From assembly GCF_000423465.1 (NCBI RefSeq), contig NZ_KE384021.1, positions 615,459 to 679,458 of the forward strand: a stretch of 64,000 nucleotides of DNA, read 5' to 3'. The notes below the pieces were generated by a model. It saw nothing but the letters and a program-made list of their open reading frames with translations, was not told where the DNA came from and made no database searches. Both the position numbers and the translations under genes were made by a program. Origin of the DNA: Propionicicella superfundia DSM 22317 (GTDB lineage Bacteria; Actinomycetota; Actinomycetes; Propionibacteriales; Propionibacteriaceae). Numbering within the stretch: the first letter of the stretch is position 1; each line of letters opens with the position of its first letter. This document shows positions 1-64,000 of the stretch, one piece after another.

Positions 1-198
1 CGTGCGGCGGGCTCGGCCACTGGTCCTTGAGCTTGTCGAAAGGGGCTTCGGCCGGGGTGGTTTCGACAAGCTCAACCACCGTGCGACAGGCTCAACCACC
101 GTGCGGCGGGCTCAACCACCGGGGGGCGGACAATCTCAGACCTCCCGGGCTCGGCCACTGGTCCTTGAGCCCGTCGAAAGGACCTTGGCGTCCGGGCG
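1..198. repeat. REP-like and 20-bp tandem repeats downstream of pknB
   Basis: Seen directly: the phrase GGCTCGGCCACTGGTCCTTG occurs at 10-29 and again at 148-167, each followed by a GAGC-YGTCGAAAGG core. An inverted copy of that core (TTTCGACAAGCTCAA) lies at 61-75, so 21-80 can form a stem-loop. Three ~20-bp units that begin CTCAACCACC start at 71, 91 and 111. No coding sequence is convincing here. The pattern resembles dispersed palindromic intergenic repeats; the segment also lies just after the pknB stop and could affect mRNA 3' ends (inference). Confidence 0.7.
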
Positions 199-2001
199 TC
201 AGCTTTCGGTGGCGCTCGGGCTGGGGGGCGTTGTCGTCGGCGGCGTGGTCTGCGGCGTTGTCGTCGGCGGCGTGGTCGGCGTCGTCGGCTCGGGTGGGCG
301 CTTCGCGAGGTACGCCGTGATGATCCTGGTCCGCTCCTCGACCGAACCCGCGTCGGGGATCTGCGAGACGACGGTCCCCTCGGTGGCCGTGGCGTCCTCC
401 TTCGTCTCGAACGTCACGTCGAATCCCGCCTGCTCGGCCATCTCCTTGGCCTTGTCCTGTGTCAGGCCGTACAGGTTCGGGACGGACGACTTCCCTGTCG
501 CGTAGTACACGACGACGGCGGTGTCGGGAGTGACGGTCGCTCCTTCGGCGGGGTTCACGCGCGTCACCTGGTTCGCCTTCGCGCTGACGTCCTCGGACGT
601 GTCCTCCTTCTTGGACACGTCGGTGAAGCCGGCGGTCTTCAACTGCTGCACCACCTCGTCGGCGTCCTTGCCGGCCAGCCCGCTGGGCACCGTGAGCTTG
701 CTCGGGCCGACATTGATCGTGATCGTCACCGTGCTGCCGAGGGTCACCTCGGTGTTCGCTGCCGGGTCCTGCCGTGTGACGGTGTTCACCGAGCTGTCGT
801 CGGGCCCGGCCGTCGTCTCCACCTTCACCTGGAGCTCCGCGTCGGCGATCGCCTTCTCGGCGGCCGCCTGGTTGAAGGTCAGCACCGACGGCACGGCGGT
901 GGTCTTCGGCGCCGTCGGGACGAGGAGGAACACGCCGACGGCGATGAGGGCGACCGCGACGAGCCCGCTGAGCACGAGAAGGGCGACGGTGCTGCCCTTC
1001 ATCTTCTTCTTCTTTCCGTTCTCGGCCTCGTCGACCGCGCGGGCGGGACCGGTGCGGAGCGCGGTCTCGTCGGCGCCGCCCGCGGGCAGCAGGCTCGTCT
1101 CGGCGTAGTCCTCGGGATTCGGCTGGGACGCCACCGCAGGGGCCATCAGCGGCCGGCCGGCGATCGCGGCGGCGATGTCGCCGCGCATCTCGGTCGCGGT
1201 CTGGTACCGGTCGATCGGATCCTTCGCGAGCGCCTTCATCGTGATGGCGTCCATCTCGGGCGTCACCAACGAGTCGAGCTGGCTCGGCGGGACGGGCGTC
1301 TCCCGGACGTGCTGGTAGGCGACCGACACAGGCGAGTCGCCGCTGAACGGCGGGCGCCCCGTGAGCAGTTCGTACAGCAGGCAGCCGGTCGAGTACACGT
1401 CGCTGCGATTGTCGACGATCTCGCCGCGGGCCTGCTCGGGGGACAGGTACTGGGCGGTTCCGATCACGGCCGCGGTCGCCGTCATCGTGGACGACGTGTC
1501 CGACACGGCGCGGGCGATGCCGAAGTCCATCACCTTCACCACGCCCGTGCGGGTGAGCATCACGTTCGCGGGCTTGATGTCGCGGTGGATGATGCCGGAC
1601 TTGTGGGAGTAGGCCAGCGCGTCCAGGACTCCCTGGGTCATCTCCAGAGCCCGCTCGGGGACGATGCGGCGCCCGTCGCGGAGGATGTCGCGCAGGGTGT
1701 GCCCGACCACGAGCTCCATCACGATGTACGGGACCATGACGCCCGTCGCGGGGTCGGCCTCTTCGCCGGTGTCGTACACGGCGACGATGTTGGGATGGTT
1801 CAATCCGGCGGCCGCTTGGGCCTCTTTGCGGAAGCGTGCCTGGAAGGTGGAATCGGTGGCGAGATCGACCCGGAGCAGTTTGACCGCGACATCGCGGCCG
1901 AGGCGGACGTCCCTGGCGCGACGCACCTCGGCCATGCCGCCGCGTCCGAGCAGGTCACCCAGCTCGTAGCGTCCCCCGAGACGTCGAGGCTCATCCGTCA
2001 T
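199..2001 (-). CDS. pknB: Serine/threonine protein kinase with three PASTA domains
   Basis: Membrane Ser/Thr kinase of 600 residues that senses cell-wall material and phosphorylates division and wall-synthesis proteins. Visible: Gly-rich loop (GRGGMAEV, ~19-26), Lys41, catalytic HRD at 139-141, DFG at 159-161, a Thr/Ser-rich activation loop (~169-177), one membrane segment near 337-360, three external PASTA repeats to about residue 570 and a Pro/Thr-rich tail. The ATG at 2001 has an AAAGGA ribosome site. It is the last gene of the fhaA-to-pknB operon; a TAGAGT box (minus strand, about 2050) could be an internal promoter. Family role is established knowledge; the identification is firm. Confidence 0.96.
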   Translation of the reverse strand: MTDEPRRLGGRYELGDLLGRGGMAEVRRARDVRLGRDVAVKLLRVDLATDSTFQARFRKEAQAAAGLNHPNIVAVYDTGEEADPATGVMVPYIVMELVVGHTLRDILRDGRRIVPERALEMTQGVLDALAYSHKSGIIHRDIKPANVMLTRTGVVKVMDFGIARAVSDTSSTMTATAAVIGTAQYLSPEQARGEIVDNRSDVYSTGCLLYELLTGRPPFSGDSPVSVAYQHVRETPVPPSQLDSLVTPEMDAITMKALAKDPIDRYQTATEMRGDIAAAIAGRPLMAPAVASQPNPEDYAETSLLPAGGADETALRTGPARAVDEAENGKKKKMKGSTVALLVLSGLVAVALIAVGVFLLVPTAPKTTAVPSVLTFNQAAAEKAIADAELQVKVETTAGPDDSSVNTVTRQDPAANTEVTLGSTVTITINVGPSKLTVPSGLAGKDADEVVQQLKTAGFTDVSKKEDTSEDVSAKANQVTRVNPAEGATVTPDTAVVVYYATGKSSVPNLYGLTQDKAKEMAEQAGFDVTFETKEDATATEGTVVSQIPDAGSVEERTRIITAYLAKRPPEPTTPTTPPTTTPQTTPPTTTPPSPSATES

Positions 2002-2090
2002 GCCGTGTCCTTTCGGCGTTGCCGCGGGCTTGATCCGTGCGCAGGCTGCACTCTATTCTGACCGACCGCGGATCGGCCACGTGCGGGAAC

Positions 2091-3521
2091 TCATGTGAGG
2101 GATTCGATCACCTTGGCCACCATCGGGCCGGCGAGGCGACTGCTGCTGCTCTCGTTCAGCGAGGACGCCCGCGACTCGACGAACGCCGTCACGACGACGT
2201 CGGGGTTCTCGGCAATGCCCACGAACCACGCGTACGGCTTCCGCTGTCCGTCGGACTCGGCCGTGCCGGACTTGCCGCCGACGGTCACTCCGGAGACCTG
2301 GGCGGGGGAGCCGGTGCCGTCCTCCACGACGCTGACCATCCAGCTCTTCAGCAGCTTCGCATTCGCGGAGCTCATGGCCACCGACTGCCGTTCCGGGCTG
2401 TAGGACCGGATGACCTGGAGGTCGGCGGTGCGCACCGACTTCACGATCTGCGGCTTCATGAGCACGCCGTCGTTCGCGATCGCGGCACCCACCATCGCCA
2501 TCTGCAGCGGCGTCGCCGCCACGTCGTACTGCCCGATCGCGCTCATCATGGTCTGCGGCACGTCGGGGTCGGAGGGGAATCGGCTCGCGACGCCGTTGAG
2601 GTCGCTCAACTGGGCACTGTCGAACCCGAACTTCTCGGCCTGTGCCCGGATCTTGTCGTCGCCGAGCGCGCGCCCGAGGTTCGCGAACGCGGTGTTGCAG
2701 GACACGCGGAGCGCTTGGTCGATGGTGATCTTGCTGCCGCCGCAGTCCATCGTGTTGCCGAGGACGGTGTTGGTCGTCGGCAGCGTCAGCTTGTCGGGTG
2801 CGTCCAGCAGGGATTCGGCGGTGTATCCGTTCTCCAGCGCCGCCGCAGCCGTGACGAGCTTGAAGGTCGATCCGGGCGGGTAGACCTCGCGGACGGTCCG
2901 ATTCGCCATGGGCCGCGTCGTGTCGGCGTTGAGGGCCTTCCACGTCGACTCCGACGCCTTCGTGTCGTGCGTCGACAACGTGTTGGGGTCGTAGCTGGGG
3001 CTCGTCACCATCGCGAGGATCTCGCCCGTCTTCCAGTTCATCGCGACGATGGCGCCGGTGTTCGTCCCCAGCGCCTCGGCGGCGGCCTGCTGTGCGGCGG
3101 CGTCGAGGGTGGTCTGGATCGACGCGCCCTCGGACGCCTGGCCGGTCGCCAGGCCGAGCAGCTTCTGCAGGAACAAGGAGTCGTCGGAGCCCGACAGCAC
3201 GGAGTTGTAGCTCTGCTCCAGCCCGCTGCGGCCGTAGAGGTAGGAGTAGAACCCGGTGACGGGGGCGTAGAGGTCGCCGTCGGAGTAGGTCCGCAGGTAC
3301 TTGAAGGAGCTCTGGTCCGCCGGCTCGCTGGCGGCGATCGCCGTGTTGCCGACGAGGATCGCGCCGCGATTCTGCCCGAACTCCGCGACGCGCACACGTC
3401 TGTTGTCGGGGTTGTTGTACAGCCCGGCCTGGCGGAACAGCACCGAGTAGGTGGCGTTGCCCAGCAGGAGCGCCATCATCAGCAGCGAGATGATCGCGGT
3501 GCGGCGGATCGGGTTGTTCAC
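2091..3521 (-). CDS. pbpA: Penicillin-binding protein, transpeptidase (PbpA)
   Basis: Class B penicillin-binding protein of 476 residues that cross-links peptidoglycan and partners the SEDS polymerase encoded just upstream. An N-terminal membrane anchor spans about residues 8-28. Active-site motifs are complete: STFK at 218-221, SCN at 274-276 and KSGT at 417-420. The GTG start (3521-3519) overlaps the rodA stop in a GTGA quadruplet, which suggests translational coupling. Length and gene order match actinobacterial PbpA. Confidence 0.95.
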   Translation of the reverse strand: MNNPIRRTAIISLLMMALLLGNATYSVLFRQAGLYNNPDNRRVRVAEFGQNRGAILVGNTAIAASEPADQSSFKYLRTYSDGDLYAPVTGFYSYLYGRSGLEQSYNSVLSGSDDSLFLQKLLGLATGQASEGASIQTTLDAAAQQAAAEALGTNTGAIVAMNWKTGEILAMVTSPSYDPNTLSTHDTKASESTWKALNADTTRPMANRTVREVYPPGSTFKLVTAAAALENGYTAESLLDAPDKLTLPTTNTVLGNTMDCGGSKITIDQALRVSCNTAFANLGRALGDDKIRAQAEKFGFDSAQLSDLNGVASRFPSDPDVPQTMMSAIGQYDVAATPLQMAMVGAAIANDGVLMKPQIVKSVRTADLQVIRSYSPERQSVAMSSANAKLLKSWMVSVVEDGTGSPAQVSGVTVGGKSGTAESDGQRKPYAWFVGIAENPDVVVTAFVESRASSLNESSSSRLAGPMVAKVIESLT

Positions 3522-5278
3522 TGGTCACCTCCGATGCGCGGCACCTGGCGTGTCGCGTCGGGATCGGGGAGCGGGGACGGCGGGGCGTCCTGGCCGGGTT
3601 CGGGCGCGCTCTCGGGCGTGGCTGCGGTGTGCGGGCGCTGCGTGTCGGGGATGCCGGTGGCGGACACGTCGGGACCGGGGGCGCCGATGCCGGGGATGTA
3701 CGTCGTCGGGGCGTCCGGGCTCACGATCTGGGACGTGGGGGCGTCCGGGACCGCTATGTAGGAGGTCGGGGCGTCGGGGTCGACGGCGTCCGAGGATCGC
3801 CCCGACCCGGCGACGATCTCGGTCTTGGCGCCTGCGCCGAGCGGGACCGTCGGAGCGGCGGCCGCGGGATCGTCGGGCGTGATCGGGCTGCGGGGGAGGC
3901 GCTGGACGGGGATCGCCTGCGTCGCGTCGGCCGCGAGGGAGACCTCCACCGGCCCCGCGACCGGCTCGGGGCGGGGCTTGCGGGCGATGTGGCTGACCAT
4001 GAGCATCAGCGCGAGCACCACCCAGTTGGCCAACAGCGAGGATCCGCCCTGAGACATGAACGGCGTCGTCAGGCCGGTCAGCGGGAGCAGCCGCGTCACG
4101 CCGCCGATGATGGCGAACACCTGGAGCGCGACGACGAAGGCCAGCCCCGCCGAGAGGAGCTTGAGGAACGGCTCGGTCACGGTGAGAGCGGTGCGCAGAC
4201 CGCGGGTCACCAGCAGTGCGTACAGGACGATGACCGCCATCAGCCCGACGGTGCCGAGCTCCTCGCCGATGGCGGTGGCGATGAAGTCGGACTTCGCCAG
4301 CGGTGTCAGGCTGGGGCTCCCGAGCCCCCAGCCGCGGCCGAACAGACCTCCCCAGGCCATTCCGAACTGCCCTTGGATGATCTGGTAGTTCTGCTGGAAG
4401 TCGGAGAACGGGTCGAGCCAGCTCGACACTCGCACCCGGACGTGACCGAACAACTGATAGGCCAGCAACGCGCCGCCGACGAACAGCAGGCCGCCGAGGA
4501 TCGGCCACGCGATCTTCTCGGTAGCGACGTACAGCATCATCACGAACAGGCCGAAGAACAGCAGCGACGTGCCGAGGTCGCTCTCGGCGACGAGGACGAT
4601 GAGACTGGCCCCCCACATCAGCAGGACCGGCCCCAGATCGCGGGCGCGGGGGAGTTCGACGCCGAGGAACCGGTGGCCGGCCTGCGCCAGGACGGTGCGC
4701 CGGTCGGCGAGGTAGGACGCGAACGCGATGGCGAGGACGATCTTGGCGATCTCGGCCGGCTGGAAGCTGTACCCGGCGATGCTGATCCAGATCGTCGCGC
4801 CGTAGTTCGTCCGCCCCAGCCCCGGCACCAGCGGCAGCAGGAGGAGCACGACGCCGACGAGGAACAGGATGTAGGGGAACCGGTGCAGCCGCTCGGGGTC
4901 GCGGATCGCGAGGATCGTCGCCGCGAACCCGACGACGGCCACGCAGGTCCAGACGAACTGCGTGACGGCGTCCGATCCGGGCGGGACGGTCGCCAGGTCG
5001 AGCCGGTGGATCATCGCCAGCCCGAGGCCGTTGAGGAGCAGCACGATCGGCAGCATCACCGGGTCGGCGTACGGCATCGTGAAGCGCACGACGAGGTGCG
5101 CGACGAGCCCGATCAGCACCCACGCGCCGACGACGTACGGCCATTCGCCGGGCAGCCGGGCGTCCCGGAACAGGTGGGTCAGGACGTACCCGCCCGCGCC
5201 GAGAATCTGGGCGAGCAGCACCATCGCCAGTTCGACGTTGCGCCGCTTCCGATAGGTCACCGTGACTTCGGCCGCCAT
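3518..5278 (-). CDS. rodA: SEDS peptidoglycan glycosyltransferase RodA/FtsW family
   Basis: Polytopic membrane polymerase that extends glycan strands; works with PbpA. From the ATG at 5278 it is 586 residues. About ten to twelve membrane segments fill residues ~20-440, with the conserved ESDLGTSLLF region inside. I chose this ATG because longer in-frame starts lie inside pstP and would add an implausible Arg/Pro-rich stretch. The cytoplasmic tail (~450-586) is unusual: it carries three 10-residue repeats of type PDAPTxxI with Thr505, Thr515 and Thr525, plus TQAI earlier. Threonine followed three residues later by Ile is the FHA-domain ligand pattern, and two FHA proteins are encoded in this operon. 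The start is one base after the pstP stop. Confidence 0.94.
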   Translation of the reverse strand: MAAEVTVTYRKRRNVELAMVLLAQILGAGGYVLTHLFRDARLPGEWPYVVGAWVLIGLVAHLVVRFTMPYADPVMLPIVLLLNGLGLAMIHRLDLATVPPGSDAVTQFVWTCVAVVGFAATILAIRDPERLHRFPYILFLVGVVLLLLPLVPGLGRTNYGATIWISIAGYSFQPAEIAKIVLAIAFASYLADRRTVLAQAGHRFLGVELPRARDLGPVLLMWGASLIVLVAESDLGTSLLFFGLFVMMLYVATEKIAWPILGGLLFVGGALLAYQLFGHVRVRVSSWLDPFSDFQQNYQIIQGQFGMAWGGLFGRGWGLGSPSLTPLAKSDFIATAIGEELGTVGLMAVIVLYALLVTRGLRTALTVTEPFLKLLSAGLAFVVALQVFAIIGGVTRLLPLTGLTTPFMSQGGSSLLANWVVLALMLMVSHIARKPRPEPVAGPVEVSLAADATQAIPVQRLPRSPITPDDPAAAAPTVPLGAGAKTEIVAGSGRSSDAVDPDAPTSYIAVPDAPTSQIVSPDAPTTYIPGIGAPGPDVSATGIPDTQRPHTAATPESAPEPGQDAPPSPLPDPDATRQVPRIGGDQ

Positions 5279-5279
5279 G

Positions 5280-6734
5280 TCAGCAGCCTTCGGTCGCGCC
5301 CGAGGGTGTCGCGTCGGTCGTGGGGTCGGACGCCGATCCGGTCGGGGCGGCCGAGATCGTGCCGGCGGTGGCCGGGCGCGTGCCGAGGGACGGCGCGGCC
5401 GACACGCTCGACGCCGACGGCGAGGTGGCGACGGGGGTGGGGGAGGGCGTCTGCGTCGCCTTGGCCCGCTCCTCGCGGGTCTTGACGCATTCCGCGGCAA
5501 ACTGCTCGAGCTCGCCCACGGTGGTTCGGGCGTTCTCGAGGTTGCCCGTGGGGAATTGCCGCCCGCGGACCTTCTCGGCCCACATGGGTGGCAGGTCGGC
5601 GACTCGGGTCTCCTGTTTCTCGTACACCTCGTACAACCGCACGTCGCCCACCTGGTCGGGAACGCCGCGGAAGATCGTCACCACGTCGTCGGAGGCACCG
5701 ACGAAGTACAGGTTGCGGGTGTATCCGTACCACACCGACAGGCCGGCGACGATGGCGACGACGGGGACGAGGACCGCCAGTGCGAAGCGGAACCAGCGTC
5801 CCTTGCGCTTGGCGATGGTGGGCTTGTACCGGGCACGCTCGCCGGCGTCGGGATCGAGCGGCATGGGTGTGCGGGAGAGCCGGCTGTCGGAACGGTCGAT
5901 GCGGAGGGTGTCCTCGGTCTCCTCGTCGGCTTCGAGGCTGGTGGTCGGACGCGTGGTGGCCGGGATCTCGCGTGTCACCGCTGCGCCGAGCAGGACGGGC
6001 TCCTGCGGGGTGACGGACTCGGCGAGGAGATCGGCGAGGATGATCGTGATGTTGTCGACGCCGCCGCCGGTGTGGGCCGCGTCGATGAGGATCTCCATGA
6101 CGTTGTCGAGGTCGGGGTTCTGCAGGGCGACGCCGATCTGTTCGTCGTCGACGAGACCGCACAGGCCGTCGGAGCAGAACAGCAGCCGGTCACCGTCCTG
6201 GAGGTCGATGAGATCGAACTCGGGCTCGATGACCGGCTGACCGTTGAGCACCCGGAGGATGAGGGAGCGGTGCGGATGAGTGAGGGCCTCATCCTCGGTG
6301 ATGCGGCCCTCGTCGATGAGTTGCTGCACCCACGAGTGATCGCGGGTGAGCCGCATCAGATGTCCGTCGCGGACGATGTACCCGCGGGAGTCTCCGATAT
6401 GCGCGATGCCCAGGCTCTTGCCGTCGAACATGCCGCCGCACACGGTCGTCCCCATGCCTTCCAGCGACTGGTCGGCGACGACGAGGTCGGCGATCGTGTC
6501 GTTGGCGCGGGCCAGGGTCTCGACGAGGACGTCCAGCATCTGCTCGCCCTCGAAATGCCCGTCGGCGTCCTGGAGCGCCCGGGCGGCCACGGTGGACGCG
6601 AGGTCGCCGGCCGCAGCGCCCCCCATGCCGTCGGCGACGAACAGCATGGTCGGAGAGGCGTACCCGGAGTCCTGGTTGTTCTTGCGGACGAGCCCGATCT
6701 CGGAGTGGCAGACGTAACGCAGGGACAGGGGCAT
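5280..6734 (-). CDS. pstP: PP2C-family Ser/Thr phosphatase
   Basis: Metal-dependent protein phosphatase of 484 residues that reverses PknB phosphorylation. Metal-binding motifs are present: RKNNQDSG (Asp22), ADGMGG (Asp35), GDSRGY and, near residue 225, DNITI. One membrane segment lies near 311-335, followed by an extracellular domain and a Thr/Ser/Pro-rich end. The linker before the membrane segment contains TLRI, another possible FHA ligand. It starts seven bases after the fhaB stop and ends one base before rodA. Identification is firm. Confidence 0.95.
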   Translation of the reverse strand: MPLSLRYVCHSEIGLVRKNNQDSGYASPTMLFVADGMGGAAAGDLASTVAARALQDADGHFEGEQMLDVLVETLARANDTIADLVVADQSLEGMGTTVCGGMFDGKSLGIAHIGDSRGYIVRDGHLMRLTRDHSWVQQLIDEGRITEDEALTHPHRSLILRVLNGQPVIEPEFDLIDLQDGDRLLFCSDGLCGLVDDEQIGVALQNPDLDNVMEILIDAAHTGGGVDNITIILADLLAESVTPQEPVLLGAAVTREIPATTRPTTSLEADEETEDTLRIDRSDSRLSRTPMPLDPDAGERARYKPTIAKRKGRWFRFALAVLVPVVAIVAGLSVWYGYTRNLYFVGASDDVVTIFRGVPDQVGDVRLYEVYEKQETRVADLPPMWAEKVRGRQFPTGNLENARTTVGELEQFAAECVKTREERAKATQTPSPTPVATSPSASSVSAAPSLGTRPATAGTISAAPTGSASDPTTDATPSGATEGC

Positions 6735-6740
6735 GTCGAC

Positions 6741-7250
6741 TTACCGCCCCAGGGTCATGGTCGTTCGCCCGATCCGCAGCCGGTCGCCGGGGCGGAGCGT
6801 CCGGGGCTCTGCGACGCGTTCGTCGTTGAGAAACGTCCCGTTGGTGGATCCCAGGTCGGTGAGCACGACCCCGGCCGACTGCGGCTCGATCCGGGCGTGA
6901 TGGCCGGAGGCGAAGTCATCGGTCAGGATGATGTCGTTCTCGACGCTGCGGCCGAGTGTGAGCGTCGTTGTCAGCGTGAACGTCCGGCTTGCCAGCGGGC
7001 CGTTGTCCATCGTCAGGTAGCGGGGACGCTTCCGCCCGCCGGCGCGTCCGGCCGCGGGGGCCGGCGTCGCAGCACCGGCGGGGGCGTCGGGAGGCGGGAA
7101 GGACCTCCGTTCGGCGGCGTCGCCCGTGTCGACGGGGACCGCCTTGCCCCACATGTCCGTCCGGATGATGTTGGCGACGAACAGGATGAACAGCCACAGC
7201 AGCACCAAGAACGCGATGCGAAGCGCGAAGACGACAAGTTCGGACATCAC
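6741..7250 (-). CDS. fhaB: FHA-domain membrane protein FhaB (FipA)
   Basis: Small phosphothreonine-binding protein, 169 residues. A single hydrophobic segment (about residues 8-27) anchors it, then a Pro/Ala linker, then a C-terminal FHA domain (~95-165) with the typical GRS..N.I and H..I....GV.L.D..STNGT pattern. The GTG at 7250 gives a GTGA overlap with the fhaA stop; the ATG directly after it (7247) is an equally possible start. Probably links phosphorylated partners of PknB to division or wall synthesis (family knowledge). Confidence 0.93.
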   Translation of the reverse strand: MMSELVVFALRIAFLVLLWLFILFVANIIRTDMWGKAVPVDTGDAAERRSFPPPDAPAGAATPAPAAGRAGGRKRPRYLTMDNGPLASRTFTLTTTLTLGRSVENDIILTDDFASGHHARIEPQSAGVVLTDLGSTNGTFLNDERVAEPRTLRPGDRLRIGRTTMTLGR

Positions 7251-7957
7251 TCACCCGCGTCTTGGACGACCAGTCGCGTGCTTCCGATCTCGATGCGGGT
7301 GCCTTTCGTCAGGGTGGCCCTGGCGACCTTCTGGCCGTTCACGATGATGCCGTTGGTCGATCCGAGGTCTTCGATGAGCACGGAGGTGTCCTCGCCGCGG
7401 CCGGTCACAGTGATCTGAGCGTGGCGACGGGAGATGCCGGGGTCGTTGATGCGGAGGTCGGACTCGGTGCCGCGTCCGATCGTCAGGCCCGGGGGGAGCA
7501 GCGGGTGGCGGACGCCGTTCACCTCGATGACCAGGTGCGCTGTGCGGAGCTGGCTCACAGACTCGGGCGCCGCGTCGGTCTCGACCCCGGCGACGGCGCG
7601 GGAGGCGACGGTGAACTTGCCGGTGGGGAGGGACCCGTCGAGTTCGTAGAGAACGCCGATCGGTCCGTTGAAGATGTACCCCTTGGCCGTCGCATGCTCG
7701 CGCAGGGCGGGGATGATCTCGGAATTGAGGGTCTTGGAGTACGGCGTGAGCCGGTCGTAGTCGTGGGAGGACAAGCCGATGACGAACTCGTTGGGGACGA
7801 GCCGCCGGTCCATCGACAGCAGCTTGGCCTCGGAGTCCAGTTCGCGCTGCAGTCGTGCCGCGATCTCGACGGGCTGGACATCGCCCTTGAAGGCTCGTGC
7901 GAAGACGCCGCTGACCGCCCCTTCGATGCTCTTCTCGATCTTGTCGAAGACTCCCAT
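7247..7957 (-). CDS. fhaA: FHA-domain protein FhaA with DUF3662 N-terminus
   Basis: Cytoplasmic phosphothreonine-binding adaptor of 236 residues. The N-terminal ~125 residues match the DUF3662 type (starts MGVFDKIEKSIEGAV). The C-terminal FHA domain (~150-230) shows GRG..SDLRI, SRRHA and LGSTNG. The ATG at 7957 follows a strong GAAGGGGG ribosome site; a slightly longer in-frame start lacks such a site. First gene of the operon. A TAGCAT element on the minus strand near 7977-7982 may be its -10 box (inference). Confidence 0.93.
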   Translation of the reverse strand: MGVFDKIEKSIEGAVSGVFARAFKGDVQPVEIAARLQRELDSEAKLLSMDRRLVPNEFVIGLSSHDYDRLTPYSKTLNSEIIPALREHATAKGYIFNGPIGVLYELDGSLPTGKFTVASRAVAGVETDAAPESVSQLRTAHLVIEVNGVRHPLLPPGLTIGRGTESDLRINDPGISRRHAQITVTGRGEDTSVLIEDLGSTNGIIVNGQKVARATLTKGTRIEIGSTRLVVQDAGE

Positions 7958-8090
7958 GCGCCCCCTTCCCAAGTCGTCAATGCTAGCTTCGCCCCAGAGC
8001 TTACTCAGAGTGAACTGTCCGGTGGGTCAACATGCGAGGGTGTTCGCAGAGTCGCGGCGCTCGGGTGGGCGACCGCCCGGCGGCCTGTGC

Positions 8091-8096
8091 TAGTCT
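8091..8096 (+). promoter_or_regulatory. Probable -10 box of tRNA-Leu
   Basis: TAGTCT lies 25 bases before the mature tRNA end, the distance expected for a tRNA promoter. No good -35 box is obvious. Confidence 0.4.
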
Positions 8097-8121
8097 TTCC
8101 GGGCTGGCCTCACGAGGTCAC

Positions 8122-8204
8122 GCGCGAGTGGCGGAATGGCAGACGCGCACGGTTCAGGTCCGTGTGCCCGAAAGGGCGTGGAGGTTCAACTCCTCTCTCG
8201 CGCA
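8122..8204 (+). tRNA. tRNA-Leu (anticodon CAG)
   Basis: Class II tRNA with a long variable arm. The acceptor stem pairs GCGCGAG (8122-8128) with CTCGCGC (8197-8203), the anticodon stem pairs CACGG with CCGTG around the loop TTCAGGT, and the T arm carries GGTTCAACTCC. The anticodon CAG (8155-8157) reads CUG. A CCA end is not encoded; the discriminator A is followed by CGA. Confidence 0.96.
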
Positions 8205-8250
8205 CGAGCACACAAGGTCTCGGGACTAGGTGGACAATCCCTGGTCGCGG

Positions 8251-8311
8251 GGCCTTTTGTCATGCTCGGAGGTCATGCCGAACGGATCCGGATCGGGCCA
8301 TTTCGTGCCAG
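8251..8311 (+). repeat. Direct repeat copy A (left edge of Fic/IS island)
   Basis: A 61-62-bp segment starting GGCCTTTTGTCATG is repeated at 10870-10931 with nine differences that I count by eye (about 85% identity). Both copies contain CGAACGGATCCGGATCGG or a one-base variant of it. They bracket the Fic gene, a transposase remnant and an IS630-type element. Copy A begins 47 bases past the tRNA-Leu 3' end. Whether these are attachment sites or two copies of a dispersed repeat cannot be settled here. Confidence 0.6.
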
Positions 8312-8383
8312 GCATCTGGCACGCAGTACCTGCACACGCTCCTTACTGACGACTACAATCGAGGTGTTAGTAAGGAGGGCGCG

Positions 8384-9595
8384 TTGCTTCCATTCGTTGC
8401 GTTCCCCGCGCTCGGCCACGCCGAGCACTTCTGGCATGCCCACGACGCGTACGCCTCCAGAGCAGCGATCGCAGCCGCCAACGGCCCGTACCAGTCGACG
8501 ATCACGCCACCCATCGTCGATTACGTCCCACAGCTTCCCTCCGGCTTGGCCGCCGACGTTGCCGAGGCCGAGGCTGCGCTGGTGCAGTTCGATCAGTATG
8601 CGCGTCTGGTCCTGGGTGCGGGCAATCCTGGTCTCGGACCGATGAGCAGCATTCTGCTTCGGACCGAGTCTGCCTCGAGTTCTCAGATCGAGAACCTCAC
8701 AGTTGGCGCCACGCAGCTTGCTCTGGCTGAACTCGACCAAGCCAAGTCCGACAACGCCCGCGTTGTGACTGCCAACGTGCGGACGATGGAGGCGGCGTTG
8801 GCGCTGTCCGGCCGGCTCGATGAGAACTCGATCCTGGCGATGCACAGGGAGTTGCTGTCCGGCCAATCCGGGTGGGAGGAGCATGCCGGAAGGTATCGCA
8901 ATCAGCTCGTGTGGGTGGGATCGTCGCCAATCACACCGCGCGGGGCTGCCCACGTTGCTCCACAGTCAGAGCTGGTGCCGGCAGCAATGGCAGATCTGGT
9001 CAGCTTCCTGCGACGCCGGGACATCCCTGTCGTCGCCCATGTGGCGATCGCCCACGCACAGTTCGAGACGATCCACCCCTTCGTGGATGGCAACGGCAGG
9101 ACGGGGCGAGCTCTCGTCCATGCCATGCTCGCTGCGGCTGGGGTGCTCAGGTCCACGACTGCACCGATCTCGGCCGGCCTGCTGCGCGACGTTGAGCCCT
9201 ACTTCGCCGCTCTGGGTGACTTCCGGTCAGGCGATGCGGGGCCGATCATCGCGGCGTTCGCCGACGCGTCGCTATTCGCGGCCAGGTCAGGGGCGCAGCT
9301 GGTCGACGATCTGGCTGCTCAGGCTGACCAGGCGCGACAGCAGCTTGCCGGGCTGCGGAAGGACGCCGCCGGTTGGACCGTGCTTCCTCACCTTGTCGCC
9401 CATCCGGTGATCAACGCACGGTTCTTGACGAGCCAGTTGGGAATGAGTGACGTGGCCGCACAGCGTGCGCTCGATCAGCTCACGCGAGCGGGCGTGCTCG
9501 TCGAGCGAACCGGTCTGAAGCGCAACCGGGTCTACCAGCACGACGGGATTCTTCAGGTTCTGGATGCCTATGCTCAACAACTGCGTCGCCGGTAA
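8384..9595 (+). CDS. Fic-family AMPylase, class II (self-inhibited), with C-terminal winged helix
   Basis: Fic proteins transfer a nucleotide group, usually AMP, to target proteins. This 403-residue protein carries the complete active-site motif HPFVDGNGRTGR at 231-242. Upstream, residues 99-104 (SSQIEN) fit the inhibitory motif [S/T]xxxE[G/N]; its position before the Fic core places the protein in class II. The last ~80 residues look like a winged helix-turn-helix. The TTG start at 8384 is chosen because AAGGAGG lies six bases before it. Target unknown. It sits in an island with transposase sequences and repeats, so acquisition by transfer is plausible. Confidence 0.85.
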   Translation: MLPFVAFPALGHAEHFWHAHDAYASRAAIAAANGPYQSTITPPIVDYVPQLPSGLAADVAEAEAALVQFDQYARLVLGAGNPGLGPMSSILLRTESASSSQIENLTVGATQLALAELDQAKSDNARVVTANVRTMEAALALSGRLDENSILAMHRELLSGQSGWEEHAGRYRNQLVWVGSSPITPRGAAHVAPQSELVPAAMADLVSFLRRRDIPVVAHVAIAHAQFETIHPFVDGNGRTGRALVHAMLAAAGVLRSTTAPISAGLLRDVEPYFAALGDFRSGDAGPIIAAFADASLFAARSGAQLVDDLAAQADQARQQLAGLRKDAAGWTVLPHLVAHPVINARFLTSQLGMSDVAAQRALDQLTRAGVLVERTGLKRNRVYQHDGILQVLDAYAQQLRRR

Positions 9596-9621
9596 GGCAA
9601 TGGCTCGGGGGTAGCTGTCAG

Positions 9622-9723
9622 ACGTTGATCGCCCAACGACTCCTCGCCCTGGTCGCCGTCATCTGGCACAACGACCACGCCGACGCAAACACCTTCCGCT
9701 CACTCACTGCCTACGACCACTAA
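9622..9723 (+). pseudogene. C-terminal remnant of an IS982-like transposase
   Basis: Reading from 9622 gives 33 residues that begin TLIAQRLLALVAVIWHND and end RSLTAYDH, then TAA. This resembles, from memory, the C-termini of actinobacterial IS982-family transposases. No start codon or upstream part exists: the preceding sequence is the end of the fic gene in another frame. It is thus a decayed fragment left in the island. Family assignment is moderate, since only the tail remains. Confidence 0.55.
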
Positions 9724-9742
9724 CCCCTTGGAATTGATCATC

Positions 9743-10852
9743 TAGTATCGCGCGTCATTAGTTCGTTGACATTGTGGGGTGATGGGTCATGTCATCATCA
9801 GTTGTGGAGCTCAGCGAGCCGGATCGGGTGATTCTGGAGTCGTGGGCGCGGTCGAGCACGGTGTCGGCGGGTCGTGTGGAGCGGGCGCGGATCGTGCTCG
9901 CGGTTGCGGACGGCGCTGGGACGACGCAGGTCGCGGCACGGTTGGGGATCTCGCGTCCGACGGTGATCAAGTGGCGGGACCGGTTCGCCGCCCAGGGGAT
10001 CGACGGGTTGGATGATGAGCCCCGCTCGGGGCGGCCGAAGACGATCGATGATGGGGGGATCCTGGCCGCCACCCTGGAGCCGCCGCCGGAGCGTCTGGCG
10101 GTGACGCACTGGTCGACCCGGCTGCTTGGCGCCCAGTTGGGGGTCGGGGATGCCACGGTGGCGAGGGCGTGGCGGAAGTACGGGATCAAGCCGTGGCGCA
10201 GGGAGACGTTCAAGTTCTCCACCGATCCCGAGCTGGAGGCGAAGGTCCGTGACGTGGTCGGGCTGTATCTGGACCCGCCGGCCAAGGCGATCGTGTTGTG
10301 TGTGGACGAGAAGTCCCAGATCCAGGCGCTGAACCGGACCGCCCCGATCCTGCCGGTTCGTCCCGGGCTGCCGGAGAAGGCCACCCACGACTACAAACGC
10401 AACGGCACCACCACGCTGTTCGCCGCCCTCGGGATCGCCACCGGGCGCGTGACCGATGCCTGCTACGACCGGCACGGCAAGGCCGAGTTCGGCGACTTTC
10501 TCAAGAAGGTCGCCCACGCCTACCCCCGCCGACAGTTGCATGTGGTGGTCGACAACTACCACACCCACAAACACCCCGAGATCCAGGCCTGGCTCGCCAA
10601 GAACCCGCGCATCACACTGCACTTCACACCCACGTCTGGTTCCTGGCTGAACCTGGTCGAGGTGTTCTTCGGGATCATCACCCGCCAGGCCATCCGGCGC
10701 GGCAGCTTCGACAGCGTCCCCCAACTGGTGACCGCGATCCGGAAGTTCATCGCCGGCTGGAACGACCGCTGCCACCCCTTCACCTGGACCAAGACCGCCG
10801 ACGAGATCCTGCCCCACGCCAGCCGTAAACGAGATTCAGACGCAGGAGACTA
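9743..10852 (+). mobile_element. IS630-type insertion sequence
   Basis: The element is about 1.1 kb. CTAG occurs at 9742-9745 and 10850-10853, giving a TA dinucleotide at each end as expected for IS630 insertion. The ends are imperfect inverted repeats: reading inward they begin GTATCGCGCGTC on the left and GTCTCCTGCGTC on the right, and 19 of 28 positions match when the CTA is included. One transposase gene fills it. Boundaries are inferred from these features. Confidence 0.75.
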
Positions 10853-10853
10853 G
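9789..10853 (+). CDS. IS630-family transposase
   Basis: DDE-type transposase, 354 residues. An N-terminal helix-turn-helix (~40-65, ...ARLGISRPTVIKWRDRF) precedes the RNase H-like core. The catalytic triad is visible: Asp173 in VDEKSQ, Asp255 in VVDNYHTHK and Glu291 in LVEVFFG, with 35 residues between the last two. The frame is intact, so the element may be active. Its TAG stop (10851-10853) consists of the duplicated TA of the target plus the first flanking base, so the element carries no stop of its own in this frame before its right end. Confidence 0.92.
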   Translation: MSSSVVELSEPDRVILESWARSSTVSAGRVERARIVLAVADGAGTTQVAARLGISRPTVIKWRDRFAAQGIDGLDDEPRSGRPKTIDDGGILAATLEPPPERLAVTHWSTRLLGAQLGVGDATVARAWRKYGIKPWRRETFKFSTDPELEAKVRDVVGLYLDPPAKAIVLCVDEKSQIQALNRTAPILPVRPGLPEKATHDYKRNGTTTLFAALGIATGRVTDACYDRHGKAEFGDFLKKVAHAYPRRQLHVVVDNYHTHKHPEIQAWLAKNPRITLHFTPTSGSWLNLVEVFFGIITRQAIRRGSFDSVPQLVTAIRKFIAGWNDRCHPFTWTKTADEILPHASRKRDSDAGD

Positions 10854-10869
10854 CTGCCGATCAGTGGTC

Positions 10870-10931
10870 GGCCTTCTGTCATGTTCGGAGGTCGTGTCGA
10901 ACGGATCCGGATCGGATCGGTTCGTGCCGGG
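10870..10931 (+). repeat. Direct repeat copy B (right edge of Fic/IS island)
   Basis: Second copy of the segment at 8251-8311. It begins 17 bases after the right CTAG of the IS630-type element. The rest of 10854-11096 shows no convincing gene. Confidence 0.6.
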
Positions 10932-11096
10932 TGGCTCGCCCGCGTCCGGGCCGCGAGGGAGTCGACCGTCGAGCGCTCCGGTTCTGCCGGATTCGCGCCG
11001 ATTTCCGTCAGGAAGCGAGCATTCGTTTGCTGGGTTCCGCCGGCGACTCCGGTCACCAGGCACGCCGATCGGCGGCCAGCCTGGGAAGATCGTCAC

Positions 11097-11504
11097 ATGC
11101 CCGTGTTCGAGGAGCCGGATGATCAGCCGACAGCGTCGCTCATAGAGGAGGCGCTCGGGGATGCCGCTCCGTGCTGGACGACGCTGACGAATCATCTCGC
11201 AGCGGCAGGCGCGCCGGTCGAATGGCGGTACTACCGGGACGGCGGTTGGCTTGCCAAGGCCGTCGGCCGGAGAAGGACCGTCGCCTGGCTGAGCGTCGAA
11301 GGCGGGTACGTCCGGGTGACCTGCTATTTCGCCGAGCGGCACCGCGAACCGCTGCTCGACGACGAGAACCTCGCCGGGCTTCGTCACGCCATTGCCCGGA
11401 CCCCGCTCAGCGGAAGGCTGCTTCCGGTGACCCTGGAGGTGCGGTCGGCCCGCGACACCGGGACCGCCATCGCGGTGATCGCCGCGAGGCTCAGGCTGGC
11501 GTAG
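11097..11504 (+). CDS. DUF3788-like protein
   Basis: Soluble protein of 135 residues. The core (about 40-100), with VEWRYYRDGGWLAKAV, RRRTVAWLSV and GYVRVTCYF, matches the DUF3788 pattern of small proteins of unknown function. No signal peptide or membrane segment. The ATG at 11097 has only a weak GGGAAG site. Monocistronic; the next gene converges on it. Function unknown. Confidence 0.65.
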   Translation: MPVFEEPDDQPTASLIEEALGDAAPCWTTLTNHLAAAGAPVEWRYYRDGGWLAKAVGRRRTVAWLSVEGGYVRVTCYFAERHREPLLDDENLAGLRHAIARTPLSGRLLPVTLEVRSARDTGTAIAVIAARLRLA

Positions 11505-11630
11505 CTCGGCCACCGGCGCCGCCGGCGGGCGTGGTGCAGCAGGCGCTCCGGTCGCCGTACGGAACCGAAGGGGACGCGGTCGGGCCGCCACGATGGCTCT
11601 CGGCCCGGCGGGAACCGCTCCCGGGACGTC

Positions 11631-12494
11631 TCATGGACGGTCCGGGTTCTCCTTGCCACGCCGCCGGCGCGAGAACAGGCCGCGCGCCTTCGGCTCGGTC
11701 TCCGTACGGCTCACGGGCTCGCGTTCGGGTGCGGCTTGTGACGCTGCCGCCCGGACGCTGAGGTTCGTCAGCCGTCCGAGCTCGTCGAAGGTCGCCGTGA
11801 GCGCGCCGTCCGGTGCCGTCAGCGTCACTGTCTCACCGTCCTCGACGATCGACAGCCCCGGGCGTCGCGTCGCGTACGCACGCACGGCGAGACGGTGATC
11901 GTCGAGGAGACCCGCTTGCAGGAGGCGGGGGATCAGGGTCGCGAGCTGCAGGACCGAAGGTGCCGGCAGGTCGAACTCCTCCGGGTTGTCGAGCACGAAC
12001 CAGGCGTAGGAGTCGTCGCCGGTGGGCGCCCGGTAGAAGACCGGTGCGCGCAACCCGCTGACCGCCATGGCGGCGAGCACGTAGTCATGCGGCGGGGCCT
12101 CCCTCTCCGCCAGGCCGTCCGCCTTCCGTGCGTCGGCATCCAGCGGGAGTTGCGCGGTCGTCAGCTCGACGCTGCCGACCTGCTCGCCGACCGCCCTGGT
12201 CCGAGAAGCGAGGTCCACGACGGCATCGGGGTAGCCGTTGATGTTCTCCCAGCCCCACAACCAGGTGTTCGAGTAGCCGGAGACGGAGCCGACGAAGCTG
12301 GGACGGAAGATCGCCGGCGGCTCCCGTTCGAACCAGAACACCGCGGGCTCGGAGAGATCGGCCCGCCAGGCGTAGGCACCGTATCGCTCTGCGAAGACCT
12401 CTTGCGCCTCGGTCGCCAGGATCATGACCTGGTCGGCGAGCTGACGGATGGGATCGCCCTCAGATGAGAGGTGCAGCGTGAGACTGTCGTTCAT
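11631..12494 (-). CDS. DUF6882-like protein
   Basis: Soluble 287-residue protein of unknown role. The N-terminal ~190 residues carry aromatic motifs (FWFEREP, TWLWGWENINGYP, HDYVLAAMAVSGLRAPVFYRAP) that recall the DUF6882 family. The C-terminal ~40 residues are charged, ending in an Arg-rich stretch. The ATG at 12494 overlaps the stop of the small gene upstream in an ATGA quadruplet, so it is the last gene of a four-gene operon. Related proteins often accompany polymorphic-toxin immunity genes; that link is only an inference here. Confidence 0.6.
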   Translation of the reverse strand: MNDSLTLHLSSEGDPIRQLADQVMILATEAQEVFAERYGAYAWRADLSEPAVFWFEREPPAIFRPSFVGSVSGYSNTWLWGWENINGYPDAVVDLASRTRAVGEQVGSVELTTAQLPLDADARKADGLAEREAPPHDYVLAAMAVSGLRAPVFYRAPTGDDSYAWFVLDNPEEFDLPAPSVLQLATLIPRLLQAGLLDDHRLAVRAYATRRPGLSIVEDGETVTLTAPDGALTATFDELGRLTNLSVRAAASQAAPEREPVSRTETEPKARGLFSRRRRGKENPDRP

Positions 12495-12649
12495 GGGTTT
12501 CCTTCCGTGATGTCCGCATCGGCGTCGACGGGTGTTGGAGCGCGGCCAGGCTCAGTTCCGGCGAGCGCCGCGGGGGTCGTCGAGCGGCCGCGCGGAGCCC
12601 GCCGACTCTCCGGCAACGCCGCGATGGCGGAGATGCGGACGGTGGTCAC
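12491..12649 (-). CDS. Small protein (52 residues) coupled between two operon genes
   Basis: From GTG 12649 the product is 52 residues (starts MTTVRISAIAALPESRRAPRG, ends ADADITEGNP). The start overlaps the upstream stop as GTGA (12649-12646) and the stop overlaps the downstream start as ATGA (12494-12491). Two four-base overlaps in a row are hard to explain by chance and imply translational coupling. No homolog is recognised. Composition is Ala/Arg/Pro-rich and probably disordered. It could alternatively be a coupling device with no functional peptide. Confidence 0.5.
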   Translation of the reverse strand: MTTVRISAIAALPESRRAPRGRSTTPAALAGTEPGRAPTPVDADADITEGNP

Positions 12650-13608
12650 GGTGGCCCCTCCGAGACCCGGCACACGTCGATGCGGCGATCCTGCGGTGTC
12701 CACACGCCGAGCGCGAGTCGTCGCTCATCGAGCGCGCAGACCCACTCCACCTCACCGTCCTCGTCCAGCCACGGGATGTCGATCCGCTGCGGATCCTCCA
12801 GTGCCGGTCCCGTCGCGACGAGACCCTCGCCCTGCGCGATGAGCAGGACGCGGCCATCGGGCAGCATCGTCGCCGAGAGGCCCCAGCCCATGTCGACGCC
12901 GGCCTCGGCGGCATCGAGGCTGCCGATGGTGGCGAGCCCGGGCCAGGAGACCACGCGAGTCGTCTCCGGATCCGTCGGGTGCGGCACCAGCAGAAGCCGG
13001 GAGCCGTCCTCGCAGAAGCACGCCGTGACGGGATCCTCGCCCGGAAACAGCTCCTCGGCGGTCAGTCGGTCGTTCACGACGTCGACGCGCAGGAGGGCCG
13101 ACCCGTCCTGGCCCATCGCGAACTCGATCAGGACCGACCCGTCGGCGGGGTGGACGAGGCTGAACGCCGTGGCGTCCTCGGTGTCGACGGTGAGGCGATC
13201 GATCCTCGCGGCGGTGTCGTTCCCGGCCGTCGGATCGATCAGCAGCACCTCGTGCGGTCCGCCGTCGGGGTCGGCGACAGTGAGCAGCAGCCGGTCGGTG
13301 CGGGCGGCGGGGAAGGCGGCCGAGTCCACTCCGGGGATCGGCAGCGTGAGCACCCCGTCCGGTCGCTCGACCCACGCCGCAGATCGCCCGGCGGCGACGA
13401 CGATCGACAGATCGTCGCTCGCCGTCAGCAGGGTCGCGTCACGCCGCAGAGCGGAAGGGCGCTCGAGTTCCGCCGTCAGGTCGCGGCCGAGCCGCACCGC
13501 GACCCCGCCGGCCAGGCGGAACCGCGGCCTCGCGCCGCCCGACTCCCAGCCCGGCCGCGTTCCGGGCAGTTCCGGGAACGTCTCGAGCCGTGCGAGGCGC
13601 AGGGTCAC
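12646..13608 (-). CDS. Unknown protein, probable beta-propeller-like
   Basis: 320 residues, cytosolic, no signal peptide. Repeated short beta-rich units of the type 'DGSRLLLVPHP', 'DGSVLIEFAMGQDGSALLRVD' and 'DGRVLLIAQGEG' are spaced about 40-50 residues apart, as in beta-propellers. GTG 13608 is the first available start. Second gene of the operon running from 14530 to 11631, with a 109-base gap to the gene before it. I do not recognise a family. Confidence 0.55.
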   Translation of the reverse strand: MTLRLARLETFPELPGTRPGWESGGARPRFRLAGGVAVRLGRDLTAELERPSALRRDATLLTASDDLSIVVAAGRSAAWVERPDGVLTLPIPGVDSAAFPAARTDRLLLTVADPDGGPHEVLLIDPTAGNDTAARIDRLTVDTEDATAFSLVHPADGSVLIEFAMGQDGSALLRVDVVNDRLTAEELFPGEDPVTACFCEDGSRLLLVPHPTDPETTRVVSWPGLATIGSLDAAEAGVDMGWGLSATMLPDGRVLLIAQGEGLVATGPALEDPQRIDIPWLDEDGEVEWVCALDERRLALGVWTPQDRRIDVCRVSEGPP

Positions 13609-13717
13609 GATCCGCCCGCCGGCCCGGGCGATCCGACGATCCCCCTCCGGGGACGTCCGCTCCTTCGGCTCCCACCCTGCCCGGGGTCCGTCCGCGGCGG
13701 CCCGGAGAGACGCCCCA

Positions 13718-14530
13718 TCAGCCGCAGGCCCAGTCGAAGACGTCCGACTCGAGATCGATCTGCGCGCTCCCGTCCCCGCCGAAGTTCAGCCCGGGAAGTT
13801 CGACCAGCTCCAGGTACCAGGGGGTCAGTCCCTCGGGCATCCACTGGGTCGGGAAGCAGGTTCCGCCCAGATGACACGGTGCCAGGTGCTGGGCCCAGGG
13901 GTGCAGGTCGTCGCCGGCGGCGTTCCATCGATCCTGATACGCCGATCCCTCGCCCGGCTCCTCGACGGGGGCGAGGCCCGCGTTGGGATCGTCGCGCTCG
14001 AGGAGCCACACCGGCACGGTGGGCTGCTGTTCGTCCCAGGCGTTCGGCCCCTCGTCCGTGGCCGCATGCTCGCCCGGATGCCGTGAGTCCGGCGGCGGCA
14101 GGGTGGGGCCCGCGGCCAGTTCCTCCTCGGTCAGCCACAGCAGTGCGAACTGCCCGTCGATGACGTCGGTCAGGCGGGTGAGCATGGCGTGCGGACCTGC
14201 GTGTGCGATGTCGGTGGCGAACGGATCGTCGGGCCCGGTGGGCACGAACTGCTCGGCGAACTGGCCCTCGCCCTGGAAGAAGGCGATCCCCGGGTGGCCC
14301 GGGCCCCTGCGCCGGTACTCCGCCGGCAGGCGCAACGTGATCGCATGGAACATCGGCAGACCCGTCGACGAGCCGCGGGGCCAGGCTTCCGGGGCGATGC
14401 CCGGCCCGGCGGAGCCGACCCACCCGTCGGGAGCACGATCCGGTGCGGCCACACCCTGTGACGAGGTGGGCTCCTCCGCGACCAGGCCGTCGTCGATCCC
14501 GAACCAGATGTCGTATGCCCGTGTTCCCAT
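13718..14530 (-). CDS. DUF1963/YwqG-like protein
   Basis: 270 residues, soluble. Motifs such as GQFALLWLTEEE, HLGGTCFPTQWMP and an aromatic, acidic C-terminus (LNFGGDGSAQIDLESDVFDWACG) recall the DUF1963 (YwqG) family, whose members often act beside toxin or immunity genes. The ATG at 14530 follows GAGGAGA. First gene of the four-gene operon; a CATAAT box on the minus strand near 14652-14657 could serve it. Function unknown. Confidence 0.55.
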   Translation of the reverse strand: MGTRAYDIWFGIDDGLVAEEPTSSQGVAAPDRAPDGWVGSAGPGIAPEAWPRGSSTGLPMFHAITLRLPAEYRRRGPGHPGIAFFQGEGQFAEQFVPTGPDDPFATDIAHAGPHAMLTRLTDVIDGQFALLWLTEEELAAGPTLPPPDSRHPGEHAATDEGPNAWDEQQPTVPVWLLERDDPNAGLAPVEEPGEGSAYQDRWNAAGDDLHPWAQHLAPCHLGGTCFPTQWMPEGLTPWYLELVELPGLNFGGDGSAQIDLESDVFDWACG

Positions 14531-14946
14531 CGGTCTCCTCTCAACACTGCATCGAGGCTTGTCGTCGCCGTCAGGGCCGTCGGGTCGCCGGCGTCGCCTT
14601 CGCCCCGGTGGAGCCGTGTATTGCGGACTGCTCGGCACCAGAATTATGCCGGGCACACAGACTAACCGATCGAACCCCTTGTGGCGGCATTTTTGAACCG
14701 TGTGGTTCGGATATCTCCCGAGTGCGTTCGACGCCGTCGCGGTCCATGCGTCGGGTCGAGATTCCTCAACCCTGGCGGGAGGGTGGGCCGGGACGCTCCG
14801 ACGGCCGGAAGGGCCGCAGTGCTGTTCGGCACGTCGCGGAAATTCGTTTCGCGTGCATTCACATGATAATTTCCCCGCAACCTGCAAACGCTCGATTCCG
14901 CGCGGTTGTCGAGGCGAGCGCGAAACTACTCTCGAAGGGACGCGGC
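14531..14946. other. Divergent intergenic region
   Basis: 416 bases between two divergent genes. A small hairpin, GAACC-GTGT-GGTTC, lies at 14696-14709 after a run of five T. A CATAAT box for the minus-strand gene is possible at 14652-14657. Short open frames occur but have no ribosome sites or codon support. No RNA gene recognised. Confidence 0.4.
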
Positions 14947-15957
14947 ATGCGTCGATCTCTTGTCTATCCGGCGGTGGGGCTGGCGGTGGCCGCCGGTTCG
15001 ATCCTGGGCGCTCAGCCGGCCTGGGCGGATACCACCGAGACGATCGCGTTCAGCGGCGCGGCGCAGTCCGTCACGGTGCCCGCAGGCGTGTGCCGCGCGG
15101 AGATCTCGGCCTCGGGCGCCCAAGGCGGCACGGGACAGTACGACGTGCTGGGCGGCAAGGGTGCTCAGGTCGACCTGGATCTGAGCGTCACCCCCGGCGA
15201 GGTCTTCGTGGTGGACGTCGGCGGCGCGGGTGGCGCCGGCGAGGAGGCCGCCGAGAGTGCCGGGACGCACGCCCCGGGTGGCTACGGCGGTGGTGGCGAG
15301 GGCGGCCGCTATGCGACCGGGATCGCAGCGGGTGGCGGCGGCGGACGCACGACGGTCAGCCGGTCCGGCGGTTCCGGGGGTGCGGGTGGTGTCAACGGGG
15401 TCGTCAACCCCAACGGCACGGACGGCGAGTCGTCCGTCGGGGGCGTCGGCGGCGCCGGCGGAGACTCGATCGGCGATCCGCACGGCGGCGCCGGTGGCGG
15501 TGGCGGCGGTGGCTATGTCGGCGGTGGCGGCGGTGCGGCGTCCCCGACGGAGTACAACTCCGGTGCGGGCGGTGGCGGCGGGTCCAGTTACGGCGCGACC
15601 GGTGCGCAGTTCACGACCGGGGACCGCGAGGGCGATGGACAGGTGGTCATCACCTTCGTCGAGTGCGCACCGTCACCGACGACGACGCCCACGACCACGG
15701 CCACGCCCACGACGACGAGCACGCCCACGTCCACGAGCACGTCGGGCCCGGAGCCGTCCGCGACGACGAGCGCGTCGGAGATCGTCACCCCGACGCAGTC
15801 GGGCGATCCCGTGAGCCCGACCGCGACGCAGCCGCCGACGGGACCACTCGCAGAGACCGGGACGTCGTCGTCGATGACGTTGCTCGCGATGCTGGCGCTG
15901 GCGCTGATCGGCATCGGAGGAGTCCTGGTGGCGAAGCCGAGATGGTCGAGGCGATAG
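14947..15957 (+). CDS. Glycine-rich cell-wall protein with LAETG sorting signal
   Basis: Secreted, 336 residues. Signal peptide about 1-28 (cut after QPAWA). Residues ~30-235 form a glycine-rich domain with long GGGGG tracts and a VFVVDVGGAGG motif, like Gly-rich surface proteins. A Thr/Pro/Ser spacer follows (~240-300), then LAETG, a hydrophobic stretch and a basic tail (KPRWSRR). LAxTG is the substrate of class E sortases in high-GC actinobacteria, so it is probably anchored to peptidoglycan. The ATG at 14947 follows GAAGGGA. Ligand unknown. Confidence 0.8.
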   Translation: MRRSLVYPAVGLAVAAGSILGAQPAWADTTETIAFSGAAQSVTVPAGVCRAEISASGAQGGTGQYDVLGGKGAQVDLDLSVTPGEVFVVDVGGAGGAGEEAAESAGTHAPGGYGGGGEGGRYATGIAAGGGGGRTTVSRSGGSGGAGGVNGVVNPNGTDGESSVGGVGGAGGDSIGDPHGGAGGGGGGGYVGGGGGAASPTEYNSGAGGGGGSSYGATGAQFTTGDREGDGQVVITFVECAPSPTTTPTTTATPTTTSTPTSTSTSGPEPSATTSASEIVTPTQSGDPVSPTATQPPTGPLAETGTSSSMTLLAMLALALIGIGGVLVAKPRWSRR

Positions 15958-16291
15958 CGGCCTGCTGCGGACGCCGGGCGGCAGCCGCTCACGGGGCGGA
16001 TAAAGATCTCCTTACCGGCCCGGAGCGTCCGGTGCGCCGGGCTTAGCCTCGGAGCAACCGGATCCTTCTGTCGGCTGCGTCCACGCCGTCGATGCCGGAC
16101 TCGGTTGACGCTGACGATGGGGTGGGCTGTGAGACAGGGGGGATCCGGTCCTCGCCTTCGGGCGCTGCAAGGGGCGGTCGGGTGTCCTGGCCACGGGGGG
16201 TGTCGTCCGGACACCCGGCGCTCCCGAGTCCTCGGGTGAGGATTCGTGCATCGGTGGCTCATCGACCACCCGAAACGAATAGGGTCCGGCC
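15958..16291. other. Intergenic region before the sensor kinase
   Basis: 334 bases. The only element I can support is the TAGGGT box at 16280-16285. Frames on the minus strand here are poor and run into the kinase gene. Confidence 0.4.
16280..16285 (+). promoter_or_regulatory. -10 box, leaderless start of sensor kinase
   Basis: TAGGGT, then six bases, then ATG 16292. No Shine-Dalgarno sequence is present, so transcription probably starts at the A of ATG. Confidence 0.5.
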
Positions 16292-17623
16292 ATGGTCTTC
16301 TCCGCCGAACACCATCGCATCCCCGCGCCGTTGCTGCGGCTGACGGGCTGGGACGGCCTCGACTTCCGGGGACGGGCGTTCCTGGTCGCCGCCGCCACGG
16401 GCCTGATCGTCTCGACGGCATCCGGCATCCACAGCGCCGTGAACGGTCTCGGCTGGGCGCAACTGCTGCCCAACGTCGCGATGGCGCTGTTCGCGATCGG
16501 CATGACCTGGCTCGTCAAGACCACCCGGCGAGCCAATCTGGCCTACGTCCTCGTGGTCGTCGGCGTCTTCATGCTCACCTTCCCGTGGCTGTTCTTCACC
16601 GGGGGCGGCTATATCGGCGGGATGCCGGTCTTCTTCGTCTTCGCGCTCGTCGTCACGGCCTTCATGGTCGAGGGCGTCACGCTGTGGATCCTCGGCTCGC
16701 TGCTGGTGGTGCTCTACGCCGCCTGCTGCCTCGTGGCCTACCTGCGCCCGGAACTCGTCGTTCCCCTGCCCACCCAGAAGGCCGTGTTCCTCGACATCGT
16801 CTTCGCCATCACGGTTTCGGGCGTCGCGTTGGCCGTGGCGCTGCACCTGCTGCTGCGGTTGCACGACCGCGACCGCCGCCTGCTCGCGCAGCGGAACGGC
16901 CAGCTCAGGCAGGTCGACCGGGCGAAGTCGGACTTCCTCGCCATCGTCGCGCATGAGCTCAACACGCCGCTCGCGGCGATGCGAACCCTCGCCGAGGGGA
17001 TCGCCCGGAACGCATCGGACGGTCAGCCTGTGGCCCGCGAACTGGCTGTCATGGACTCCGAGGCGGAGCGGCTGGGTCGTCTGGTCGGCCAACTCCTCGA
17101 TGTCGCCAGGATCGCCGACGGCCGTCTGGATCTCGATCTGCGGGAGGAGAACCTCGCGGCCATCGTGCAGCAGACCCTTCGTGCCTACCTTCCGCTGTGC
17201 ACCCGGACCGGGAACACCCTGGAACTGGCCCGTGGCAGTGCGAGTCCCGCGGTGCTCGTCGACCGCGAGCGGGTCTCGCAGGTTCTGGTGAACCTGCTCG
17301 CGAACGCCGCGCGACACACGCACGAGGGAGCCATCACCGTCGCCATCAGCGAGCGTGCGGGCTTCGCGGAGCTGTCCGTCCGCGACACCGGCGAAGGGAT
17401 GGCGCCCGAGATGGTCGACCGGCTCTTCGACCAACCGCCCGGCTACCCCAGCGGCGGGCTGCGTTCGGCGAAGGACACGGGGCTGGGCCTGGGGCTGCAG
17501 ATCTCGCGCCATATCGTGACCGCGCATGGGGGCGAACTCACCGTGGTCTCCGACCTCGGAGAGGGGACGATGGTGGCGTGCACCTTCCCGCGGGTGACGA
17601 CCCAGACCGTCAGCGCGGAGTGA
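16292..17623 (+). CDS. Sensor histidine kinase
   Basis: Membrane sensor kinase, 443 residues. The N-terminal half holds about five or six membrane segments (~30-195) with almost no external loop, so the signal is likely sensed in or at the membrane. A HisKA region follows, with the phospho-acceptor His221 in IVAHELNTP; the usual SHELRTP has become AHELNTP. The ATPase domain shows N box VNLLANAARHT, DTGEGM and GLGLGLQI. Its end overlaps the convergent response-regulator gene by 14 bases. Signal unknown. Confidence 0.9.
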   Translation: MVFSAEHHRIPAPLLRLTGWDGLDFRGRAFLVAAATGLIVSTASGIHSAVNGLGWAQLLPNVAMALFAIGMTWLVKTTRRANLAYVLVVVGVFMLTFPWLFFTGGGYIGGMPVFFVFALVVTAFMVEGVTLWILGSLLVVLYAACCLVAYLRPELVVPLPTQKAVFLDIVFAITVSGVALAVALHLLLRLHDRDRRLLAQRNGQLRQVDRAKSDFLAIVAHELNTPLAAMRTLAEGIARNASDGQPVARELAVMDSEAERLGRLVGQLLDVARIADGRLDLDLREENLAAIVQQTLRAYLPLCTRTGNTLELARGSASPAVLVDRERVSQVLVNLLANAARHTHEGAITVAISERAGFAELSVRDTGEGMAPEMVDRLFDQPPGYPSGGLRSAKDTGLGLGLQISRHIVTAHGGELTVVSDLGEGTMVACTFPRVTTQTVSAE

Positions 17624-18317
17624 ACCGGACCTGCTGGAACACGTAGCGGTGATCGGCGGTCAGGATCAGTTCGAACGCGCTCGCAGCGTCGAGGCGGAGC
17701 TTGCGCCTCAGGTTGGAGATGTGCTGACGAACCGTGTTCGTCGGCACTCCCGAACGGTCGTCCCACACAACCTCCAGCAGTTCCTCCTGGGTCATGCCGC
17801 GCCCCGCATTGGCGGCGAAGTAACCCAGAAGCTGCATCTCCTTGTGCGACAGCGTGATCGGGCGGCCCTCCAAAGTGACCTTGCCGGTGACGAAGTCGAG
17901 GTGGAGCGGCGGCAATTCGATCCGCGTCGCCCGCGCCCCGGCGCGACGAAGCAGGGCGTTGATCCGAGCCGTGAGGACATCCAGGCTGAACGGCTTCGTG
18001 AGGTAGTCGTCCCCGCCGGCCGCCAGCCCCCGCACCACCGCGCTGTCCTGGCCCAGGGCCGTGACATAGATGATCGGAGCGAACGTCATCCGGCGCAGTT
18101 CGGCGCACAGGTCGTACCCCGACCCGTCGGGCAGCAGGACATCGAGCAGCACGATGTCGGGCGGCTGTTCCCGGACCGCCGCACGGGCCTGCTGGATGGA
18201 GGCCGCCTCGATCACGTCGAAGCCCTGCTGACAGAGGTGACGCGTGAAGGTTCCGAGCAGGGCGGGCTCATCCTCGACCACGAGCACCAGCGGTGCCCGT
18301 CCCGCGTACCGAGCCAT
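17610..18317 (-). CDS. OmpR/PhoB-family response regulator
   Basis: 235 residues. Receiver domain 1-120: acidic pocket Glu15/Asp16, phospho-acceptor Asp59 (LLDVLLPDG), Thr86, Lys108 (TKPF). C-terminal winged helix (~130-235) with TLSHKEMQLL and VRQHISNLRRKL. The ATG at 18317 follows GGGAGGAAGG; a TAGGCT box lies just upstream. Probably the partner of the adjacent kinase, although the two genes converge rather than form an operon. Confidence 0.88.
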   Translation of the reverse strand: MARYAGRAPLVLVVEDEPALLGTFTRHLCQQGFDVIEAASIQQARAAVREQPPDIVLLDVLLPDGSGYDLCAELRRMTFAPIIYVTALGQDSAVVRGLAAGGDDYLTKPFSLDVLTARINALLRRAGARATRIELPPLHLDFVTGKVTLEGRPITLSHKEMQLLGYFAANAGRGMTQEELLEVVWDDRSGVPTNTVRQHISNLRRKLRLDAASAFELILTADHRYVFQQVRFTPR

Positions 18318-18461
18318 CGCGTCTGCCCTTCCTCCCGCCGCCAGCCTAACGAGACCGGGCCACGGCCGTGGGCCTGTTCGCGAGGTCCGATGGGGAACAC
18401 GGCGGCCGGCTGAGTGCCGCGGCACAGGAGACGCCCACGCGGATCCTCGACGGTCGGCGGC

Positions 18462-19157
18462 TCAGGAGCGGCGCAGGCACGAACGGGCCAGCAGGCCGGC
18501 GGCGAGTCCGTTCGCCGTCCCGGCGGCGACATCGGAGGGGTAGTGCATCCCGACGTACATGCGCGACCATGCGAGCGCGGCGGGATATGCGACGCAGGCG
18601 GCGTTGATCGCGGCGCGCAGAGCCGGGGAACGGATGTCGCGCGCGAGCCCGGCGTACACCGTCATGAGAGCCACCGTGGCACCCTGGTGACCCGACGGGA
18701 AGGACGACGTCGGCTGTTCGTGATCGCGCCGCGGGACGGCCGGACGCTCGCGGTTCACCACGGCGCCGACGGAGAGGTACACCCCCGTCTCCAGGATCAG
18801 GGCGACAGCGGGCAGCGCGGCCGTTCGCCACGAACCCGTGCGGTGGCGCAGGATCGCCACCGCGGCGATGCCGTGGAGGACGCTCGCGGGGACGTCCGCG
18901 ACCGTCGACACCAGCCGGGACGCACGGTCCTTCGCCGGAGTCGCCGGCTCCTGCAGCCGCTCGACCATCGCTGTCTCCCGCTCGGTGATGCCACGGCGCC
19001 CGGCCAGGGCGCGGCCGACCACGACGTTGGCGACTCCCAGCCCCACCGCGGGCGCGACCCCGTGGGTCACGAGACGGCGCAAACCCTCCCGCGGCGGTCC
19101 AACGGAGCCCTCCGTGCCACGCGCGTCGCGGACCCGGCGGCGGGATCGGAACCTCAT
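18462..19157 (-). CDS. PAP2-superfamily membrane phosphatase
   Basis: Integral membrane phosphatase, 231 residues with about five membrane segments after a basic N-terminus. The three catalytic motifs are present: a shortened first motif ending NRERP, SSFPSGHQG (central PSGH), and SRMYVGMHYPSD (SRx5HxxSD). Likely acts on lipid phosphates such as undecaprenyl diphosphate or phosphatidate; substrate not determined. Appears leaderless (see 19164-19169). Confidence 0.85.
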   Translation of the reverse strand: MRFRSRRRVRDARGTEGSVGPPREGLRRLVTHGVAPAVGLGVANVVVGRALAGRRGITERETAMVERLQEPATPAKDRASRLVSTVADVPASVLHGIAAVAILRHRTGSWRTAALPAVALILETGVYLSVGAVVNRERPAVPRRDHEQPTSSFPSGHQGATVALMTVYAGLARDIRSPALRAAINAACVAYPAALAWSRMYVGMHYPSDVAAGTANGLAAGLLARSCLRRS

Positions 19158-19163
19158 GTATCG

Positions 19164-19169
19164 ACCCTA
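19164..19169 (-). promoter_or_regulatory. -10 box, leaderless start of PAP2 gene
   Basis: TAGGGT on the minus strand, six bases, then ATG 19157. No Shine-Dalgarno sequence. Confidence 0.5.
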
Positions 19170-19232
19170 GCGAGCAGCACTGTCGGAGCACGTTCTGACG
19201 GAGCACCGACCCCGGGTTTCACCGGTCGGGCT

Positions 19233-19272
19233 TCCTTAAGGATTGCCAAGTTTCCTTAAGACTTGCTAGCCT
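19233..19272. promoter_or_regulatory. Direct repeat TTCCTTAAG, candidate operator of GH16 gene
   Basis: TTCCTTAAG occurs twice with a 20-base period, each followed two bases later by TTGC; CTTAAG itself is palindromic. Two turns of helix between copies suits a dimeric or tandem activator. A TAGCCT -10 candidate follows at once. The regulator is unknown. Confidence 0.4.
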
Positions 19273-19390
19273 CGAAAGCGCTGGACCCGTGGAATACATG
19301 GGAAATCGAGGCTCGCCTCGATCAGTGCTCCGGGTGGAGCAGGCACCTCCTGCTGCCGGATCGAACGATCGACCGAAGGGACGCCTGGGC

Positions 19391-20548
19391 GTGAAAAGCG
19401 GTCAGTTCCAACTCCGATCCTCTGCGCGTGCTGCCACCGCGCTGGTCCTCGCCGGCGCCCTGGCTACGACGGTCACGGCGTGCGGCATCGAGACCACCAA
19501 CATGACGACGTCCGCCGACCGAATCGCCACCGTGTCGCCGACCTCGTCCACGACCGGCCGCTCGGCGACCACATCGCCGACCTCGTCCGCGTCGTCCGCC
19601 ACCGCGACAGCGGCTCGATCGGCCCAGACGAGCACGACGTCCGCCTCGCGCTCGGCGCGGCGAGCAGTGGGCTCCGCGTCCGCCCGGACGAGCACTGCGC
19701 AGCAGGCGGGCGCGGCCACCAGCTCCGGGACGAAGAGCAGCGGGACGAAGAGCAGCGGGACGAAGAGCTCCGGGACGAAGAGCAGCGGGACGAAGAGCAC
19801 CTGCTCCATCGCCCCCGACACCGGGTCATCGATGCCCACCGGCGACATCCAGGGCTGGAAGCAGGTCTACGCCGAGGACTTCAACACCCCCGTCGCGCTC
19901 GGCTCGTTCTCGTCGTCGAGCTACAAGAAGCGGCTCACGACCTACAAGGGAGCGGACACCTCGGGCAGGGGCGTCTATGACGAGAACAAGGTGCTGTCCG
20001 TCTCCAACGGCGTGCTGGACTGGTCGGTACGCACCGAGAACGGCACGCACTACGTCTCCGGCGTCGTCCCGCATGTCGCCGGTCAGTGGGGTCAGCAGTA
20101 CGGGCGCTACTCGTACCGATTCCGCGCCGCCACGATGCAGGGCTACAAGTTCGTCGGCATCCTGTGGCCCGACTCGGACAACTGGGCCGAAGGAGAGGTC
20201 GACTTCCCCGAGGTCGGCGAGCTGACGTCGACCGAGTACGCCTACGCGGCGCTGCACCGCCCCGGCGACCTGTCCTCGGGAAAGCCCAGTGGCGTGACGA
20301 AGTCGGAGACGAAGGCCACCCTGAACGACAACGGGTGGCACAACGTGACCATCGAGTGGAAACCGGACTCCATCACCTACTGGCTGGACGGCGCGTGGGT
20401 CGGGACCCACACCACGGGCATCCCGAACACCAAGTTCCACCTGGTGTTCCAGGTCGAGACCAACCTGTTCGACCGGGCCATCCCGGACTGGGTGGCCGGA
20501 CATGTCCAGGTCGACTGGGTGACCTTCTACACCCGCAACGGCTGCTGA
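19391..20548 (+). CDS. Secreted GH16 glycanase, lipoprotein
   Basis: Glycoside hydrolase family 16 enzyme of 385 residues that cleaves beta-glucans or similar polysaccharides outside the cell. The lipobox VTAC ends the signal peptide, so it is probably lipid-anchored. A Thr/Ser linker follows, containing SSGTK repeats encoded by a 15-bp DNA repeat. The catalytic domain (~155-385) shows the signature ExDxxE as Glu269-Asp271-Glu274 in [11 protein letters not shown] 19391 is preceded by GAAGGG at 19375. Substrate unknown. Confidence 0.88.
19726..19799 (+). repeat. 15-bp tandem repeat in GH16 linker
   Basis: About five near-identical copies of a 15-base unit built on GGGACGAAGAGCAGC encode repeated SGTKS units. 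Copies differ by AGC/TCC swaps. Such an array can gain or lose units and so vary the linker length. Confidence 0.85.
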
Positions 20549-20614
20549 GGGGCCGAGAACGAGGCGCGGCCACCGTGGGAGCGAAGGCCGGCCACGAAGC
20601 CCGCACCGCGGTCT

Positions 20615-20643
20615 TTGTTTATCGGTCAACCGTGTCCTACGCT
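20615..20643 (+). promoter_or_regulatory. Promoter of the cys leader and cysK
   Basis: TTGTTT (20615-20620), 17 bases, TACGCT (20638-20643), six bases, then the ATG of the leader peptide. Both boxes are well placed for a start at the A of that ATG. Confidence 0.6.
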
Positions 20644-20649
20644 GGGCCC

Positions 20650-20733
20650 ATGCACGCAGCCTTCCAGGTTCCCTGCGCGGTGTTCTCCTCGCGTGGCGGT
20701 ATGTGCATGTGTTGTCGTGGCATCCCGGCCTGA
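20650..20733 (+). CDS. Cysteine-rich leader peptide (attenuator uORF)
   Basis: 27-residue frame from ATG 20650 to TGA 20731, ending in [10 protein letters not shown]. Its three clustered Cys codons lie just before the end. It has no Shine-Dalgarno site and starts where the promoter predicts transcription begins, so it is probably leaderless. Polycysteine leader peptides of this kind in mycobacteria make downstream sulphur genes respond to cysteine supply. Here cysK starts 128 bases after the stop. The peptide itself is unlikely to have another job. Confidence 0.7.
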
Positions 20734-20861
20734 CGGCACCCCTGCCTGATCGCCGCGCCCACGGCGGCCCCTCCCCTCGCGGGGCGCCCGCCCTGGGGCG
20801 GATCTCGATCCGGCGAGCCATTCCCGGCCATCAACCGCACACCCGCTGGAGGGACACACCA
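20734..20861 (+). promoter_or_regulatory. Attenuator region between leader peptide and cysK
   Basis: Several small GC stems can form: CGCCG/CGGCG (20751-20766), CCCC/GGGG (20773-20784), CGCCC/GGGCG (20785-20800) and GGATC/GATCC (20800-20811). No U-run follows, so any termination would be Rho-type, or control could act on access to the cysK ribosome site GGAGGG. Confidence 0.4.
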
Positions 20862-21794
20862 ATGCCCATCTTCGACGACGCCACCGCGCTCATCGGACGC
20901 ACGCCGCTGGTGAGGATCAATCACCTGTACGGCGACAGCCGAGCCACCGTGCTCGCGAAACTCGAGTTCTACAACCCGGCCAACTCGGTGAAGGACCGGA
21001 TCGGCGTCGCCATCATCGACGCGGCCGAGGCCTCCGGAGAGCTGCGACCGGGTGGGACGATCGTCGAGGGGACGTCCGGGAACACCGGCATCGCGCTCGC
21101 GTTCGTCGGCGCGGCCCGCGGGTACCGAGTGATCCTGGCGATGCCCGAGACGATGTCGAAGGAGCGCCGTGCCCTGCTGCGCGCCTATGGCGCGGACCTC
21201 GTCCTGACCCCCGCGTCGGAGGGGATGCGCGGCGCGGTCGCCGAGGCCGAGAGGATCGCGGCCTCGACCCCGGGTGCGATCCTGGCCCGCCAGTTCGAGA
21301 ACCCGGCGAACGTCGAGATCCACCGGACGACGACGGCCGAGGAGATCTGGGCCGACACCGAGGGCGGCGTGGACGCCGTCGTGGCCGGGATCGGCACCGG
21401 CGGCACCATCACCGGCGTCGGCCAGGTGCTGAAGGAGCGCAAGCCTGCGGTCAGGATCGTCGCCGTCGAGCCGGCGGAGTCCCCGCTGCTCTCCCAGGGC
21501 ACCGCCGGGCCCCACAAGATCCAGGGCATCGGAGCGAACTTCGTTCCCGCCATCCTCGACCGCGGCGTCATCGACGAGATCCTGCCGCAGTCCTCCGAGA
21601 CCGCTTTCGAATGGGCGCGACGCGCCGCGAAGGAGGAGGGCCTGCTCGTGGGCATCAGCTCCGGAGCCGCCCTCGCCGCCGCCGGTGAACTGGCCGCGCG
21701 ACCCGAGTACGCCGGGCGGACGATCGTGGTCGTCATCCCCTCCTTCGGGGAGCGCTACCTGTCGACGCCGCTGTTTGCCGGACTGCTCGACTGA
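20862..21794 (+). CDS. cysK: O-acetylserine sulfhydrylase (cysteine synthase A)
   Basis: PLP enzyme of 310 residues that makes L-cysteine from O-acetylserine and sulfide. PLP lysine is Lys44 in NSVKDR; the substrate loop [12 protein letters not shown], the phosphate loop GTGGTITG and the C-terminal SSGAA motif are all present. ATG 20862 follows GGAGGG. It lies 61 bases before cysE, with which it forms a complex in other bacteria. Probably controlled by the Cys leader upstream. Confidence 0.96.
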
Positions 21795-21855
21795 ATCCAT
21801 CCGGCCCGCCTGCCGCGGGCAGGGGACCGACAACCCATCGACGAACGGAAACCAC

Positions 21856-22626
21856 ATGTCCCGCGACGAGGTCTGGAACCGCATCCGGGTCGATGCCGAG
21901 GCAGACGCCGGCACCGAACCGGCACTGGCCAGCTTCCTCCATTCCACCGTCCTCAGCCATCCCCGGCTGGAGGACTCGCTCAGCTACATCCTGGCCGGCA
22001 AGCTGGAGAGCTCGGCGATGAACGCGCTCACCCTGCGACAGCTCATCGACGAGGCGCTCCGCGAGGACCCCGCCATCGGGTCCTCGGTCCGCGAGGACCT
22101 GCGGGCCGTGCTCAGCCGCGATCCGGCATGCCGCAGCTACCTGGTGCCGCTGCTGTACTTCAAGGGGTTCCACTCGCTGCAGGCATACCGGGTCGCCCAC
22201 TACTTCTGGACCCATGACCGGACGGCGCTCGCGCTGTACCTGCAGAGCCGCATCTCCGAGGCATTCGCCGTCGACATCCATCCCGGCGCGCGGATCGGCA
22301 AGGGCATCATGTTCGACCACGCGACCTCGGTCGTGATCGGGGAGACGGCCGTCGTCGAGGACGACTTCTCGATGCTGCACGAGGTGACCCTCGGCGGCAC
22401 CGGCAAGGTCGGCGGCGACCGGCACCCCAAGATCGGCCGCGGGGTGATGATCGGCGCCGGGGCCAAGGTGCTCGGCAACATCCGCGTCGGCGAGGGTGCG
22501 AAGGTGGGCGCGGGCAGCGTCGTGCTCGAGGACGTCGCCCCGTTCACGACCGTCGCGGGTGTCCCCGCCCGGCCCGTGGCATACCCTGCGAACGCGCATC
22601 CGGCCCTGGACGACATCGGGCTCTGA
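21856..22626 (+). CDS. cysE: Serine O-acetyltransferase
   Basis: Acetylates L-serine with acetyl-CoA, feeding CysK. 256 residues: an alpha-helical N-terminal part (1-140) and a left-handed beta-helix of hexapeptide repeats (~145-235). Catalytic region DIHPGARIG...FDHATSVVIGETAVV and HEVTLGG is intact. The C-terminus ends in DDIGL; a terminal Ile-rich tail is what binds CysK in the synthase complex. Same operon as cysK. Confidence 0.95.
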   Translation: MSRDEVWNRIRVDAEADAGTEPALASFLHSTVLSHPRLEDSLSYILAGKLESSAMNALTLRQLIDEALREDPAIGSSVREDLRAVLSRDPACRSYLVPLLYFKGFHSLQAYRVAHYFWTHDRTALALYLQSRISEAFAVDIHPGARIGKGIMFDHATSVVIGETAVVEDDFSMLHEVTLGGTGKVGGDRHPKIGRGVMIGAGAKVLGNIRVGEGAKVGAGSVVLEDVAPFTTVAGVPARPVAYPANAHPALDDIGL

Positions 22627-22726
22627 GCCTCCGCGCGGGCGTCGTCCGCGCGTCACGGGCATCCGCCGGGGAGCCGTCCGCGAGCTGCCGAGCTCGGAGC
22701 CGGCGACGGCGTGGCCGAGGCGCCCC

Positions 22727-22732
22727 TATCAT
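22727..22732 (+). promoter_or_regulatory. -10 box, leaderless start of metallopeptidase gene
   Basis: TATCAT, six bases, then GTG 22739. No Shine-Dalgarno sequence. Confidence 0.5.
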
Positions 22733-22738
22733 CTGGCT

Positions 22739-24058
22739 GTGAGCTTCCCGCCCCCTGCGCCGCAGCCGCGTCACCCCGGCGCAGCGCCCTGGCCAGGCGG
22801 GCGCATCGTTCCTCCGCCCCGGCCGGCGGCCCCGATGCGCGGGCGGACCGTCCATCCCGTGTGGGGCGGGCGGCCGACCGCCGCTTTCGGCGGCGCCCCG
22901 CCGCCGGCGTGGCCGCAGGCCCCCGGCCACGGTGCACCGCGTCCCTACCCCGCCGGCTTCACCCGCTTCGCAGCACCCGGCCCGATGCCGCGACGACCCG
23001 GCGGCGCAGGCGGGTGTCTCCTCGCGGCCGGGATCGTCGGTCTCGTCGGTTTCCTCGTGGTCGCCGTGCTCGGCTACGGCCTGGCGTCGCTGGGGTCCCT
23101 CGCGACACCGACACCACGCCCGTCGGTGACGACGCTCGCTCCGACGGGAACGACACCCGCTCCGACGACCTCGGTCACGCCCAGGCCGACGCCCACGAAG
23201 CCCGTCACGCCGAAGCCGGTCACACCCGAACCGAAGCCCCTCCCGGTGAACCCCTACACGAGGCAGCATCCCGGCGGCACCTATGCCGACGACGGGTACA
23301 ACCCGCCCCGGCGTGTGCTCACATGGTGGCCGACGGCAGACAGCATCGCGCAGGCGAAGCGATGGCGGACGTCCAACTCGCTCTACGCACACAGTGTCGC
23401 GACGCCCGTCCGGTGCGCCCGCGACCCGATGCGGATCGGCGAGATGTCGGTCGCGGCGCAGCAGGCGGGGTACGACGCTGTGGTGGCATGCCTGATGAGG
23501 ATCTGGCGGACACCGGTGGAGCGGGCCGGTGACACGCTGCCGCGTCCACCCGTCCACGTGTTCACCGGCACGGTCACGTCGGCGTGCGGAAAGGTCTCCG
23601 CGGTGAACGTCGGCGGTTTCTACTGCACCGCCAACGGCGCGCTGTTCATGAACGGAACCATGCGCACCGTGTACAACGGCCAGGGCCAGGTCACTTTCTG
23701 GGGGGAGGAGATCCTCGCCCACGAGTTCGGCCATCACGTGCAGGCCAGGACCGGGATCCTCGACGCCTCCTGGCGATATCAGTACTCCCTGAAGGGGAAT
23801 GCCGCGCATGTGGAGGCCACCCGCCGCGAGGTGCAGGCCGAGTGCTTCGCGGCCCTCGCCATGGTCGCGATCCGGAGGTCGGCCGGGATGAACGCGAGCG
23901 ACTACGCGGCCTTCGTGGAGGTGCGCCGCCGTTCGGCCGGGGGGCTTCCCGACCACGGAACCGCGGACACGCTGGAACGCTGGCTGAGGAAGGGCTTCAC
24001 AAGCGCCCGCCCGGCTCAGTGCAACACGTTCACCGCGCCGGAGTCCCAGGTGCGCTGA
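22739..24058 (+). CDS. Membrane-anchored neutral zinc metallopeptidase (YpfJ-like)
   Basis: 439 residues. A Pro-rich cytoplasmic N-terminus (~1-95), one membrane segment (~98-120), a Thr/Pro linker, then an external peptidase domain. The zinc motif HEFGHHVQ is visible in the C-terminal third, with GFYCTANGALFMNG before it and a conserved REVQAECFAALA segment after it that probably supplies the third ligand. This order fits the putative neutral zinc metallopeptidase family. GTG 22739 is taken as start because of the -10 box six bases before it. Substrate unknown. Confidence 0.78.
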   Translation: MSFPPPAPQPRHPGAAPWPGGRIVPPPRPAAPMRGRTVHPVWGGRPTAAFGGAPPPAWPQAPGHGAPRPYPAGFTRFAAPGPMPRRPGGAGGCLLAAGIVGLVGFLVVAVLGYGLASLGSLATPTPRPSVTTLAPTGTTPAPTTSVTPRPTPTKPVTPKPVTPEPKPLPVNPYTRQHPGGTYADDGYNPPRRVLTWWPTADSIAQAKRWRTSNSLYAHSVATPVRCARDPMRIGEMSVAAQQAGYDAVVACLMRIWRTPVERAGDTLPRPPVHVFTGTVTSACGKVSAVNVGGFYCTANGALFMNGTMRTVYNGQGQVTFWGEEILAHEFGHHVQARTGILDASWRYQYSLKGNAAHVEATRREVQAECFAALAMVAIRRSAGMNASDYAAFVEVRRRSAGGLPDHGTADTLERWLRKGFTSARPAQCNTFTAPESQVR

Positions 24059-24082
24059 CGCGCCGCGGTTCGCGGCCGCCGG

Positions 24083-25801
24083 TCAGTCGATGCTCTCGAC
24101 CACCTCGACCGGCGGGTACACGGGCCGCCACATGTTGTCGGAGATCGCCTGCACCAGATCGTCGTTCTCCGCGCCCGCGAGGCCCTCGGCGACCGCCTGG
24201 GACGCCACGGCGATGCCGACCGTGGCGGACACCCGGCGCAGATCGTTGATCGAGGGCAGCAGCGAGGCGCCCTTCCCCGACTCCCTCACGGCGCGCGCGA
24301 CGGCGTCCGCGGCGGCCACGATCATGCCGTCGGAGACCCGGCCGGCCTTGGACGTCACGACACCGAGGCCGATGCCCGGGAAGACGAGCGCGTTGTTGGC
24401 CTGGGCGATGGTGTGCGTCACTCCCGCGCGGACGACCGGGTCGAAGGGCGACCCGGTCGCGATGAGCGCCCGGCCGTCGGTCCACTCGAGGACGTCCTGC
24501 GGGGTCGCCTCGCACTTCGAGGTCGGATTCGACAGCGGCATGATGATCGGCTGATCGCAGTGCGCGGCCATGTCCTTCACGATCCGCTGCGTGAACGCGC
24601 CCGACTGCGCCGATGTCCCGATGAGCATCGTCGGCTGGACGCGGGAGACGACCTCGGCCAGGGTCGGCTGCCCCTTCGCGCTCTTCTTCCACCCCGCGAC
24701 CTCGGAGGCCGCGCGGGCATACGGCGCCTGGAAGTCGCGCATCGGCCCGCCCTCGACGATGAGGCCCTTGCTGCCGAGCGCCCAGAACCGAGCGCGGGCC
24801 TCGTCGTCAGACAGCCCCTCGGAGACCAGGAGCTGCACCAGCAGATCGGCGATCCCGACCCCGGCGGTGCCGGCGCCGTGGATCACGATGCGCTGATCGG
24901 CCAACGTCGTCCCGGTGCGGCGGACGGCGGTCAGCGCGGCGGCGGCGACCACGGCCGCCGTGCCCTGGATGTCGTCGTTGAAGGTGCACAGCTCGTCGCG
25001 GTACCGGTCGAGGATGCGGTGCGCGTTGGCCGCGCCGAAGTCCTCCCAGTGGATCATCGCCGACGGGAACAGGCGGTGGGCGGTCTGTGTGAACGCGTCG
25101 ATGAAGTCGTCGTAGCGCTGCCCGCGGACGCGCGAGTGGCGCACGCCCATGTACGCGTCGTCGCTGAGCAGTTGGAGGTTGTCGGTCCCGGTGTCGAGGC
25201 CGACAGGCAGGACGCGGTTGGGGTGGATGCCGGCCGCCGCGGTATAGACGGCGAGCTTGCCCACGGTGATGACGATGCCGCTCATGCCCTGGTCGCCGAT
25301 GCCGAGGATGCCCTCGGAGTCCGTCACGACGATGAGATCGACATCGTCGGAGCCGAGCCCGTAGTTGCGCAGCGACTCCTCGATCACCTCGGGGTGGTCG
25401 ATGTCGAGGTACACGCCTCGCGGTCGTGCGTACCAGTGGCTGTACTCCTCGATCGCCTGGCCGATCGTGGGCGTGTACACGATCGGCATCATCTCCTCGA
25501 TGTGCTCGCTGAGCAGGCTGTAGAAGAGGATCTCGTTGCGGTCCTGGAGGGTGGACAGGAACAGGTACTTGGCGAGGTTGGTGGGCTGCTGCCGGAACTG
25601 CCCGTAGAGGCGCTTCATCTGCGCGTGGATCGTCAGCAGCGCCGGCGGCAGCAGTCCCCGGAGCCCGAGCGCCCCGCGCTCCTCGATCGTGAACGTGGTA
25701 CCGAAGTTCGTCATGGGGTTGACGAGGACGTCCCTGCCGCGCGCTGCGATGCGCACGTGCTCGACGCCGTCGACATGGCTGTACTCGAACTGCCCGGGCA
25801 T
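24083..25801 (-). CDS. NAD-dependent malic enzyme (large form)
   Basis: Oxidative decarboxylation of malate to pyruvate, 572 residues, cytosolic. Conserved blocks: MPIVYTPTIGQA, VVTDSEGILGIGDQG, the metal-binding FNDDIQGTA, the nucleotide fold IHGAGTAGVGIADL and LSNPTSKCEATP. Length matches the SfcA/MaeA group rather than the short form. ATG 25801 follows GAGGGGA. Monocistronic and convergent with the peptidase gene. Confidence 0.93.
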   Translation of the reverse strand: MPGQFEYSHVDGVEHVRIAARGRDVLVNPMTNFGTTFTIEERGALGLRGLLPPALLTIHAQMKRLYGQFRQQPTNLAKYLFLSTLQDRNEILFYSLLSEHIEEMMPIVYTPTIGQAIEEYSHWYARPRGVYLDIDHPEVIEESLRNYGLGSDDVDLIVVTDSEGILGIGDQGMSGIVITVGKLAVYTAAAGIHPNRVLPVGLDTGTDNLQLLSDDAYMGVRHSRVRGQRYDDFIDAFTQTAHRLFPSAMIHWEDFGAANAHRILDRYRDELCTFNDDIQGTAAVVAAAALTAVRRTGTTLADQRIVIHGAGTAGVGIADLLVQLLVSEGLSDDEARARFWALGSKGLIVEGGPMRDFQAPYARAASEVAGWKKSAKGQPTLAEVVSRVQPTMLIGTSAQSGAFTQRIVKDMAAHCDQPIIMPLSNPTSKCEATPQDVLEWTDGRALIATGSPFDPVVRAGVTHTIAQANNALVFPGIGLGVVTSKAGRVSDGMIVAAADAVARAVRESGKGASLLPSINDLRRVSATVGIAVASQAVAEGLAGAENDDLVQAISDNMWRPVYPPVEVVESID

Positions 25802-26020
25802 GACCGTAGTTCCCCTCGTCGATCGGTGTGTCTCTTGCCACGCTACCGTTGCGGCGCCTTCGGGCGGCGCAGTCCGCAGAACCGCAAGCGGGGATCCGCG
25901 ACCGCTGCGACGGCGTAGGATCACCGGCCCGGCACACCGGGCGCCCGCGTAAACTGCGCCGAAGCGGCGGGGTGCCCGGCTCGGGCCGCCGCCCGCCGGA
26001 GGAAGCGGGGTGAGGCAGGA

Positions 26021-26818
26021 GTGGCGAACGTCCGCGATGACGAGACGGCGCCCGCCGGCCGAGGCGCGACCACCGAACCCGCCGGCACGTCGCCGGACCT
26101 GCTCCGGTTGCGGGGTGTCGACGTGACGCTCGGCGGTACCGATGTCCTGTCCGGCCTGTCGCTGTCGGTCGGTGCGGGAGAGTTCGTGTCGGTCATCGGC
26201 CCGTCCGGCTGCGGCAAGTCGACGCTGCTGCGCGTCGCCGCCGGTCTGACCGCACCCACGTCGGGGTCTGTCGAACGGGCCACGGACAACATCGGGTTCG
26301 TCTTCCAGGATCCGACGCTCATGCCGTGGCGAACGGTCGCCCGGAACGTCCGGCTGCTCGGAGAGCTCGCGGGCACGGAGCGGAAGCGGTTGCGGGCCGA
26401 GGCCGCGCAGGCGATCGAGACCGTCGGGCTGGCGGAGTTCGCCGATCGGCTTCCCCGGGAGCTGTCGGGCGGGATGCGGATGCGGGCCAGTCTCGCGCGG
26501 TCGCTGGTGCTGCGACCCGACCTGTTCCTGTTCGACGAGCCGTTCGGCGCACTCGACGAGATCACGCGCGAGCAGCTCAACCTCGTCCTCATGGGGCTCT
26601 TCCGCGCCCGGTCGTTCGGCGGGCTGTTCGTCACCCACTCGGTGGAGGAGGCGGTGTTCCTGTCGACGCGGGTCGTCGTGTTGTCGCCTCGTCCCGGCCG
26701 GCTGCTCGCCGACATCCCGGTGACATTCGGCTTTCCACGGGCGCTGGATCTGCGGTACACGCCCGCGTTCGCCGCGTTGGCGGGTCGCGTGGCGGGACTG
26801 CTGGAGGGTGCGCTGTGA
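26021..26818 (+). CDS. ABC transporter ATPase (SsuB/TauB/ThiZ type)
   Basis: Energy subunit of a small-molecule importer, 265 residues. Walker A GPSGCGKST (60-68), Q-loop VFQDPTLMPWRT, signature LSGGMRMR, Walker B LFLFDEP and the His-switch THS are all intact. GTG 26021 follows GGCAGGA. It overlaps the permease gene by GTGA and starts the three-gene operon. Substrate cannot be read from the ATPase; no thiamine riboswitch is visible upstream. Confidence 0.93.
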   Translation: MANVRDDETAPAGRGATTEPAGTSPDLLRLRGVDVTLGGTDVLSGLSLSVGAGEFVSVIGPSGCGKSTLLRVAAGLTAPTSGSVERATDNIGFVFQDPTLMPWRTVARNVRLLGELAGTERKRLRAEAAQAIETVGLAEFADRLPRELSGGMRMRASLARSLVLRPDLFLFDEPFGALDEITREQLNLVLMGLFRARSFGGLFVTHSVEEAVFLSTRVVVLSPRPGRLLADIPVTFGFPRALDLRYTPAFAALAGRVAGLLEGAL

Positions 26819-27630
26819 GGGCCTCCGACCCCTCGCCCGGACGCCGCGGGCACGGCTGGGTGGTGCGCGTCGGGGGGCCGCTGGTCGTCTTCGTCCTGAT
26901 CACGGCCGGCTGGTACGCGCTGAGCTACCTCGTCCTCGCCCCCGACCAGCGGTTCCTGCTGCCGCCCCCGCACGAGGTTCTCGCCGCGGGCGTGAGCGAG
27001 CCGGTGCGGGGCGAGTTGCTGGCGGCGTCCTGGGTCACCACCCGGACGGCCCTCATCGGGCTCGGTGTCGCTTTCGCGATCGGGGCGTTGCTGGCCGTCG
27101 CGATGGCCCGCGCGCAGTGGGTGGAACGCGCCCTGTACCCGTACGTGATCCTCTTGCAGACCGTTCCGATCCTGGCGATCGTGCCGGTGATCGGCTTCTG
27201 GTTCGGCTATGAACTCGGCGCCCGGGTCATCGTCTGCGTGATCGTGGCGCTCTTCCCCCTCATCATCAATCCGCTCCACGGGCTGCGGGGCGTCGACCGG
27301 CGGCTGCACGACCTGTTCGACCTGGCGGGCGCGTCGCGCTGGGCGCGGTTGTGGAAGCTGCAGGTGCCCAACGCGCTTCCGCATGTCTTCGTCGGGCTGC
27401 AGAGCGCGGCGGGGCTGTCGGTCGTCGGCGCGATCGTCGGTGACTACTACTTCGGGCGGGGCGAGATCGGCCTCGGTCTGCTGCTGGCCCGCTACAGCTC
27501 CCGGTTGCAGTCCGCGGCGATGCTGGCCGCGGTGCTCGCCGCCTGTCTCATCGGCCTCGTGGCGTTCTGGGTGTTCGGCGCGCTCGGCCGCCGGATCGTG
27601 GGCCGCTGGTCGGAGGCCTGGGGCGCGTAG
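26815..27630 (+). CDS. ABC transporter permease (nitrate/sulfonate/pyrimidine class)
   Basis: 271 residues with about six membrane segments. The EAA-type coupling loop is present (LFDLAGASRWARLWKLQVPNALP-like, split about residues 165-190). Closest in pattern to SsuC/TauC/ThiX permeases. The GTG start shares a GTGA overlap with the ATPase stop. Confidence 0.9.
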   Translation: MRASDPSPGRRGHGWVVRVGGPLVVFVLITAGWYALSYLVLAPDQRFLLPPPHEVLAAGVSEPVRGELLAASWVTTRTALIGLGVAFAIGALLAVAMARAQWVERALYPYVILLQTVPILAIVPVIGFWFGYELGARVIVCVIVALFPLIINPLHGLRGVDRRLHDLFDLAGASRWARLWKLQVPNALPHVFVGLQSAAGLSVVGAIVGDYYFGRGEIGLGLLLARYSSRLQSAAMLAAVLAACLIGLVAFWVFGALGRRIVGRWSEAWGA

Positions 27631-27698
27631 ACTTCGCCTCCGACGCGGCGGAACCCCGCGCGTCGCGATCCGTCCTCACCGCCGCACAGGAGAGACTC

Positions 27699-28841
27699 AT
27701 GATTCAGCGCGTCCGCCGATGGGCCGCGGCGATCGTCGCGCTCGCCGCGTGCGCCGGGTCGCTGACCGCGTGCACCTCCGCCGCCGCGCCGACGGCCACT
27801 TCGGGCGCGGGACCCCTCGCCGGCGTCTGCCCCGCGACGGTGGTGATCCAGACCGACTGGGAACCCGAGGCCGAGCACGGCCCGCTCTACAACCTGCTCG
27901 GGGACGACTACACCATCGACACGGAGAAGAAGGCCGTGAGCGGCCCTCTTCTGGACGGGTCCACCGAGACGGGCGTCGACGTCGAGATCCGCATCGGCGG
28001 ATCGCCGGTCGGGTACCAGTCCGCCCAGGCGCTGCTATACGGGGACAAGGACATCCTGCTCGCCTATGGCCGGGTCACCGAGTACCTGGCCGCGCAGGCC
28101 GACCTGCCCGTCACGGCGGTGATGTCGGGGTTGGAGAAGAGCCCCTACGCGATCTACTGGGATCCGCAGACCTACCCCGACGTCCACACGATCGGCGACC
28201 TGGCCGAGCACGATGTCACCGTTCTCGCCGGCGCCACCGAGGACGTCTGGATGTCCTACCTCACCGGGGAGGGCATCCTCGATGCGAGCCAGCTCGACCG
28301 GAGCGACGCGCCCCGCCCTGCGACCTTCGTCGCGGCCAAGGGAAAGGTGGCCGAAGCGGGCTACATCACCGCCGAGCCGTACACCTACGAGCACGAGGTG
28401 CCGGAGTGGGGACGTCCGCTCACGGGTCAGCTCATCCACGACACCGGCTATCCCGAGTACTTCCAGGCGCTGATCGTCCGCGAGGACGACGTCGCGGCCC
28501 GGGCCGCGTGCCTGGAGAGGCTGGTGCCCGTCCTGCAGCGGGCGCAGATCGCCTACGCCAAGGACCCGGCTCGTGCCAACGCGCTCATCGTGAGCCTCGT
28601 GGACGCGTACGACACCGGCTGGGTGTACTCCGCGGGCGCCGCCGCCTACTCACATGATCAGCAGGTCGCGCGAGGCCTTCTCGCCGACGGCGCCGATGGT
28701 GTCATGGGCTCGTTCGAGACCGCGAGAGTCCAGCGGCTCATCGACATCGTCGCGCGATATCACTCCGCCGACGTGGCGCGGTACGGACCCGACGACCTCG
28801 TGACCAACCGATTCCTGGACACGTCCCTGCACCTGGGGTGA
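27699..28841 (+). CDS. ABC transporter substrate-binding lipoprotein
   Basis: 380 residues. Signal peptide with lipobox LTAC at about residue 22-25, so it is lipid-anchored outside. The mature part has the NMT1/SsuA-like feature of a substrate pocket near the start (VVIQTDWEPEAEHG), and later ATEDVWMSYL and AEPYTYEHEVPEWG. ATG 27699 follows CAGGAGA. Same operon as the two genes before it. Ligand unknown; a pyrimidine precursor or taurine-like compound is possible. Confidence 0.85.
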   Translation: MIQRVRRWAAAIVALAACAGSLTACTSAAAPTATSGAGPLAGVCPATVVIQTDWEPEAEHGPLYNLLGDDYTIDTEKKAVSGPLLDGSTETGVDVEIRIGGSPVGYQSAQALLYGDKDILLAYGRVTEYLAAQADLPVTAVMSGLEKSPYAIYWDPQTYPDVHTIGDLAEHDVTVLAGATEDVWMSYLTGEGILDASQLDRSDAPRPATFVAAKGKVAEAGYITAEPYTYEHEVPEWGRPLTGQLIHDTGYPEYFQALIVREDDVAARAACLERLVPVLQRAQIAYAKDPARANALIVSLVDAYDTGWVYSAGAAAYSHDQQVARGLLADGADGVMGSFETARVQRLIDIVARYHSADVARYGPDDLVTNRFLDTSLHLG

Positions 28842-28845
28842 TCCG

Positions 28846-29679
28846 TCACGAGTCGGTCCCGCCCGGGAACCGCCCGTCGAGGACAGCGGCGAGGACCGAC
28901 GCGACGCCGTCCTCGTCGTTGGACGGCGCGACGTGGTCGGCGAGGGCGAGCGCCCGGGGGTGCGCGTTGGCGACGGCGACGGCCGACCCCGCCCACTCCA
29001 GCATCTCGAGGTCGTTGAGCCAGTCGCCGATCGCGAGCACCTGTGACCGCTCGATCCCCAGGGCGTCGCAGAGGCGGGCGAGGCCGGTCCCCTTGTTGAC
29101 CCCCTCGGCCTGGATCTCGAGGAACGGGGCTCCACCGTCGCACACCGCGACCCCCGGCACCTCGAACGAGGCCGCGAGCTCGTACAGCGCCTGGATGGTC
29201 CAGCCCGGCGCCCGGGCCAGGATCTTGAGCGTCGGGAGGGCGAGGAGCTCCTCGATCGTCTCCTCGGGCAGCCCGGGGGTCGGCGGCTCACCGTCCGCGG
29301 GCCCCGCCAGGTCGGTGTAGCCGTGCTCGCCGACGACCTGCCGGCTGAGCTCGCGCGCGACGGCGATGCGCAGGGACGGGACCTGCTCCTTGAGCCGGGC
29401 GATGATCATCCGGGCCGCATCGGCCCTCATCTCGATGCTGTGCCGCACGGTCAGGTCGGGGACGTCGATGCCCAGCGCGCCGTTGGCCGCCAGCACGGTC
29501 CCGGCGAAGCCCAGCCGTGCCAGCGGCTCGGCGAGGTTGCTGAGCTGGCGCCCGCTCGCCGGCACGAACAGGATGCCCGCGTCGGCGACGTCCCTGATGA
29601 GCCGGTGCGTGCGTTCGCTGACGGTCTTGTCGCTGCGCAGCAGCGTGCCGTCGAAATCGCTGGCGATGAGTCGGATCAC
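28846..29679 (-). CDS. HAD-superfamily phosphatase, Cof/IIB type
   Basis: 277 residues, cytosolic. Nucleophile motif I ASDFDGTLL near the N-terminus, motif II PASGR, Lys of motif III near VNKGTGL, and motif IV GDWLNDLEML (normally GDxxND). The type IIB cap lies between. GTG 29679 is chosen because AAGGAGG precedes it; a longer in-frame start lacks a ribosome site. Sugar-phosphate phosphatase of unknown preference. Confidence 0.88.
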   Translation of the reverse strand: MIRLIASDFDGTLLRSDKTVSERTHRLIRDVADAGILFVPASGRQLSNLAEPLARLGFAGTVLAANGALGIDVPDLTVRHSIEMRADAARMIIARLKEQVPSLRIAVARELSRQVVGEHGYTDLAGPADGEPPTPGLPEETIEELLALPTLKILARAPGWTIQALYELAASFEVPGVAVCDGGAPFLEIQAEGVNKGTGLARLCDALGIERSQVLAIGDWLNDLEMLEWAGSAVAVANAHPRALALADHVAPSNDEDGVASVLAAVLDGRFPGGTDS

Positions 29680-29773
29680 GTGCGGAGACCTCCTTGCCTC
29701 GGCGCAGGCCCCCGCCCGCGGCTCAGCCGATGCTGTCATGCCCGCGGCCTCGGGAGGGGCGCCGCGCCCAGGA

Positions 29774-29837
29774 CCAGCATGTGGTGAGAGCGGGGGAGGA
29801 TCACCATGTGCTGGCAAGCGTCACGGACCACCACATG
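29774..29837. repeat. Inverted repeats between two HAD genes
   Basis: CCAGCATGTGGTGA (29774-29787) and TCACCATGTGCTGG (29801-29814) match as an inverted repeat at 12 of 14 positions. A third related core, CACCACATG, is at 29829-29837. No U-run follows on either strand, so an operator cluster is as likely as a terminator. Confidence 0.45.
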
Positions 29838-29899
29838 GCGGGCTCCTGCCGGACGCTGTCTGCGCGTCGGCCGGAGCCGCTGCCGAGCGATCCGCCTCG

Positions 29900-30688
29900 C
29901 TAGGCGCGCGCCGCGCCGGTCCTCGTGCGCAGCATGGCCTCCAGCGTCGCGAGGGTCACGACGCCGTCGGGGACGAGGGCGCGGGGGTCGCTGAGGACCC
30001 GCGCGGGGCTGCCGGGCTCGCCCAGGTCTTCGAGGACGGCGGCGGCACCGGTGAAGTCCTCGTCGGCCGTGAAGGCCGAGACCGTGACCAGTGTCTCCAG
30101 GCCGGCGGCCACGGCGGACTCGACGCCGTTGGCGCTGTCTTCCAGGACGACCGCCTCGTCGGTCGTCGCACCGACCTTGTCGAGGGCGTAGAGGTAGATG
30201 TCGGGTGCCGGCTTCTTGTGCGTGACGATGTCGCCCGCGTACACGGGGATCTCGGCGGCGAGGTCCCCGACCGCCGCCGCCAGGTTGGCGCGCACCGCCG
30301 GCTCTGCCGAGGTGGACGCGACCGCGACCCGCCAGCCACCGGCCAGCGCCTCGGCGGCGAGCCGGGCGATGCCGGTGCGCCCGGGCAGGGCGCCCGACTC
30401 GACGAGGTCGGTGTAATAGGCCGTCTTCCACTTGTGCCAGGCGGCGAGCATCTCGTTCTGGCCCGCGAGGTCGGCGGGAAGGCTGTGCGTGGCGACGAAC
30501 TCCGGCGTGAGGAGCGTCCTCATCCGCTCCTTGCCGCCGGTGATCTTCAGCAGCCGGGCGTAGGTCGCCTCGTCCCAGCGCACGGGCAGGCCGAGGTGGG
30601 CGAACAACGCGTTGAATGCGGGCAGATGGCCGGCCCTCTCCGTATCGACGAGCACGCCGTCGCAGTCGAGGATCAATGCACGCGTCAT
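29900..30688 (-). CDS. HAD-superfamily hydrolase, CbbY/beta-phosphoglucomutase-like
   Basis: 262 residues. Nucleophile region ILDCDGVLVDTE (Asp8, Asp10), small helical cap, ASTSAE motif II, KKPAPD motif III and EDSANGVESA motif IV. The pattern KPAPDIYLYAL is typical of CbbY-like phosphatases. ATG 30688 follows AAGGAGT. Divergent from the aldolase/SDR fusion and shares its promoter region, so a role on the same sugar-phosphate pathway is plausible. Confidence 0.88.
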   Translation of the reverse strand: MTRALILDCDGVLVDTERAGHLPAFNALFAHLGLPVRWDEATYARLLKITGGKERMRTLLTPEFVATHSLPADLAGQNEMLAAWHKWKTAYYTDLVESGALPGRTGIARLAAEALAGGWRVAVASTSAEPAVRANLAAAVGDLAAEIPVYAGDIVTHKKPAPDIYLYALDKVGATTDEAVVLEDSANGVESAVAAGLETLVTVSAFTADEDFTGAAAVLEDLGEPGSPARVLSDPRALVPDGVVTLATLEAMLRTRTGAARA

Positions 30689-30782
30689 GTGCGGACTCCT
30701 TGGCTCGGGGGAGCGTGCCGCCCTCCGGGAAGGCGACGGTGACTCCCTGTGTTCTTCCAGGCTAGCCGAAGTTGGCTGTACG

Positions 30783-30792
30783 TGTATATACA
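30783..30792. promoter_or_regulatory. HutC-type GntR operator
   Basis: TGTATATACA is a perfect 10-base palindrome and contains GTATATAC, which fits the HutC-subfamily consensus GTnTAnAC. It lies between the divergent HAD gene and the aldolase/SDR gene. No GntR gene is in the window, so the regulator must be encoded elsewhere. Confidence 0.5.
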
Positions 30793-30912
30793 AGTTTGCT
30801 GAGAAGTCCCTGAGCCCCGTTCGGGGTGCTCCGGTGAGCGGACTCCGCGCTCTCACGGTGCGGTGTCGCCGTGAGCGGCAGGATGGGGGGGCGACCCACG
30901 AAGGAGTGTGAC

Positions 30913-32871
30913 ATGTCACGATGGAACGCGGCCGAGGCGGCCGCGCTGACCGATCCGGTGGAGCAGCTCGCGTACGTCTCGCGACTGCTGGGCTCCGACC
31001 CCGACCTCGTCCTGCACGGCGGCGGCAACACATCGGTGAAGAGCACCGTCACCGACATCACCGGCGCGATCGTGGACACGCTCCTCGTGAAGGGCTCCGG
31101 GTACGATCTCGCGACGATCCCGCCGAAGGGATTCGCACCGCTGCGGCTCGCCCGCCTGCGCGAGCTGCTCGACGTGGCGCGGCTCGACGACACACGGATG
31201 ATGAGCGAGTTGCGCTGTGCCCTCCTGGACGGGGGCGCGCCGGACCCGTCGGTCGAGGCATTGCTGCACGCGGCGCTGCCGCAGCCGTGGGTGCTGCACA
31301 CCCACGCCGACGCGATCGTCACGCTGACACACGTCCCCGACGAGGGCCTGGTGTCCCGCGTGCTCGGGCCGGACGTCCTCGTCGTGCCCTACATCATGCC
31401 CGGATTCGACCTGGCCCGGCTGGCCTCGCGCCTGTGGGCCGAGCAGGCGAGCGGCACGACGGTCGGACTCGTCCTGCGCGGGCACGGGCTGTTCACGGTC
31501 GGTGCGACCGCCGAGGAGGCGTACACGCGGCACCTGGCCCTCGTCGACAGGGCCGCGGCTCACCTCGCCGCGGCGGTCGGACCGGCACCGACGCCCGGAG
31601 CGCTGCCCGGTGTGCCGGGCGTCGAGCTCGCCGCCCTGCGGCGCTCGTTGTCCGAAGCGGCCGGGGCTCCGCTCGTGATGTCGCGGCACGTCGACGTCGC
31701 GACGGCGGCGTTCGTCGCGCGCGACGATCTCGCGACCGTCACCCAGCAGGGGCCGGCCACTCCCGAGCACTCGATCCGGACCAAGCGCGTCCCCCTCGTC
31801 GGGACGGACGTCGCGGCGTATGTGGCGGCCTACGAGGCCTACGTCGCCGAGAACGAGGCGCGGCGGGGGAGCCCCGTCACGCGCCTCGACCCCGCCCCGC
31901 GCGTTGTCCTCGACCCGCGGCTGGGCATGCTCACCGCGGGGCGGACGGTGAAGGACGCCGACATCGCGCGGGACGTGTATCGCCACACGATGCGGGTGAT
32001 CACCGCGGCGACCGCCTGCGGCGGCTATGTCGCGCCGACCGCCGAGGAGATCTTCGACGTCGAGTACTGGGATCTCGAACAGGCGAAGCTGCGCAGGGCG
32101 GGCACGCCCGCCCGCTTCACCGGCTACGTCGTGCTCGTCACAGGCGCATCGACGGGCATCGGGCGGGCCTGCGCCCGCGCGTTCCTCGCGCAAGGCGCGG
32201 CCGTGGTCGGCACCGGACGACACGAGAACGTCCAGGAGGTGTCCGACAGCCCGGCCTACCTGGGGCTCGTCGCCGACGTGCGCGACGCCGACGCCATGCA
32301 GGAGGTGCTGCAGCGCACGGCCGAGCGGTTCGGCGGCATCGACATCCTGGTCGCCAACGCCGGCGTCTACTCGCCACCGGCGCCGATCGCCGCCCTCGAC
32401 GACGACGTGTGGCGCAACGTCCTGGGCACGAACCTGGACGCCGTCGCGCGCCTGTTCCGGGACATCCATCCCTACCTGGCGGCGTCCCCGGTCGGCGGGC
32501 GGGTGGTCGTCGTCTCGTCGAAGAACGTGGCCGCACCGGGCCCGGGCGTCGCACCCTACTCGGCCTCGAAGGCGGCGGTCACCCAGTTGGCCCGCGTCGC
32601 GGCGCTCGAATGGGCCCCCGAGGGGATCCGGGTGAACCTCGTGACCCCGGATGCGGTGTTCGACACCGCGCTGTGGAACGAGGATCTGATCGCCAGCCGG
32701 GCGCGCAAATACGGGTTGAGCGTCGAGGACTACAAGCTGCGCAATCTTCTGCGCACCGAGATCACCAGCGATCTCTGCGCGGCCGCGGTCCTCCACCTCG
32801 CCTCCGACGACTTCTCCGCGACGACGGGCGCGCAGGTGCCGATCGACGGCGGCAACGACCGGGTGATCTGA
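30913..32871 (+). CDS. Bifunctional class II aldolase / short-chain dehydrogenase
   Basis: 652 residues with two fused enzymes. Residues ~1-410: class II aldolase with LHGGGNTSVK, the metal-binding pair in LHTHAD and a third His in LRGHGLFTVG. Residues ~415-652: SDR with TGASTGIGRA, NAG and the catalytic YSASK (VAPYSASKAAVTQL). The arrangement matches rhamnulose-1-phosphate aldolase/dehydrogenase proteins. ATG 30913 follows AAGGAGTG. The neighbours deal with four-carbon acid sugars, so the substrate may be a different ketose or acid. Ends three bases from the convergent gene. Confidence 0.88.
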   Translation: MSRWNAAEAAALTDPVEQLAYVSRLLGSDPDLVLHGGGNTSVKSTVTDITGAIVDTLLVKGSGYDLATIPPKGFAPLRLARLRELLDVARLDDTRMMSELRCALLDGGAPDPSVEALLHAALPQPWVLHTHADAIVTLTHVPDEGLVSRVLGPDVLVVPYIMPGFDLARLASRLWAEQASGTTVGLVLRGHGLFTVGATAEEAYTRHLALVDRAAAHLAAAVGPAPTPGALPGVPGVELAALRRSLSEAAGAPLVMSRHVDVATAAFVARDDLATVTQQGPATPEHSIRTKRVPLVGTDVAAYVAAYEAYVAENEARRGSPVTRLDPAPRVVLDPRLGMLTAGRTVKDADIARDVYRHTMRVITAATACGGYVAPTAEEIFDVEYWDLEQAKLRRAGTPARFTGYVVLVTGASTGIGRACARAFLAQGAAVVGTGRHENVQEVSDSPAYLGLVADVRDADAMQEVLQRTAERFGGIDILVANAGVYSPPAPIAALDDDVWRNVLGTNLDAVARLFRDIHPYLAASPVGGRVVVVSSKNVAAPGPGVAPYSASKAAVTQLARVAALEWAPEGIRVNLVTPDAVFDTALWNEDLIASRARKYGLSVEDYKLRNLLRTEITSDLCAAAVLHLASDDFSATTGAQVPIDGGNDRVI

Positions 32872-32874
32872 GGG

Positions 32875-33735
32875 TCAGCGCGCCCCTGCGGACGCGTCGC
32901 CGGGGACCTCCTCGTAGCGGGAGAACGCGGTCGCCTTCGCGACGAGGTCGGGTTCGGGGCGGACGCCCGTGTAGAGCACGAACTGCTCCAGCGCCTGCAG
33001 GCTCATCACCTCGGCGCCCGTGATGGTGGGCGTGCCGAGTTCCTCGGCGCGCCGGACGAGGACCGTCCGGGCCGGACGGGGGACGACGTCGAAGACCACC
33101 TCGGCGGCGGCGACGACCTTCTCGGGCGCGGCGAGCACACCGACGTCGGCCCCCTCCATGCCGAGCGGGGTGCAGTTCACGAGCAGTGACGGACGCAGAT
33201 CTGCGAACTCCGCCTGCCACGAGAAGCCGTACCGCTCGGCGAGCTGGGTGCCGGTCGCCTCGTTGCGGGCGACCACGGTGACGTCGGTGAAGCCCGAGTC
33301 CCGCAGCGCGGCCACGGTCGCCTTCGCCATGCCACCCGATCCGAGCACGGCGGTCGAGCGGGGCGTCACGCCGTGATCGCGCAGCAGCGACACGATCGCG
33401 AGATAGTCGGTGTTGTACGCCCGGAGACGGCCGTCGGTGTTCACGATCGTGTTGACGGACTCGATCGCCGCCGCCGACGGGTCCATCTCGTCGACGAGCA
33501 GGATCACGGCGGACTTCCACGGCATGGACACCGCGCACCCGCGGATACCCAGCGCCCGGACCCCGCCGATGGCGGCGACGATGTCGGTCGTGGTGAAGGC
33601 CTTGTACACGTAGTCGAGCCCGAGGGCGTCGTACAGGTAGTTGTGGAATCTGGTGCCGGTGTTTCCGGGGCGTCCGGCCAGGGAGATGCACAGCCTGGTG
33701 TCCTTGGTGAGGCCGTCGGTGATGGTCCGTCGCAT
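32875..33735 (-). CDS. Shikimate-dehydrogenase-like oxidoreductase
   Basis: 286 residues. The N-terminal substrate domain keeps LAGRPGN...FHNYLYDALGLDYVYK and GCAVSMPWK; Lys in that segment is the usual catalytic base. NAD(P) fold GSGGMAKA at about 152. Motif VNCTPLGM replaces the usual VNATPxGM. Such divergent AroE homologs often act outside aromatic synthesis, and the gene lies in a sugar-acid cluster, so I do not assign aroE. Leaderless start. Confidence 0.8.
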   Translation of the reverse strand: MRRTITDGLTKDTRLCISLAGRPGNTGTRFHNYLYDALGLDYVYKAFTTTDIVAAIGGVRALGIRGCAVSMPWKSAVILLVDEMDPSAAAIESVNTIVNTDGRLRAYNTDYLAIVSLLRDHGVTPRSTAVLGSGGMAKATVAALRDSGFTDVTVVARNEATGTQLAERYGFSWQAEFADLRPSLLVNCTPLGMEGADVGVLAAPEKVVAAAEVVFDVVPRPARTVLVRRAEELGTPTITGAEVMSLQALEQFVLYTGVRPEPDLVAKATAFSRYEEVPGDASAGAR

Positions 33736-33741
33736 GCGGCC

Positions 33742-33747
33742 AGCCTA
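33742..33747 (-). promoter_or_regulatory. -10 box, leaderless start of AroE-like gene
   Basis: TAGGCT on the minus strand, six bases, then ATG 33735. No Shine-Dalgarno sequence. Confidence 0.5.
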
Positions 33748-33808
33748 CGAGGCGGCGCCGATGCCCGTGCCGATGCCGCGGAGTCCTCCGGTGCCGTGGC
33801 CCCTCGGG

Positions 33809-34606
33809 TCAGGAGGCCGGGACTTCGATGACCGGGTGGCCGGCCGACGAGAGAGCTTCGAGGGTGTCGCGGGCGGCGGGGCTCGCCGGCGCGTCGGTGA
33901 TCAGTCCGACCGACGGAGGCAGGGGCGCGAAGTAGGGGTGACGGTGACGTCCGCCCAGCTTCGAACTGTCGAGCAGCACCCAGGACGCCCGGGAGACCTC
34001 GATGATGAGGGACTTCATGACCTGGAGTTCGAGGTCGGGACAGTTGAGGCCCCGAACCGGGTCCACGGAATCGGCGCCCAGGAACGCCACGTCCGGGGCC
34101 AGGTGGGAGAGCTGCTGGGAGGTCAGGGATCCCAGGAGCCGCCCCCCGCGCGGGTGGAGCCTGCCTCCGAGGACCAGCACCTCGGCCGATCCTTCCGCGA
34201 GTGCCATGAGGCTGGGCAGGCTGAGCGTGGCGAGGGTGACGTCGGTCCGTGCGGCGAGGAGTCCGGCGAGCTTGGCCACGGTTGTCCCGGCATCCAGGAA
34301 GACCAGGCTGCTCGGCGGGACGAGGGTCGCCGCCTTGATGCCGATGCGGAGTTTCGCGCCTGCGTTGAGCTGGTCCTTCTGGTGCCATGAGGGGTCGTTC
34401 GGGCGGCTGAGGGCGCCGCCCAGCACGCGGACGACCTGGCCGTTCCGCTCGAGATCGGCGAGGTCACGTCGCACGGTCGACTCGCTGACCCCGAGCGTGG
34501 CCGCGAGGTGGGGGATCTCGACCAGGGTGTCCCCGGCGAGCAGGTCGAGGAGTCGGCGATGCCTGTCCTGCGTGGCCGATCTGCGTGTTCGGTTGCGTTC
34601 GGGCAC
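33809..34606 (-). CDS. DeoR-family transcriptional regulator
   Basis: 265 residues. N-terminal helix-turn-helix (~20-55, IPHLAATLGVSESTVRRDLADLE) and a C-terminal sugar-phosphate-binding domain with FLDAGTT and LGADSVD. GTG 34606 follows GGAGGTG. It is divergent from dtnK and probably controls the acid-sugar operon through the repeats at 34645-34707. Confidence 0.92.
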   Translation of the reverse strand: MPERNRTRRSATQDRHRRLLDLLAGDTLVEIPHLAATLGVSESTVRRDLADLERNGQVVRVLGGALSRPNDPSWHQKDQLNAGAKLRIGIKAATLVPPSSLVFLDAGTTVAKLAGLLAARTDVTLATLSLPSLMALAEGSAEVLVLGGRLHPRGGRLLGSLTSQQLSHLAPDVAFLGADSVDPVRGLNCPDLELQVMKSLIIEVSRASWVLLDSSKLGGRHRHPYFAPLPPSVGLITDAPASPAARDTLEALSSAGHPVIEVPAS

Positions 34607-34644
34607 CTGCCCACCTCCTCCGACCCGAAACTAGCAGATGCGCG

Positions 34645-34707
34645 TGATGCGCAATATCTGCCCGCATTCTTGACGTTGATACGCAAGTACGTGATAGTTG
34701 ATGCGTA
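34645..34707. promoter_or_regulatory. Three direct repeats TGATRCGYA, candidate DeoR operator
   Basis: TGATGCGCA (34645-34653), TGATACGCA (34677-34685) and TGATGCGTA (34699-34707) lie between the divergent regulator and dtnK. Starts are 32 and 22 bases apart, about three and two helical turns, so all face the same side. A partial copy, GATGCGC, begins at 34637. Confidence 0.55.
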
Positions 34708-34734
34708 CCGAAAGCACTGTCGAAGGGGACGGGC

Positions 34735-36027
34735 ATGGCTGATGTCGTGATCATCGGGGACGACCTGACCGGGTCGAACGCCACGGGCGCGCTGTATGCG
34801 ATGGGCGGCCTCGCCGTGGTCACCGTCGCGGACATCGCCACGGCCGAGCGAATCCAGGACGACGTGGACGTGCTGGTGTTCAACACGGAGTCCCGTCACC
34901 TTCCCGGGCCTGCCGCGTCCGCCCGAGTCGCCGAAGTCGTGGCGTTCGCCGCCGGGACGGGCGCGCAGATCGCCAAGCGGGTGGACACGACGCTGCGCGG
35001 CAACATCGCCGCCGAGGTCGCCGCCGGCCTCGCAGCCCTGCGTGCCCGTCGCGACTCCGGCCGGCAGGCCGTCTTGATGGTTCCGGCGTTCCCGGCCTCC
35101 GAACGGGTCACGGTCGGCGGCTGCCAGTTCGTCCAGGGCGTGCCCGTGGCGCGTTCCTGGGCGGCCGGCGATCCGTTCACGCCGGTGACCACGTCCCGCG
35201 TCAGCGCCCTCTTCTCCGGCATGCCCGGACTACGGACGCGCGAACTGGGGCTGGAGGACCTGAACGCGGATCTCGCCGCGTCCCTCGCCACGGCGGGCCA
35301 CAGCGCCGATGTCGTCGTGGTCGACGCGTATGACGACGCCGACCTCCTCACCGTTGCGAAGGCCGCCCAGCGCGCCGCCGAAAGCGGCGACCTCGAATGG
35401 CTGGTGGTCGACACAGGGCCGTTCGGCGTCGCGTTGAGCCGACAGCGCGGTCTCGGCGGCGGGCGCACCGAGCAGAACCCGCTGATTCTCGTCATGGCCG
35501 GAAGCCTCACCGAGCAGACGAGGGCCCAACTCGACCATCTCGCGGCGACGTCGGATGCCCGGCTGATCACGGTCGACCCTGCCGTCGACGCGGCGACCGA
35601 CATCGTCGAGCGGCTGGCACAGGCGGCGATGGCAGGTCACTCGGTCATCGGGCTGCGCACCGTCCTGCCGAGCGGCCCGCCGACGGCCGAGGCCGCCGAC
35701 ACGAGCCTGCGGCTGTTCGCGGATGTGGCGCGCGCGGCGACCGAGCGGTTGCGGCCCGCCGCGATCTACGCCACCGGCGGCGACGTCGCGATGACCGTGC
35801 TCCGCGCGCTGGGCGGCGACGGTTTCCGGATCCTCAGCGAGGTGCTCCCCCTGGCGGTCGTCGGCGAGGTCAGCGGCGGCCCGTACGCAGGCATCGGGCT
35901 GGCCACCAAGGGCGGGCTGATCGGTGACACCGACGCCGCCACCCTCTGCGTGAACGCGCTCCAGCAGGCGTCGAGGCACGCCGCCGACGTCACTCTCGTC
36001 TCTCCAGCCACATCAGAAGGGAAGTAA
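34735..36027 (+). CDS. Four-carbon acid sugar kinase (D-threonate/D-erythronate kinase type)
   Basis: 430 residues, DUF1537/OtnK superfamily. N-terminal substrate domain begins VVIIGDDLTGSNATGALYA and has KRVDTTLRGNIAAE; C-terminal nucleotide domain has VMAGSLTEQT, IYATGGDVAMTVL and GGLIGD. Phosphorylates a tetronate at C4. The adjoining pdxA2-type gene makes D-threonate or D-erythronate the best guess over 3-oxo-tetronates (inference from context). ATG 34735 follows GAAGGGG. Confidence 0.9.
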   Translation: MADVVIIGDDLTGSNATGALYAMGGLAVVTVADIATAERIQDDVDVLVFNTESRHLPGPAASARVAEVVAFAAGTGAQIAKRVDTTLRGNIAAEVAAGLAALRARRDSGRQAVLMVPAFPASERVTVGGCQFVQGVPVARSWAAGDPFTPVTTSRVSALFSGMPGLRTRELGLEDLNADLAASLATAGHSADVVVVDAYDDADLLTVAKAAQRAAESGDLEWLVVDTGPFGVALSRQRGLGGGRTEQNPLILVMAGSLTEQTRAQLDHLAATSDARLITVDPAVDAATDIVERLAQAAMAGHSVIGLRTVLPSGPPTAEAADTSLRLFADVARAATERLRPAAIYATGGDVAMTVLRALGGDGFRILSEVLPLAVVGEVSGGPYAGIGLATKGGLIGDTDAATLCVNALQQASRHAADVTLVSPATSEGK

Positions 36028-36032
36028 CACAC

Positions 36033-37100
36033 GTGACCGACACACAGCCCCCGGTACTGGGCGTCACGGTCGGCGATCCGGCCGGTATCGGACCCGAGAT
36101 CAGCCTGGCGACGGTGATCCGTCCCGAGATCCGTCGTCGCGCACGGGCCGTGCTCTATGCCGATCCGAGCGTCGTCGAGCGGGCCGCCGGCATCATCGGT
36201 GCCGACGTCGAGGTACGCGTCATCGACGACCCCGCCGACGCCGCCACGGAGCCGAGCGTCGTCGACGTGATCGACATCGGCACGATCCCCGATGCGGACG
36301 AGATCGAGTTCGGCGTCGTCCAGGAGGCGGCGGGACGCGCGGCCGTCGCCTCCATCGAGCGGGCCGTCGAGGATGCCCTGGCCGGGCGGACGCAGGGCGT
36401 CGTGACCGCTCCCATCAACAAAGAGGCCATCTGGTCCACCGGCTCCCGCTTCCTCGGACACACCGAGATGCTCCAGGACCTCACCGGCGCGGAGAAGACC
36501 GACACCATGTTCGTACTCGGGGATCTGTGCACCTTCTTCGCCACCCGTCACATGTCGCTGCTCGAGGCGGTGCAGGCGATCCGGAAGGACCTGCTGGTCG
36601 GCTCCATCACGCGAGCGCTGCGTGCCCTGCGGGTGTTCGGCTACGCGGAGCCTCGGCTCGCCGTGGCCGCGCTGAATCCGCACGGCGGCGAGAACGGCCA
36701 CTTCGGACGCGAGGAGCTGGACGAGATCCGGCCGGCCATCGAACAGGTGAACGAGGAGACGGGCGCCGGCGTGCTCGGGCCGATCCCCGCCGACTCCGTC
36801 TTCCATCTGGGCATCGGAGGTGCCTTCGACGGCATCCTGTCCCTCTACCACGATCAGGGCCACATCGCGACGAAGACGTACGACTTCGACCGGACCGTCT
36901 CCGTCACGGTTGGCCTGCCCATCCTGCGCACCTCCGTCGATCACGGCACGGCGTTCGACATCGCGGGAAAGGGAACGGCGTCGCCGCAGACCATGATCTC
37001 GGCCTTCGACGCCGGCGTGCGATTCTCCGCCCGCAACACGGCGATCGCTGCGGCCTTCCCGCCACGTACCGACACGACTCCGCCTTCAGAGAGGAAGTAG
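36033..37100 (+). CDS. pdxA2: 4-phospho-tetronate dehydrogenase, PdxA2 family
   Basis: 355 residues. Relative of 4-hydroxythreonine-4-phosphate dehydrogenase, of the PdxA2 group that oxidises and decarboxylates 4-phospho-D-threonate or erythronate to dihydroxyacetone phosphate. Conserved: VGDPAGIGPE, TAPINKEA, GHTEML, AALNPHGGENGHFG, YHDQGHIATK and TSVDHGTAFDIAGKG. GTG 36033 follows AGAAGGGAAG and is five bases past the kinase stop. Its kinase neighbour, rather than vitamin B6 genes, supports PdxA2. Confidence 0.9.
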   Translation: MTDTQPPVLGVTVGDPAGIGPEISLATVIRPEIRRRARAVLYADPSVVERAAGIIGADVEVRVIDDPADAATEPSVVDVIDIGTIPDADEIEFGVVQEAAGRAAVASIERAVEDALAGRTQGVVTAPINKEAIWSTGSRFLGHTEMLQDLTGAEKTDTMFVLGDLCTFFATRHMSLLEAVQAIRKDLLVGSITRALRALRVFGYAEPRLAVAALNPHGGENGHFGREELDEIRPAIEQVNEETGAGVLGPIPADSVFHLGIGGAFDGILSLYHDQGHIATKTYDFDRTVSVTVGLPILRTSVDHGTAFDIAGKGTASPQTMISAFDAGVRFSARNTAIAAAFPPRTDTTPPSERK

Positions 37101-37105
37101 CACCG

Positions 37106-38413
37106 GTGTCCCCATCCGTTACCGCATCAGCAGTGCCGCAGAAGCGCTGGGCATATGTGATCCCGGTCGCGGCGATCATGTACATGCTCGCCTATCTCGA
37201 CCGCAACAACGTCGCCGTGATCCTGCCGTTCATCGAAAAAGATCCGACGATGCACCTCACCGTCTCCGACAAAGGCCTGGTCAGCGGCATCTTCTTCGTC
37301 GGCTACATGTTCCTCCAGATTCCCGGCGCCGTCGCCGCACAGAAATGGAGCGCCAAGAAGACCGTCCTGATCCTCATGATCACCTGGGGCATCGCCGCGA
37401 TGGCGTGCGGGCTGGTCGCCGACCGCAACCAGTTCCTGGTCGCACGCTTCTTCCTCGGCGTGTTCGAGGGCGGCGTGTGGCCCGCCGTCCTCGTGCTGCT
37501 CGCCAGTTGGTTCCCGCTCACGGAGCGTGCGCGTGCCAACGCCCTGTGGATGCTCTGCCTTCCGCTGTCGTCGATCGTCATGGCGCCCCTGTCGGGCGTC
37601 CTGCTCGAGTCCTTCAGTTGGCGGACGGTGCTCATCATCGAAGGCATCCCGCCGCTGCTGTGGGCCGTGGTCTGGTGGTTCGCCGTGGCCGACCGGCCGA
37701 GCCAGGCCAGGTGGATCACCCCGGCCGAGCGCGAGTACGTCGAGTCCACCCTCGCCGCCGAGGAGGCCGCCAAGCCGGCCGTCGACCCGAAGGGCGGCTA
37801 CCAACGCGCGCTGAGGGATCCGCGGGTGCTGCTGATGATCGCCATCTACTTCTGCTGGATGACCGGCTTCTACGGCTTCAGCCTGTGGTTGCCGACGGTG
37901 CTGAAGAACCTCACCGGCGGATCGCCCATTCTCGTCGGGTGGCTGACGGCGATCCCGTACCTGATCGCCCTGGTCGGCATGGTGCTCGTCTCGCGCTGGA
38001 GCGACCGCACCGCGAACCGGAAGCTCGCTGTGGCCGTGCCGCTGCTCATCGGCGCCGGCGCGCTGGTCGTCGGGCAGTTCGTCACCCTCCCCGTGGTGAA
38101 CATCGCCCTGCTGTGCATCGCGGCGGTCGGCATCTACGCGCCCTACGGCCCGTTCTGGGCACTGCCCGCGGCGTTCCTGCGCATCGAGGTGCTGGCGTTC
38201 TCGATGGGACTGATCAACGCCTTGGGCAACCTCGGCGGATTCGTCGGGCCCTACGCCGTCGGGTGGATGCGCGACGCGACCGGCAGTGACCTGATCGGCT
38301 ATCTCTTCCTCGCCGGCATCCTGGTCCTGAGCGCGTTGCTCACCGTCATCGGCGTGAAGACCCAGCAGCCGAGCGCTCCGGCGACGGCCGAGGGGAGCAC
38401 CGTCGACGCATGA
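37106..38413 (+). CDS. MFS transporter, anion:cation symporter type
   Basis: 435 residues, twelve predicted membrane segments with a central loop near 200-240. N-terminal AYLDRNNVAV and the GVWPAVLVLLASWFPLTERARA segment are typical of the ACS family that imports sugar acids. GTG 37106 follows GAGGAAG, five bases past the pdxA2 stop. Likely imports the tetronate used by this operon (inference). Confidence 0.9.
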   Translation: MSPSVTASAVPQKRWAYVIPVAAIMYMLAYLDRNNVAVILPFIEKDPTMHLTVSDKGLVSGIFFVGYMFLQIPGAVAAQKWSAKKTVLILMITWGIAAMACGLVADRNQFLVARFFLGVFEGGVWPAVLVLLASWFPLTERARANALWMLCLPLSSIVMAPLSGVLLESFSWRTVLIIEGIPPLLWAVVWWFAVADRPSQARWITPAEREYVESTLAAEEAAKPAVDPKGGYQRALRDPRVLLMIAIYFCWMTGFYGFSLWLPTVLKNLTGGSPILVGWLTAIPYLIALVGMVLVSRWSDRTANRKLAVAVPLLIGAGALVVGQFVTLPVVNIALLCIAAVGIYAPYGPFWALPAAFLRIEVLAFSMGLINALGNLGGFVGPYAVGWMRDATGSDLIGYLFLAGILVLSALLTVIGVKTQQPSAPATAEGSTVDA

Positions 38414-38422
38414 TCGACGGCC

Positions 38423-38452
38423 GGTGGTGGGCCCCGTGCCGGGCCCACCACC
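38423..38452 (+). terminator. Hairpin after the acid-sugar operon
   Basis: GGTGGTGGGCCC (38423-38434) pairs perfectly with GGGCCCACCACC (38441-38452) across a six-base loop. No U-run follows, as is common in actinobacteria. Confidence 0.65.
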
Positions 38453-38466
38453 GACGCGGGTGGAGC

Positions 38467-38472
38467 TAGGCT
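38467..38472 (+). promoter_or_regulatory. -10 box, leaderless start of kinase-like gene
   Basis: TAGGCT, six bases, then GTG 38479. Confidence 0.5.
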
Positions 38473-38478
38473 CGCATC

Positions 38479-39333
38479 GTGCCCGCACTCCCGCCGGATC
38501 TCGTGGCCGGCCTCGACGTCCTCGGCAGCGTCCCGGTGGCGGGCGGCAGCATCGCAGCCTCCTTTCGCCTCGACACGGCCGCCGGGCCGCTGTTCGCCAA
38601 GACGCACCCTCGACCGAAGCCCCGGATGTTCAGCCGGGAGGCGGCCGGACTTCGCGCACTGGCCACGGCGGCTCCCCCCACGATCGGCGTCCCGCAGGTC
38701 GTGCGGGTCACCGCGGGAGGCCTGGTGCTGTCGTGGATCGACGAAGGACGGCGCAGGCCGTCGACCGAGGACGAACTGGGCCGCGGTCTCGCGCACATCC
38801 ACCGGTCCACCGCGCCGGCTTTCGGAGCCCTCGACGGGGACACCTCGGGATACCTCGGGTCCATGCCCATCGACCTCACGCCCACCGCCTCGTGGACCGA
38901 TTTCTTCCTCGAGCGCCGGCTCGTGCCCCTCGCCGAGGCGGCGATCGCCAAGGGAACGCTCTCGCCCGAGGCGCGGCGAACCATCGACCGGCTCGCGCCG
39001 CGTGCCGACGAGCTGTGCGGCCCCGCCGAGCCCCCCTCCCTCGTCCATGGCGACCTGTGGGCCGGCAATCGCCTCGTCGACACCGACGGACGGAACTGGC
39101 TCATCGACCCGGCCGCGCATTTCGCCCACCGCGAGATCGACCTGGCGATGATGCGGCTCTTCGGCGGTTTCGGACCGCGCTGCTTCGCGGCCTACGACGA
39201 GGCCTTCCCTCTCGCGACGGGGTGGCAGGACCGGATCGACTGGTACCAGGTGCCGCCCCTGCTCGTCCACGCGTACCTGTTCGGCGGCTCCTACGGCGAC
39301 AGTGCCCTCGATGCGCTCCGCCGGTACCTGTGA
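38479..39333 (+). CDS. Fructosamine kinase family protein
   Basis: 284 residues, cytosolic, protein-kinase-like fold. Seen: Lys in FAKTHPRPKP, FSREAAGLRAL, catalytic LVHGDLWAGNRL and the metal-binding DPAAHFAHREIDLAMM. These fit the fructosamine kinase group, which phosphorylates glycated amines for repair or use; an aminoglycoside phosphotransferase relative is the alternative. Single gene between two hairpins. Confidence 0.85.
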   Translation: MPALPPDLVAGLDVLGSVPVAGGSIAASFRLDTAAGPLFAKTHPRPKPRMFSREAAGLRALATAAPPTIGVPQVVRVTAGGLVLSWIDEGRRRPSTEDELGRGLAHIHRSTAPAFGALDGDTSGYLGSMPIDLTPTASWTDFFLERRLVPLAEAAIAKGTLSPEARRTIDRLAPRADELCGPAEPPSLVHGDLWAGNRLVDTDGRNWLIDPAAHFAHREIDLAMMRLFGGFGPRCFAAYDEAFPLATGWQDRIDWYQVPPLLVHAYLFGGSYGDSALDALRRYL

Positions 39334-39339
39334 CCGTGT

Positions 39340-39359
39340 CCCGAGGCCGTCGCCTCGGG
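39340..39359 (+). terminator. Hairpin after fructosamine kinase-like gene
   Basis: CCCGAGGC (39340-39347) pairs with GCCTCGGG (39352-39359) across CGTC; starts seven bases after the stop codon. Confidence 0.6.
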
Positions 39360-39482
39360 CTCGCATGCGGGGGTCGTCGGCGGTGACCGGTCGGTCGCTT
39401 TCGCGACGGACCTGTAGTCCGTAACCTGATCACCGAGAGCGTTCCCACCTTGGCGAAACGTCTGTACCGGAAGGACGGCGGC

Positions 39483-40217
39483 GTGATCGGACTGCCCCCC
39501 CATATCCAGGCATGTCTCTTCGACCTCGACGGCGTGCTGACGAGCACGACGCGGCTGCACATCGGTGCGTGGAAGCAGGCCTTCGACGACTTCCTGCGAA
39601 AGCGCGCCGAGGAGACCGGCGACGACCTGTACCCGTTCGACCCCGCCGCCGACTACACGCGCTATGTCGACGGGCGGCGCCGTGCCGACGGCGTGCGGAC
39701 CTTCCTGGCCAGCCGCGGCATCGAACTCCCCGAGGGCGACCCGGCCGATGCGCCGGGCATGGGGACGGTCAACGCGCTCGGCAACCTGAAGAACACGATC
39801 GTCGTCGCGCACATGGACACCGAGGGGGTCGACGAGCGCCCCGGCGCGCGCGCCTACCTGCAGGCCGCCGAGAAGGCCGGGCTGCGCCGAGTGGTGGTGT
39901 CGTCCAGCGCCAACGCCGCCAAGGCGCTCGCGCTGACCGGGCTGGATCGGCTCATCGAGGCCCGGGTGGACGGGGTCGTCGCCCGCGAACGCGACCTCCC
40001 CGGCAAACCCGACCCGGCGACCTTCCTGTACGGCGCGGAACTGGCCGGGGTCGATCCGGCGTCGGCGGCCGTGTTCGAGGACGCCGTGGCGGGCGTGCAG
40101 GCGGGCCGCGCCGGGGCGTTCGGGTTCGTGGTCGGGATCGACGACGCCGGACAGGCCGATGCGCTGCGGGAGGCCGGCGCCGACATCGTCGTCCCGGATC
40201 TGGGCGCGTTGCTGTGA
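39483..40217 (+). CDS. pgmB: Beta-phosphoglucomutase
   Basis: Interconverts beta-glucose 1-phosphate and glucose 6-phosphate. 244 residues from GTG 39483, preceded by GGAAGGA; a TTG at 39450 is less likely. Nucleophile Asp14 in CLFDLDGVLTST, helical cap with GRRRADGVRTFL, SSSANA, GKPDPATFL and FEDAVAGVQAG. It overlaps the GH65 phosphorylase gene by GTGA; the two form the standard disaccharide phosphorolysis pair. Confidence 0.93.
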   Translation: MIGLPPHIQACLFDLDGVLTSTTRLHIGAWKQAFDDFLRKRAEETGDDLYPFDPAADYTRYVDGRRRADGVRTFLASRGIELPEGDPADAPGMGTVNALGNLKNTIVVAHMDTEGVDERPGARAYLQAAEKAGLRRVVVSSSANAAKALALTGLDRLIEARVDGVVARERDLPGKPDPATFLYGAELAGVDPASAAVFEDAVAGVQAGRAGAFGFVVGIDDAGQADALREAGADIVVPDLGALL

Positions 40218-42574
40218 ACCCGGCCGACCGGCTCACCCACCTCGAGGTCGGCGAATGGGAGGTGGTCGAGCCTGAACTGGCGCTCGAGGACGTCGGCCAC
40301 GCCGAGTCGGTGTTCGCGCTCTCCAACGGCTTCGTCGGGCTTCGCGGCACTCTCGACGAAGGAGAGCCGGCGGTGTCCTCCGGTGCGTACGTCGCCGGCC
40401 TGTACGAGCGGTTCCGCCTCCCGCACGCCGAGCCGGGCTACGGGTACCCCGACTTCGGGCAGGCGATGATCCACGCGCCCGACGGCTCGGTGATCCGGCT
40501 CATCGTGGACGACTCGCCGTTCGACGTGCGGCTCGGGACGCTCCACGCCCACCGCCGGGTCCTGTCGCTGCGCGAGGGGACGCTGACCCGAGACGTCGAC
40601 TGGTCGACCCCGCGCGGGCGCCGCGTACGGATCTCGTCGACCCGGCTGGCGTCGTACGAATACCGCTCTGTGTCGGCCATCCGCTACACCGTCGCCGCCG
40701 TCGACCAGCAGGTGCGGATCATCCTGCAGTCCGAGCTCATCGCCAACGAACCGATGGCCCCGGCCGAGGGATCCTCGAAGGACCCGCGTGTCACCCACGT
40801 CCTCGCCCAGGCACTGCGACCGGTCGCGCAGGAGCGCAGCACCTCCGGGGCGCTGCTGGTGCACCGCACGAAGCGCTCGGGCCTCACGGTCGCCGCCTCG
40901 ATCGCGCACGAGATCGCGTCCAGCGCGGACGCCGAGATGTTCGTCGAGACCCGCCCCGACTGGGCACGGACGTCCTTCGTCGCCGAACTGCTGCCCGGCG
41001 AGTCGCTCACGATCACCAAGTACGTGGCGCACGCGACCTCCACCACGCGGGCGGTGCCGCTGCTGCGCAGTCAGGTCTCCGCCGCCGTGAGCTCGGCCCG
41101 CCATGACAGATGGGAGGGGCTGGTCGCCCGGCAGGCCGAGCATCTCGACGCGTTCTGGGACACCGCCGATGTCCACGTCACCGGCCGTCCGCGGCTCACC
41201 GGCATGCTGCGGTACGCGCTGTTCCAGGTGTATCAGGGCGCGCTGCGGAACGAGGGCGCGCCCATCGGGGCGAAGGCCCTCACCGGTTCGGGGTACTCGG
41301 GCCACACCTTCTGGGACACCGAGGGCTTCCTGGCCCCCGTCCTGGCGGCCGTGCTGCCCGACGCCTGCGCCGACGTCCTGCGCTGGCGCGCGTCCACGAT
41401 CGATCTCGCGAAGGACCGTGCCGCGGAGCTCGGCCTCCAGGGCGCCGCCTTCCCGTGGCGGACGATCGACGGCACCGAGGCGTCCGCCTACTGGCCCGCG
41501 AGCACCGCGGCGATGCACATCAACGCCGACATCGTGAGGGCGTTCGAGCTGTACCGCTGGGTGACCGGCGACGAAAGCCTCGAACTCGACGGGGGGCTGC
41601 CGGTGATCGTGGAGACGGCCCGGGCATGGATCTCGCTCAGCCATGAGGGACGCAGCGGCAAGGTCCACCTCGACGGCCTCACCGGGCCGGACGAGTACAC
41701 CGCGGTCATCGACGACAACGTGTTCACCAACCTGATGGCGCGGCGTGCGCTGCTGTCGGCGGCCGAGCGGACCGGACGGCATCCCGACCTGGCCGCCCAA
41801 CTCGGCGTGACCGATGCCGAGCGGGCGCATTGGGCGGCGATCGCCGAGAACATGTTCATCCCCTACGACGCCGAGCTGGGGGTTCATCCGGCATGTGCCG
41901 GGTTCACGCGGTTCGACGAGTGGGACTGGGAGCGTTTCAAGGACAAGCACCCGATCCAGAACTACTCGCCGTACTTCGAGATCTACCGCCACCAGGTCAT
42001 CAAGCAGGCCGATCTCGTGCAGGCGATGTGGTGGTGCCCCGAGGAGTTCGCACCCGACCAGGTCGCCCGCAATCTCGACTACTACGAGCGGCGGACGTCG
42101 CGCGACTCGTCACTGTCGGCGACCCCGCAGTCGGTCGTGTGCGCGCAGGCCGGGCACCTGGATCTCGCCCTGGCCTACCTGTACGAGGCGGCAGCGGTGG
42201 ATCTCGAGGACGTCCACGGGAACGCCGACCACGGGCTGCACATGGCTTCGCTCGCCGGATCGTGGCTGGCGTTCTCGTGCGGTCTCGGCGGGTACCGCGA
42301 AGCCCCCGACCGGCTCGTGCTGTGGCCGCAGCGCCCCGACGGGGTGGAGGGGTTCGGATTCCGGCTGCTGTGGCGGGGCGCACGGGTGACGGTCGCCGTC
42401 GAGGCGGACACGGTCACCGTGCGTCAGGAGGGGGACGCGCCGCTGCCGCTGCGGCTGTACGGCGAGGAGATCGATCTCGGCCAGGAGCCGGTCGCCCGGC
42501 CGTTGCGCCGCGTGGAGCCGCTGCTGCCGGAACCGGAACAGCCCGTGGGGCGCGCGCCTGCACGTCTGTCCTGA
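40214..42574 (+). CDS. GH65 glycoside phosphorylase (maltose/trehalose/kojibiose type)
   Basis: Inverting phosphorylase of 786 residues that splits an alpha-linked glucose disaccharide with phosphate to give beta-glucose 1-phosphate, used by the coupled mutase. N-terminal beta-sandwich (~1-270), (alpha/alpha)6 barrel, C-terminal beta-sandwich. Catalytic acid Glu494 in GLTGPDEYT; GHTFWDTEGF and NADHGLHMASLAGSW are conserved; the phosphate site lies near KQADLVQAM. The exact disaccharide cannot be read from the sequence. Confidence 0.92.
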   Translation: MNPADRLTHLEVGEWEVVEPELALEDVGHAESVFALSNGFVGLRGTLDEGEPAVSSGAYVAGLYERFRLPHAEPGYGYPDFGQAMIHAPDGSVIRLIVDDSPFDVRLGTLHAHRRVLSLREGTLTRDVDWSTPRGRRVRISSTRLASYEYRSVSAIRYTVAAVDQQVRIILQSELIANEPMAPAEGSSKDPRVTHVLAQALRPVAQERSTSGALLVHRTKRSGLTVAASIAHEIASSADAEMFVETRPDWARTSFVAELLPGESLTITKYVAHATSTTRAVPLLRSQVSAAVSSARHDRWEGLVARQAEHLDAFWDTADVHVTGRPRLTGMLRYALFQVYQGALRNEGAPIGAKALTGSGYSGHTFWDTEGFLAPVLAAVLPDACADVLRWRASTIDLAKDRAAELGLQGAAFPWRTIDGTEASAYWPASTAAMHINADIVRAFELYRWVTGDESLELDGGLPVIVETARAWISLSHEGRSGKVHLDGLTGPDEYTAVIDDNVFTNLMARRALLSAAERTGRHPDLAAQLGVTDAERAHWAAIAENMFIPYDAELGVHPACAGFTRFDEWDWERFKDKHPIQNYSPYFEIYRHQVIKQADLVQAMWWCPEEFAPDQVARNLDYYERRTSRDSSLSATPQSVVCAQAGHLDLALAYLYEAAAVDLEDVHGNADHGLHMASLAGSWLAFSCGLGGYREAPDRLVLWPQRPDGVEGFGFRLLWRGARVTVAVEADTVTVRQEGDAPLPLRLYGEEIDLGQEPVARPLRRVEPLLPEPEQPVGRAPARLS

Positions 42575-42623
42575 ACTGTTGGACGGGCCGCTGCCCGAGC
42601 TGAAGACGTAGCAGAGTGGAGCT

Positions 42624-45600
42624 ATGACGGTTGACCAAGTGAATGCCGCAATCAATCTGAGACTGGCCCTCATCGGACTGCCCGTGCCGAACGCGTCGGA
42701 CGACGCCGCCGAGTCTCTGGTCGCCCCGATCCTCGCTCGTCAGCGCGAGTTGGGCCGGCGCCTCGTGAACCGCCTGTGCCCGGTCGACCAGCGGGTGCAG
42801 GACTTCCTCGACTCCTACCTCGCCGACACCGAGGTGCAGCCCGAACTGCCGCCGTCCACGCTCATCCTCGACGAGGCGGGACTCGCCCGGGGGCTGTCAC
42901 TGCCCCGCGTGGGGGACGCGTTCTCCTCGCCGCTGTTGTCGTCCTACCGGCTGCTCAACGGCGTCCTGCACAACCCGGCCAACGACCGCCGGACGACCCA
43001 GGGCGTGTTCCACGTCGTCGAGGGCGGCTCGGACATTCCCGACGACAAGCTGGCCGTGCCGAAGCAGGCCTTCGCCCGACTGCTCGAGCGTGCGTTCGAG
43101 GCGCCCGCCGAGGCGACGCTGCTGCCTTACACCGCCAACGAGGATTCGCCCGCGCACGCGTACGTCTCGCTGCTGCTGCGGCCGCTGGTCGTGCCCGCGG
43201 TGCCGGGTGTGACGGGGGAGAAGCGGATGGAGATCCGCTTCATCGCCCCCGGCGGTCTCGTGTCCAACCTCGACTTCGTGGAGGGGATCTTCGGGAACGC
43301 CGGCGACCCCAACCTTCCCGAGAACGACGCCGCTCTCGCCCCGCAGGGGTGGACCGGCACGACCGGCATGGTGATCCTCGCGCCGCACCTGACCGCGGTG
43401 ACGAAGCGCGAGCTCGGCCTGCCGCACCGCGATCAGGCCACCGAGCGGCAGCGTCGCGACGGCATGTGCTGGACCGACGAGTCGGAGCGCTACAACGACG
43501 GCAAGGCGTTCAAGGTGTGCGCGCGGGACGCCCGTGGCGTCATCGTGACGATCATCGCCGACAACTACTACGGGTACTGCAAGAAAGAGGTCAAGACCCA
43601 GATCAGCTACTCGGCCAACCTCTTCGGCAACGTGGAGGAGGAGCACTCCGGCGGCGCCCAGGTCTACCCGAGCTACAACCTGGGCCAGATCTACACCGAC
43701 GACTCCGCCGGCTCGTCCTCCTCGCTGGCCGACGTCGTCGCGCGAGACCCGGAGCGGTTCCGGCTCCAGCCCGAGGGATATGCGCTCGACGTGAAGGAGC
43801 CGCAGGTCGTTCTCGTCCCGGCCAACTCGACCTACAGCCTTCGCGACCAGACGGTGAGCTGGAGGACGGCCGACGGGACCAAGCAGTCGATCCACATCCG
43901 GGCGCGGCGCGTGTACATCGGGCCGAACGGCTACCGGGTGCATCTGGCGCGCAACGAGACCGATCAGACCCAGTGGAGCCTGATCGGCACGGCCCCCCGC
44001 TCGACCCAGTGTCACAAGCCGGCGACGGTGTCGGGCGGCGGCAAGTCCGAGATCAGCAAGGCCATCTCGGCGGCGTTCATCATCGGCAACGTGTACAGCC
44101 CGGCCTACGAGTCCGACATGGCCGCCGTCGCCGAGATCCTCGAGCACGACTGCTCCGACCGGTTCGCCGACCCGGCGGCACAGACCGACAAGCGCCGCAT
44201 CCTGTCCGACAAGCGGAGCATCGGATCGGTCATCAAGCTCCTGACGCCGTCGGAGACCGACTACACGCCCGAGTACAACGCGTGGCTGAACAGCATCCCG
44301 CCGCACATCCTCGAACTGGTGTACGTCGTGAAGCGGTTCTACCGGCCCGAGTGGAAGGACGACTGGAAGAGCCACTTCTCCGTCGGCATCATGAACGGCC
44401 GGCTGGGGAACTTCCTGCGGCTGGACGGCGACAAGATCTCGGTCAACATGCTGCGTGTCGGCTTCGAGCCCGACGGCTCGTGGCGGTTGTTCGGTCTGCG
44501 GCACGATTTCAATCCGGCCGCCAAGGTGCAGACCGAGGACGACATCACCGCGAGCACCGTGGCGTGTCCGGGCGGCGACGGGCTGAGCCGCAAGTACGTC
44601 GAGAACTGCGAGGAGCTGCTGTTCCAGCGTCCCGACGACGCGGTGATCCGCGGCTATGACAAGCAGGCCGAGAGGGACGTCTCGTCGCCGGGGACGTTCC
44701 TGTCGAACTTCCAGCCGCTGACGCACGCCGACGCCCGCGAGATGGCCGACGACGCGGTCGCGTTCAGCGCGTTCAGCACGCCGATGCAGGATCTGATCCT
44801 GCAGGCGGCGGGGATGCCCGACGACGCGTCGCCCGAGTACTTCGTGTCGAGCGCCGACTCGCGTCTCGTCAACGGCAAGCGGTCGAAGAACCCGCGGTAC
44901 CTGCAGGTGCGACCCGACAGGGCGAATCCGTTCGAGACGGGGATCGCCGATCTGTGCGAGCACCTGTACCACGGGCTGCCCGTGGACGAGCCGCTGAAGC
45001 CGCCGGTCGACGTCGTGGCCGCCGGACGTCGCAACAACCCGCCCGACAAGGGTGTTCCTCCGCTGTGCTCGTACAACCCGCTGCACTACATGGAACTGCC
45101 GGAGCTCTTCATGGAGTTCATCAGCTCCATGACCGGCAAGTCGCCGTCGACGACGGGCGCCGGCTCCGAGGGAGCGATGACGAAGGGCCCGTTCAACGCG
45201 ATGCCGGCCATCGTCGACCTCAACGCGGCGCTGCTGTCGTTCATCCTCACCGGCTACGACGGATGGCTGTCGGCGGCCGGGTTCGTCGGACCGAACGTCC
45301 GCGTCGACCACGATGTCAGCCTGCTCGTCCCCGAGTTGTTCTCGCGGATGACCGACGAGGAGCGGTCGGCGACGAACCTCGTCGCCGAGGGCATGCTGGA
45401 GCCGGTGCCGGACTTCACCTACGAGGGCGAGACCTGCGCGGCGAGCCGCCTCGGATACCGCATGACGGCGGCGTTCGCGCGCAAGTACTTCGGACGCATC
45501 TTCCTCCACCCGCACGTGGTGTTCACGGAGGCGATGCTGAAGCCCGAACTGCAGGATCCGGCGCTGTACGCCGAAAGTGTGAAGACCATCGTCGAGACCC

Positions 45601-46001
45601 ACCAGCGGGTCGCGCGCGCGTACTTCGACGACGGCACGATCGACCTGGCCACCCCGCCGCTGCGGGCGTTGCTGGAGATCATGGCGAACGGTGAGACCGC
45701 CGACGGGCTCGGCCTGGCCGCCCCGGCCTTCCGCCGGCTGTTCGACCGCGACACGGTGCTGGCCGCCGACTGGTACCGGGAACGGCTGGATGCCAAGCAG
45801 GATCGCGATGCGCTGCTGCTGGAGGAGGGCATCGCGAGGATCCGGCAGTTCCTCGGCGTCCCCAGCAACGCCGAGGCGACCGAGCGGCTGCGCCTGCCCG
45901 AGCGGCTGGCCGCCGCCGAGGAGGAGCTCGCCCGGGTCCGTTCCGGGGGCTACCGCGCGTCGCTGATCGGGACGCTCGGCCTGCAGCCGTCGCTCAGGTA
46001 G
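42624..46001 (+). CDS. Probable PPi-dependent phosphoenolpyruvate carboxykinase
   Basis: Very long cytosolic protein (1125 residues) with no membrane segment. It carries a P-loop-like GGGKSE at 471-476 and highly patterned blocks such as NNPPDKGVPPLCSYNPLHYM and SMTGKSPSTTGAGSEGAMTK. Size and the glycine/lysine motif fit PPi-type PEPCK (PEP carboxytransphosphorylase), which in propionibacteria links PEP, CO2 and phosphate with oxaloacetate and PPi. I recall the family by its length and motifs, without an alignment, so this is a strong guess only. A hairpin terminates it; neighbours are central-carbon genes. Confidence 0.6.
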   Translation: MTVDQVNAAINLRLALIGLPVPNASDDAAESLVAPILARQRELGRRLVNRLCPVDQRVQDFLDSYLADTEVQPELPPSTLILDEAGLARGLSLPRVGDAFSSPLLSSYRLLNGVLHNPANDRRTTQGVFHVVEGGSDIPDDKLAVPKQAFARLLERAFEAPAEATLLPYTANEDSPAHAYVSLLLRPLVVPAVPGVTGEKRMEIRFIAPGGLVSNLDFVEGIFGNAGDPNLPENDAALAPQGWTGTTGMVILAPHLTAVTKRELGLPHRDQATERQRRDGMCWTDESERYNDGKAFKVCARDARGVIVTIIADNYYGYCKKEVKTQISYSANLFGNVEEEHSGGAQVYPSYNLGQIYTDDSAGSSSSLADVVARDPERFRLQPEGYALDVKEPQVVLVPANSTYSLRDQTVSWRTADGTKQSIHIRARRVYIGPNGYRVHLARNETDQTQWSLIGTAPRSTQCHKPATVSGGGKSEISKAISAAFIIGNVYSPAYESDMAAVAEILEHDCSDRFADPAAQTDKRRILSDKRSIGSVIKLLTPSETDYTPEYNAWLNSIPPHILELVYVVKRFYRPEWKDDWKSHFSVGIMNGRLGNFLRLDGDKISVNMLRVGFEPDGSWRLFGLRHDFNPAAKVQTEDDITASTVACPGGDGLSRKYVENCEELLFQRPDDAVIRGYDKQAERDVSSPGTFLSNFQPLTHADAREMADDAVAFSAFSTPMQDLILQAAGMPDDASPEYFVSSADSRLVNGKRSKNPRYLQVRPDRANPFETGIADLCEHLYHGLPVDEPLKPPVDVVAAGRRNNPPDKGVPPLCSYNPLHYMELPELFMEFISSMTGKSPSTTGAGSEGAMTKGPFNAMPAIVDLNAALLSFILTGYDGWLSAAGFVGPNVRVDHDVSLLVPELFSRMTDEERSATNLVAEGMLEPVPDFTYEGETCAASRLGYRMTAAFARKYFGRIFLHPHVVFTEAMLKPELQDPALYAESVKTIVETHQRVARAYFDDGTIDLATPPLRALLEIMANGETADGLGLAAPAFRRLFDRDTVLAADWYRERLDAKQDRDALLLEEGIARIRQFLGVPSNAEATERLRLPERLAAAEEELARVRSGGYRASLIGTLGLQPSLR

Positions 46002-46028
46002 GGTCCGCGACCGGAACGTCCGGCCACG

Positions 46029-46062
46029 GCGATCGCCCGTCCCACCCGGGGCGGGCGATCGC
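46029..46062 (+). terminator. Hairpin after the PEPCK-like gene
   Basis: GCGATCGCCCG (46029-46039) and CGGGCGATCGC (46052-46062) pair perfectly over 11 bases; the loop can extend the stem. No U-run. Confidence 0.65.
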
Positions 46063-46112
46063 GTCTGTGCGGGGCCGGCGCGCGGATGCCGGGTCGGCGA
46101 ACCGGCGTGCGG

Positions 46113-46118
46113 CATGAT
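46113..46118 (+). promoter_or_regulatory. -10 box, leaderless start of KDPG-aldolase-like gene
   Basis: CATGAT, seven bases, then GTG 46126. Confidence 0.4.
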
Positions 46119-46125
46119 GGGGGAT

Positions 46126-46821
46126 GTGTCCGCTCGCGTGCCGCTTCCCGGTGTCCTGCTCCGGTACGGAGTCATCGCGCCGCTCCCGGCCCTGGACGCC
46201 GCCGAGCTGTACGCGGCGTGCGAGATCCTGATCCAGGAGGACGTCCGCGTCTGGACGCTGCCGTGGCCGGCGACCGGTGTGCTGCGGGCATTGCGGGAGA
46301 TGTTCGACGGGCGTGCCATCGTCGGCGTGCGGGGCCGCGTCGCCCCCTCCGAGCTCGCCGCCGTGCGTGAGGCGGGGGGCGCCTTCGTCGCCCAGGCGCT
46401 GGCCAGGCCCGAGGTGATCGCCCGCGCCACCGATCTCGGGCTCCCGACGCTCGCCGGGGCGCTGACTCCCGCCGAGGTCGAGCGGGCGGCGGGGCTCGAC
46501 GCGAGCGCGGTCCAGCTCGTCCCGGCCGACCATCTCGATCCCGACTACGCAGACCTCTTAGGAAACGAGGTGCCCGGCGTGCCGCTCGTGGTCACCGGGA
46601 GGGTCGATTCCGCCGCCGCCGGGCGGTGGTTCGAGCGGGGAGCCGTGGCCGTCTGCCCGACCTCGCAGTTGATCGGGAACGCCTTGTCGGGTGGCGTTCT
46701 CATGGGATTGCGCGTGCGGAGCCGGGATTACTCGGCCGCGTTCGCGAGGGTCCGCTCCACCGCGCGGGATGGCGAGGGTTTGCGGGTGGTCGATTCTGAA
46801 GATAAGCTGAGAAACAGTTAA
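46126..46821 (+). CDS. KDPG/KHG aldolase-fold protein, probably catalytically inactive
   Basis: 231 residues, cytosolic, TIM-barrel pattern of 2-keto-3-deoxy-6-phosphogluconate aldolase: RYGVIAPLPALDAAELYAACEILIQED opens like the family (shown in two parts, residues ~12-38). The catalytic Glu of the second strand (normally VEVTLRTP) is Thr in VWTLPWPA, and the Schiff-base Lys (normally KLFPA) is Gln in VQLVPAD. So aldolase chemistry is unlikely. GTG 46126 is taken from the -10 box; two ATGs lie just upstream in frame. Role unknown. Confidence 0.55.
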   Translation: MSARVPLPGVLLRYGVIAPLPALDAAELYAACEILIQEDVRVWTLPWPATGVLRALREMFDGRAIVGVRGRVAPSELAAVREAGGAFVAQALARPEVIARATDLGLPTLAGALTPAEVERAAGLDASAVQLVPADHLDPDYADLLGNEVPGVPLVVTGRVDSAAAGRWFERGAVAVCPTSQLIGNALSGGVLMGLRVRSRDYSAAFARVRSTARDGEGLRVVDSEDKLRNS

Positions 46822-46846
46822 GCCGATGCCGCACTGGAAGGCCACT

Positions 46847-47785
46847 ATGTCGCAACCTCGCCGGGCTCTGCTCGCCGACTCGGGCATTGCCGAGGACGCC
46901 ATCGCCTCTCCGCGCAGGTCGGCCTCGCCCCGCCTCGCCGGCAAGCTCGCACTGCCGACCGGTATCGCCGCACCTCTGGCCGCCGTCCTGGCCGTCTCCA
47001 TGATCACGACCGCGGCGGGAGCGCCCGCCCAGACGACTGCCACCACGACGACCGAGTCCGCGGCCGAGGTCGCCGCCCGTGTCGCGGCGCGCGGGACGTA
47101 CACGCAGACCTCCTCGGTGACGGTGGCCCAGGAGAAGCAGATCACCCGCGACCAGACGCGTCCCACGCTCTCGAACGTTCTCACCGAGGTGGCGCTGAAG
47201 GCGGCCGGCACCCGATACACCACGACCGACCTCACCGTGCGGCAGACCCCGGCGAAGGACGCCAAGGCTCTCGGCACTCTGAGCACCGGCACCGGGATCA
47301 AGATCACCGACGCGACGTTCGGCGCGTACCGTCAGGTCATCTACAACGGGAAGGCCGGCTGGGTGCTCAACGCGAAGCTGACCTCCAAGAAGCCCTCGGG
47401 GGCGTCGGGGTCGGTGACCTCGGCCGAGTGCCGGCTCGGCTCGGCGGTCGAGAGCGGTCTGAAGGCCAACACGATCAAGATCTACCGCTCCCTGTGTGCG
47501 AACTTCCCGAAGATCACGTCCTACGGCGGAGTCCGGGCGGATTCCCTCCCGTACCACCCGAGCGGCCGCGCCCTCGACGCGATGCTGCCCTCGGTCAGCG
47601 ACTCCGCGCTCGGCTGGCAGATGGCCGAGTTCCTCGTCGCCCACGCGTCGGAGTTCAACATCGACCACATCATCTTCCGGCAGCAGCTCTGGGTGCCCGG
47701 TCAGGGATGGTCGGCGATGGAGGACCGCGGCAGCACGACCGCGAACCACTACGACCACGTCCACGTCGCGGTCGCGAGCAACTGA
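46847..47785 (+). CDS. Secreted SH3b-domain protein with ARB_07466-like C-terminal domain
   Basis: 312 residues. A long N-terminal region precedes a hydrophobic segment (~38-60), so it is exported or membrane-anchored. An SH3b domain (~123-178, TDLTVRQTPAKD...GWVLNAKL) is followed by a C-terminal domain (~195-312) with SGRALDAM, HIIFRQQLWVPGQGW and HYDHVHV, as in many actinobacterial cell-wall proteins. His and Asp positions resemble metal-dependent hydrolases, though activity is not shown. ATG 46847 follows GGAAGG. Confidence 0.75.
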   Translation: MSQPRRALLADSGIAEDAIASPRRSASPRLAGKLALPTGIAAPLAAVLAVSMITTAAGAPAQTTATTTTESAAEVAARVAARGTYTQTSSVTVAQEKQITRDQTRPTLSNVLTEVALKAAGTRYTTTDLTVRQTPAKDAKALGTLSTGTGIKITDATFGAYRQVIYNGKAGWVLNAKLTSKKPSGASGSVTSAECRLGSAVESGLKANTIKIYRSLCANFPKITSYGGVRADSLPYHPSGRALDAMLPSVSDSALGWQMAEFLVAHASEFNIDHIIFRQQLWVPGQGWSAMEDRGSTTANHYDHVHVAVASN

Positions 47786-47820
47786 GCCGCTAACGTCGTG
47801 GTCGTGGAAGAGGCGACGAC

Positions 47821-48302
47821 GTGTGGCTCCAAGTCGACTACGACTCAGCGTTGACGCCGTTCAACGATCGGTTCGGGTTCGTTGCCAACTACTACGAGCG
47901 CGATCGTCCGGCGATCCAGCTCCCGCCTGGCTCTCTCGTCATCGACCTGAGTCCAGTGTTCGAGCAGAACGGCCCGCGGTTCGCTGCCGGGGAGGCGGCC
48001 ATCAACGCCGCTGCCCTGCGTGCCTTCGTCTGGCTCGCCGAAGACGAGGATCTCGTTGCCCTCGACTGGCAACATCCGCCTACCGCCACTCGCCAGGACG
48101 CCAGGCACTCCCCGACGGCAGCGCAGCCATCCCTGTCTTCCCCGACGGCGATTACCACGCGCACATGACGCCCGACCTCCGCTGGGGCTCGTTCGGCCAC
48201 CCGTGGCAACAGACACTCACCATCTGGGGCGACGAGCTCGTCGCCACTCTGGGTGCCGAGTTGCTCACCTGGCTACCCAAACACCGCCAGAGCGTCGTCT
48301 GA
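47821..48302 (+). pseudogene. DUF2716-like gene, frameshifted
   Basis: Reading from GTG 47821 (after GGAAGAGG) gives a DUF2716-like N-terminus up to LVALDWQHP. The family continues in another frame as AYRHSPGRQALPDG, then VFPDGDYHAHMTPDL and GSFGHPWQQTLTIWG, to TGA at 48302. One missing base near 48076-48078 explains the switch. In the first frame the protein ends at 48168 with unrelated sequence. Either a recent mutation or a sequencing error. Function of the family is unknown. Confidence 0.65.
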
Positions 48303-48303
48303 T

Positions 48304-49116
48304 TTACCGACCCGGTGCTTCAGTCGGACGCCACTTCCGCCTAGGAGGAATCCAGTCGATCGCATCGGATGCGGAGACGTCTGGCAGCACCACAACGGAC
48401 TCGTCGTAGAGGTGCCATTCGCCGCGGGAGTAGGACTCGGCTGCGAGCAGCAGCGAAGACGACGCGTCGCCGTGAAGTAGGACCTCGGTGACCAACCCGG
48501 GCGCGGAGCCGCCTTCAACCAAAGTGTCGAGCACGACCTCGACCTTGTTGATACGGCCCGCGACCAACGGGACATCCTGGCGTGAGCGAAGCGAGCCCTC
48601 GTCGGACCCGGGCAACTGCAGGTCGACGGTCGGGAGGAAGCTGAGCCCGAATACCGCATCGTCCTGATAGACGGTGATCAAGGAGTCGCGATCGGTGCCC
48701 CTGGCCCGGAGCCACGCGAAGGGCGTGCGGCCGTCGGTTGGCATCGCCCAGGCGAGTGCAACGTCGTCACTACGGGACTCGAGTGCCCACTCCTCGCCCT
48801 CCCAGCCGACGACCTCGCACGAGGCCAGCAGCAGCGCTGCCGAGATGTTCTTCGTGATCCACCCGACGTTGTCCGGAAGACCCGCAGCCGCCAACAGATC
48901 GGCGACCGCCTCTCGGGTCATCGCTTCAAGTTCGTCCAGCGGCGGCAAGGCCCCTTCTCCGCGCGCCGCGGAGAACACCGGAAAGTCGCCACCGTCCTCG
49001 CGGAACACTGCCCAGACGTCTCGCTGCTGGAAGTCGGTGAACTCCCAGCCGATGCCATCCCGCGTGCTCACGTCGCTGGCAACGGTCGCCATCCAACGAG
49101 AGCGCCAATCAGTCAT
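48304..49116 (-). CDS. Unknown soluble protein
   Basis: 270 residues, acidic, no signal or membrane segment. Trp-rich blocks (WRSRWMATVAS, WEFTDFQQRDVWAVF, VGWEGEEWALE) and a beta-rich middle. No family recognised. Its ATG lies within the last eight bases of the upstream gene, so the two form an operon. Convergent with the DUF2716 gene one base away. Confidence 0.6.
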   Translation of the reverse strand: MTDWRSRWMATVASDVSTRDGIGWEFTDFQQRDVWAVFREDGGDFPVFSAARGEGALPPLDELEAMTREAVADLLAAAGLPDNVGWITKNISAALLLASCEVVGWEGEEWALESRSDDVALAWAMPTDGRTPFAWLRARGTDRDSLITVYQDDAVFGLSFLPTVDLQLPGSDEGSLRSRQDVPLVAGRINKVEVVLDTLVEGGSAPGLVTEVLLHGDASSSLLLAAESYSRGEWHLYDESVVVLPDVSASDAIDWIPPRRKWRPTEAPGR

Positions 49117-49567
49117 GGCTCGAAAGGGCGGGCTCGATGCCGAACTTCTCGACGACGAACCGCCAGAACAAGCGGACGGACTCGGTCACTGGCCGATCAA
49201 TCGAGTCGTCGTGGCCGGTCAACGACTGGTGCTCGATCCGTACGCGGTCATTCGGCGGCGGCCTGAGCCCCGCCAACGTTCGCACTGCAATGACATCAAA
49301 CGGAGGCTCGTCGGCAGGCTGCGCGGCGACGATCAAGTCGAAGTGCGACGTCGCCGAGCCGAGTTCGTCGGCGCGACCCGAAGTGATGATGCTCCTCACG
49401 ATGTCGACCATGTGCTGGAGAGGAACGCCGCGCGCTACCGCGGCTTCGTACTCATCCAGTCGCTCTTCCCAGCGACCAGGCGGTATCGGCGTCCGCCAAC
49501 CTCTGCCCAGCGACATGGTCTCAGCGTAGTTGGCCGCGGTCGCCCAGCTTCTTGGCATGGCATTCAC
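49109..49567 (-). CDS. Unknown small protein
   Basis: Up to 152 residues; the true start may be the second or third Met (MPRSW, MSLGRGW), as no ribosome site is clear. Ends FVVEKFGIEPALSSHD, overlapping the next gene by eight bases. Charged and helical in outline, no family recognised. The pair of unknown genes next to a DUF2716 gene resembles an orphan-immunity cluster (inference). Confidence 0.5.
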   Translation of the reverse strand: MNAMPRSWATAANYAETMSLGRGWRTPIPPGRWEERLDEYEAAVARGVPLQHMVDIVRSIITSGRADELGSATSHFDLIVAAQPADEPPFDVIAVRTLAGLRPPPNDRVRIEHQSLTGHDDSIDRPVTESVRLFWRFVVEKFGIEPALSSHD

Positions 49568-49668
49568 GCAGTTCGGATATCAACGGTCGCCGGTATGAGC
49601 CCGGGCCGCACCCGGTCCCGCCCTGGTAGGGCCACGAACCGACGGGTCCACGACGGGGCCTCGTCCAC

Positions 49669-49674
49669 TAGTGT
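49669..49674 (+). promoter_or_regulatory. -10 box, leaderless start of pgi
   Basis: TAGTGT, six bases, then ATG 49681. No Shine-Dalgarno sequence. Confidence 0.5.
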
Positions 49675-49680
49675 GGCGCT

Positions 49681-51357
49681 ATGACAGCTCCCGTTGACGC
49701 GACGGCCACCCCCGCGTGGGCTAGGCTCGCGAGCCTTCATTCCGCGTTCGTCCCCGATCTGCGGGGCGCGTTCGCGGCCGATCCGGATCGCGCTCGGCGA
49801 TTCAGCTACGCCGTGGGCGACCTGCATGTGGACCTCTCCAAGAACCTCGTCGACGACGAGGTTCTGGCAGCGCTCGTGGAACTCGCCGAACAGGTCGGTC
49901 TTCCGGCGCGGCGCGACGCCATGTACGCCGGCGAGCACATCAACGTCACCGAGGACCGTGCGGTGCTGCACACCGCGCTGCGACGCCCCGCGACGGACTC
50001 GCTGGTCGTCGACGGCGTGGACGTCGTGCCGCAGGTGCACGAGGTGTTGTCCAAGGTATACGCGTTCGCCGACAAGGTGCGTGACGGCGAGTGGGTCGGC
50101 GTCACCGGCAAGCCGATCGCGACCGTGGTCAACATCGGCATCGGAGGCTCCGACCTGGGGCCGGTCATGGTCTACGAGGCGTTGAAGCCCTACGTCCGCG
50201 ACGGTCTGGAGTGCCGGTTCGTCTCCAACATCGATCCCGCCGACGTCGCGGAGAAGACGGCCGGCCTCGACCCCGAGACGACGCTGTTCATCGTGGCGTC
50301 CAAGACCTTCACCACCCTGGAGACGCTCACGAACGCGCGACTCGCCCGCGAGTGGCTGTGGAACGGGCTTCTCGCCGCCGGCGCGATCGCCGACACAGAG
50401 GACGCCCGGACCGCCGCGGTCGCCAAGCACTTCGTGGCCGTGTCGACCGCCCTCGACCGCGTCGCCGATTTCGGCATCGACCCGGCCAACGCGTTCGGTT
50501 TCTGGAACTGGGTCGGCGGGCGCTACTCGGTGGACTCCGCCGTGGGCACGGCCGTCGCCGTCGCGATCGGCAAGGAGAGCTTCGCCGACCTCCTCGCGGG
50601 GTTCCATGCCGTCGACCGTCACTTCGCCGAGGCGCCGCTGGCCGAGAACGTCCCCGCGCTCATGGGGCTGCTGAACGTCTGGTACGTGAACTTCTTCGGG
50701 GCCGCCAGCCATGCCGTCCTGCCGTATGCCCAGTACCTGCACCGGTTCGCGGCCTACCTGCAGCAGCTCACCATGGAGTCCAACGGCAAGGGCGTCCGTT
50801 CCGACGGCAGCCCGGTGACCAGCGGCACCGGGGAGATCTTCTGGGGTGAGCCGGGCACCAACGGCCAGCACGCGTTCTACCAGCTCATCCATCAAGGGAC
50901 GCTGCTCATCCCGGCCGACTTCATCGCCGTCGCCAACCCGGCGCATGCGCTCACCGACGGCGACAAGGACGTCCATGAGCTGTTCCTGGCGAACTTCTTC
51001 GCCCAGACGGCGGCGCTGGCCTTCGGCAAGACCGCCGACGAGGTGCGTGCCGAGGGCACGGCGGAGGCGATCGTCCCGGCGCGGGTGTTCCCGGGCAACC
51101 GGCCGACGACCTCCATCATGGCGCCGGCGCTCACGCCGTCGGTGGTCGGGCAGCTCATCGCGCTGTACGAGCACATCACCTTCGTCCAGGGCGTCGTGTG
51201 GGGCATCGACAGCTTCGACCAATGGGGCGTCGAACTCGGCAAGCAGCTCGCCTTGCAGATCTACCCCGCCGTGGCGGGGGACGCCGGCGCGCTTGCGGCG
51301 CAGGACGCGTCCACGCAGGCGCTGGTGACCTACTACCGGGAGCGCCGCCGGCGCTGA
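49681..51357 (+). CDS. pgi: Glucose-6-phosphate isomerase
   Basis: Interconverts glucose 6-phosphate and fructose 6-phosphate, cytosolic, 558 residues. Signatures: [26 protein letters not shown], the active-site block [26 protein letters not shown] with its catalytic His, and the C-terminal [13 protein letters not shown] with the catalytic Lys. Full length for the family. Confidence 0.97.
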
Positions 51358-51408
51358 GCCCCGCGGGCTGCCCGGGCGTCGCTGCCGCACCGGGCAGCCG
51401 GCGGCAGG

Positions 51409-51414
51409 TACCCT
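51409..51414 (+). promoter_or_regulatory. -10 box, leaderless start of DUF218 gene
   Basis: TACCCT, seven bases, then ATG 51422. Confidence 0.45.
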
Positions 51415-51421
51415 CGGCACC

Positions 51422-52099
51422 ATGGCGCGTTCGAGCACCGGTGGTGTCGTGAAGGGCATCCTCGTCACGCTGTTCACCGTGCTCGCGTTGGTGCTCAGCG
51501 CGGGCCTCGTCGCCAAGGTCTACGTGGACTCGACCGCCGGAGGTCACCTGTACTCCGACGCGGCATCGGTGCCGGAGACCCCCGTGGCCCTGGTGCTCGG
51601 GGCCGCCGTGAATGCCGACGGGAGCCCCTCGGCGTTCCTGAAGGCGCGCCTCGACCTCGCACACGAGCTGTACGCGGCCGGCAAGGTCACGGTCATCCTC
51701 GTGTCGGGGGACAACGGGACATCGCACTACAACGAGCCCGACATCATGCGGACGTACCTCATCGCCGCCGGTGTTCCGGCCAAGCGGATCGTCGCGGACT
51801 ACGCGGGCTTCGACACGTACGACTCCTGCGTGCGGGCGAAGCGGATCTTCGGCGTCGACCGGCTCACGGTCGTGACACAGAGCTACCACCTGATGCGCGC
51901 GGTCGCGACCTGCCGTGCGGTCGGAGTGGACGCCGAGGGCGTCGGGGACGACTCGGTGAGCGTGTACTCGCAGGAGTGGACGCTGGGCCAGGCACGCGAA
52001 CTGCTCGCGAACTACAAGATGGCCTACGACATCCTCACCGATCGCCAGCCGGTGCTCGGCGCCCGCGAGACGTCCGTCGACGAGGCGCTGAAGGGCTGA
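51422..52099 (+). CDS. DUF218 membrane protein (SanA/YdcF-like)
   Basis: 225 residues with one N-terminal membrane segment (~10-32); the rest is likely external. The DUF218 core shows VALVLGAAVNADGSPSAFLKARLD, ILVSGDNG, DYAGFDTYDSCVRAK and the basic VVTQSYHLMRA motif. Homologs act in envelope maintenance or vancomycin tolerance at high temperature; role here is unproven. Confidence 0.88.
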   Translation: MARSSTGGVVKGILVTLFTVLALVLSAGLVAKVYVDSTAGGHLYSDAASVPETPVALVLGAAVNADGSPSAFLKARLDLAHELYAAGKVTVILVSGDNGTSHYNEPDIMRTYLIAAGVPAKRIVADYAGFDTYDSCVRAKRIFGVDRLTVVTQSYHLMRAVATCRAVGVDAEGVGDDSVSVYSQEWTLGQARELLANYKMAYDILTDRQPVLGARETSVDEALKG

Positions 52100-52116
52100 G
52101 TCCTCGTGCGCCGCGT

Positions 52117-52797
52117 TCAGCCGCGGCGCGCAGCAGCGGAGGCGAAACCCAGCCAGTCATGCTGGTTTCCCGCCCAGCACCACCCGATCTTCGGCGCGTT
52201 GCGCCGAGCGATGCCGTCGCGACCGGTGCCGCGACTGATCCAGATCGCGGGGACGCGCGCGTCGGACCCGCGTGCCGTCGGCTTGCGGGAGGCGGCGCAC
52301 ATGAAGCAGTGCCCGGGTTCGAGTCGCGCCGGATCCTGCAGCAGCCAACTGATGCCTTCGCCGATCGTGAGCGGCGTGCGCCCCGCGTCCGCGATCACCG
52401 GCAACGCCGCGTCGGGGGTCATGCCGCGCAGCGTGTCCCCCCGGTCGATCCCCGACAGCAGGTACAGGGGCCGTTGCGGCACGTCGACCGACGCGATCGG
52501 GACGAACTCGTCCAGATCGGTCATGTCCTGCACCACGAAACCCGCTCGCCCACCGACGCGCAGCAGCGGGGCGAGCTGCGAGGCGGGCACGAGCGACGGG
52601 TGGACGCAGACGAGCCCGGCGCCGGTCAGCCCGGCGGCCAGGGACCGAAACCGGCGCTCGGACATGCCCGCCGCCTGCGGCACCGCGCGCGCGACGAGAG
52701 CCTCCACCTGGTCGGTCACCGGGATCGCTACGGCGTCGCGGAGATCCCGGCCGCCCGGCACGCCGACCCGGCCCGCGGACCGGGGTGACGGTCGCAC
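52117..52797 (-). CDS. DUF5701-like protein
   Basis: 226 residues, soluble. The C-terminal half holds the conserved pattern PLTIGEGISWLLQDP, HCFMCAASR, RVPAIWISRG and KIGWCWAGNQHDWLGFASAAAR. GTG 52797 begins one base after the aldo/keto reductase stop, so the two are co-transcribed; a longer in-frame start would lie inside that gene. Function unknown. Confidence 0.7.
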   Translation of the reverse strand: MRPSPRSAGRVGVPGGRDLRDAVAIPVTDQVEALVARAVPQAAGMSERRFRSLAAGLTGAGLVCVHPSLVPASQLAPLLRVGGRAGFVVQDMTDLDEFVPIASVDVPQRPLYLLSGIDRGDTLRGMTPDAALPVIADAGRTPLTIGEGISWLLQDPARLEPGHCFMCAASRKPTARGSDARVPAIWISRGTGRDGIARRNAPKIGWCWAGNQHDWLGFASAAARRG

Positions 52798-52798
52798 C

Positions 52799-53629
52799 TC
52801 AGCGCGCGGTGAAGGCGAGCGGGTCGGCCCCGCCACGCCTGCCGGCGTCGAGGGCGTCCATCGCGGCCATCTGCGCATCGGTGAGCTCGAAGTCGAAGAT
52901 GGCGAAGTTCTCCTCGATGCGGTGCGGAGTCACGGACTTGGGGAACACGATGATCCCGCGCTGGATGTGCCAGCGCAGCGTGACCTGTGCCGGTGTCCGC
53001 CCGACCTCGGCGGCGACGGCGACGATGCCCGGCTCGTCCAGCTCGCCGCGCCCCTGGCCGAGGGGACCCCATGCCTCGGTCCGGATGCCGAGCGATTCGT
53101 CATACGCAACCAGGTCGGGTTGCGCGAACGTCGGGTGGAGTTCGATCTGGTTCACAGCCGGGACGACGTCGGTCGCCGCGATGACGGCATCCAGGTGGTC
53201 GGCGTTGAAGTTCGAGACACCGATGGACGTCGTGAGCCCCTCGTCCCGGAACGCGATCAGGCTCTCCCACGCACCGACGTACTCGCCGAACATGGGCTGC
53301 GGCCAGTGGATGAGGTAGAGGTCGACGTGGTCGAGGCCCAGTCGCGTGAGCGACTCCTCGATGGCGGCGCGCGCCTTCCCGGGCGTCTGGCTGTCGTTCC
53401 ACAGCTTCGTGGTGACGAACAGGTCCTCTCGCGGGATGCCTGATTCGCGGATCGCCTGGCCGACGCCGGCCTCGTTGCCGTACACGGCTGCGGTGTCGAT
53501 GTGGCGGTACCCGGCCTCGAGCGCCGTCCGGACGGATGCGACGATGTCGTCGTTGGAGACCTTGAAGACCCCGAAGCCGAACTGGGGGATCTCGTGGCCG
53601 TCGTTGAGGGTCAGGTGCGGCACGTTCAT
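52799..53629 (-). CDS. Aldo/keto reductase (2,5-diketogluconate reductase type)
   Basis: 276 residues, NADPH-dependent carbonyl reductase in a TIM barrel. Catalytic tetrad Asp45, Tyr50, Lys75 and His108 is intact. The signatures GYRHIDTAAVYGNEAGVG and VGVSNF-like SIGVSNFN, and the C-terminal IVFPKSVTPHRIEENF, are typical. ATG 53629 has AGGAGCG upstream. Substrate not determined. Confidence 0.93.
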   Translation of the reverse strand: MNVPHLTLNDGHEIPQFGFGVFKVSNDDIVASVRTALEAGYRHIDTAAVYGNEAGVGQAIRESGIPREDLFVTTKLWNDSQTPGKARAAIEESLTRLGLDHVDLYLIHWPQPMFGEYVGAWESLIAFRDEGLTTSIGVSNFNADHLDAVIAATDVVPAVNQIELHPTFAQPDLVAYDESLGIRTEAWGPLGQGRGELDEPGIVAVAAEVGRTPAQVTLRWHIQRGIIVFPKSVTPHRIEENFAIFDFELTDAQMAAMDALDAGRRGGADPLAFTAR

Positions 53630-53706
53630 AACGCTCCTCTTCGTCGTTCAGCTCATCCCACGTTAGTCCCTCGGGAACCCCGGGGCCGCCATGCGAGAAT
53701 GCACGC

Positions 53707-55341
53707 ATGCTCTCTCTCCCCTCACTTCTCAGTGCCCGGCTGCGCGCGGTCGCCGGGATCGACCCGGAGCTGCGGCCCGCCACGAAGCCGCAGTTCGGCC
53801 ATTACCAGTCCAATGTGGCGTTGCGCCTGGCGAACGCCGAGGGGGCCAGGCCGCGCGACGTCGCGCAGCGGATCGTGTCCGAGGTGGAGCTGGACGATCT
53901 GTGCGAGCCTCTGGAGGTGGCAGGGCCGGGCTTCATCAACCTCCGCATCAAGGCATCCGTGCTGGCGGCGGTCGTCTCGGACATCCTCACCGACGCCGAC
54001 GCCGGAGTGAACGTCGTCGCCGATCCGCAGACGGTCGTCATCGACTACTCGGCTCCCAACGTGGCCAAGCAGATGCACGTGGGGCACCTGCGGTCGACCA
54101 TCATCGGCGACTGCTTCCGCCGCGTGCTGTCCGCGCAGGGCCACAAGGTCATCGCCGCGAACCACATCGGCGACTGGGGAACCCAGTTCGGGATGCTGGT
54201 GGAGCACATCCTGGAGCAGGGCGTCGACGTGTCGGCGTTGGGTCTCGAGGGTGCAGCGGCGCTGTACCGGGAGGCCAATGCGCATTTCAAGGACGATCCC
54301 GAGTTCGCGGAGCGGGCGCGCCACCGGGTTGTGGCGCTGCAGTCCGGCGATCCCGAGACGCGCGCGATCTGGCAGTTGCTCATCGACGTCTCCAAAGCGG
54401 GCTTCAACGAGGCGTACCGGCGTCTCGGCGTCCTGCTCACCGACGACGATCTGATGGGGGAGTCCCGCTACAACGACATGCTGCCCGCCGTCGTGACCGA
54501 CCTCGAGTCGTCCGGGATCGCCGTCATCGACGACGGCGCGCTGTGCGTGTTCCTCACCGACGACGAGGCCCCTCTCATCGTCCGCAAGTCCGACGGGGGA
54601 TTCGGGTACTCGGCGACCGACCTGGCCGCCGTGCGATACCGCGTGGACATCCTGCATGCCGACCGGATCATCTACGTTGTCGGTGCCCCGCAGGCCCACC
54701 ATTTCGAACAGGTGTTCACGGTCGCACGCCGGGTCGGGTGGCTTCCGGAGCGCGTTTCGGCCGAGCACGTCGGGTTCGGCTCGATCCTCGGGGAGGACGG
54801 CAAGCCGTTCAAGACGAGGGACGGCTCGACCGTCACACTGGCGTCGCTGCTGGATGCCGCCGAAGAGGTCGCGGCGCGGCCCATCGCCATCGCCGCAGTG
54901 AAGTACGCCGACCTGTCGAACAGCCTCCACAAGGACTACACGTTCGCCGTCGAGCGGATGGTGGCGACCACCGGGAACACCGGTCCCTATCTGCAGTACG
55001 CGCACGCTCGCGTGTCGCAGATCCTGCGCAAGGCGCAGGCCGAGGGTATCGACTTCGATGTGGTGTCGGTGCTGACCGAGCCTGCCGAGCACACGCTGGC
55101 TCTGCTGCTGAGCCGCTTCGGGGAGGCTGTGGACGAGGTCGCCGAGACGTTGCAGCCGCATCGCCTGTGCGGGTATCTGTACGAGGTGGCGACGTCCTTG
55201 TCGGTGTTCTACGAACAGTGCCCGGTGCTGAAGAGCGAGGGCGCGGTGCGCGCCTCACGGCTCGCATTGTGCCGGGCGACGCAGCAGGTGCTCGCCAAGG
55301 GCCTCGACCTCCTCGGCATCGAGGCGCCCGAACGAATGTGA
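53707..55341 (+). CDS. argS: Arginyl-tRNA synthetase
   Basis: Class I synthetase of 544 residues. N-terminal Add-1 domain with FGHYQSNVALRLA; HIGH-like HVGH at 124-127 in APNVAKQMHVGHLRST; the KMSKS loop is the degenerate GKPFKTRDG usual for ArgS; C-terminal DALR anticodon domain ends the protein. The ATG at 53707 has no clear ribosome site; GAGAAT six bases before it is a weak -10 box. Confidence 0.97.
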   Translation: MLSLPSLLSARLRAVAGIDPELRPATKPQFGHYQSNVALRLANAEGARPRDVAQRIVSEVELDDLCEPLEVAGPGFINLRIKASVLAAVVSDILTDADAGVNVVADPQTVVIDYSAPNVAKQMHVGHLRSTIIGDCFRRVLSAQGHKVIAANHIGDWGTQFGMLVEHILEQGVDVSALGLEGAAALYREANAHFKDDPEFAERARHRVVALQSGDPETRAIWQLLIDVSKAGFNEAYRRLGVLLTDDDLMGESRYNDMLPAVVTDLESSGIAVIDDGALCVFLTDDEAPLIVRKSDGGFGYSATDLAAVRYRVDILHADRIIYVVGAPQAHHFEQVFTVARRVGWLPERVSAEHVGFGSILGEDGKPFKTRDGSTVTLASLLDAAEEVAARPIAIAAVKYADLSNSLHKDYTFAVERMVATTGNTGPYLQYAHARVSQILRKAQAEGIDFDVVSVLTEPAEHTLALLLSRFGEAVDEVAETLQPHRLCGYLYEVATSLSVFYEQCPVLKSEGAVRASRLALCRATQQVLAKGLDLLGIEAPERM

Positions 55342-55380
55342 CCGGCGCCGCTCCGGGGCGGGAACGCAGGCTCTGAGGGG

Positions 55381-56925
55381 TCAGCGCCAGTGGAGATGAG
55401 GGAAGCCCAGGCCGGGGTGCGGTTCGTCGCCCGGACGCGGCCAGCCGAGCGCCTCCGAGCGCGTCGCCGGCGCAGTCGCGGACCCGGAGGAGCGCCCCGG
55501 CCCGGTCTGCGCGCCGGCGGTGCCGTCGGACGTCGCGTGGGTGGAGGCGACGATCTCCTGCTCGGCGAACGCCCGGGCCTGCGCAGGCTCGAGATGCTTG
55601 GCGACCATCGAAATGACCCCTCCCACGGTATGGAGCTGAACGTCAGCGAGCCCCAGGCGTCGCTGAAGCGGACCTTGCACGACCCGGACCGACTGTACCC
55701 GTCTGTGGGGGACGAGCGCCTTGTGCCGGCTGAACAGTCCCGCCGCCGTGATGGCGAGGACGGCGTCGGCGCCGTAGCGCAGTGTGTGGGCGGTGACGGG
55801 GCGCAGCCAGCGTGCCCGCCGAGGGGAGCCGTGCAACACGACGGCGTCCGGGTCGGCCTGCGGCCACAGTGCGGCGAGCGCGGCATCCACCTGCTCACGG
55901 CGTCCCGCCGGCATGAGGATGCTGCTGCGTGACGAGCCGGTGTCGTCCATGTCCTCGGTGTGGGCGCCGAGGACGTCCATGTCGACGCGGAACAGCCCGA
56001 GCGGGCGCCACAGCAGCGCCTGGCTGATCCGCAGGGCCTGGATCCGGCGCGGCGGCAGCGCCTGGCTCGTGAGCGACGTCAGGCCCCGGGTGATCTTCAA
56101 CCCGGCACCGGAGCGGGCGAGCACGTAATTGAACTGGGTGAGCGCGACCTTGTTGAGGTATCCGAATGCGCTGAGGGCGAGACCGATGAGGGCCGCCGGC
56201 GCGATCCAGCCCGCTCCGAGCAGGAGTGGCGGGACGGCCACGACGACCGCGATGAGGATCGTGACGTACACCTCGGACGACAGCAGGGCGGCCGTGATCA
56301 GCGCTCCGGGGCCGATCCGGGTGATGACCAGGTCGGAGCCGCCCACGTCCTGCAGGATGGATCCGCTCACGGGTGTCGCGGCGACCGTGGCGGATTCCCC
56401 GTGCGCCCGCAGGAGGAGGTAGTCGCGGAACCGGTAGGCCTGGTCGCGGCGTAGGAAGCGCAGCCGGGTGGGCTGGTCGGCGCCGGCGTCGATGACGAGT
56501 TCGGCGAGGCCGAAGAGGCGGGCCGTGAACGGCTGGATGACCTCGACCCCTTGCACCTTCGTGAAGGGGATGCGGCGCGACTGCCGGAACACGGCGCCCG
56601 ATTCGATGCGCAACTCGTCCTCGTCGATGACGAAGCGGGTGAAGTACCACGACGCGAACATGACGAGAAGGATCAGCAGCAGGACTCCCGCGATGCCGTA
56701 GTACACGGTGGCGCCGAGCCTCCACTCCAGCGGGTTGAGGGGCCTGCGGCCGTTGGCGAGATCGGAGATCGTCTCGCGCCCGAGATAGAGCACGATGCCG
56801 AGCACCGCGATCCAGCCGCGCAGCAGTGGCGTGGCCGGGTGGGGCCGCTCGGTGCGCCGTGGCGGCGCATCCGGCCCGGCCGGATCGACGCCGCCTGGGA
56901 CGCCGGCGTCCCGAGGGTCGCTCAC
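55381..56925 (-). CDS. bPH2-domain membrane protein (YdbT-like)
   Basis: 514 residues. Pairs of membrane segments alternate with bacterial PH (bPH2) domains: membrane pair ~25-90, PH unit with RIPFTKVQGVEVIQPF, a second membrane pair ~195-250, PH unit with LPPRRIQALRISQALLWRPLG, and a third PH-like unit with VPHRRVQSVRVVQGPLQRRLG. Tail is low-complexity. GTG 56925 overlaps the stop of the smaller partner as GTGA. The pair matches ydbS-ydbT; function is not established. Confidence 0.88.
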   Translation of the reverse strand: MSDPRDAGVPGGVDPAGPDAPPRRTERPHPATPLLRGWIAVLGIVLYLGRETISDLANGRRPLNPLEWRLGATVYYGIAGVLLLILLVMFASWYFTRFVIDEDELRIESGAVFRQSRRIPFTKVQGVEVIQPFTARLFGLAELVIDAGADQPTRLRFLRRDQAYRFRDYLLLRAHGESATVAATPVSGSILQDVGGSDLVITRIGPGALITAALLSSEVYVTILIAVVVAVPPLLLGAGWIAPAALIGLALSAFGYLNKVALTQFNYVLARSGAGLKITRGLTSLTSQALPPRRIQALRISQALLWRPLGLFRVDMDVLGAHTEDMDDTGSSRSSILMPAGRREQVDAALAALWPQADPDAVVLHGSPRRARWLRPVTAHTLRYGADAVLAITAAGLFSRHKALVPHRRVQSVRVVQGPLQRRLGLADVQLHTVGGVISMVAKHLEPAQARAFAEQEIVASTHATSDGTAGAQTGPGRSSGSATAPATRSEALGWPRPGDEPHPGLGFPHLHWR

Positions 56926-57413
56926 AGGCCCGTCGAGCGGCTCTCGCCCCGCTCGCTGAGGCTGTCGCGCAGACGTTCGGCCTCCGCCCGGGCCAATCCG
57001 GGGATGCGGGCGTTGGACTCGGCGCTGGCGGTGACGAGCTCGACCGCGGCGAGTCCGAACGCGCGGTCGAGCGGCCCGGCCTGGACGTGGACGACCTGCA
57101 TTCGGCCGTACGGGACGATCGTCAACGAGCGCCACCACAATCCCGAGGTGATGTAGAGGGCGTCCTCACGCTCGGCATACCCCCACCGCCGGAACCATCG
57201 GCCGAGCCGGAGCTGTCGCCAGGCGATGATGCCGAGTCCGGCGACGCCTGCCACCCAGGGCCACGGACCGCGCACGAGGACGGCCAGCGGGATGACGACT
57301 GCCATGACCGCGACCCCCCAGCCGGTCAGCGACGTGATCCGTTTCACGGTCAGGTAGGCGGGCGCCGGCCGGGTCCAGTGCGCGGCCGGCGGGGCGAAGA
57401 GCGCGTCGTCCAT
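56922..57413 (-). CDS. bPH2-domain membrane protein (YdbS-like)
   Basis: 163 residues. Two membrane segments (~30-70) then one bPH2 unit with GLWWRSLTIVPYGRMQVVHVQAGPLDRAFGL (residues ~90-120). Upstream partner of the larger bPH2 protein, coupled by a GTGA overlap. Leaderless start. Confidence 0.86.
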   Translation of the reverse strand: MDDALFAPPAAHWTRPAPAYLTVKRITSLTGWGVAVMAVVIPLAVLVRGPWPWVAGVAGLGIIAWRQLRLGRWFRRWGYAEREDALYITSGLWWRSLTIVPYGRMQVVHVQAGPLDRAFGLAAVELVTASAESNARIPGLARAEAERLRDSLSERGESRSTGL

Positions 57414-57419
57414 GGGACG

Positions 57420-57425
57420 AGCCTA
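57420..57425 (-). promoter_or_regulatory. -10 box, leaderless start of bPH2 operon
   Basis: TAGGCT on the minus strand, six bases, then ATG 57413. Confidence 0.5.
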
Positions 57426-57463
57426 GGCAATTCGCGACACGGGGGCCTTCTCGCGGCAGAAGC

Positions 57464-58129
57464 TCAGGACGCGGATGCCCCGTGCCCACCGCCGTTCGAG
57501 CCTTTGGGAGGTTTGACGTCCGCGCCGCCGAAGAGCGCGAACCCCTTGACGATGATCGTCGGCAGGCGCTGGTCTATCTCGTGCGGGACCTGGATCTCCA
57601 TGCCTCCGAACAGACCGCCGGAGGTGCGGTCGATCACCCGCGCGTGTGCGGGGACCATCACGCTGACTCCGCCGAATGCGGCGAACACGGTCACCTCGAC
57701 GACGTCGCTGGTGAAGGTCGCGCGGCTCATGTCGATCTCGGCACCTCCGAAGGCCGCCGTGATGTGGATCTTCGGAGGAACGACCCAGTTCCCCTTGCGG
57801 GTGGCGCCGCCGAAGACCGCCACGATCGTGTCGGACGACTCGGAGTCCTGGGAGAGGGGCGTGGCGGGGGTTTCCGGTGCGGGGGAGGTCACGGTGTACG
57901 TCGGTGGCTGATCGACCGGGACCAGGTCGCGAGTGAGCGGAATGAGATCGTCGAACGTCTGCGCGTCCCGGGCGCCGGCCTGCCGTGACTCGAGCTCGTC
58001 GGGCGTGAGGCGCCCGTCGTCGTACGCGGTCTGCAGGAGATGGAGCACCTGCTGCTTGTCCGCCTCGGAGACGGGCTTGTCCCCGCCGACGGCCGGCCCG
58101 ACGTCGGTGGGCTCGTGAAAGCTGCTCAT
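57464..58129 (-). CDS. DUF1707 / LiaF-like protein
   Basis: 221 residues, no membrane segment. N-terminal DUF1707 helix bundle (~18-65, KQQVLHLLQTAYDDGRLTPDELESR) followed by a linker and a LiaF-like beta domain with repeated FGG turns (VAVFGGA, AAFGGAEIDM, AAFGGVSVMV, GLFGGMEI, ALFGGADV). Proteins of this type modulate envelope-stress signalling in some Firmicutes; role in actinobacteria is unclear. Confidence 0.85.
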   Translation of the reverse strand: MSSFHEPTDVGPAVGGDKPVSEADKQQVLHLLQTAYDDGRLTPDELESRQAGARDAQTFDDLIPLTRDLVPVDQPPTYTVTSPAPETPATPLSQDSESSDTIVAVFGGATRKGNWVVPPKIHITAAFGGAEIDMSRATFTSDVVEVTVFAAFGGVSVMVPAHARVIDRTSGGLFGGMEIQVPHEIDQRLPTIIVKGFALFGGADVKPPKGSNGGGHGASAS

Positions 58130-58135
58130 ACCGGC

Positions 58136-58141
58136 ACGTTA
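58136..58141 (-). promoter_or_regulatory. -10 box, leaderless start of DUF1707 gene
   Basis: TAACGT on the minus strand, six bases, then ATG 58129. Confidence 0.45.
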
Positions 58142-58257
58142 TGCCCCGCGGCGCGCGTCAGACAGGGCTCGGCGACGATCACGGGGGAGGGCCAGGGCGA
58201 TCCCTGACGGGGACGAGAACGAGGCCCGTCGCGCTTTTGTCGCCTGTTACCCGTTGG

Positions 58258-58263
58258 TAGAAT
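58258..58263 (+). promoter_or_regulatory. -10 box, leaderless start of HD-like gene
   Basis: TAGAAT, seven bases, then GTG 58271. A TTTTGT element 17 bases upstream may be the -35 box. Confidence 0.5.
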
Positions 58264-58270
58264 CGCCCTC

Positions 58271-58858
58271 GTGAGTCGAAACCCCCCGCTTGCCCCGGCG
58301 TCCTCCATGATCGATCCCGGATCCACCTTGACGTGGGACGTCGCGGCCGCCCGATCGGCCGCGGCGGCCCATCTCTGGCATACCGGCGCCCTGTGGGCCC
58401 ACGTGCAGGGTGTCGGAGCGCTGGGCGAGTCCTGGCTGGCGACAGGTCGTGTCCCCGGGCGCGTCGCCGTCGCGGCGTGGCTTCTCGAGATCGGGCATGG
58501 ACCGCTGGTCCGTGACACGGGTTTCCCGCCGCTCGACGGCGCCCGGTTCCTCGACGCGGTGCGCGCACCGGCGTGCGTCGTGTCCCTGGTGGCGTACCAC
58601 TCGGGCGCGCGAGCCGAGGCCGAGGAGCGTGGCCTGGCCAGGGAGCTGTCGCAGTTCCGGCAGCCGCCGCCGGCCGATCTCGACCTGCTCACGCTGTTGG
58701 AGCTCTCCGTCGGTTCCAGCGGGCAGCCGATGGAGCCGGAACGCCGCCTGGCCGAGGTCGTCGTCGACCATGACCCGGTCGGCCGGAGAGCGGTTGAGCG
58801 CTCCCGGAACGATCTCCTCGCCGCGGTGGCGCGCGCCGCCGCCCGGGTCGGCGTCTGA
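58271..58858 (+). CDS. HD-domain-like protein with degenerate metal site
   Basis: 195 residues, soluble. The layout follows HD phosphohydrolases: HTGALWAHVQGVG, VAVAAWLLEIGHGPLVRDTGFPPLDGARFL (two parts) and VAYHSGARAEAEERGL. In the usual pattern the central motif reads AAWLHDIGY; here His-Asp is replaced by Leu-Glu, so the canonical metal site is lost while His72-type positions and HSGAR remain. It may bind rather than cleave nucleotides. GTG 58271 is set by the -10 box. Confidence 0.65.
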   Translation: MSRNPPLAPASSMIDPGSTLTWDVAAARSAAAAHLWHTGALWAHVQGVGALGESWLATGRVPGRVAVAAWLLEIGHGPLVRDTGFPPLDGARFLDAVRAPACVVSLVAYHSGARAEAEERGLARELSQFRQPPPADLDLLTLLELSVGSSGQPMEPERRLAEVVVDHDPVGRRAVERSRNDLLAAVARAAARVGV

Positions 58859-58940
58859 CGATCCGCGCCACGGCCGCGGCCGCCCTCGCGTCGCGGCGGG
58901 CGTGCCGCGTCGGCGACATGCGAGGGGCTGCCGGATTGGC

Positions 58941-58946
58941 TAGACT
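58941..58946 (+). promoter_or_regulatory. -10 box of tRNA-Gly
   Basis: TAGACT, 19 bases before the tRNA 5' end. Confidence 0.45.
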
Positions 58947-58965
58947 GTCAGGGCTGTTGCAGACT

Positions 58966-59039
58966 GCGGGCGTAGTTCAATGGCAGAACAGCAGCTTCCC
59001 AAGCTGCCAGTGCGGGTTCGATTCCCGTCGCCCGCTCCA
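58966..59039 (+). tRNA. tRNA-Gly (anticodon CCC)
   Basis: Acceptor stem GCGGGCG (58966-58972) pairs with CGCCCGC (59029-59035). D arm TAGTTCAATGGCAGAA, anticodon loop TTCCCAA, T arm GGGTTCGATTCCC. CCA is encoded (59037-59039). Reads GGG codons. Confidence 0.97.
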
Positions 59040-59072
59040 TGAGGGCCTCGGCGTGACGACGCTTCGGGCCGG

Positions 59073-59136
59073 GTAGCTACGCCAAGGCCGCGAAGCTACC
59101 GGTCCCCCGGTAGTTTCGCGGCCTTGGCGTAGCTAC
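59073..59136. repeat. 64-bp near-perfect palindrome
   Basis: Two 30-base arms (59073-59102 and 59107-59136) are complementary with one G-T-type mismatch; the loop is TCCC. The arm begins GTAGCTACGCCAAGGCCGCG. It lies between tRNA-Gly and the end of the VIT-family gene. It could end transcription from both sides, though no U-run follows, or be a mobile repeat. Confidence 0.85.
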
Positions 59137-59184
59137 GTCCCTTCTTGCGGCCGACCCTGGCCGGGACGTGTCGCCGCCCAGGTC

Positions 59185-59907
59185 TCAGACGATGCCCGTC
59201 GTGCCCAGGAGCGACCCGATCAGCCAGGTCGCCAGCAGCGCCAGTAGGCCGCCCCCGACGAGCCGGAGGGTTGCACGACGCTTCCCGCTGCCGCCGATGT
59301 GAGCCGACAGCGACCCGGTGAGGGCGAGGGCCACCAGCACCGCGGCGAAGGTGATGGGCACGCGGAGGCCGGCGGGCGGGAGCAGGATCGCGAGCAGGGG
59401 GAGCAGCGCGCCGAAGGTGAACGAGACCGCCGACGACAGGGCGGCGTGTCCGGGGCTGACGAGATCGTCGGCGTCCATGTGGAGTTTCACCTCCAGATGT
59501 GCGGCCAGGGCATCGTGCGCCGTGAGTTCCCTGGCGACGGTGTCGGCGGTCGAGGCGGAGAGACCCCGCCGGCGGTAGAGCAAGGCGAGCGTGGCGAGCT
59601 CGGCGTCGGGCCGGGTGGCGAGGTCGTGACGCTCCCGCGCGATGAGCGCTCGCTCGCTGTCGCGCTGACTGCTGACCGAGACGTACTCGCCCAGGGCCAT
59701 CGAGATGGCCCCACCGACCAGCCCGGCGATGCCTGCGGTCGCGAGCGCCGAGGTGCTCGTGGTCGCGCCCGCGACACCGACCACCAAGGACGCGACGGAC
59801 ACGATGCCGTCGTTGGCCCCCAGCACGCCCGCGCGCAGCCAGTTCAGACGGCGCCCGATCTGCCGGTCGTCGGTTTCGATAGCGGGAATCACCTCGGTCA
59901 CAGGCAT
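59185..59907 (-). CDS. VIT1/CCC1-family iron/manganese transporter
   Basis: Membrane protein of 240 residues with five predicted segments: two after the motif LNWLRAGVLGANDGIVSVASLVVGVAGA (~23-75, including GGAISMALGEYVSVSSQ) and three at the C-terminus (~150-240). A cytoplasmic domain between them holds the metal-binding Glu residues (ERALIARERHDL, ELTAHDALAAHLEVKLHMD). Moves ferrous iron or manganese out of the cytosol in the family. ATG 59907 has no clear ribosome site. A DtxR-like box lies 31 bases upstream. Confidence 0.9.
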   Translation of the reverse strand: MPVTEVIPAIETDDRQIGRRLNWLRAGVLGANDGIVSVASLVVGVAGATTSTSALATAGIAGLVGGAISMALGEYVSVSSQRDSERALIARERHDLATRPDAELATLALLYRRRGLSASTADTVARELTAHDALAAHLEVKLHMDADDLVSPGHAALSSAVSFTFGALLPLLAILLPPAGLRVPITFAAVLVALALTGSLSAHIGGSGKRRATLRLVGGGLLALLATWLIGSLLGTTGIV

Positions 59908-59937
59908 AGTCAAGCAATGCCCGAGAATTCCTTCAAC

Positions 59938-59956
59938 GAAGGTTCGGCTAACCAAA
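59938..59956. promoter_or_regulatory. DtxR/IdeR iron-box-like site
   Basis: GAAGGTTCGGCTAACCAAA matches the 19-base iron-box consensus TTAGGTTAGGCTAACCTAA at 15 positions and keeps the inverted AGGTT...CTAACC arms. A weaker second half-site, TTAGGTCGGCCTTA, starts at 59964. Position just before an iron-transporter gene supports it. Confidence 0.6.
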
Positions 59957-60177
59957 TAGCCGGTTAGGTCGGCCTTATGCGAAGTGCGGTATCCCTGTAC
60001 GGCAAGGCGTTTCCAGATCGCCGTGCGTTCGGGCCGAGAAATAACCCAAGAAAATGGATGAAAAGATTCCGCGGGATCTTCGGCTCGTGACCGGTGTGGC
60101 GCGGGGCGCCGGGCCCGGGCCTCGCCGGGACAAGACGTCGGTGCGGGATCGCCCGGCCGCCGGCCGCACGCACGCCT

Positions 60178-60183
60178 TAGGCT
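60178..60183 (+). promoter_or_regulatory. -10 box, leaderless start of oxidoreductase gene
   Basis: TAGGCT, six bases, then ATG 60190. The rest of 59957-60177 shows no gene. Confidence 0.5.
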
Positions 60184-60189
60184 GGCGCC

Positions 60190-61233
60190 ATGACCGCCAC
60201 CGATCCCGTCGCGCCGCTGCTCGCGCCCGCCGCCGCCTACCCCGACCCCGCGGAGGCCCCCGGCCTGCGCTGGGGGATCCTCGCCGCGGGAGGGATCGCG
60301 CATCGGTTCGCGACGGAGATTCCCCGGCATACCGCCTCGACGATCGCCGCCGTCGGCTCGCGGAGCCTCGACAGGGCACGTGCCTTCGCGCGTGAGATGG
60401 ACGTCGCGCGTGCGTACGGCTCCTACGAGGAGCTCGTCGCGGACCCCGGCCTCGACGCCATCTACATCGCATCGCCGCACAGCGAGCACCGCGATCACGC
60501 GCTCCTCGCCCTGCAGGCCGGCAAGCCCGTCCTCGTCGAGAAGGCGTTCGCCCGCAGCGCCGCCGAGGCCAGGGAGGTGTTCGCGGCGGCGCAGAGCCGG
60601 GGACTGTTCGCGATGGAGGCGATGTGGTCGCGGTTCCTGCCGCACTACCGATCCGTGGTCGCGGCGGTCCGCGGCGGCCTCCTCGGCGAGATCGTCGCGA
60701 TCAACGCCCAACACGGACAGCACCTCGTCTTCGGTCCCGAGCACCGGCTGTGGAACCCGCGCCTGGCCGGGGGCGCGTTGCTGGACCTCGCGGTCTACCC
60801 CCTGTCGTTCGCGCACGCGCTGCTGGGCAAGCCCGACGAGATCCACGCCTTCGGGTCGCTGACCGACCGGGGGGTCGATTCCGCCGAGACCATCGTGCTG
60901 CGCCACGGCCCCGTGACGCTCACCGTCGCGCAGGCGTCCATGCTCACAGGGATGGCCAACGCGGCAACCATCTCGGGCACCGACGGCCGCATCGACATCG
61001 AGCGCACGTTCTACAACCCGTCCGACGCCGTGCTGACGCTTCACGACGGAAGGACGGAGCGCCTCGCCGGACGACATGCCGGGGGATTCCAGTACGAGGC
61101 TGCCGAAGTGGCCCGCCGGATCGCGGCCGGGGAGACCCAGTCGCCGTTGATGACCTGGCAGGACACCATGGAGGTCATGGAGATCATGGACGAGGTGCGG
61201 CGCCGGCTCGGAGTCGCGTTCCCCGGTGAGTGA
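60190..61233 (+). CDS. Gfo/Idh/MocA-family oxidoreductase
   Basis: 347 residues, cytosolic, NAD(P)-dependent. Rossmann fold GILAAGGIAHRFA (~29-41), the cofactor motif EKAFARSAAEA (usually EKP), and MEAMWSRFLP; substrate domain with GGALLDLAVYPLSFA. The pattern is nearest to dimeric dihydrodiol dehydrogenase-like members. Sugar or cyclitol substrate unknown. Confidence 0.92.
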   Translation: MTATDPVAPLLAPAAAYPDPAEAPGLRWGILAAGGIAHRFATEIPRHTASTIAAVGSRSLDRARAFAREMDVARAYGSYEELVADPGLDAIYIASPHSEHRDHALLALQAGKPVLVEKAFARSAAEAREVFAAAQSRGLFAMEAMWSRFLPHYRSVVAAVRGGLLGEIVAINAQHGQHLVFGPEHRLWNPRLAGGALLDLAVYPLSFAHALLGKPDEIHAFGSLTDRGVDSAETIVLRHGPVTLTVAQASMLTGMANAATISGTDGRIDIERTFYNPSDAVLTLHDGRTERLAGRHAGGFQYEAAEVARRIAAGETQSPLMTWQDTMEVMEIMDEVRRRLGVAFPGE

Positions 61234-61271
61234 CGACGGGGCCGATCGCGGGTGCTCGGACGCCGGGGCGG

Positions 61272-62114
61272 TCAGACGAGGGAGCGCTCCAGCGCGGTGA
61301 GAACCTCGGATGTGCCGGCGTCGAGCCGGACGACGGCCAACTCGTCGGCGCGTGTCGGCCCCCTGTTGATGATCGCGACGGGCTTGCCCACCTTCGCGGC
61401 ATGACGCACGAACCGTAGCCCCGACATGACCGTGAGCGACGATCCGGCGACCACCAGGGCATCGGCGTCGTCGACCATCGAATAGCTGAGCTGCACCCGC
61501 GGGCTCGGCACGGACTCGCCGAAGAACACGACGTCGGGCTTGAGGATGCCGCCGCACACGCCGCAGGAGACCAGCCGCACCCATTGCCAGTCGGTGACCT
61601 CGGCATCGCCGTCGGGCCGCAGCCGTTCGGGCGTCCGATAGTCCGGGCTGTCGGGCGGTTGGGGCAGGCGGTCGCGCCAGCCCGGGTTGGCGTCCTCCAG
61701 CGCCTCCAGCATGCTCTCGCGAGCCACGATCGCTCCGCACGACAGACACCTCACCTGTGCCAGCGTGCCGTGCAACTCGACGACGCCGTCGCTGCCCGCC
61801 GCCTGGTGGAGACCGTCCACGTTCTGCGTGATGATGCCCCGGAGGCGTCTGTCGGTGAGGCCGGCGAGGGCGCGATGCCCGGCGTTCGGCTGCGCCGATC
61901 CGATGGTCGTCCAGCCCACCATCGCCCGTGCCCAGTACCGCCGCCGGTGCGCCTCGGAGGACAGGAACTCCTGGAACATGAGCGGCTTGGTGGGACGCGC
62001 ATGGGGGCCGCGGTAGTCGGGGATGCCGGAGTCGGTGCTGATGCCGGCGCCGGTCAGCGCCACCCAGCGAGCGTCGCGGAGAAGAGAGGTGAGGTCGGAG
62101 ATGGATACGGGCAC
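61272..62114 (-). CDS. Sirtuin NAD-dependent protein deacylase
   Basis: 280 residues. NAD site TGAGISTDSGIPDYRG (~21-36), TQNVDGLH with the catalytic His in VELHG, zinc Cys pairs CLSC and CGVC, and VAGSSLTVMSG near the end. Removes acyl groups from protein lysines, coupling to NAD. GTG 62114 is the start because TATAAC lies six bases before it; a longer in-frame frame exists but has no promoter or ribosome support. Confidence 0.94.
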   Translation of the reverse strand: MPVSISDLTSLLRDARWVALTGAGISTDSGIPDYRGPHARPTKPLMFQEFLSSEAHRRRYWARAMVGWTTIGSAQPNAGHRALAGLTDRRLRGIITQNVDGLHQAAGSDGVVELHGTLAQVRCLSCGAIVARESMLEALEDANPGWRDRLPQPPDSPDYRTPERLRPDGDAEVTDWQWVRLVSCGVCGGILKPDVVFFGESVPSPRVQLSYSMVDDADALVVAGSSLTVMSGLRFVRHAAKVGKPVAIINRGPTRADELAVVRLDAGTSEVLTALERSLV

Positions 62115-62120
62115 GCTTCG

Positions 62121-62126
62121 GTTATA
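62121..62126 (-). promoter_or_regulatory. -10 box, leaderless start of sirtuin gene
   Basis: TATAAC on the minus strand, six bases, then GTG 62114. Confidence 0.45.
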
Positions 62127-62251
62127 CCTCACCGAACCGCACCCCGCCCGGGCGCCGCGACCGGACGCGACCCGGGGGTCAGTGCGTGTCTTCATGATGA
62201 GAACTGGCCTTGCCCATCCTTCGATGTACCTTCATGTCTGAGCCCGCCCAC

Positions 62252-62380
62252 GGCGCGTCTACCCGGTAAGGGCGCGCCCAGCCCGCAGTCGGTGGGGGTG
62301 GCTGCCCGCTCAAGCCGGGCCGGGTCCGAGAGAAGCCCTCGCGCTACGGGGGCGATGAGCCTCTCGCTGCGAGACGCGCC
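62252..62380 (+). ncRNA. Candidate structured RNA, three-way junction
   Basis: Paired segments seen by eye: closing stem GGCGCGTCT (62252-62260) with AGACGCGCC (62372-62380), perfect over nine bases; second stem ACCCGG (62261-62266) with CCGGGT (62320-62325); third stem CGAGAG (62327-62332) with CTCTCG (62361-62366), capped by GCCCTCG/CGGGGGC (62335-62353). Inside the second arm GCAGTC can pair with GGCTGC. No known RNA family is recognised. No open frame with a start explains the region. Strand is assumed; the stems would also form on the other strand. Confidence 0.5.
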
Positions 62381-62489
62381 CTAGTAGTGTCATGCGTGGA
62401 CAGGCGTTCAGGGGTTCGGGCGCTCACGCCGCGGGCGAAGCGCCGGCCGCCGCGAGGGCTTGAGCCGGAGACCGACGGGAGGCGACCCT

Positions 62490-63248
62490 GTGACCAGCGA
62501 CCCGCGTGGACACGAGCAGGAGCCGCCGGTCGGCATGCCCGATTTCGTCGCGCCGACGAGCAGCGCCTGGGCGGCCGGTCTCGGCCCCGCGGGCACACCA
62601 GGGCCCGAGACCGGTGCCGACCGCGCCGTCCCGCCCCCGCAGCAGCCCACGCCGCCCTCGGCGGCACCCGCCCCGCAGCCGGCTCCGGCCGTCGCGTACC
62701 CCGGGCCCGGCACCGGCACGCCCGCCACGGCCTATCCGGCGCCGTTCGGACCACCCGGGAGCGGTGCGGCCCAGCCGGGCTGGGCCGCACCCGCCGGGCC
62801 TCCGGCAGGAGCGAACGGGCCCGCCGAGCGCGTCGGACGCGGACTCGCCGCCATGGCGGGCGCGATTCTGCCGGGTCTCGTCGCCGCCTGGTATCTGGCC
62901 GGCATCGGGCTCCTCCGGCTCGCGGCATACGTCGCGATGGCCTGGCTGGCCACGACGCTGTACCGGCTGGCGGCGGGCAGCCGGCCGCAGCGGGGCCGGA
63001 TCGCGGTCGGCATCGTCTTGGCGGTGGCGACGCTGGCGTACTGGTTCTTGGTGACGGCGGAGCCGTGGTGGGCCTTCGGGAGCGCGTTCGAGTTCGCCGA
63101 GCGGCTCACCTTCACCCTCTCCATGGGCTTCGCGGCAGACAACGCAGCGACGAACGCCGGTTCCCTCATCGTCTTCGGCATCGCCTACGCCGTGTGCCTG
63201 AGCGTCTTCGTGGTCCGCTCGGCGCCCGTGCGCCGCAGCTCCTGGTGA
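62490..63248 (+). CDS. Unknown membrane protein with Pro/Ala-rich N-terminus
   Basis: 252 residues. The first ~115 are disordered and Pro/Ala/Gly-rich; about four membrane segments fill residues 125-245 (GAILPGLVAAWYLAGIGLLRL and others). No family recognised. GTG 62490 follows GGGAGG. A TAGTGT box at 62384-62389 may be its promoter, which would leave the RNA candidate upstream as a separate unit. Confidence 0.65.
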   Translation: MTSDPRGHEQEPPVGMPDFVAPTSSAWAAGLGPAGTPGPETGADRAVPPPQQPTPPSAAPAPQPAPAVAYPGPGTGTPATAYPAPFGPPGSGAAQPGWAAPAGPPAGANGPAERVGRGLAAMAGAILPGLVAAWYLAGIGLLRLAAYVAMAWLATTLYRLAAGSRPQRGRIAVGIVLAVATLAYWFLVTAEPWWAFGSAFEFAERLTFTLSMGFAADNAATNAGSLIVFGIAYAVCLSVFVVRSAPVRRSSW

Positions 63249-63421
63249 GCCTCCGGGCCCGTGCGGGGAGCCTCCGCACGGTCCGCCGGTAGGCCCGGTT
63301 CGCGCCGAGCGCGCAGATGCTGGTTCTCCCGGGCGCCCCGGTCGCGACCGGCGGGCAAATCTACACTGGCGATCGAAACTGACCCTTCGACATTTCCGCT
63401 CTGCGTGACAAAGGAGTACAC

Positions 63422-64000
63422 ATGCTCATCGGCTTGAAGGAAGCCCTCGAGTTCGGCGAGAAGAACAACTGCGGCATCGCGTCGATCAACACCCCGACGC
63501 TCGAGATGCTGGTGGCGACGATCAAGGTGGCGGAGCGGCACAACATCCCGCTGATCATTCAGCACGCCGAGGTCCACGAGTCGGTCAACACGATCGAGAA
63601 CATCGGGCCCGCGATGGTCGAGCTGGCCAAGCGCTCCAGCGCCCCCCTCGTCGTGCACGTCGACCACGGCGAGACGTTCGACTACGTGAAGCGTGGCTTC
63701 GACGTCGGCTTCAACTCCGCCATGTACGACGGCTCGCGCCTGCCCTACGAGGAGAACCTGGCGACCACGAAGCGGGTCGTCGCCCTCGCCAACGAGTACG
63801 GCTACGGCATCGAGGCCGAGCTCGGCGTCATGCCCGGCCGTGAGGACGGCGCCGACTCGACCACCGGCATCGGCGACGAGTCGCTCTACACCGATCCCGA
63901 CCTGGCTGCGGAGTTCGTCGCGCAGACCGGCGTCACGGCGCTGGCATGCTCCTTCGGCACCGTCCACGGGCTGTACAAGGCCGACCCGAAGATCAACTAC
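63422..64000 (+). CDS. Class II fructose-bisphosphate/ketose-bisphosphate aldolase (5' part)
   Basis: Partial: the gene runs off the window after 193 codons. Zinc-dependent aldolase of glycolysis or a related ketose-bisphosphate pathway. Visible: start MLIGLKEALEFGEKNNCGIA, catalytic region VVHVDHGETFDYVKRGFDVGFNSAMYDGS with the zinc His and catalytic Asp (residues ~79-107), EAELGVMPGREDG and CSFGTVHG with a further zinc His. ATG 63422 follows AAGGAGT at 63411; a TACACT box lies near 63363-63368. Which ketose is used cannot be told from this part. Confidence 0.93.
   Translation, partial: MLIGLKEALEFGEKNNCGIASINTPTLEMLVATIKVAERHNIPLIIQHAEVHESVNTIENIGPAMVELAKRSSAPLVVHVDHGETFDYVKRGFDVGFNSAMYDGSRLPYEENLATTKRVVALANEYGYGIEAELGVMPGREDGADSTTGIGDESLYTDPDLAAEFVAQTGVTALACSFGTVHGLYKADPKINY

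Follow-up and report, generated by a model that had tools for sequence, protein, structure and literature searches.

We found that the C-terminal tail of RodA, the glycan polymerase of the pknB operon of Propionicicella superfundia DSM 22317, carries a threonine motif (Thr with an aliphatic residue at +3 and acidic residues upstream) that is well supported as a kinase-controlled site, because of its conservation, its specificity for threonine, the presence of the same signature in a linker of the kinase PknB, and the in vivo phosphorylation of the mycobacterial RodA tail. A phosphosite in the RodA tail is already known; what is new is its repeat array. The earlier note on this DNA dealt mainly with that array, and its account should be recast: judging from the sequences compared, the core feature would be a single class-wide motif close to the tail end, and the array its lineage-specific multiplication.

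In the window (the whole stretch of 64,000 nucleotides that was analyzed), the SEDS domain and the gene order pknB-pbpA-rodA-pstP-fhaB-fhaA identify the protein as the RodA/SEDS polymerase that belongs to the pknB operon of actinobacteria (Table 1). Pfam gives a PASTA kinase, a transpeptidase, a SEDS protein, a PP2C phosphatase, and two FHA proteins, in agreement with the previous claim that two FHA proteins, a kinase, and its phosphatase are encoded together with rodA. In the translation, the rodA start adjoins the pstP stop, and the rodA stop overlaps the start region of pbpA. Solved RodA/FtsW relatives align with the protein only up to residue 429-431. The tail that follows, which from family topology we take to be cytoplasmic, was predicted by AlphaFold2 (36 sequences) to lack secondary structure, with pLDDT values of 35-48 as means of 10-residue blocks from residue 451. 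Alignment A1 and the structure alignment cover 35 of the 55 available relatives, the longest-tailed clade being largely absent from the latter (L029, L035, L047, L049, L053, L054, and L057 omitted).

Table 1. Features of the RodA tail and its operon in the window
Feature	Coordinates	Strand	Basis
pknB, PASTA Ser/Thr kinase; juxtamembrane linker with AETSLLP (TxxL)	199..2001	minus	Pfam; juxtamembrane comparison
pbpA, class B penicillin-binding protein, presumed partner of RodA	2091..3521	minus	Pfam
rodA, SEDS glycan polymerase, 586 aa	3518..5278	minus	Translation; Pfam PF01098, E = 4e-68
SEDS (FTSW_RODA_SPOVE) domain, RodA residues 75-432	3983..5056	minus	Pfam
Predicted disordered tail, RodA residues 437-586 (150 aa)	3521..3970	minus	AlphaFold2
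T453-Q-A-I	3911..3922	minus	Translation, motif mapping, alignment A1
T477-V-P-L, weaker TxxL, no acidic residue close upstream	3839..3850	minus	Motif mapping
T486-E-I-V, weaker TxxV, no acidic residue close upstream	3812..3823	minus	Motif mapping
Array unit 1, T505-S-Y-I (PDAPTSYI)	3755..3766	minus	Translation, motif mapping
Array unit 2, T515-S-Q-I (PDAPTSQI)	3725..3736	minus	Translation, motif mapping
Array unit 3, T525-T-Y-I (PDAPTTYI)	3695..3706	minus	Translation, motif mapping
Terminal TxxV, T576-R-Q-V (DPDATRQV)	3542..3553	minus	Motif mapping
30-nt tandem repeat coding the array, 2.5 copies, 78% matches	3704..3779	minus	Tandem Repeats Finder
pstP, PP2C phosphatase; linker TLRI at 5898-5909	5280..6734	minus	Pfam; sequence
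fhaB, FHA domain and N-terminal hydrophobic segment	6741..7250	minus	Pfam; FHA motif survey
fhaA, FhaA_N and FHA domain; GR, SRRH, STNG present	7247..7957	minus	Pfam; FHA motif survey

Seven Txx[IVLM] sites lie in this one predicted disordered segment, mostly at pLDDT below 50, as would be expected of a multivalent FHA/pThr cluster of the Rv1747 or Rad53 type. Translation and motif mapping confirm the three PDAPTxxI units, with PDAP before each and an exact spacing of 10 residues; the TQAI at T453 exists too, outside the coordinates 3518-3790 given in the earlier note, which mentioned it only as an earlier TQAI. In shuffles of the 150-residue tail, both the four TxxI (shuffled mean, 0.76; p = 0.0035) and the seven Txx[IVLM] (p = 0.0011) exceeded expectation, but the comparative test weighs more than these single-tail shuffles because repeat copies are not independent. 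Throughout the genome (3.6 Mb, 98% complete), the DNA pattern for acidic-x-Pro-Thr-x-x-Ile has 44 matches versus 9 for the reversed pattern, and among the matches listed only the RodA tail has such sites less than 100 bp apart. T453 is the best conserved threonine of the tail, its column being the sole invariant one of the tail in alignment A1 (the window's RodA and 35 relatives), and is probably the ancestral TxxI site. A PDZ-type C-terminal ligand was also considered and dropped because the array sites are internal.

Tails of close relatives lacking TxxI had been named beforehand as grounds for abandoning the idea, and the opposite was seen: Txx[IVLM] is present in all 57 tails of relatives (shuffled mean, 32.3; maximum, 42). 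Across the class it occurs in 69 of 84 unique tails (shuffled maximum, 38), 62 of the 84 having the motif with an acidic residue at most four positions upstream, and at least one tail with the motif was found in 30 of the 33 class families having tails in the sample. This set derives from 98 class genomes, 11 of which, with FtsW-grade matches only, contributed no RodA tail; three further matches that were weaker or partial (G090:C57, G007:C42, and G039:C3) were left out, no tails were taken from L060 (no C-terminus), L061 and L062 (other phyla), L001, L002, or L064, L003 was trimmed to 70 residues since its frame runs into pbpA, and L174-L177 are duplicate class rows. In the relatives' tails, an aliphatic residue follows threonine at +3 in 158 of 369 cases, against a background of 0.16, with 30/375 at +1, 110/369 at +2, and 59/368 at +4 (adjacent TT pairs, e.g., ETTQVI, are counted twice in the offset tables). 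Serine is not substituted for threonine, as expected of an FHA ligand: an aliphatic residue stands at Ser +3 in 22/259 cases in relatives and 12/101 in class tails, the totals of Sxx[IVLM] (22 and 12) comparing with shuffled means of 39.9 and 18.5, respectively. Of the motif threonines of relatives, 62% have an acidic residue at -2 and 45% have one at -3, versus a background of 15%. Counted back from the C-terminus, the last motif threonine is residue 6 or 7 in 63 of 76 class tails (Phe being accepted too at +3). A threonine with an aliphatic +3 residue, acidic residues upstream, and class-wide distribution is what a site orthologous to mycobacterial RodA Thr463 should look like.

The tails of FtsW gave no signal, with the motif in 3 of the 18 nonempty unique tails obtained from 20 places picked by hand from the matches listed (shuffled mean, 3.2). 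In other classes of the phylum (25 of 55 genomes, those with loci, 3 tails being empty), 6 of 22 tails have the motif, which is not significant overall (shuffled mean, 2.9; maximum, 7). Five of these six belong to one family (f39), with T-x-E-I close to the end.

Within the family, motif arrays are seen again in several lineages, and there is one case outside the family; at least three acidic-preceded sites were found in 17 of 70 tree rows. On the RodA tree, made by a quick method with SH-aLRT only and without firm placement of the window's RodA, the fewest changes between array and single site are 10, which is not a count of gains; as to class loci, the tree is restricted to 12 full-length ones plus L134, L058 being excluded as too short. 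When sites in 11 array tails were anchored on [DEN]xP only, the next residue was threonine in 32 of 53 and serine in none, and all 32 threonines have an aliphatic residue at +3. Between pairs of array units, the +3 residue swaps among I, V, and L in 14 of 45, no rarer than changes at +2 (12/45), which speaks against FHA reading; constancy of the threonine itself is not evidence here, since it was the condition of the comparison. One could read the arrays as low-complexity drift, a Pro/Thr/Ala/Asp-rich tail having slipped into functionless short repeats, and both the predicted disorder and the nature of the array repeat, a decayed 30-nt tandem duplication, would suit this. However, the motif is kept in relatives and class far over shuffles, T453 is invariant, and 23 of 45 unit pairs use different, synonymous threonine codons, with a changed +1 residue in 21 of 45, so that we regard drift as very improbable.

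At the sequence level, the juxtamembrane linker of PknB has the same signature as the RodA tail, Txx[IVLM] being present in all 43 linkers compared (shuffled maximum, 36); 12 of 55 kinase ORFs had been dropped, 11 with no end motif and 1 with no recognized membrane segment. The TLRI that the earlier note pointed out in the PstP linker does exist, but it is not counted as part of the system because the enrichment there is weak: 31 of 38 linkers have Txx[IVLM] versus a shuffled mean of 23 (16 of 54 were dropped with no linker anchor), and aliphatic residues follow threonine in 61/215 at +3 versus 46/216 at +1 and 46/215 at +2. An aliphatic residue at +3 is also favored by PknA and PknB. From a protein length of 469 residues, Thr463 of mycobacterial RodA is presumably the threonine of TEVI. 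In Mycobacterium tuberculosis, the RodA phosphopeptide SPITAAGTEVIERV was reported to be 3.03-fold higher with PknB (at the peptide level), and RodA Thr463 is phosphorylated in BCG. On the other side, the phosphosites reported for the rodA operon of M. smegmatis exclude RodA, a protein not detected at all in a proteome of that species, and the four Streptomyces albus proteins with altered phosphorylation in the absence of PknB do not include RodA.

Much of this would also fit a kinase substrate with no FHA reader, the charge added by PknB altering RodA activity, its pairing with PbpA, or a phosphate-sensitive contact, and the +3 aliphatic and acidic residues serving kinase recognition only. 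RodA phosphorylation goes up with PknB, the PknB linker bears the signature where autophosphorylation is expected, and an acidic -3 residue (Glu-X-X-pThr) is a motif of the PknA/PknB-sensitive sites in M. tuberculosis; the bias toward threonine does not separate this explanation from FHA reading, since 88% of the inhibitor-sensitive phosphopeptides of that species have pThr. However, pThr-X-Pro, the other motif reported there, differs from that of RodA, and recurrent arrays are not explained by kinase recognition alone. We consider a tail with no reader rather unlikely.

Reading of the tail motif by an FHA domain is plausible, and we would put it slightly above even. Binding of Rv0020c (FhaA) to MupDivIVA required pThr, not pSer, and in the available passages on Rad53 its FHA1 domain binds pTXXI. 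Against it, FhaB in the window reads S-G-H-H where 37 of 53 best matches in relatives read S-T-R-H or S-S-R-H. Among 40 chosen genomes, FhaA presence does not discriminate those with the motif from those without it: FhaA_N was found in 39, motif present or not, the sole miss (G022) being a genome in which a contig ends some 0.6 kb from rodA. All 10 class genomes sampled for having no Txx[IVLM] in the RodA tail contain FhaA (12 had been picked by eye as motif-poor, of which G006 and G047 carry the motif and were not counted as lacking), as do all 9 such genomes sampled from other classes. FhaA has other partners besides any role with RodA. The original proposal that PknB phosphorylates the RodA tail to recruit FhaA or FhaB has thus fared unevenly: predicted disorder, the conserved threonine with its +3 aliphatic and acidic -2/-3 residues, and the in vivo phosphorylation in M. 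tuberculosis, higher with PknB, together with that in BCG, are in its favor, but FhaA is kept in motif-less genomes, RodA is outside Table 1 of the FhaA interactome (25 proteins, FhaA included, in the portion of that source available), and kinase preference could give the same signature.

We lean narrowly toward a model in which the RodA tail would be a flexible cytoplasmic docking peptide, phosphorylated by PknB or a sister kinase at the threonine of [DE]-[DE]-x-T-x-x-[I/V/L], stripped of its phosphate by PstP, and read when phosphorylated by one of the operon's own FHA domains, most likely that of FhaA, which would tie the glycan polymerase to the kinase state and the elongation machinery. 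A single site near the end (T453 here, T463 in mycobacteria) would be the common, probably ancestral arrangement, multiplied into an array in P. superfundia and some relatives for higher valency or dwell time. Phosphorylation in P. superfundia, FHA binding, and an effect of copy number are what we infer. More tentatively, and with some doubt on our part, RodA and PknB might share one pThr code (acidic-x-T-x-x-aliphatic) read by FhaA/FhaB, so that kinase, adaptor, and polymerase form a kinase-gated cluster whose size lineages tune through growth of the RodA array; the SEDS enzyme would then bear a multivalent phospho-tail. The class-wide motif offers a concrete and cheaply testable link of the kinase with the FHA adaptors and with glycan synthesis; it resembles in its logic sites in the kinase itself, and the arrays in which some lineages multiply it are natural variants differing in valency.

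The end of a RodA tail acts as a docking site in Corynebacterium glutamicum as well, in that case for DivIVA: in the passages available, RodA without its last 10 residues loses most co-localization with DivIVA in an Escherichia coli assay. By analogy, the tail could dock some other elongation factor (e.g., DivIVA/Wag31) in its unphosphorylated form and thereby position RodA at the growth zone; phosphorylation, if it occurs, would switch the contact. However, the residues mapped in C. glutamicum are K434, Q435, and S433/S437, not threonine, in passages that describe no phosphorylation test, whereas the class-wide pattern, which PknB shares, fixes threonine, shuns serine, and places acidic residues upstream; DivIVA docking therefore seems improbable to us.

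The RodA tail has partial parallels elsewhere. Rad53 belongs to a eukaryotic checkpoint kinase system. In the accessible part of the literature on it, a two-pThr peptide of its SQ/TQ cluster is read in trans by the Dun1 FHA domain, but Rad53 uses TQ sites, unlike the acidic-x-T-x-x-I of RodA. The ABC transporter Rv1747 is, like RodA, a cell-envelope membrane protein, whose FHA module, according to the excerpts at hand, condenses more readily on kinase action, with reversal by PstP; it has two FHA domains and the phosphosites in one protein, whereas the RodA reader would be a separate protein. CwlM and MurJ (MviN) are cell wall synthesis proteins and PknB substrates that become ligands of the FhaA FHA domain when phosphorylated (C-terminal pT382/pT386 in CwlM and pThr in MurJ), but they are not polymerases, the passages available describe no repeat array in them, and their FHA binding has been measured, whereas the RodA motif comes from sequence. 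Mycobacterial RodA (Rv0017c) with Thr463 is the ortholog of this polymerase, encoded in the corresponding operon, with the site in the C-terminal tail and in a TxxI context (GTEVIERV); its tail peptide has a single Txx[IVL] site, close to the end, whereas the window's RodA has seven, three of them in tandem, in a tail of 150 residues.

The window lies at C2:615459-679458 of a 3.6-Mb genome, and its host is a member of the Propionibacteriaceae or a neighbour: its RodA found relatives in Micropruina, Propionicimonas, Enemella, Tessaracoccus, Microlunatus, Propionibacterium and others, while a genus search for further genomes returned only the window's own. On the minus strand the order of transcription is fhaA, fhaB, pstP, rodA, pbpA and pknB. 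Pfam confirmed all six, including the two FHA proteins, the kinase and the phosphatase that the earlier note had read in this operon. RodA translates to 586 aa. By Pfam, the SEDS domain extends to residue 432, the match to solved RodA/FtsW structures stops at about 430, and an AlphaFold2 model (36 sequences) is confident for most of the membrane part, with pLDDT <50 in 128 of the 134 residues from 453 to 586. Translation and motif mapping recovered in the tail, as described or close by, the three PDAPTxxI units (T505, T515 and T525) and the preceding TQAI (T453), and mapped DATRQV to its terminal part. A 30-nt tandem repeat was detected independently in the array region of rodA. The codon pattern for acidic-x-P-T-x-x-I occurs at 44 sites genome-wide versus 9 for the reversed control and, among the matches listed for the whole genome, clusters only in the RodA tail.

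Features in and around the rodA operon, and a candidate reader elsewhere in the genome (G000)
Feature	Position	Strand	Remark
pknB, juxtamembrane linker inside	199-2001	-	acidic-x-T-x-x-aliphatic signature as in RodA tail
rodA	3518-5278	-	predicted disordered tail, residues 437-586
ORF adjoining operon	about 8384-9595	+	presumably Fic-domain-like, from its translation
ORF near operon	9789-10853	+	presumably IS630-like transposase, from its translation
FHA match, in a 166-aa frame	G000:C1:512907-513101		genome's strongest FHA match, away from the window operon

The threonine motif of this tail is real and conserved. Tails were taken as the residues beyond the last membrane helix of each RodA/FtsW sequence, in 57 relatives (loci L003-L059, mostly Propionibacteriaceae), in 89 class matches from 85 genomes (84 unique tails), in 25 genomes of other classes once four class repeats were removed, and in 20 FtsW paralogues as a control. 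Txx[IVLM] is present in 57/57 relatives (per-tail shuffles: mean 32.3, maximum 42), the opposite of the outcome (close relatives lacking TxxI) that the earlier note took as a refutation. The aliphatic offset in these tails is specific to +3 from Thr (158/369, against 30/375 at T+1, 110/369 at T+2, 59/368 at T+4 and a background of 0.16; S+3, 22/259), and acidic residues precede such threonines at -2 in 62% and at -3 in 45% (background 15%). T453 is the only invariant tail column when the window's RodA is aligned with 35 relatives taken from 55.

Across the class, the motif occurs in 69 of the 84 unique tails (shuffles: mean 26.6, maximum 38); T+3 (86/164) and T+2 (76/164) are poorly separated in these short tails because their frequent short form is T-Q-V-V. 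With Phe allowed at +3, 76/89 rows carry it, the last motif Thr being the sixth or seventh residue from the C-terminus in 63 of these 76. By family (33 with fetched tails), it is found in every sampled tail in 25, in some in 5 and in none in 3. FtsW tails have it in 3/18, no more than shuffles, and other-class tails in 6/22, which is not significant. In one other-class family (f39; L181, L184, L185, L187, L188), the C-terminus of RodA reads T-x-E-I-L-I-G-G-R, or close to it, in 5/5 sampled members, possibly a deeper form of the motif. Another family (f26; L081, L092, L103, L104) has motif-free tails of 8-9 residues with RRE near the end (4/4 sampled); FhaA is nevertheless present there.

Arrays of three or more sites with an acidic residue upstream are seen in 17/70 rows of the RodA tree: the window, five Micropruina, Nigerium and its sister row, L037 and L019, four loci of the clade holding Propionicimonas (L004, L006, L007, L010), two of another long-tailed clade (L035, L054), and L134 (genome G022), placed among other families' rows. 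The minimum number of state changes is 10, and the units vary between lineages (DAPTSYIAVP, DEPTAAIPTPSG, DEPTQAVPVPGS, DAPTGPIPAVSP, EAPTEVVG, QPTEAVRL). At 53 positions anchored on [DEN]xP alone in 11 array tails, Thr follows in 32 and Ser in none, and all 32 threonines are followed at +3 by I, V or L; between pairs of units within one array, +3 switches among I/V/L in 14/45, while +1 changes in 21/45 and +2 in 12/45. The arrays read as one older site multiplied repeatedly, or an older array may have been lost several times. In Micropruina sp. SSC1 (L003), the rodA frame is Arg/Pro-rich past the first sites and continues without a stop into pbpA; this could be a fusion, or come from a frameshift or misassembly within the repeats.

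The same signature recurs in PknB, between kinase domain and membrane helix. The same loci gave 55 kinase ORFs, and the linker was examined in 43; every one contains Txx[IVLM] (shuffles: mean 27.6, maximum 36), with an acidic residue just upstream in 32 (shuffle maximum 21) and aliphatic residues at T+3 in 93/248 versus 9/100 at S+3. AETSLLP stands in the linker of the window's PknB. An M. tuberculosis PknB peptide starting TSLL has the highest ratio (33.5) in Table 1 of PMC6180346, but this says little on the site because PknB itself was depleted there.

The RodA-tail motif looks functional, and we slightly favour a docking tail in which PknB would phosphorylate the Thr sites, PstP would reset them and an FHA domain would read them. 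Phosphorylation is very probable, and the doubt lies with the reading by an FHA domain. Two points speak against it: the preferences of the kinase could by themselves produce these sequence marks, and FhaA is found in 39/40 chosen genomes irrespective of the motif. If the tail is read, FhaA is a better candidate than FhaB, since the window's FhaA has the usual GR/SRRH/STNG residues and its FhaB has SGHH (S[TS]RH in 37/53 relatives' best matches). Other proteins may also write or read the sites, as the genome has seven FHA matches and seven kinases above threshold; the FHA match in the 166-aa frame, perhaps GarA/OdhI-like, is a further candidate reader.

A 2018 JBC study on RodA and PbpA reportedly has Thr463 as its subject. 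In the available portions of the papers that follow, Thr463 is phosphorylated in BCG RodA (PMC4389566), and the M. tuberculosis RodA peptide SPITAAGTEVIERV, its exact residue not marked, is phosphorylated 3.03-fold more with PknB (PMC6180346). Sensitivity to PknA/PknB inhibitors is associated with Glu-X-X-pThr and pThr-X-Pro, and 88% of sensitive peptides carry pThr (PMC5845002). On binding, the FhaA FHA domain binds CwlM phosphopeptides (PMC6180346), Rv0020c binds MupDivIVA via pThr and not pSer (PMC4238996), Rad53 FHA1 binds pTXXI (PMC4037201), and the final 10 residues of C. glutamicum RodA bind DivIVA (PMC4285798). RodA is absent from the five M. smegmatis sites given for this operon (PMC4389566), undetected in an M. 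smegmatis proteome (PMC6554272), not among four proteins with altered phosphorylation in S. albus without PknB (PMC13432765), as far as those portions go, and absent from the 25 proteins in Table 1 of an FhaA interactome (PMC11898655). Among the papers listed in literature searches, judged by title and abstract opening and with subscription journals mostly outside them, neither a RodA-tail repeat array nor FHA-RodA binding appeared, in line with the earlier note, which knew of no such array. What is already known is a single site in mycobacterial RodA; new within the literature searched are the arrays, the signature common to RodA and PknB, and the spread of a terminal motif across the class.
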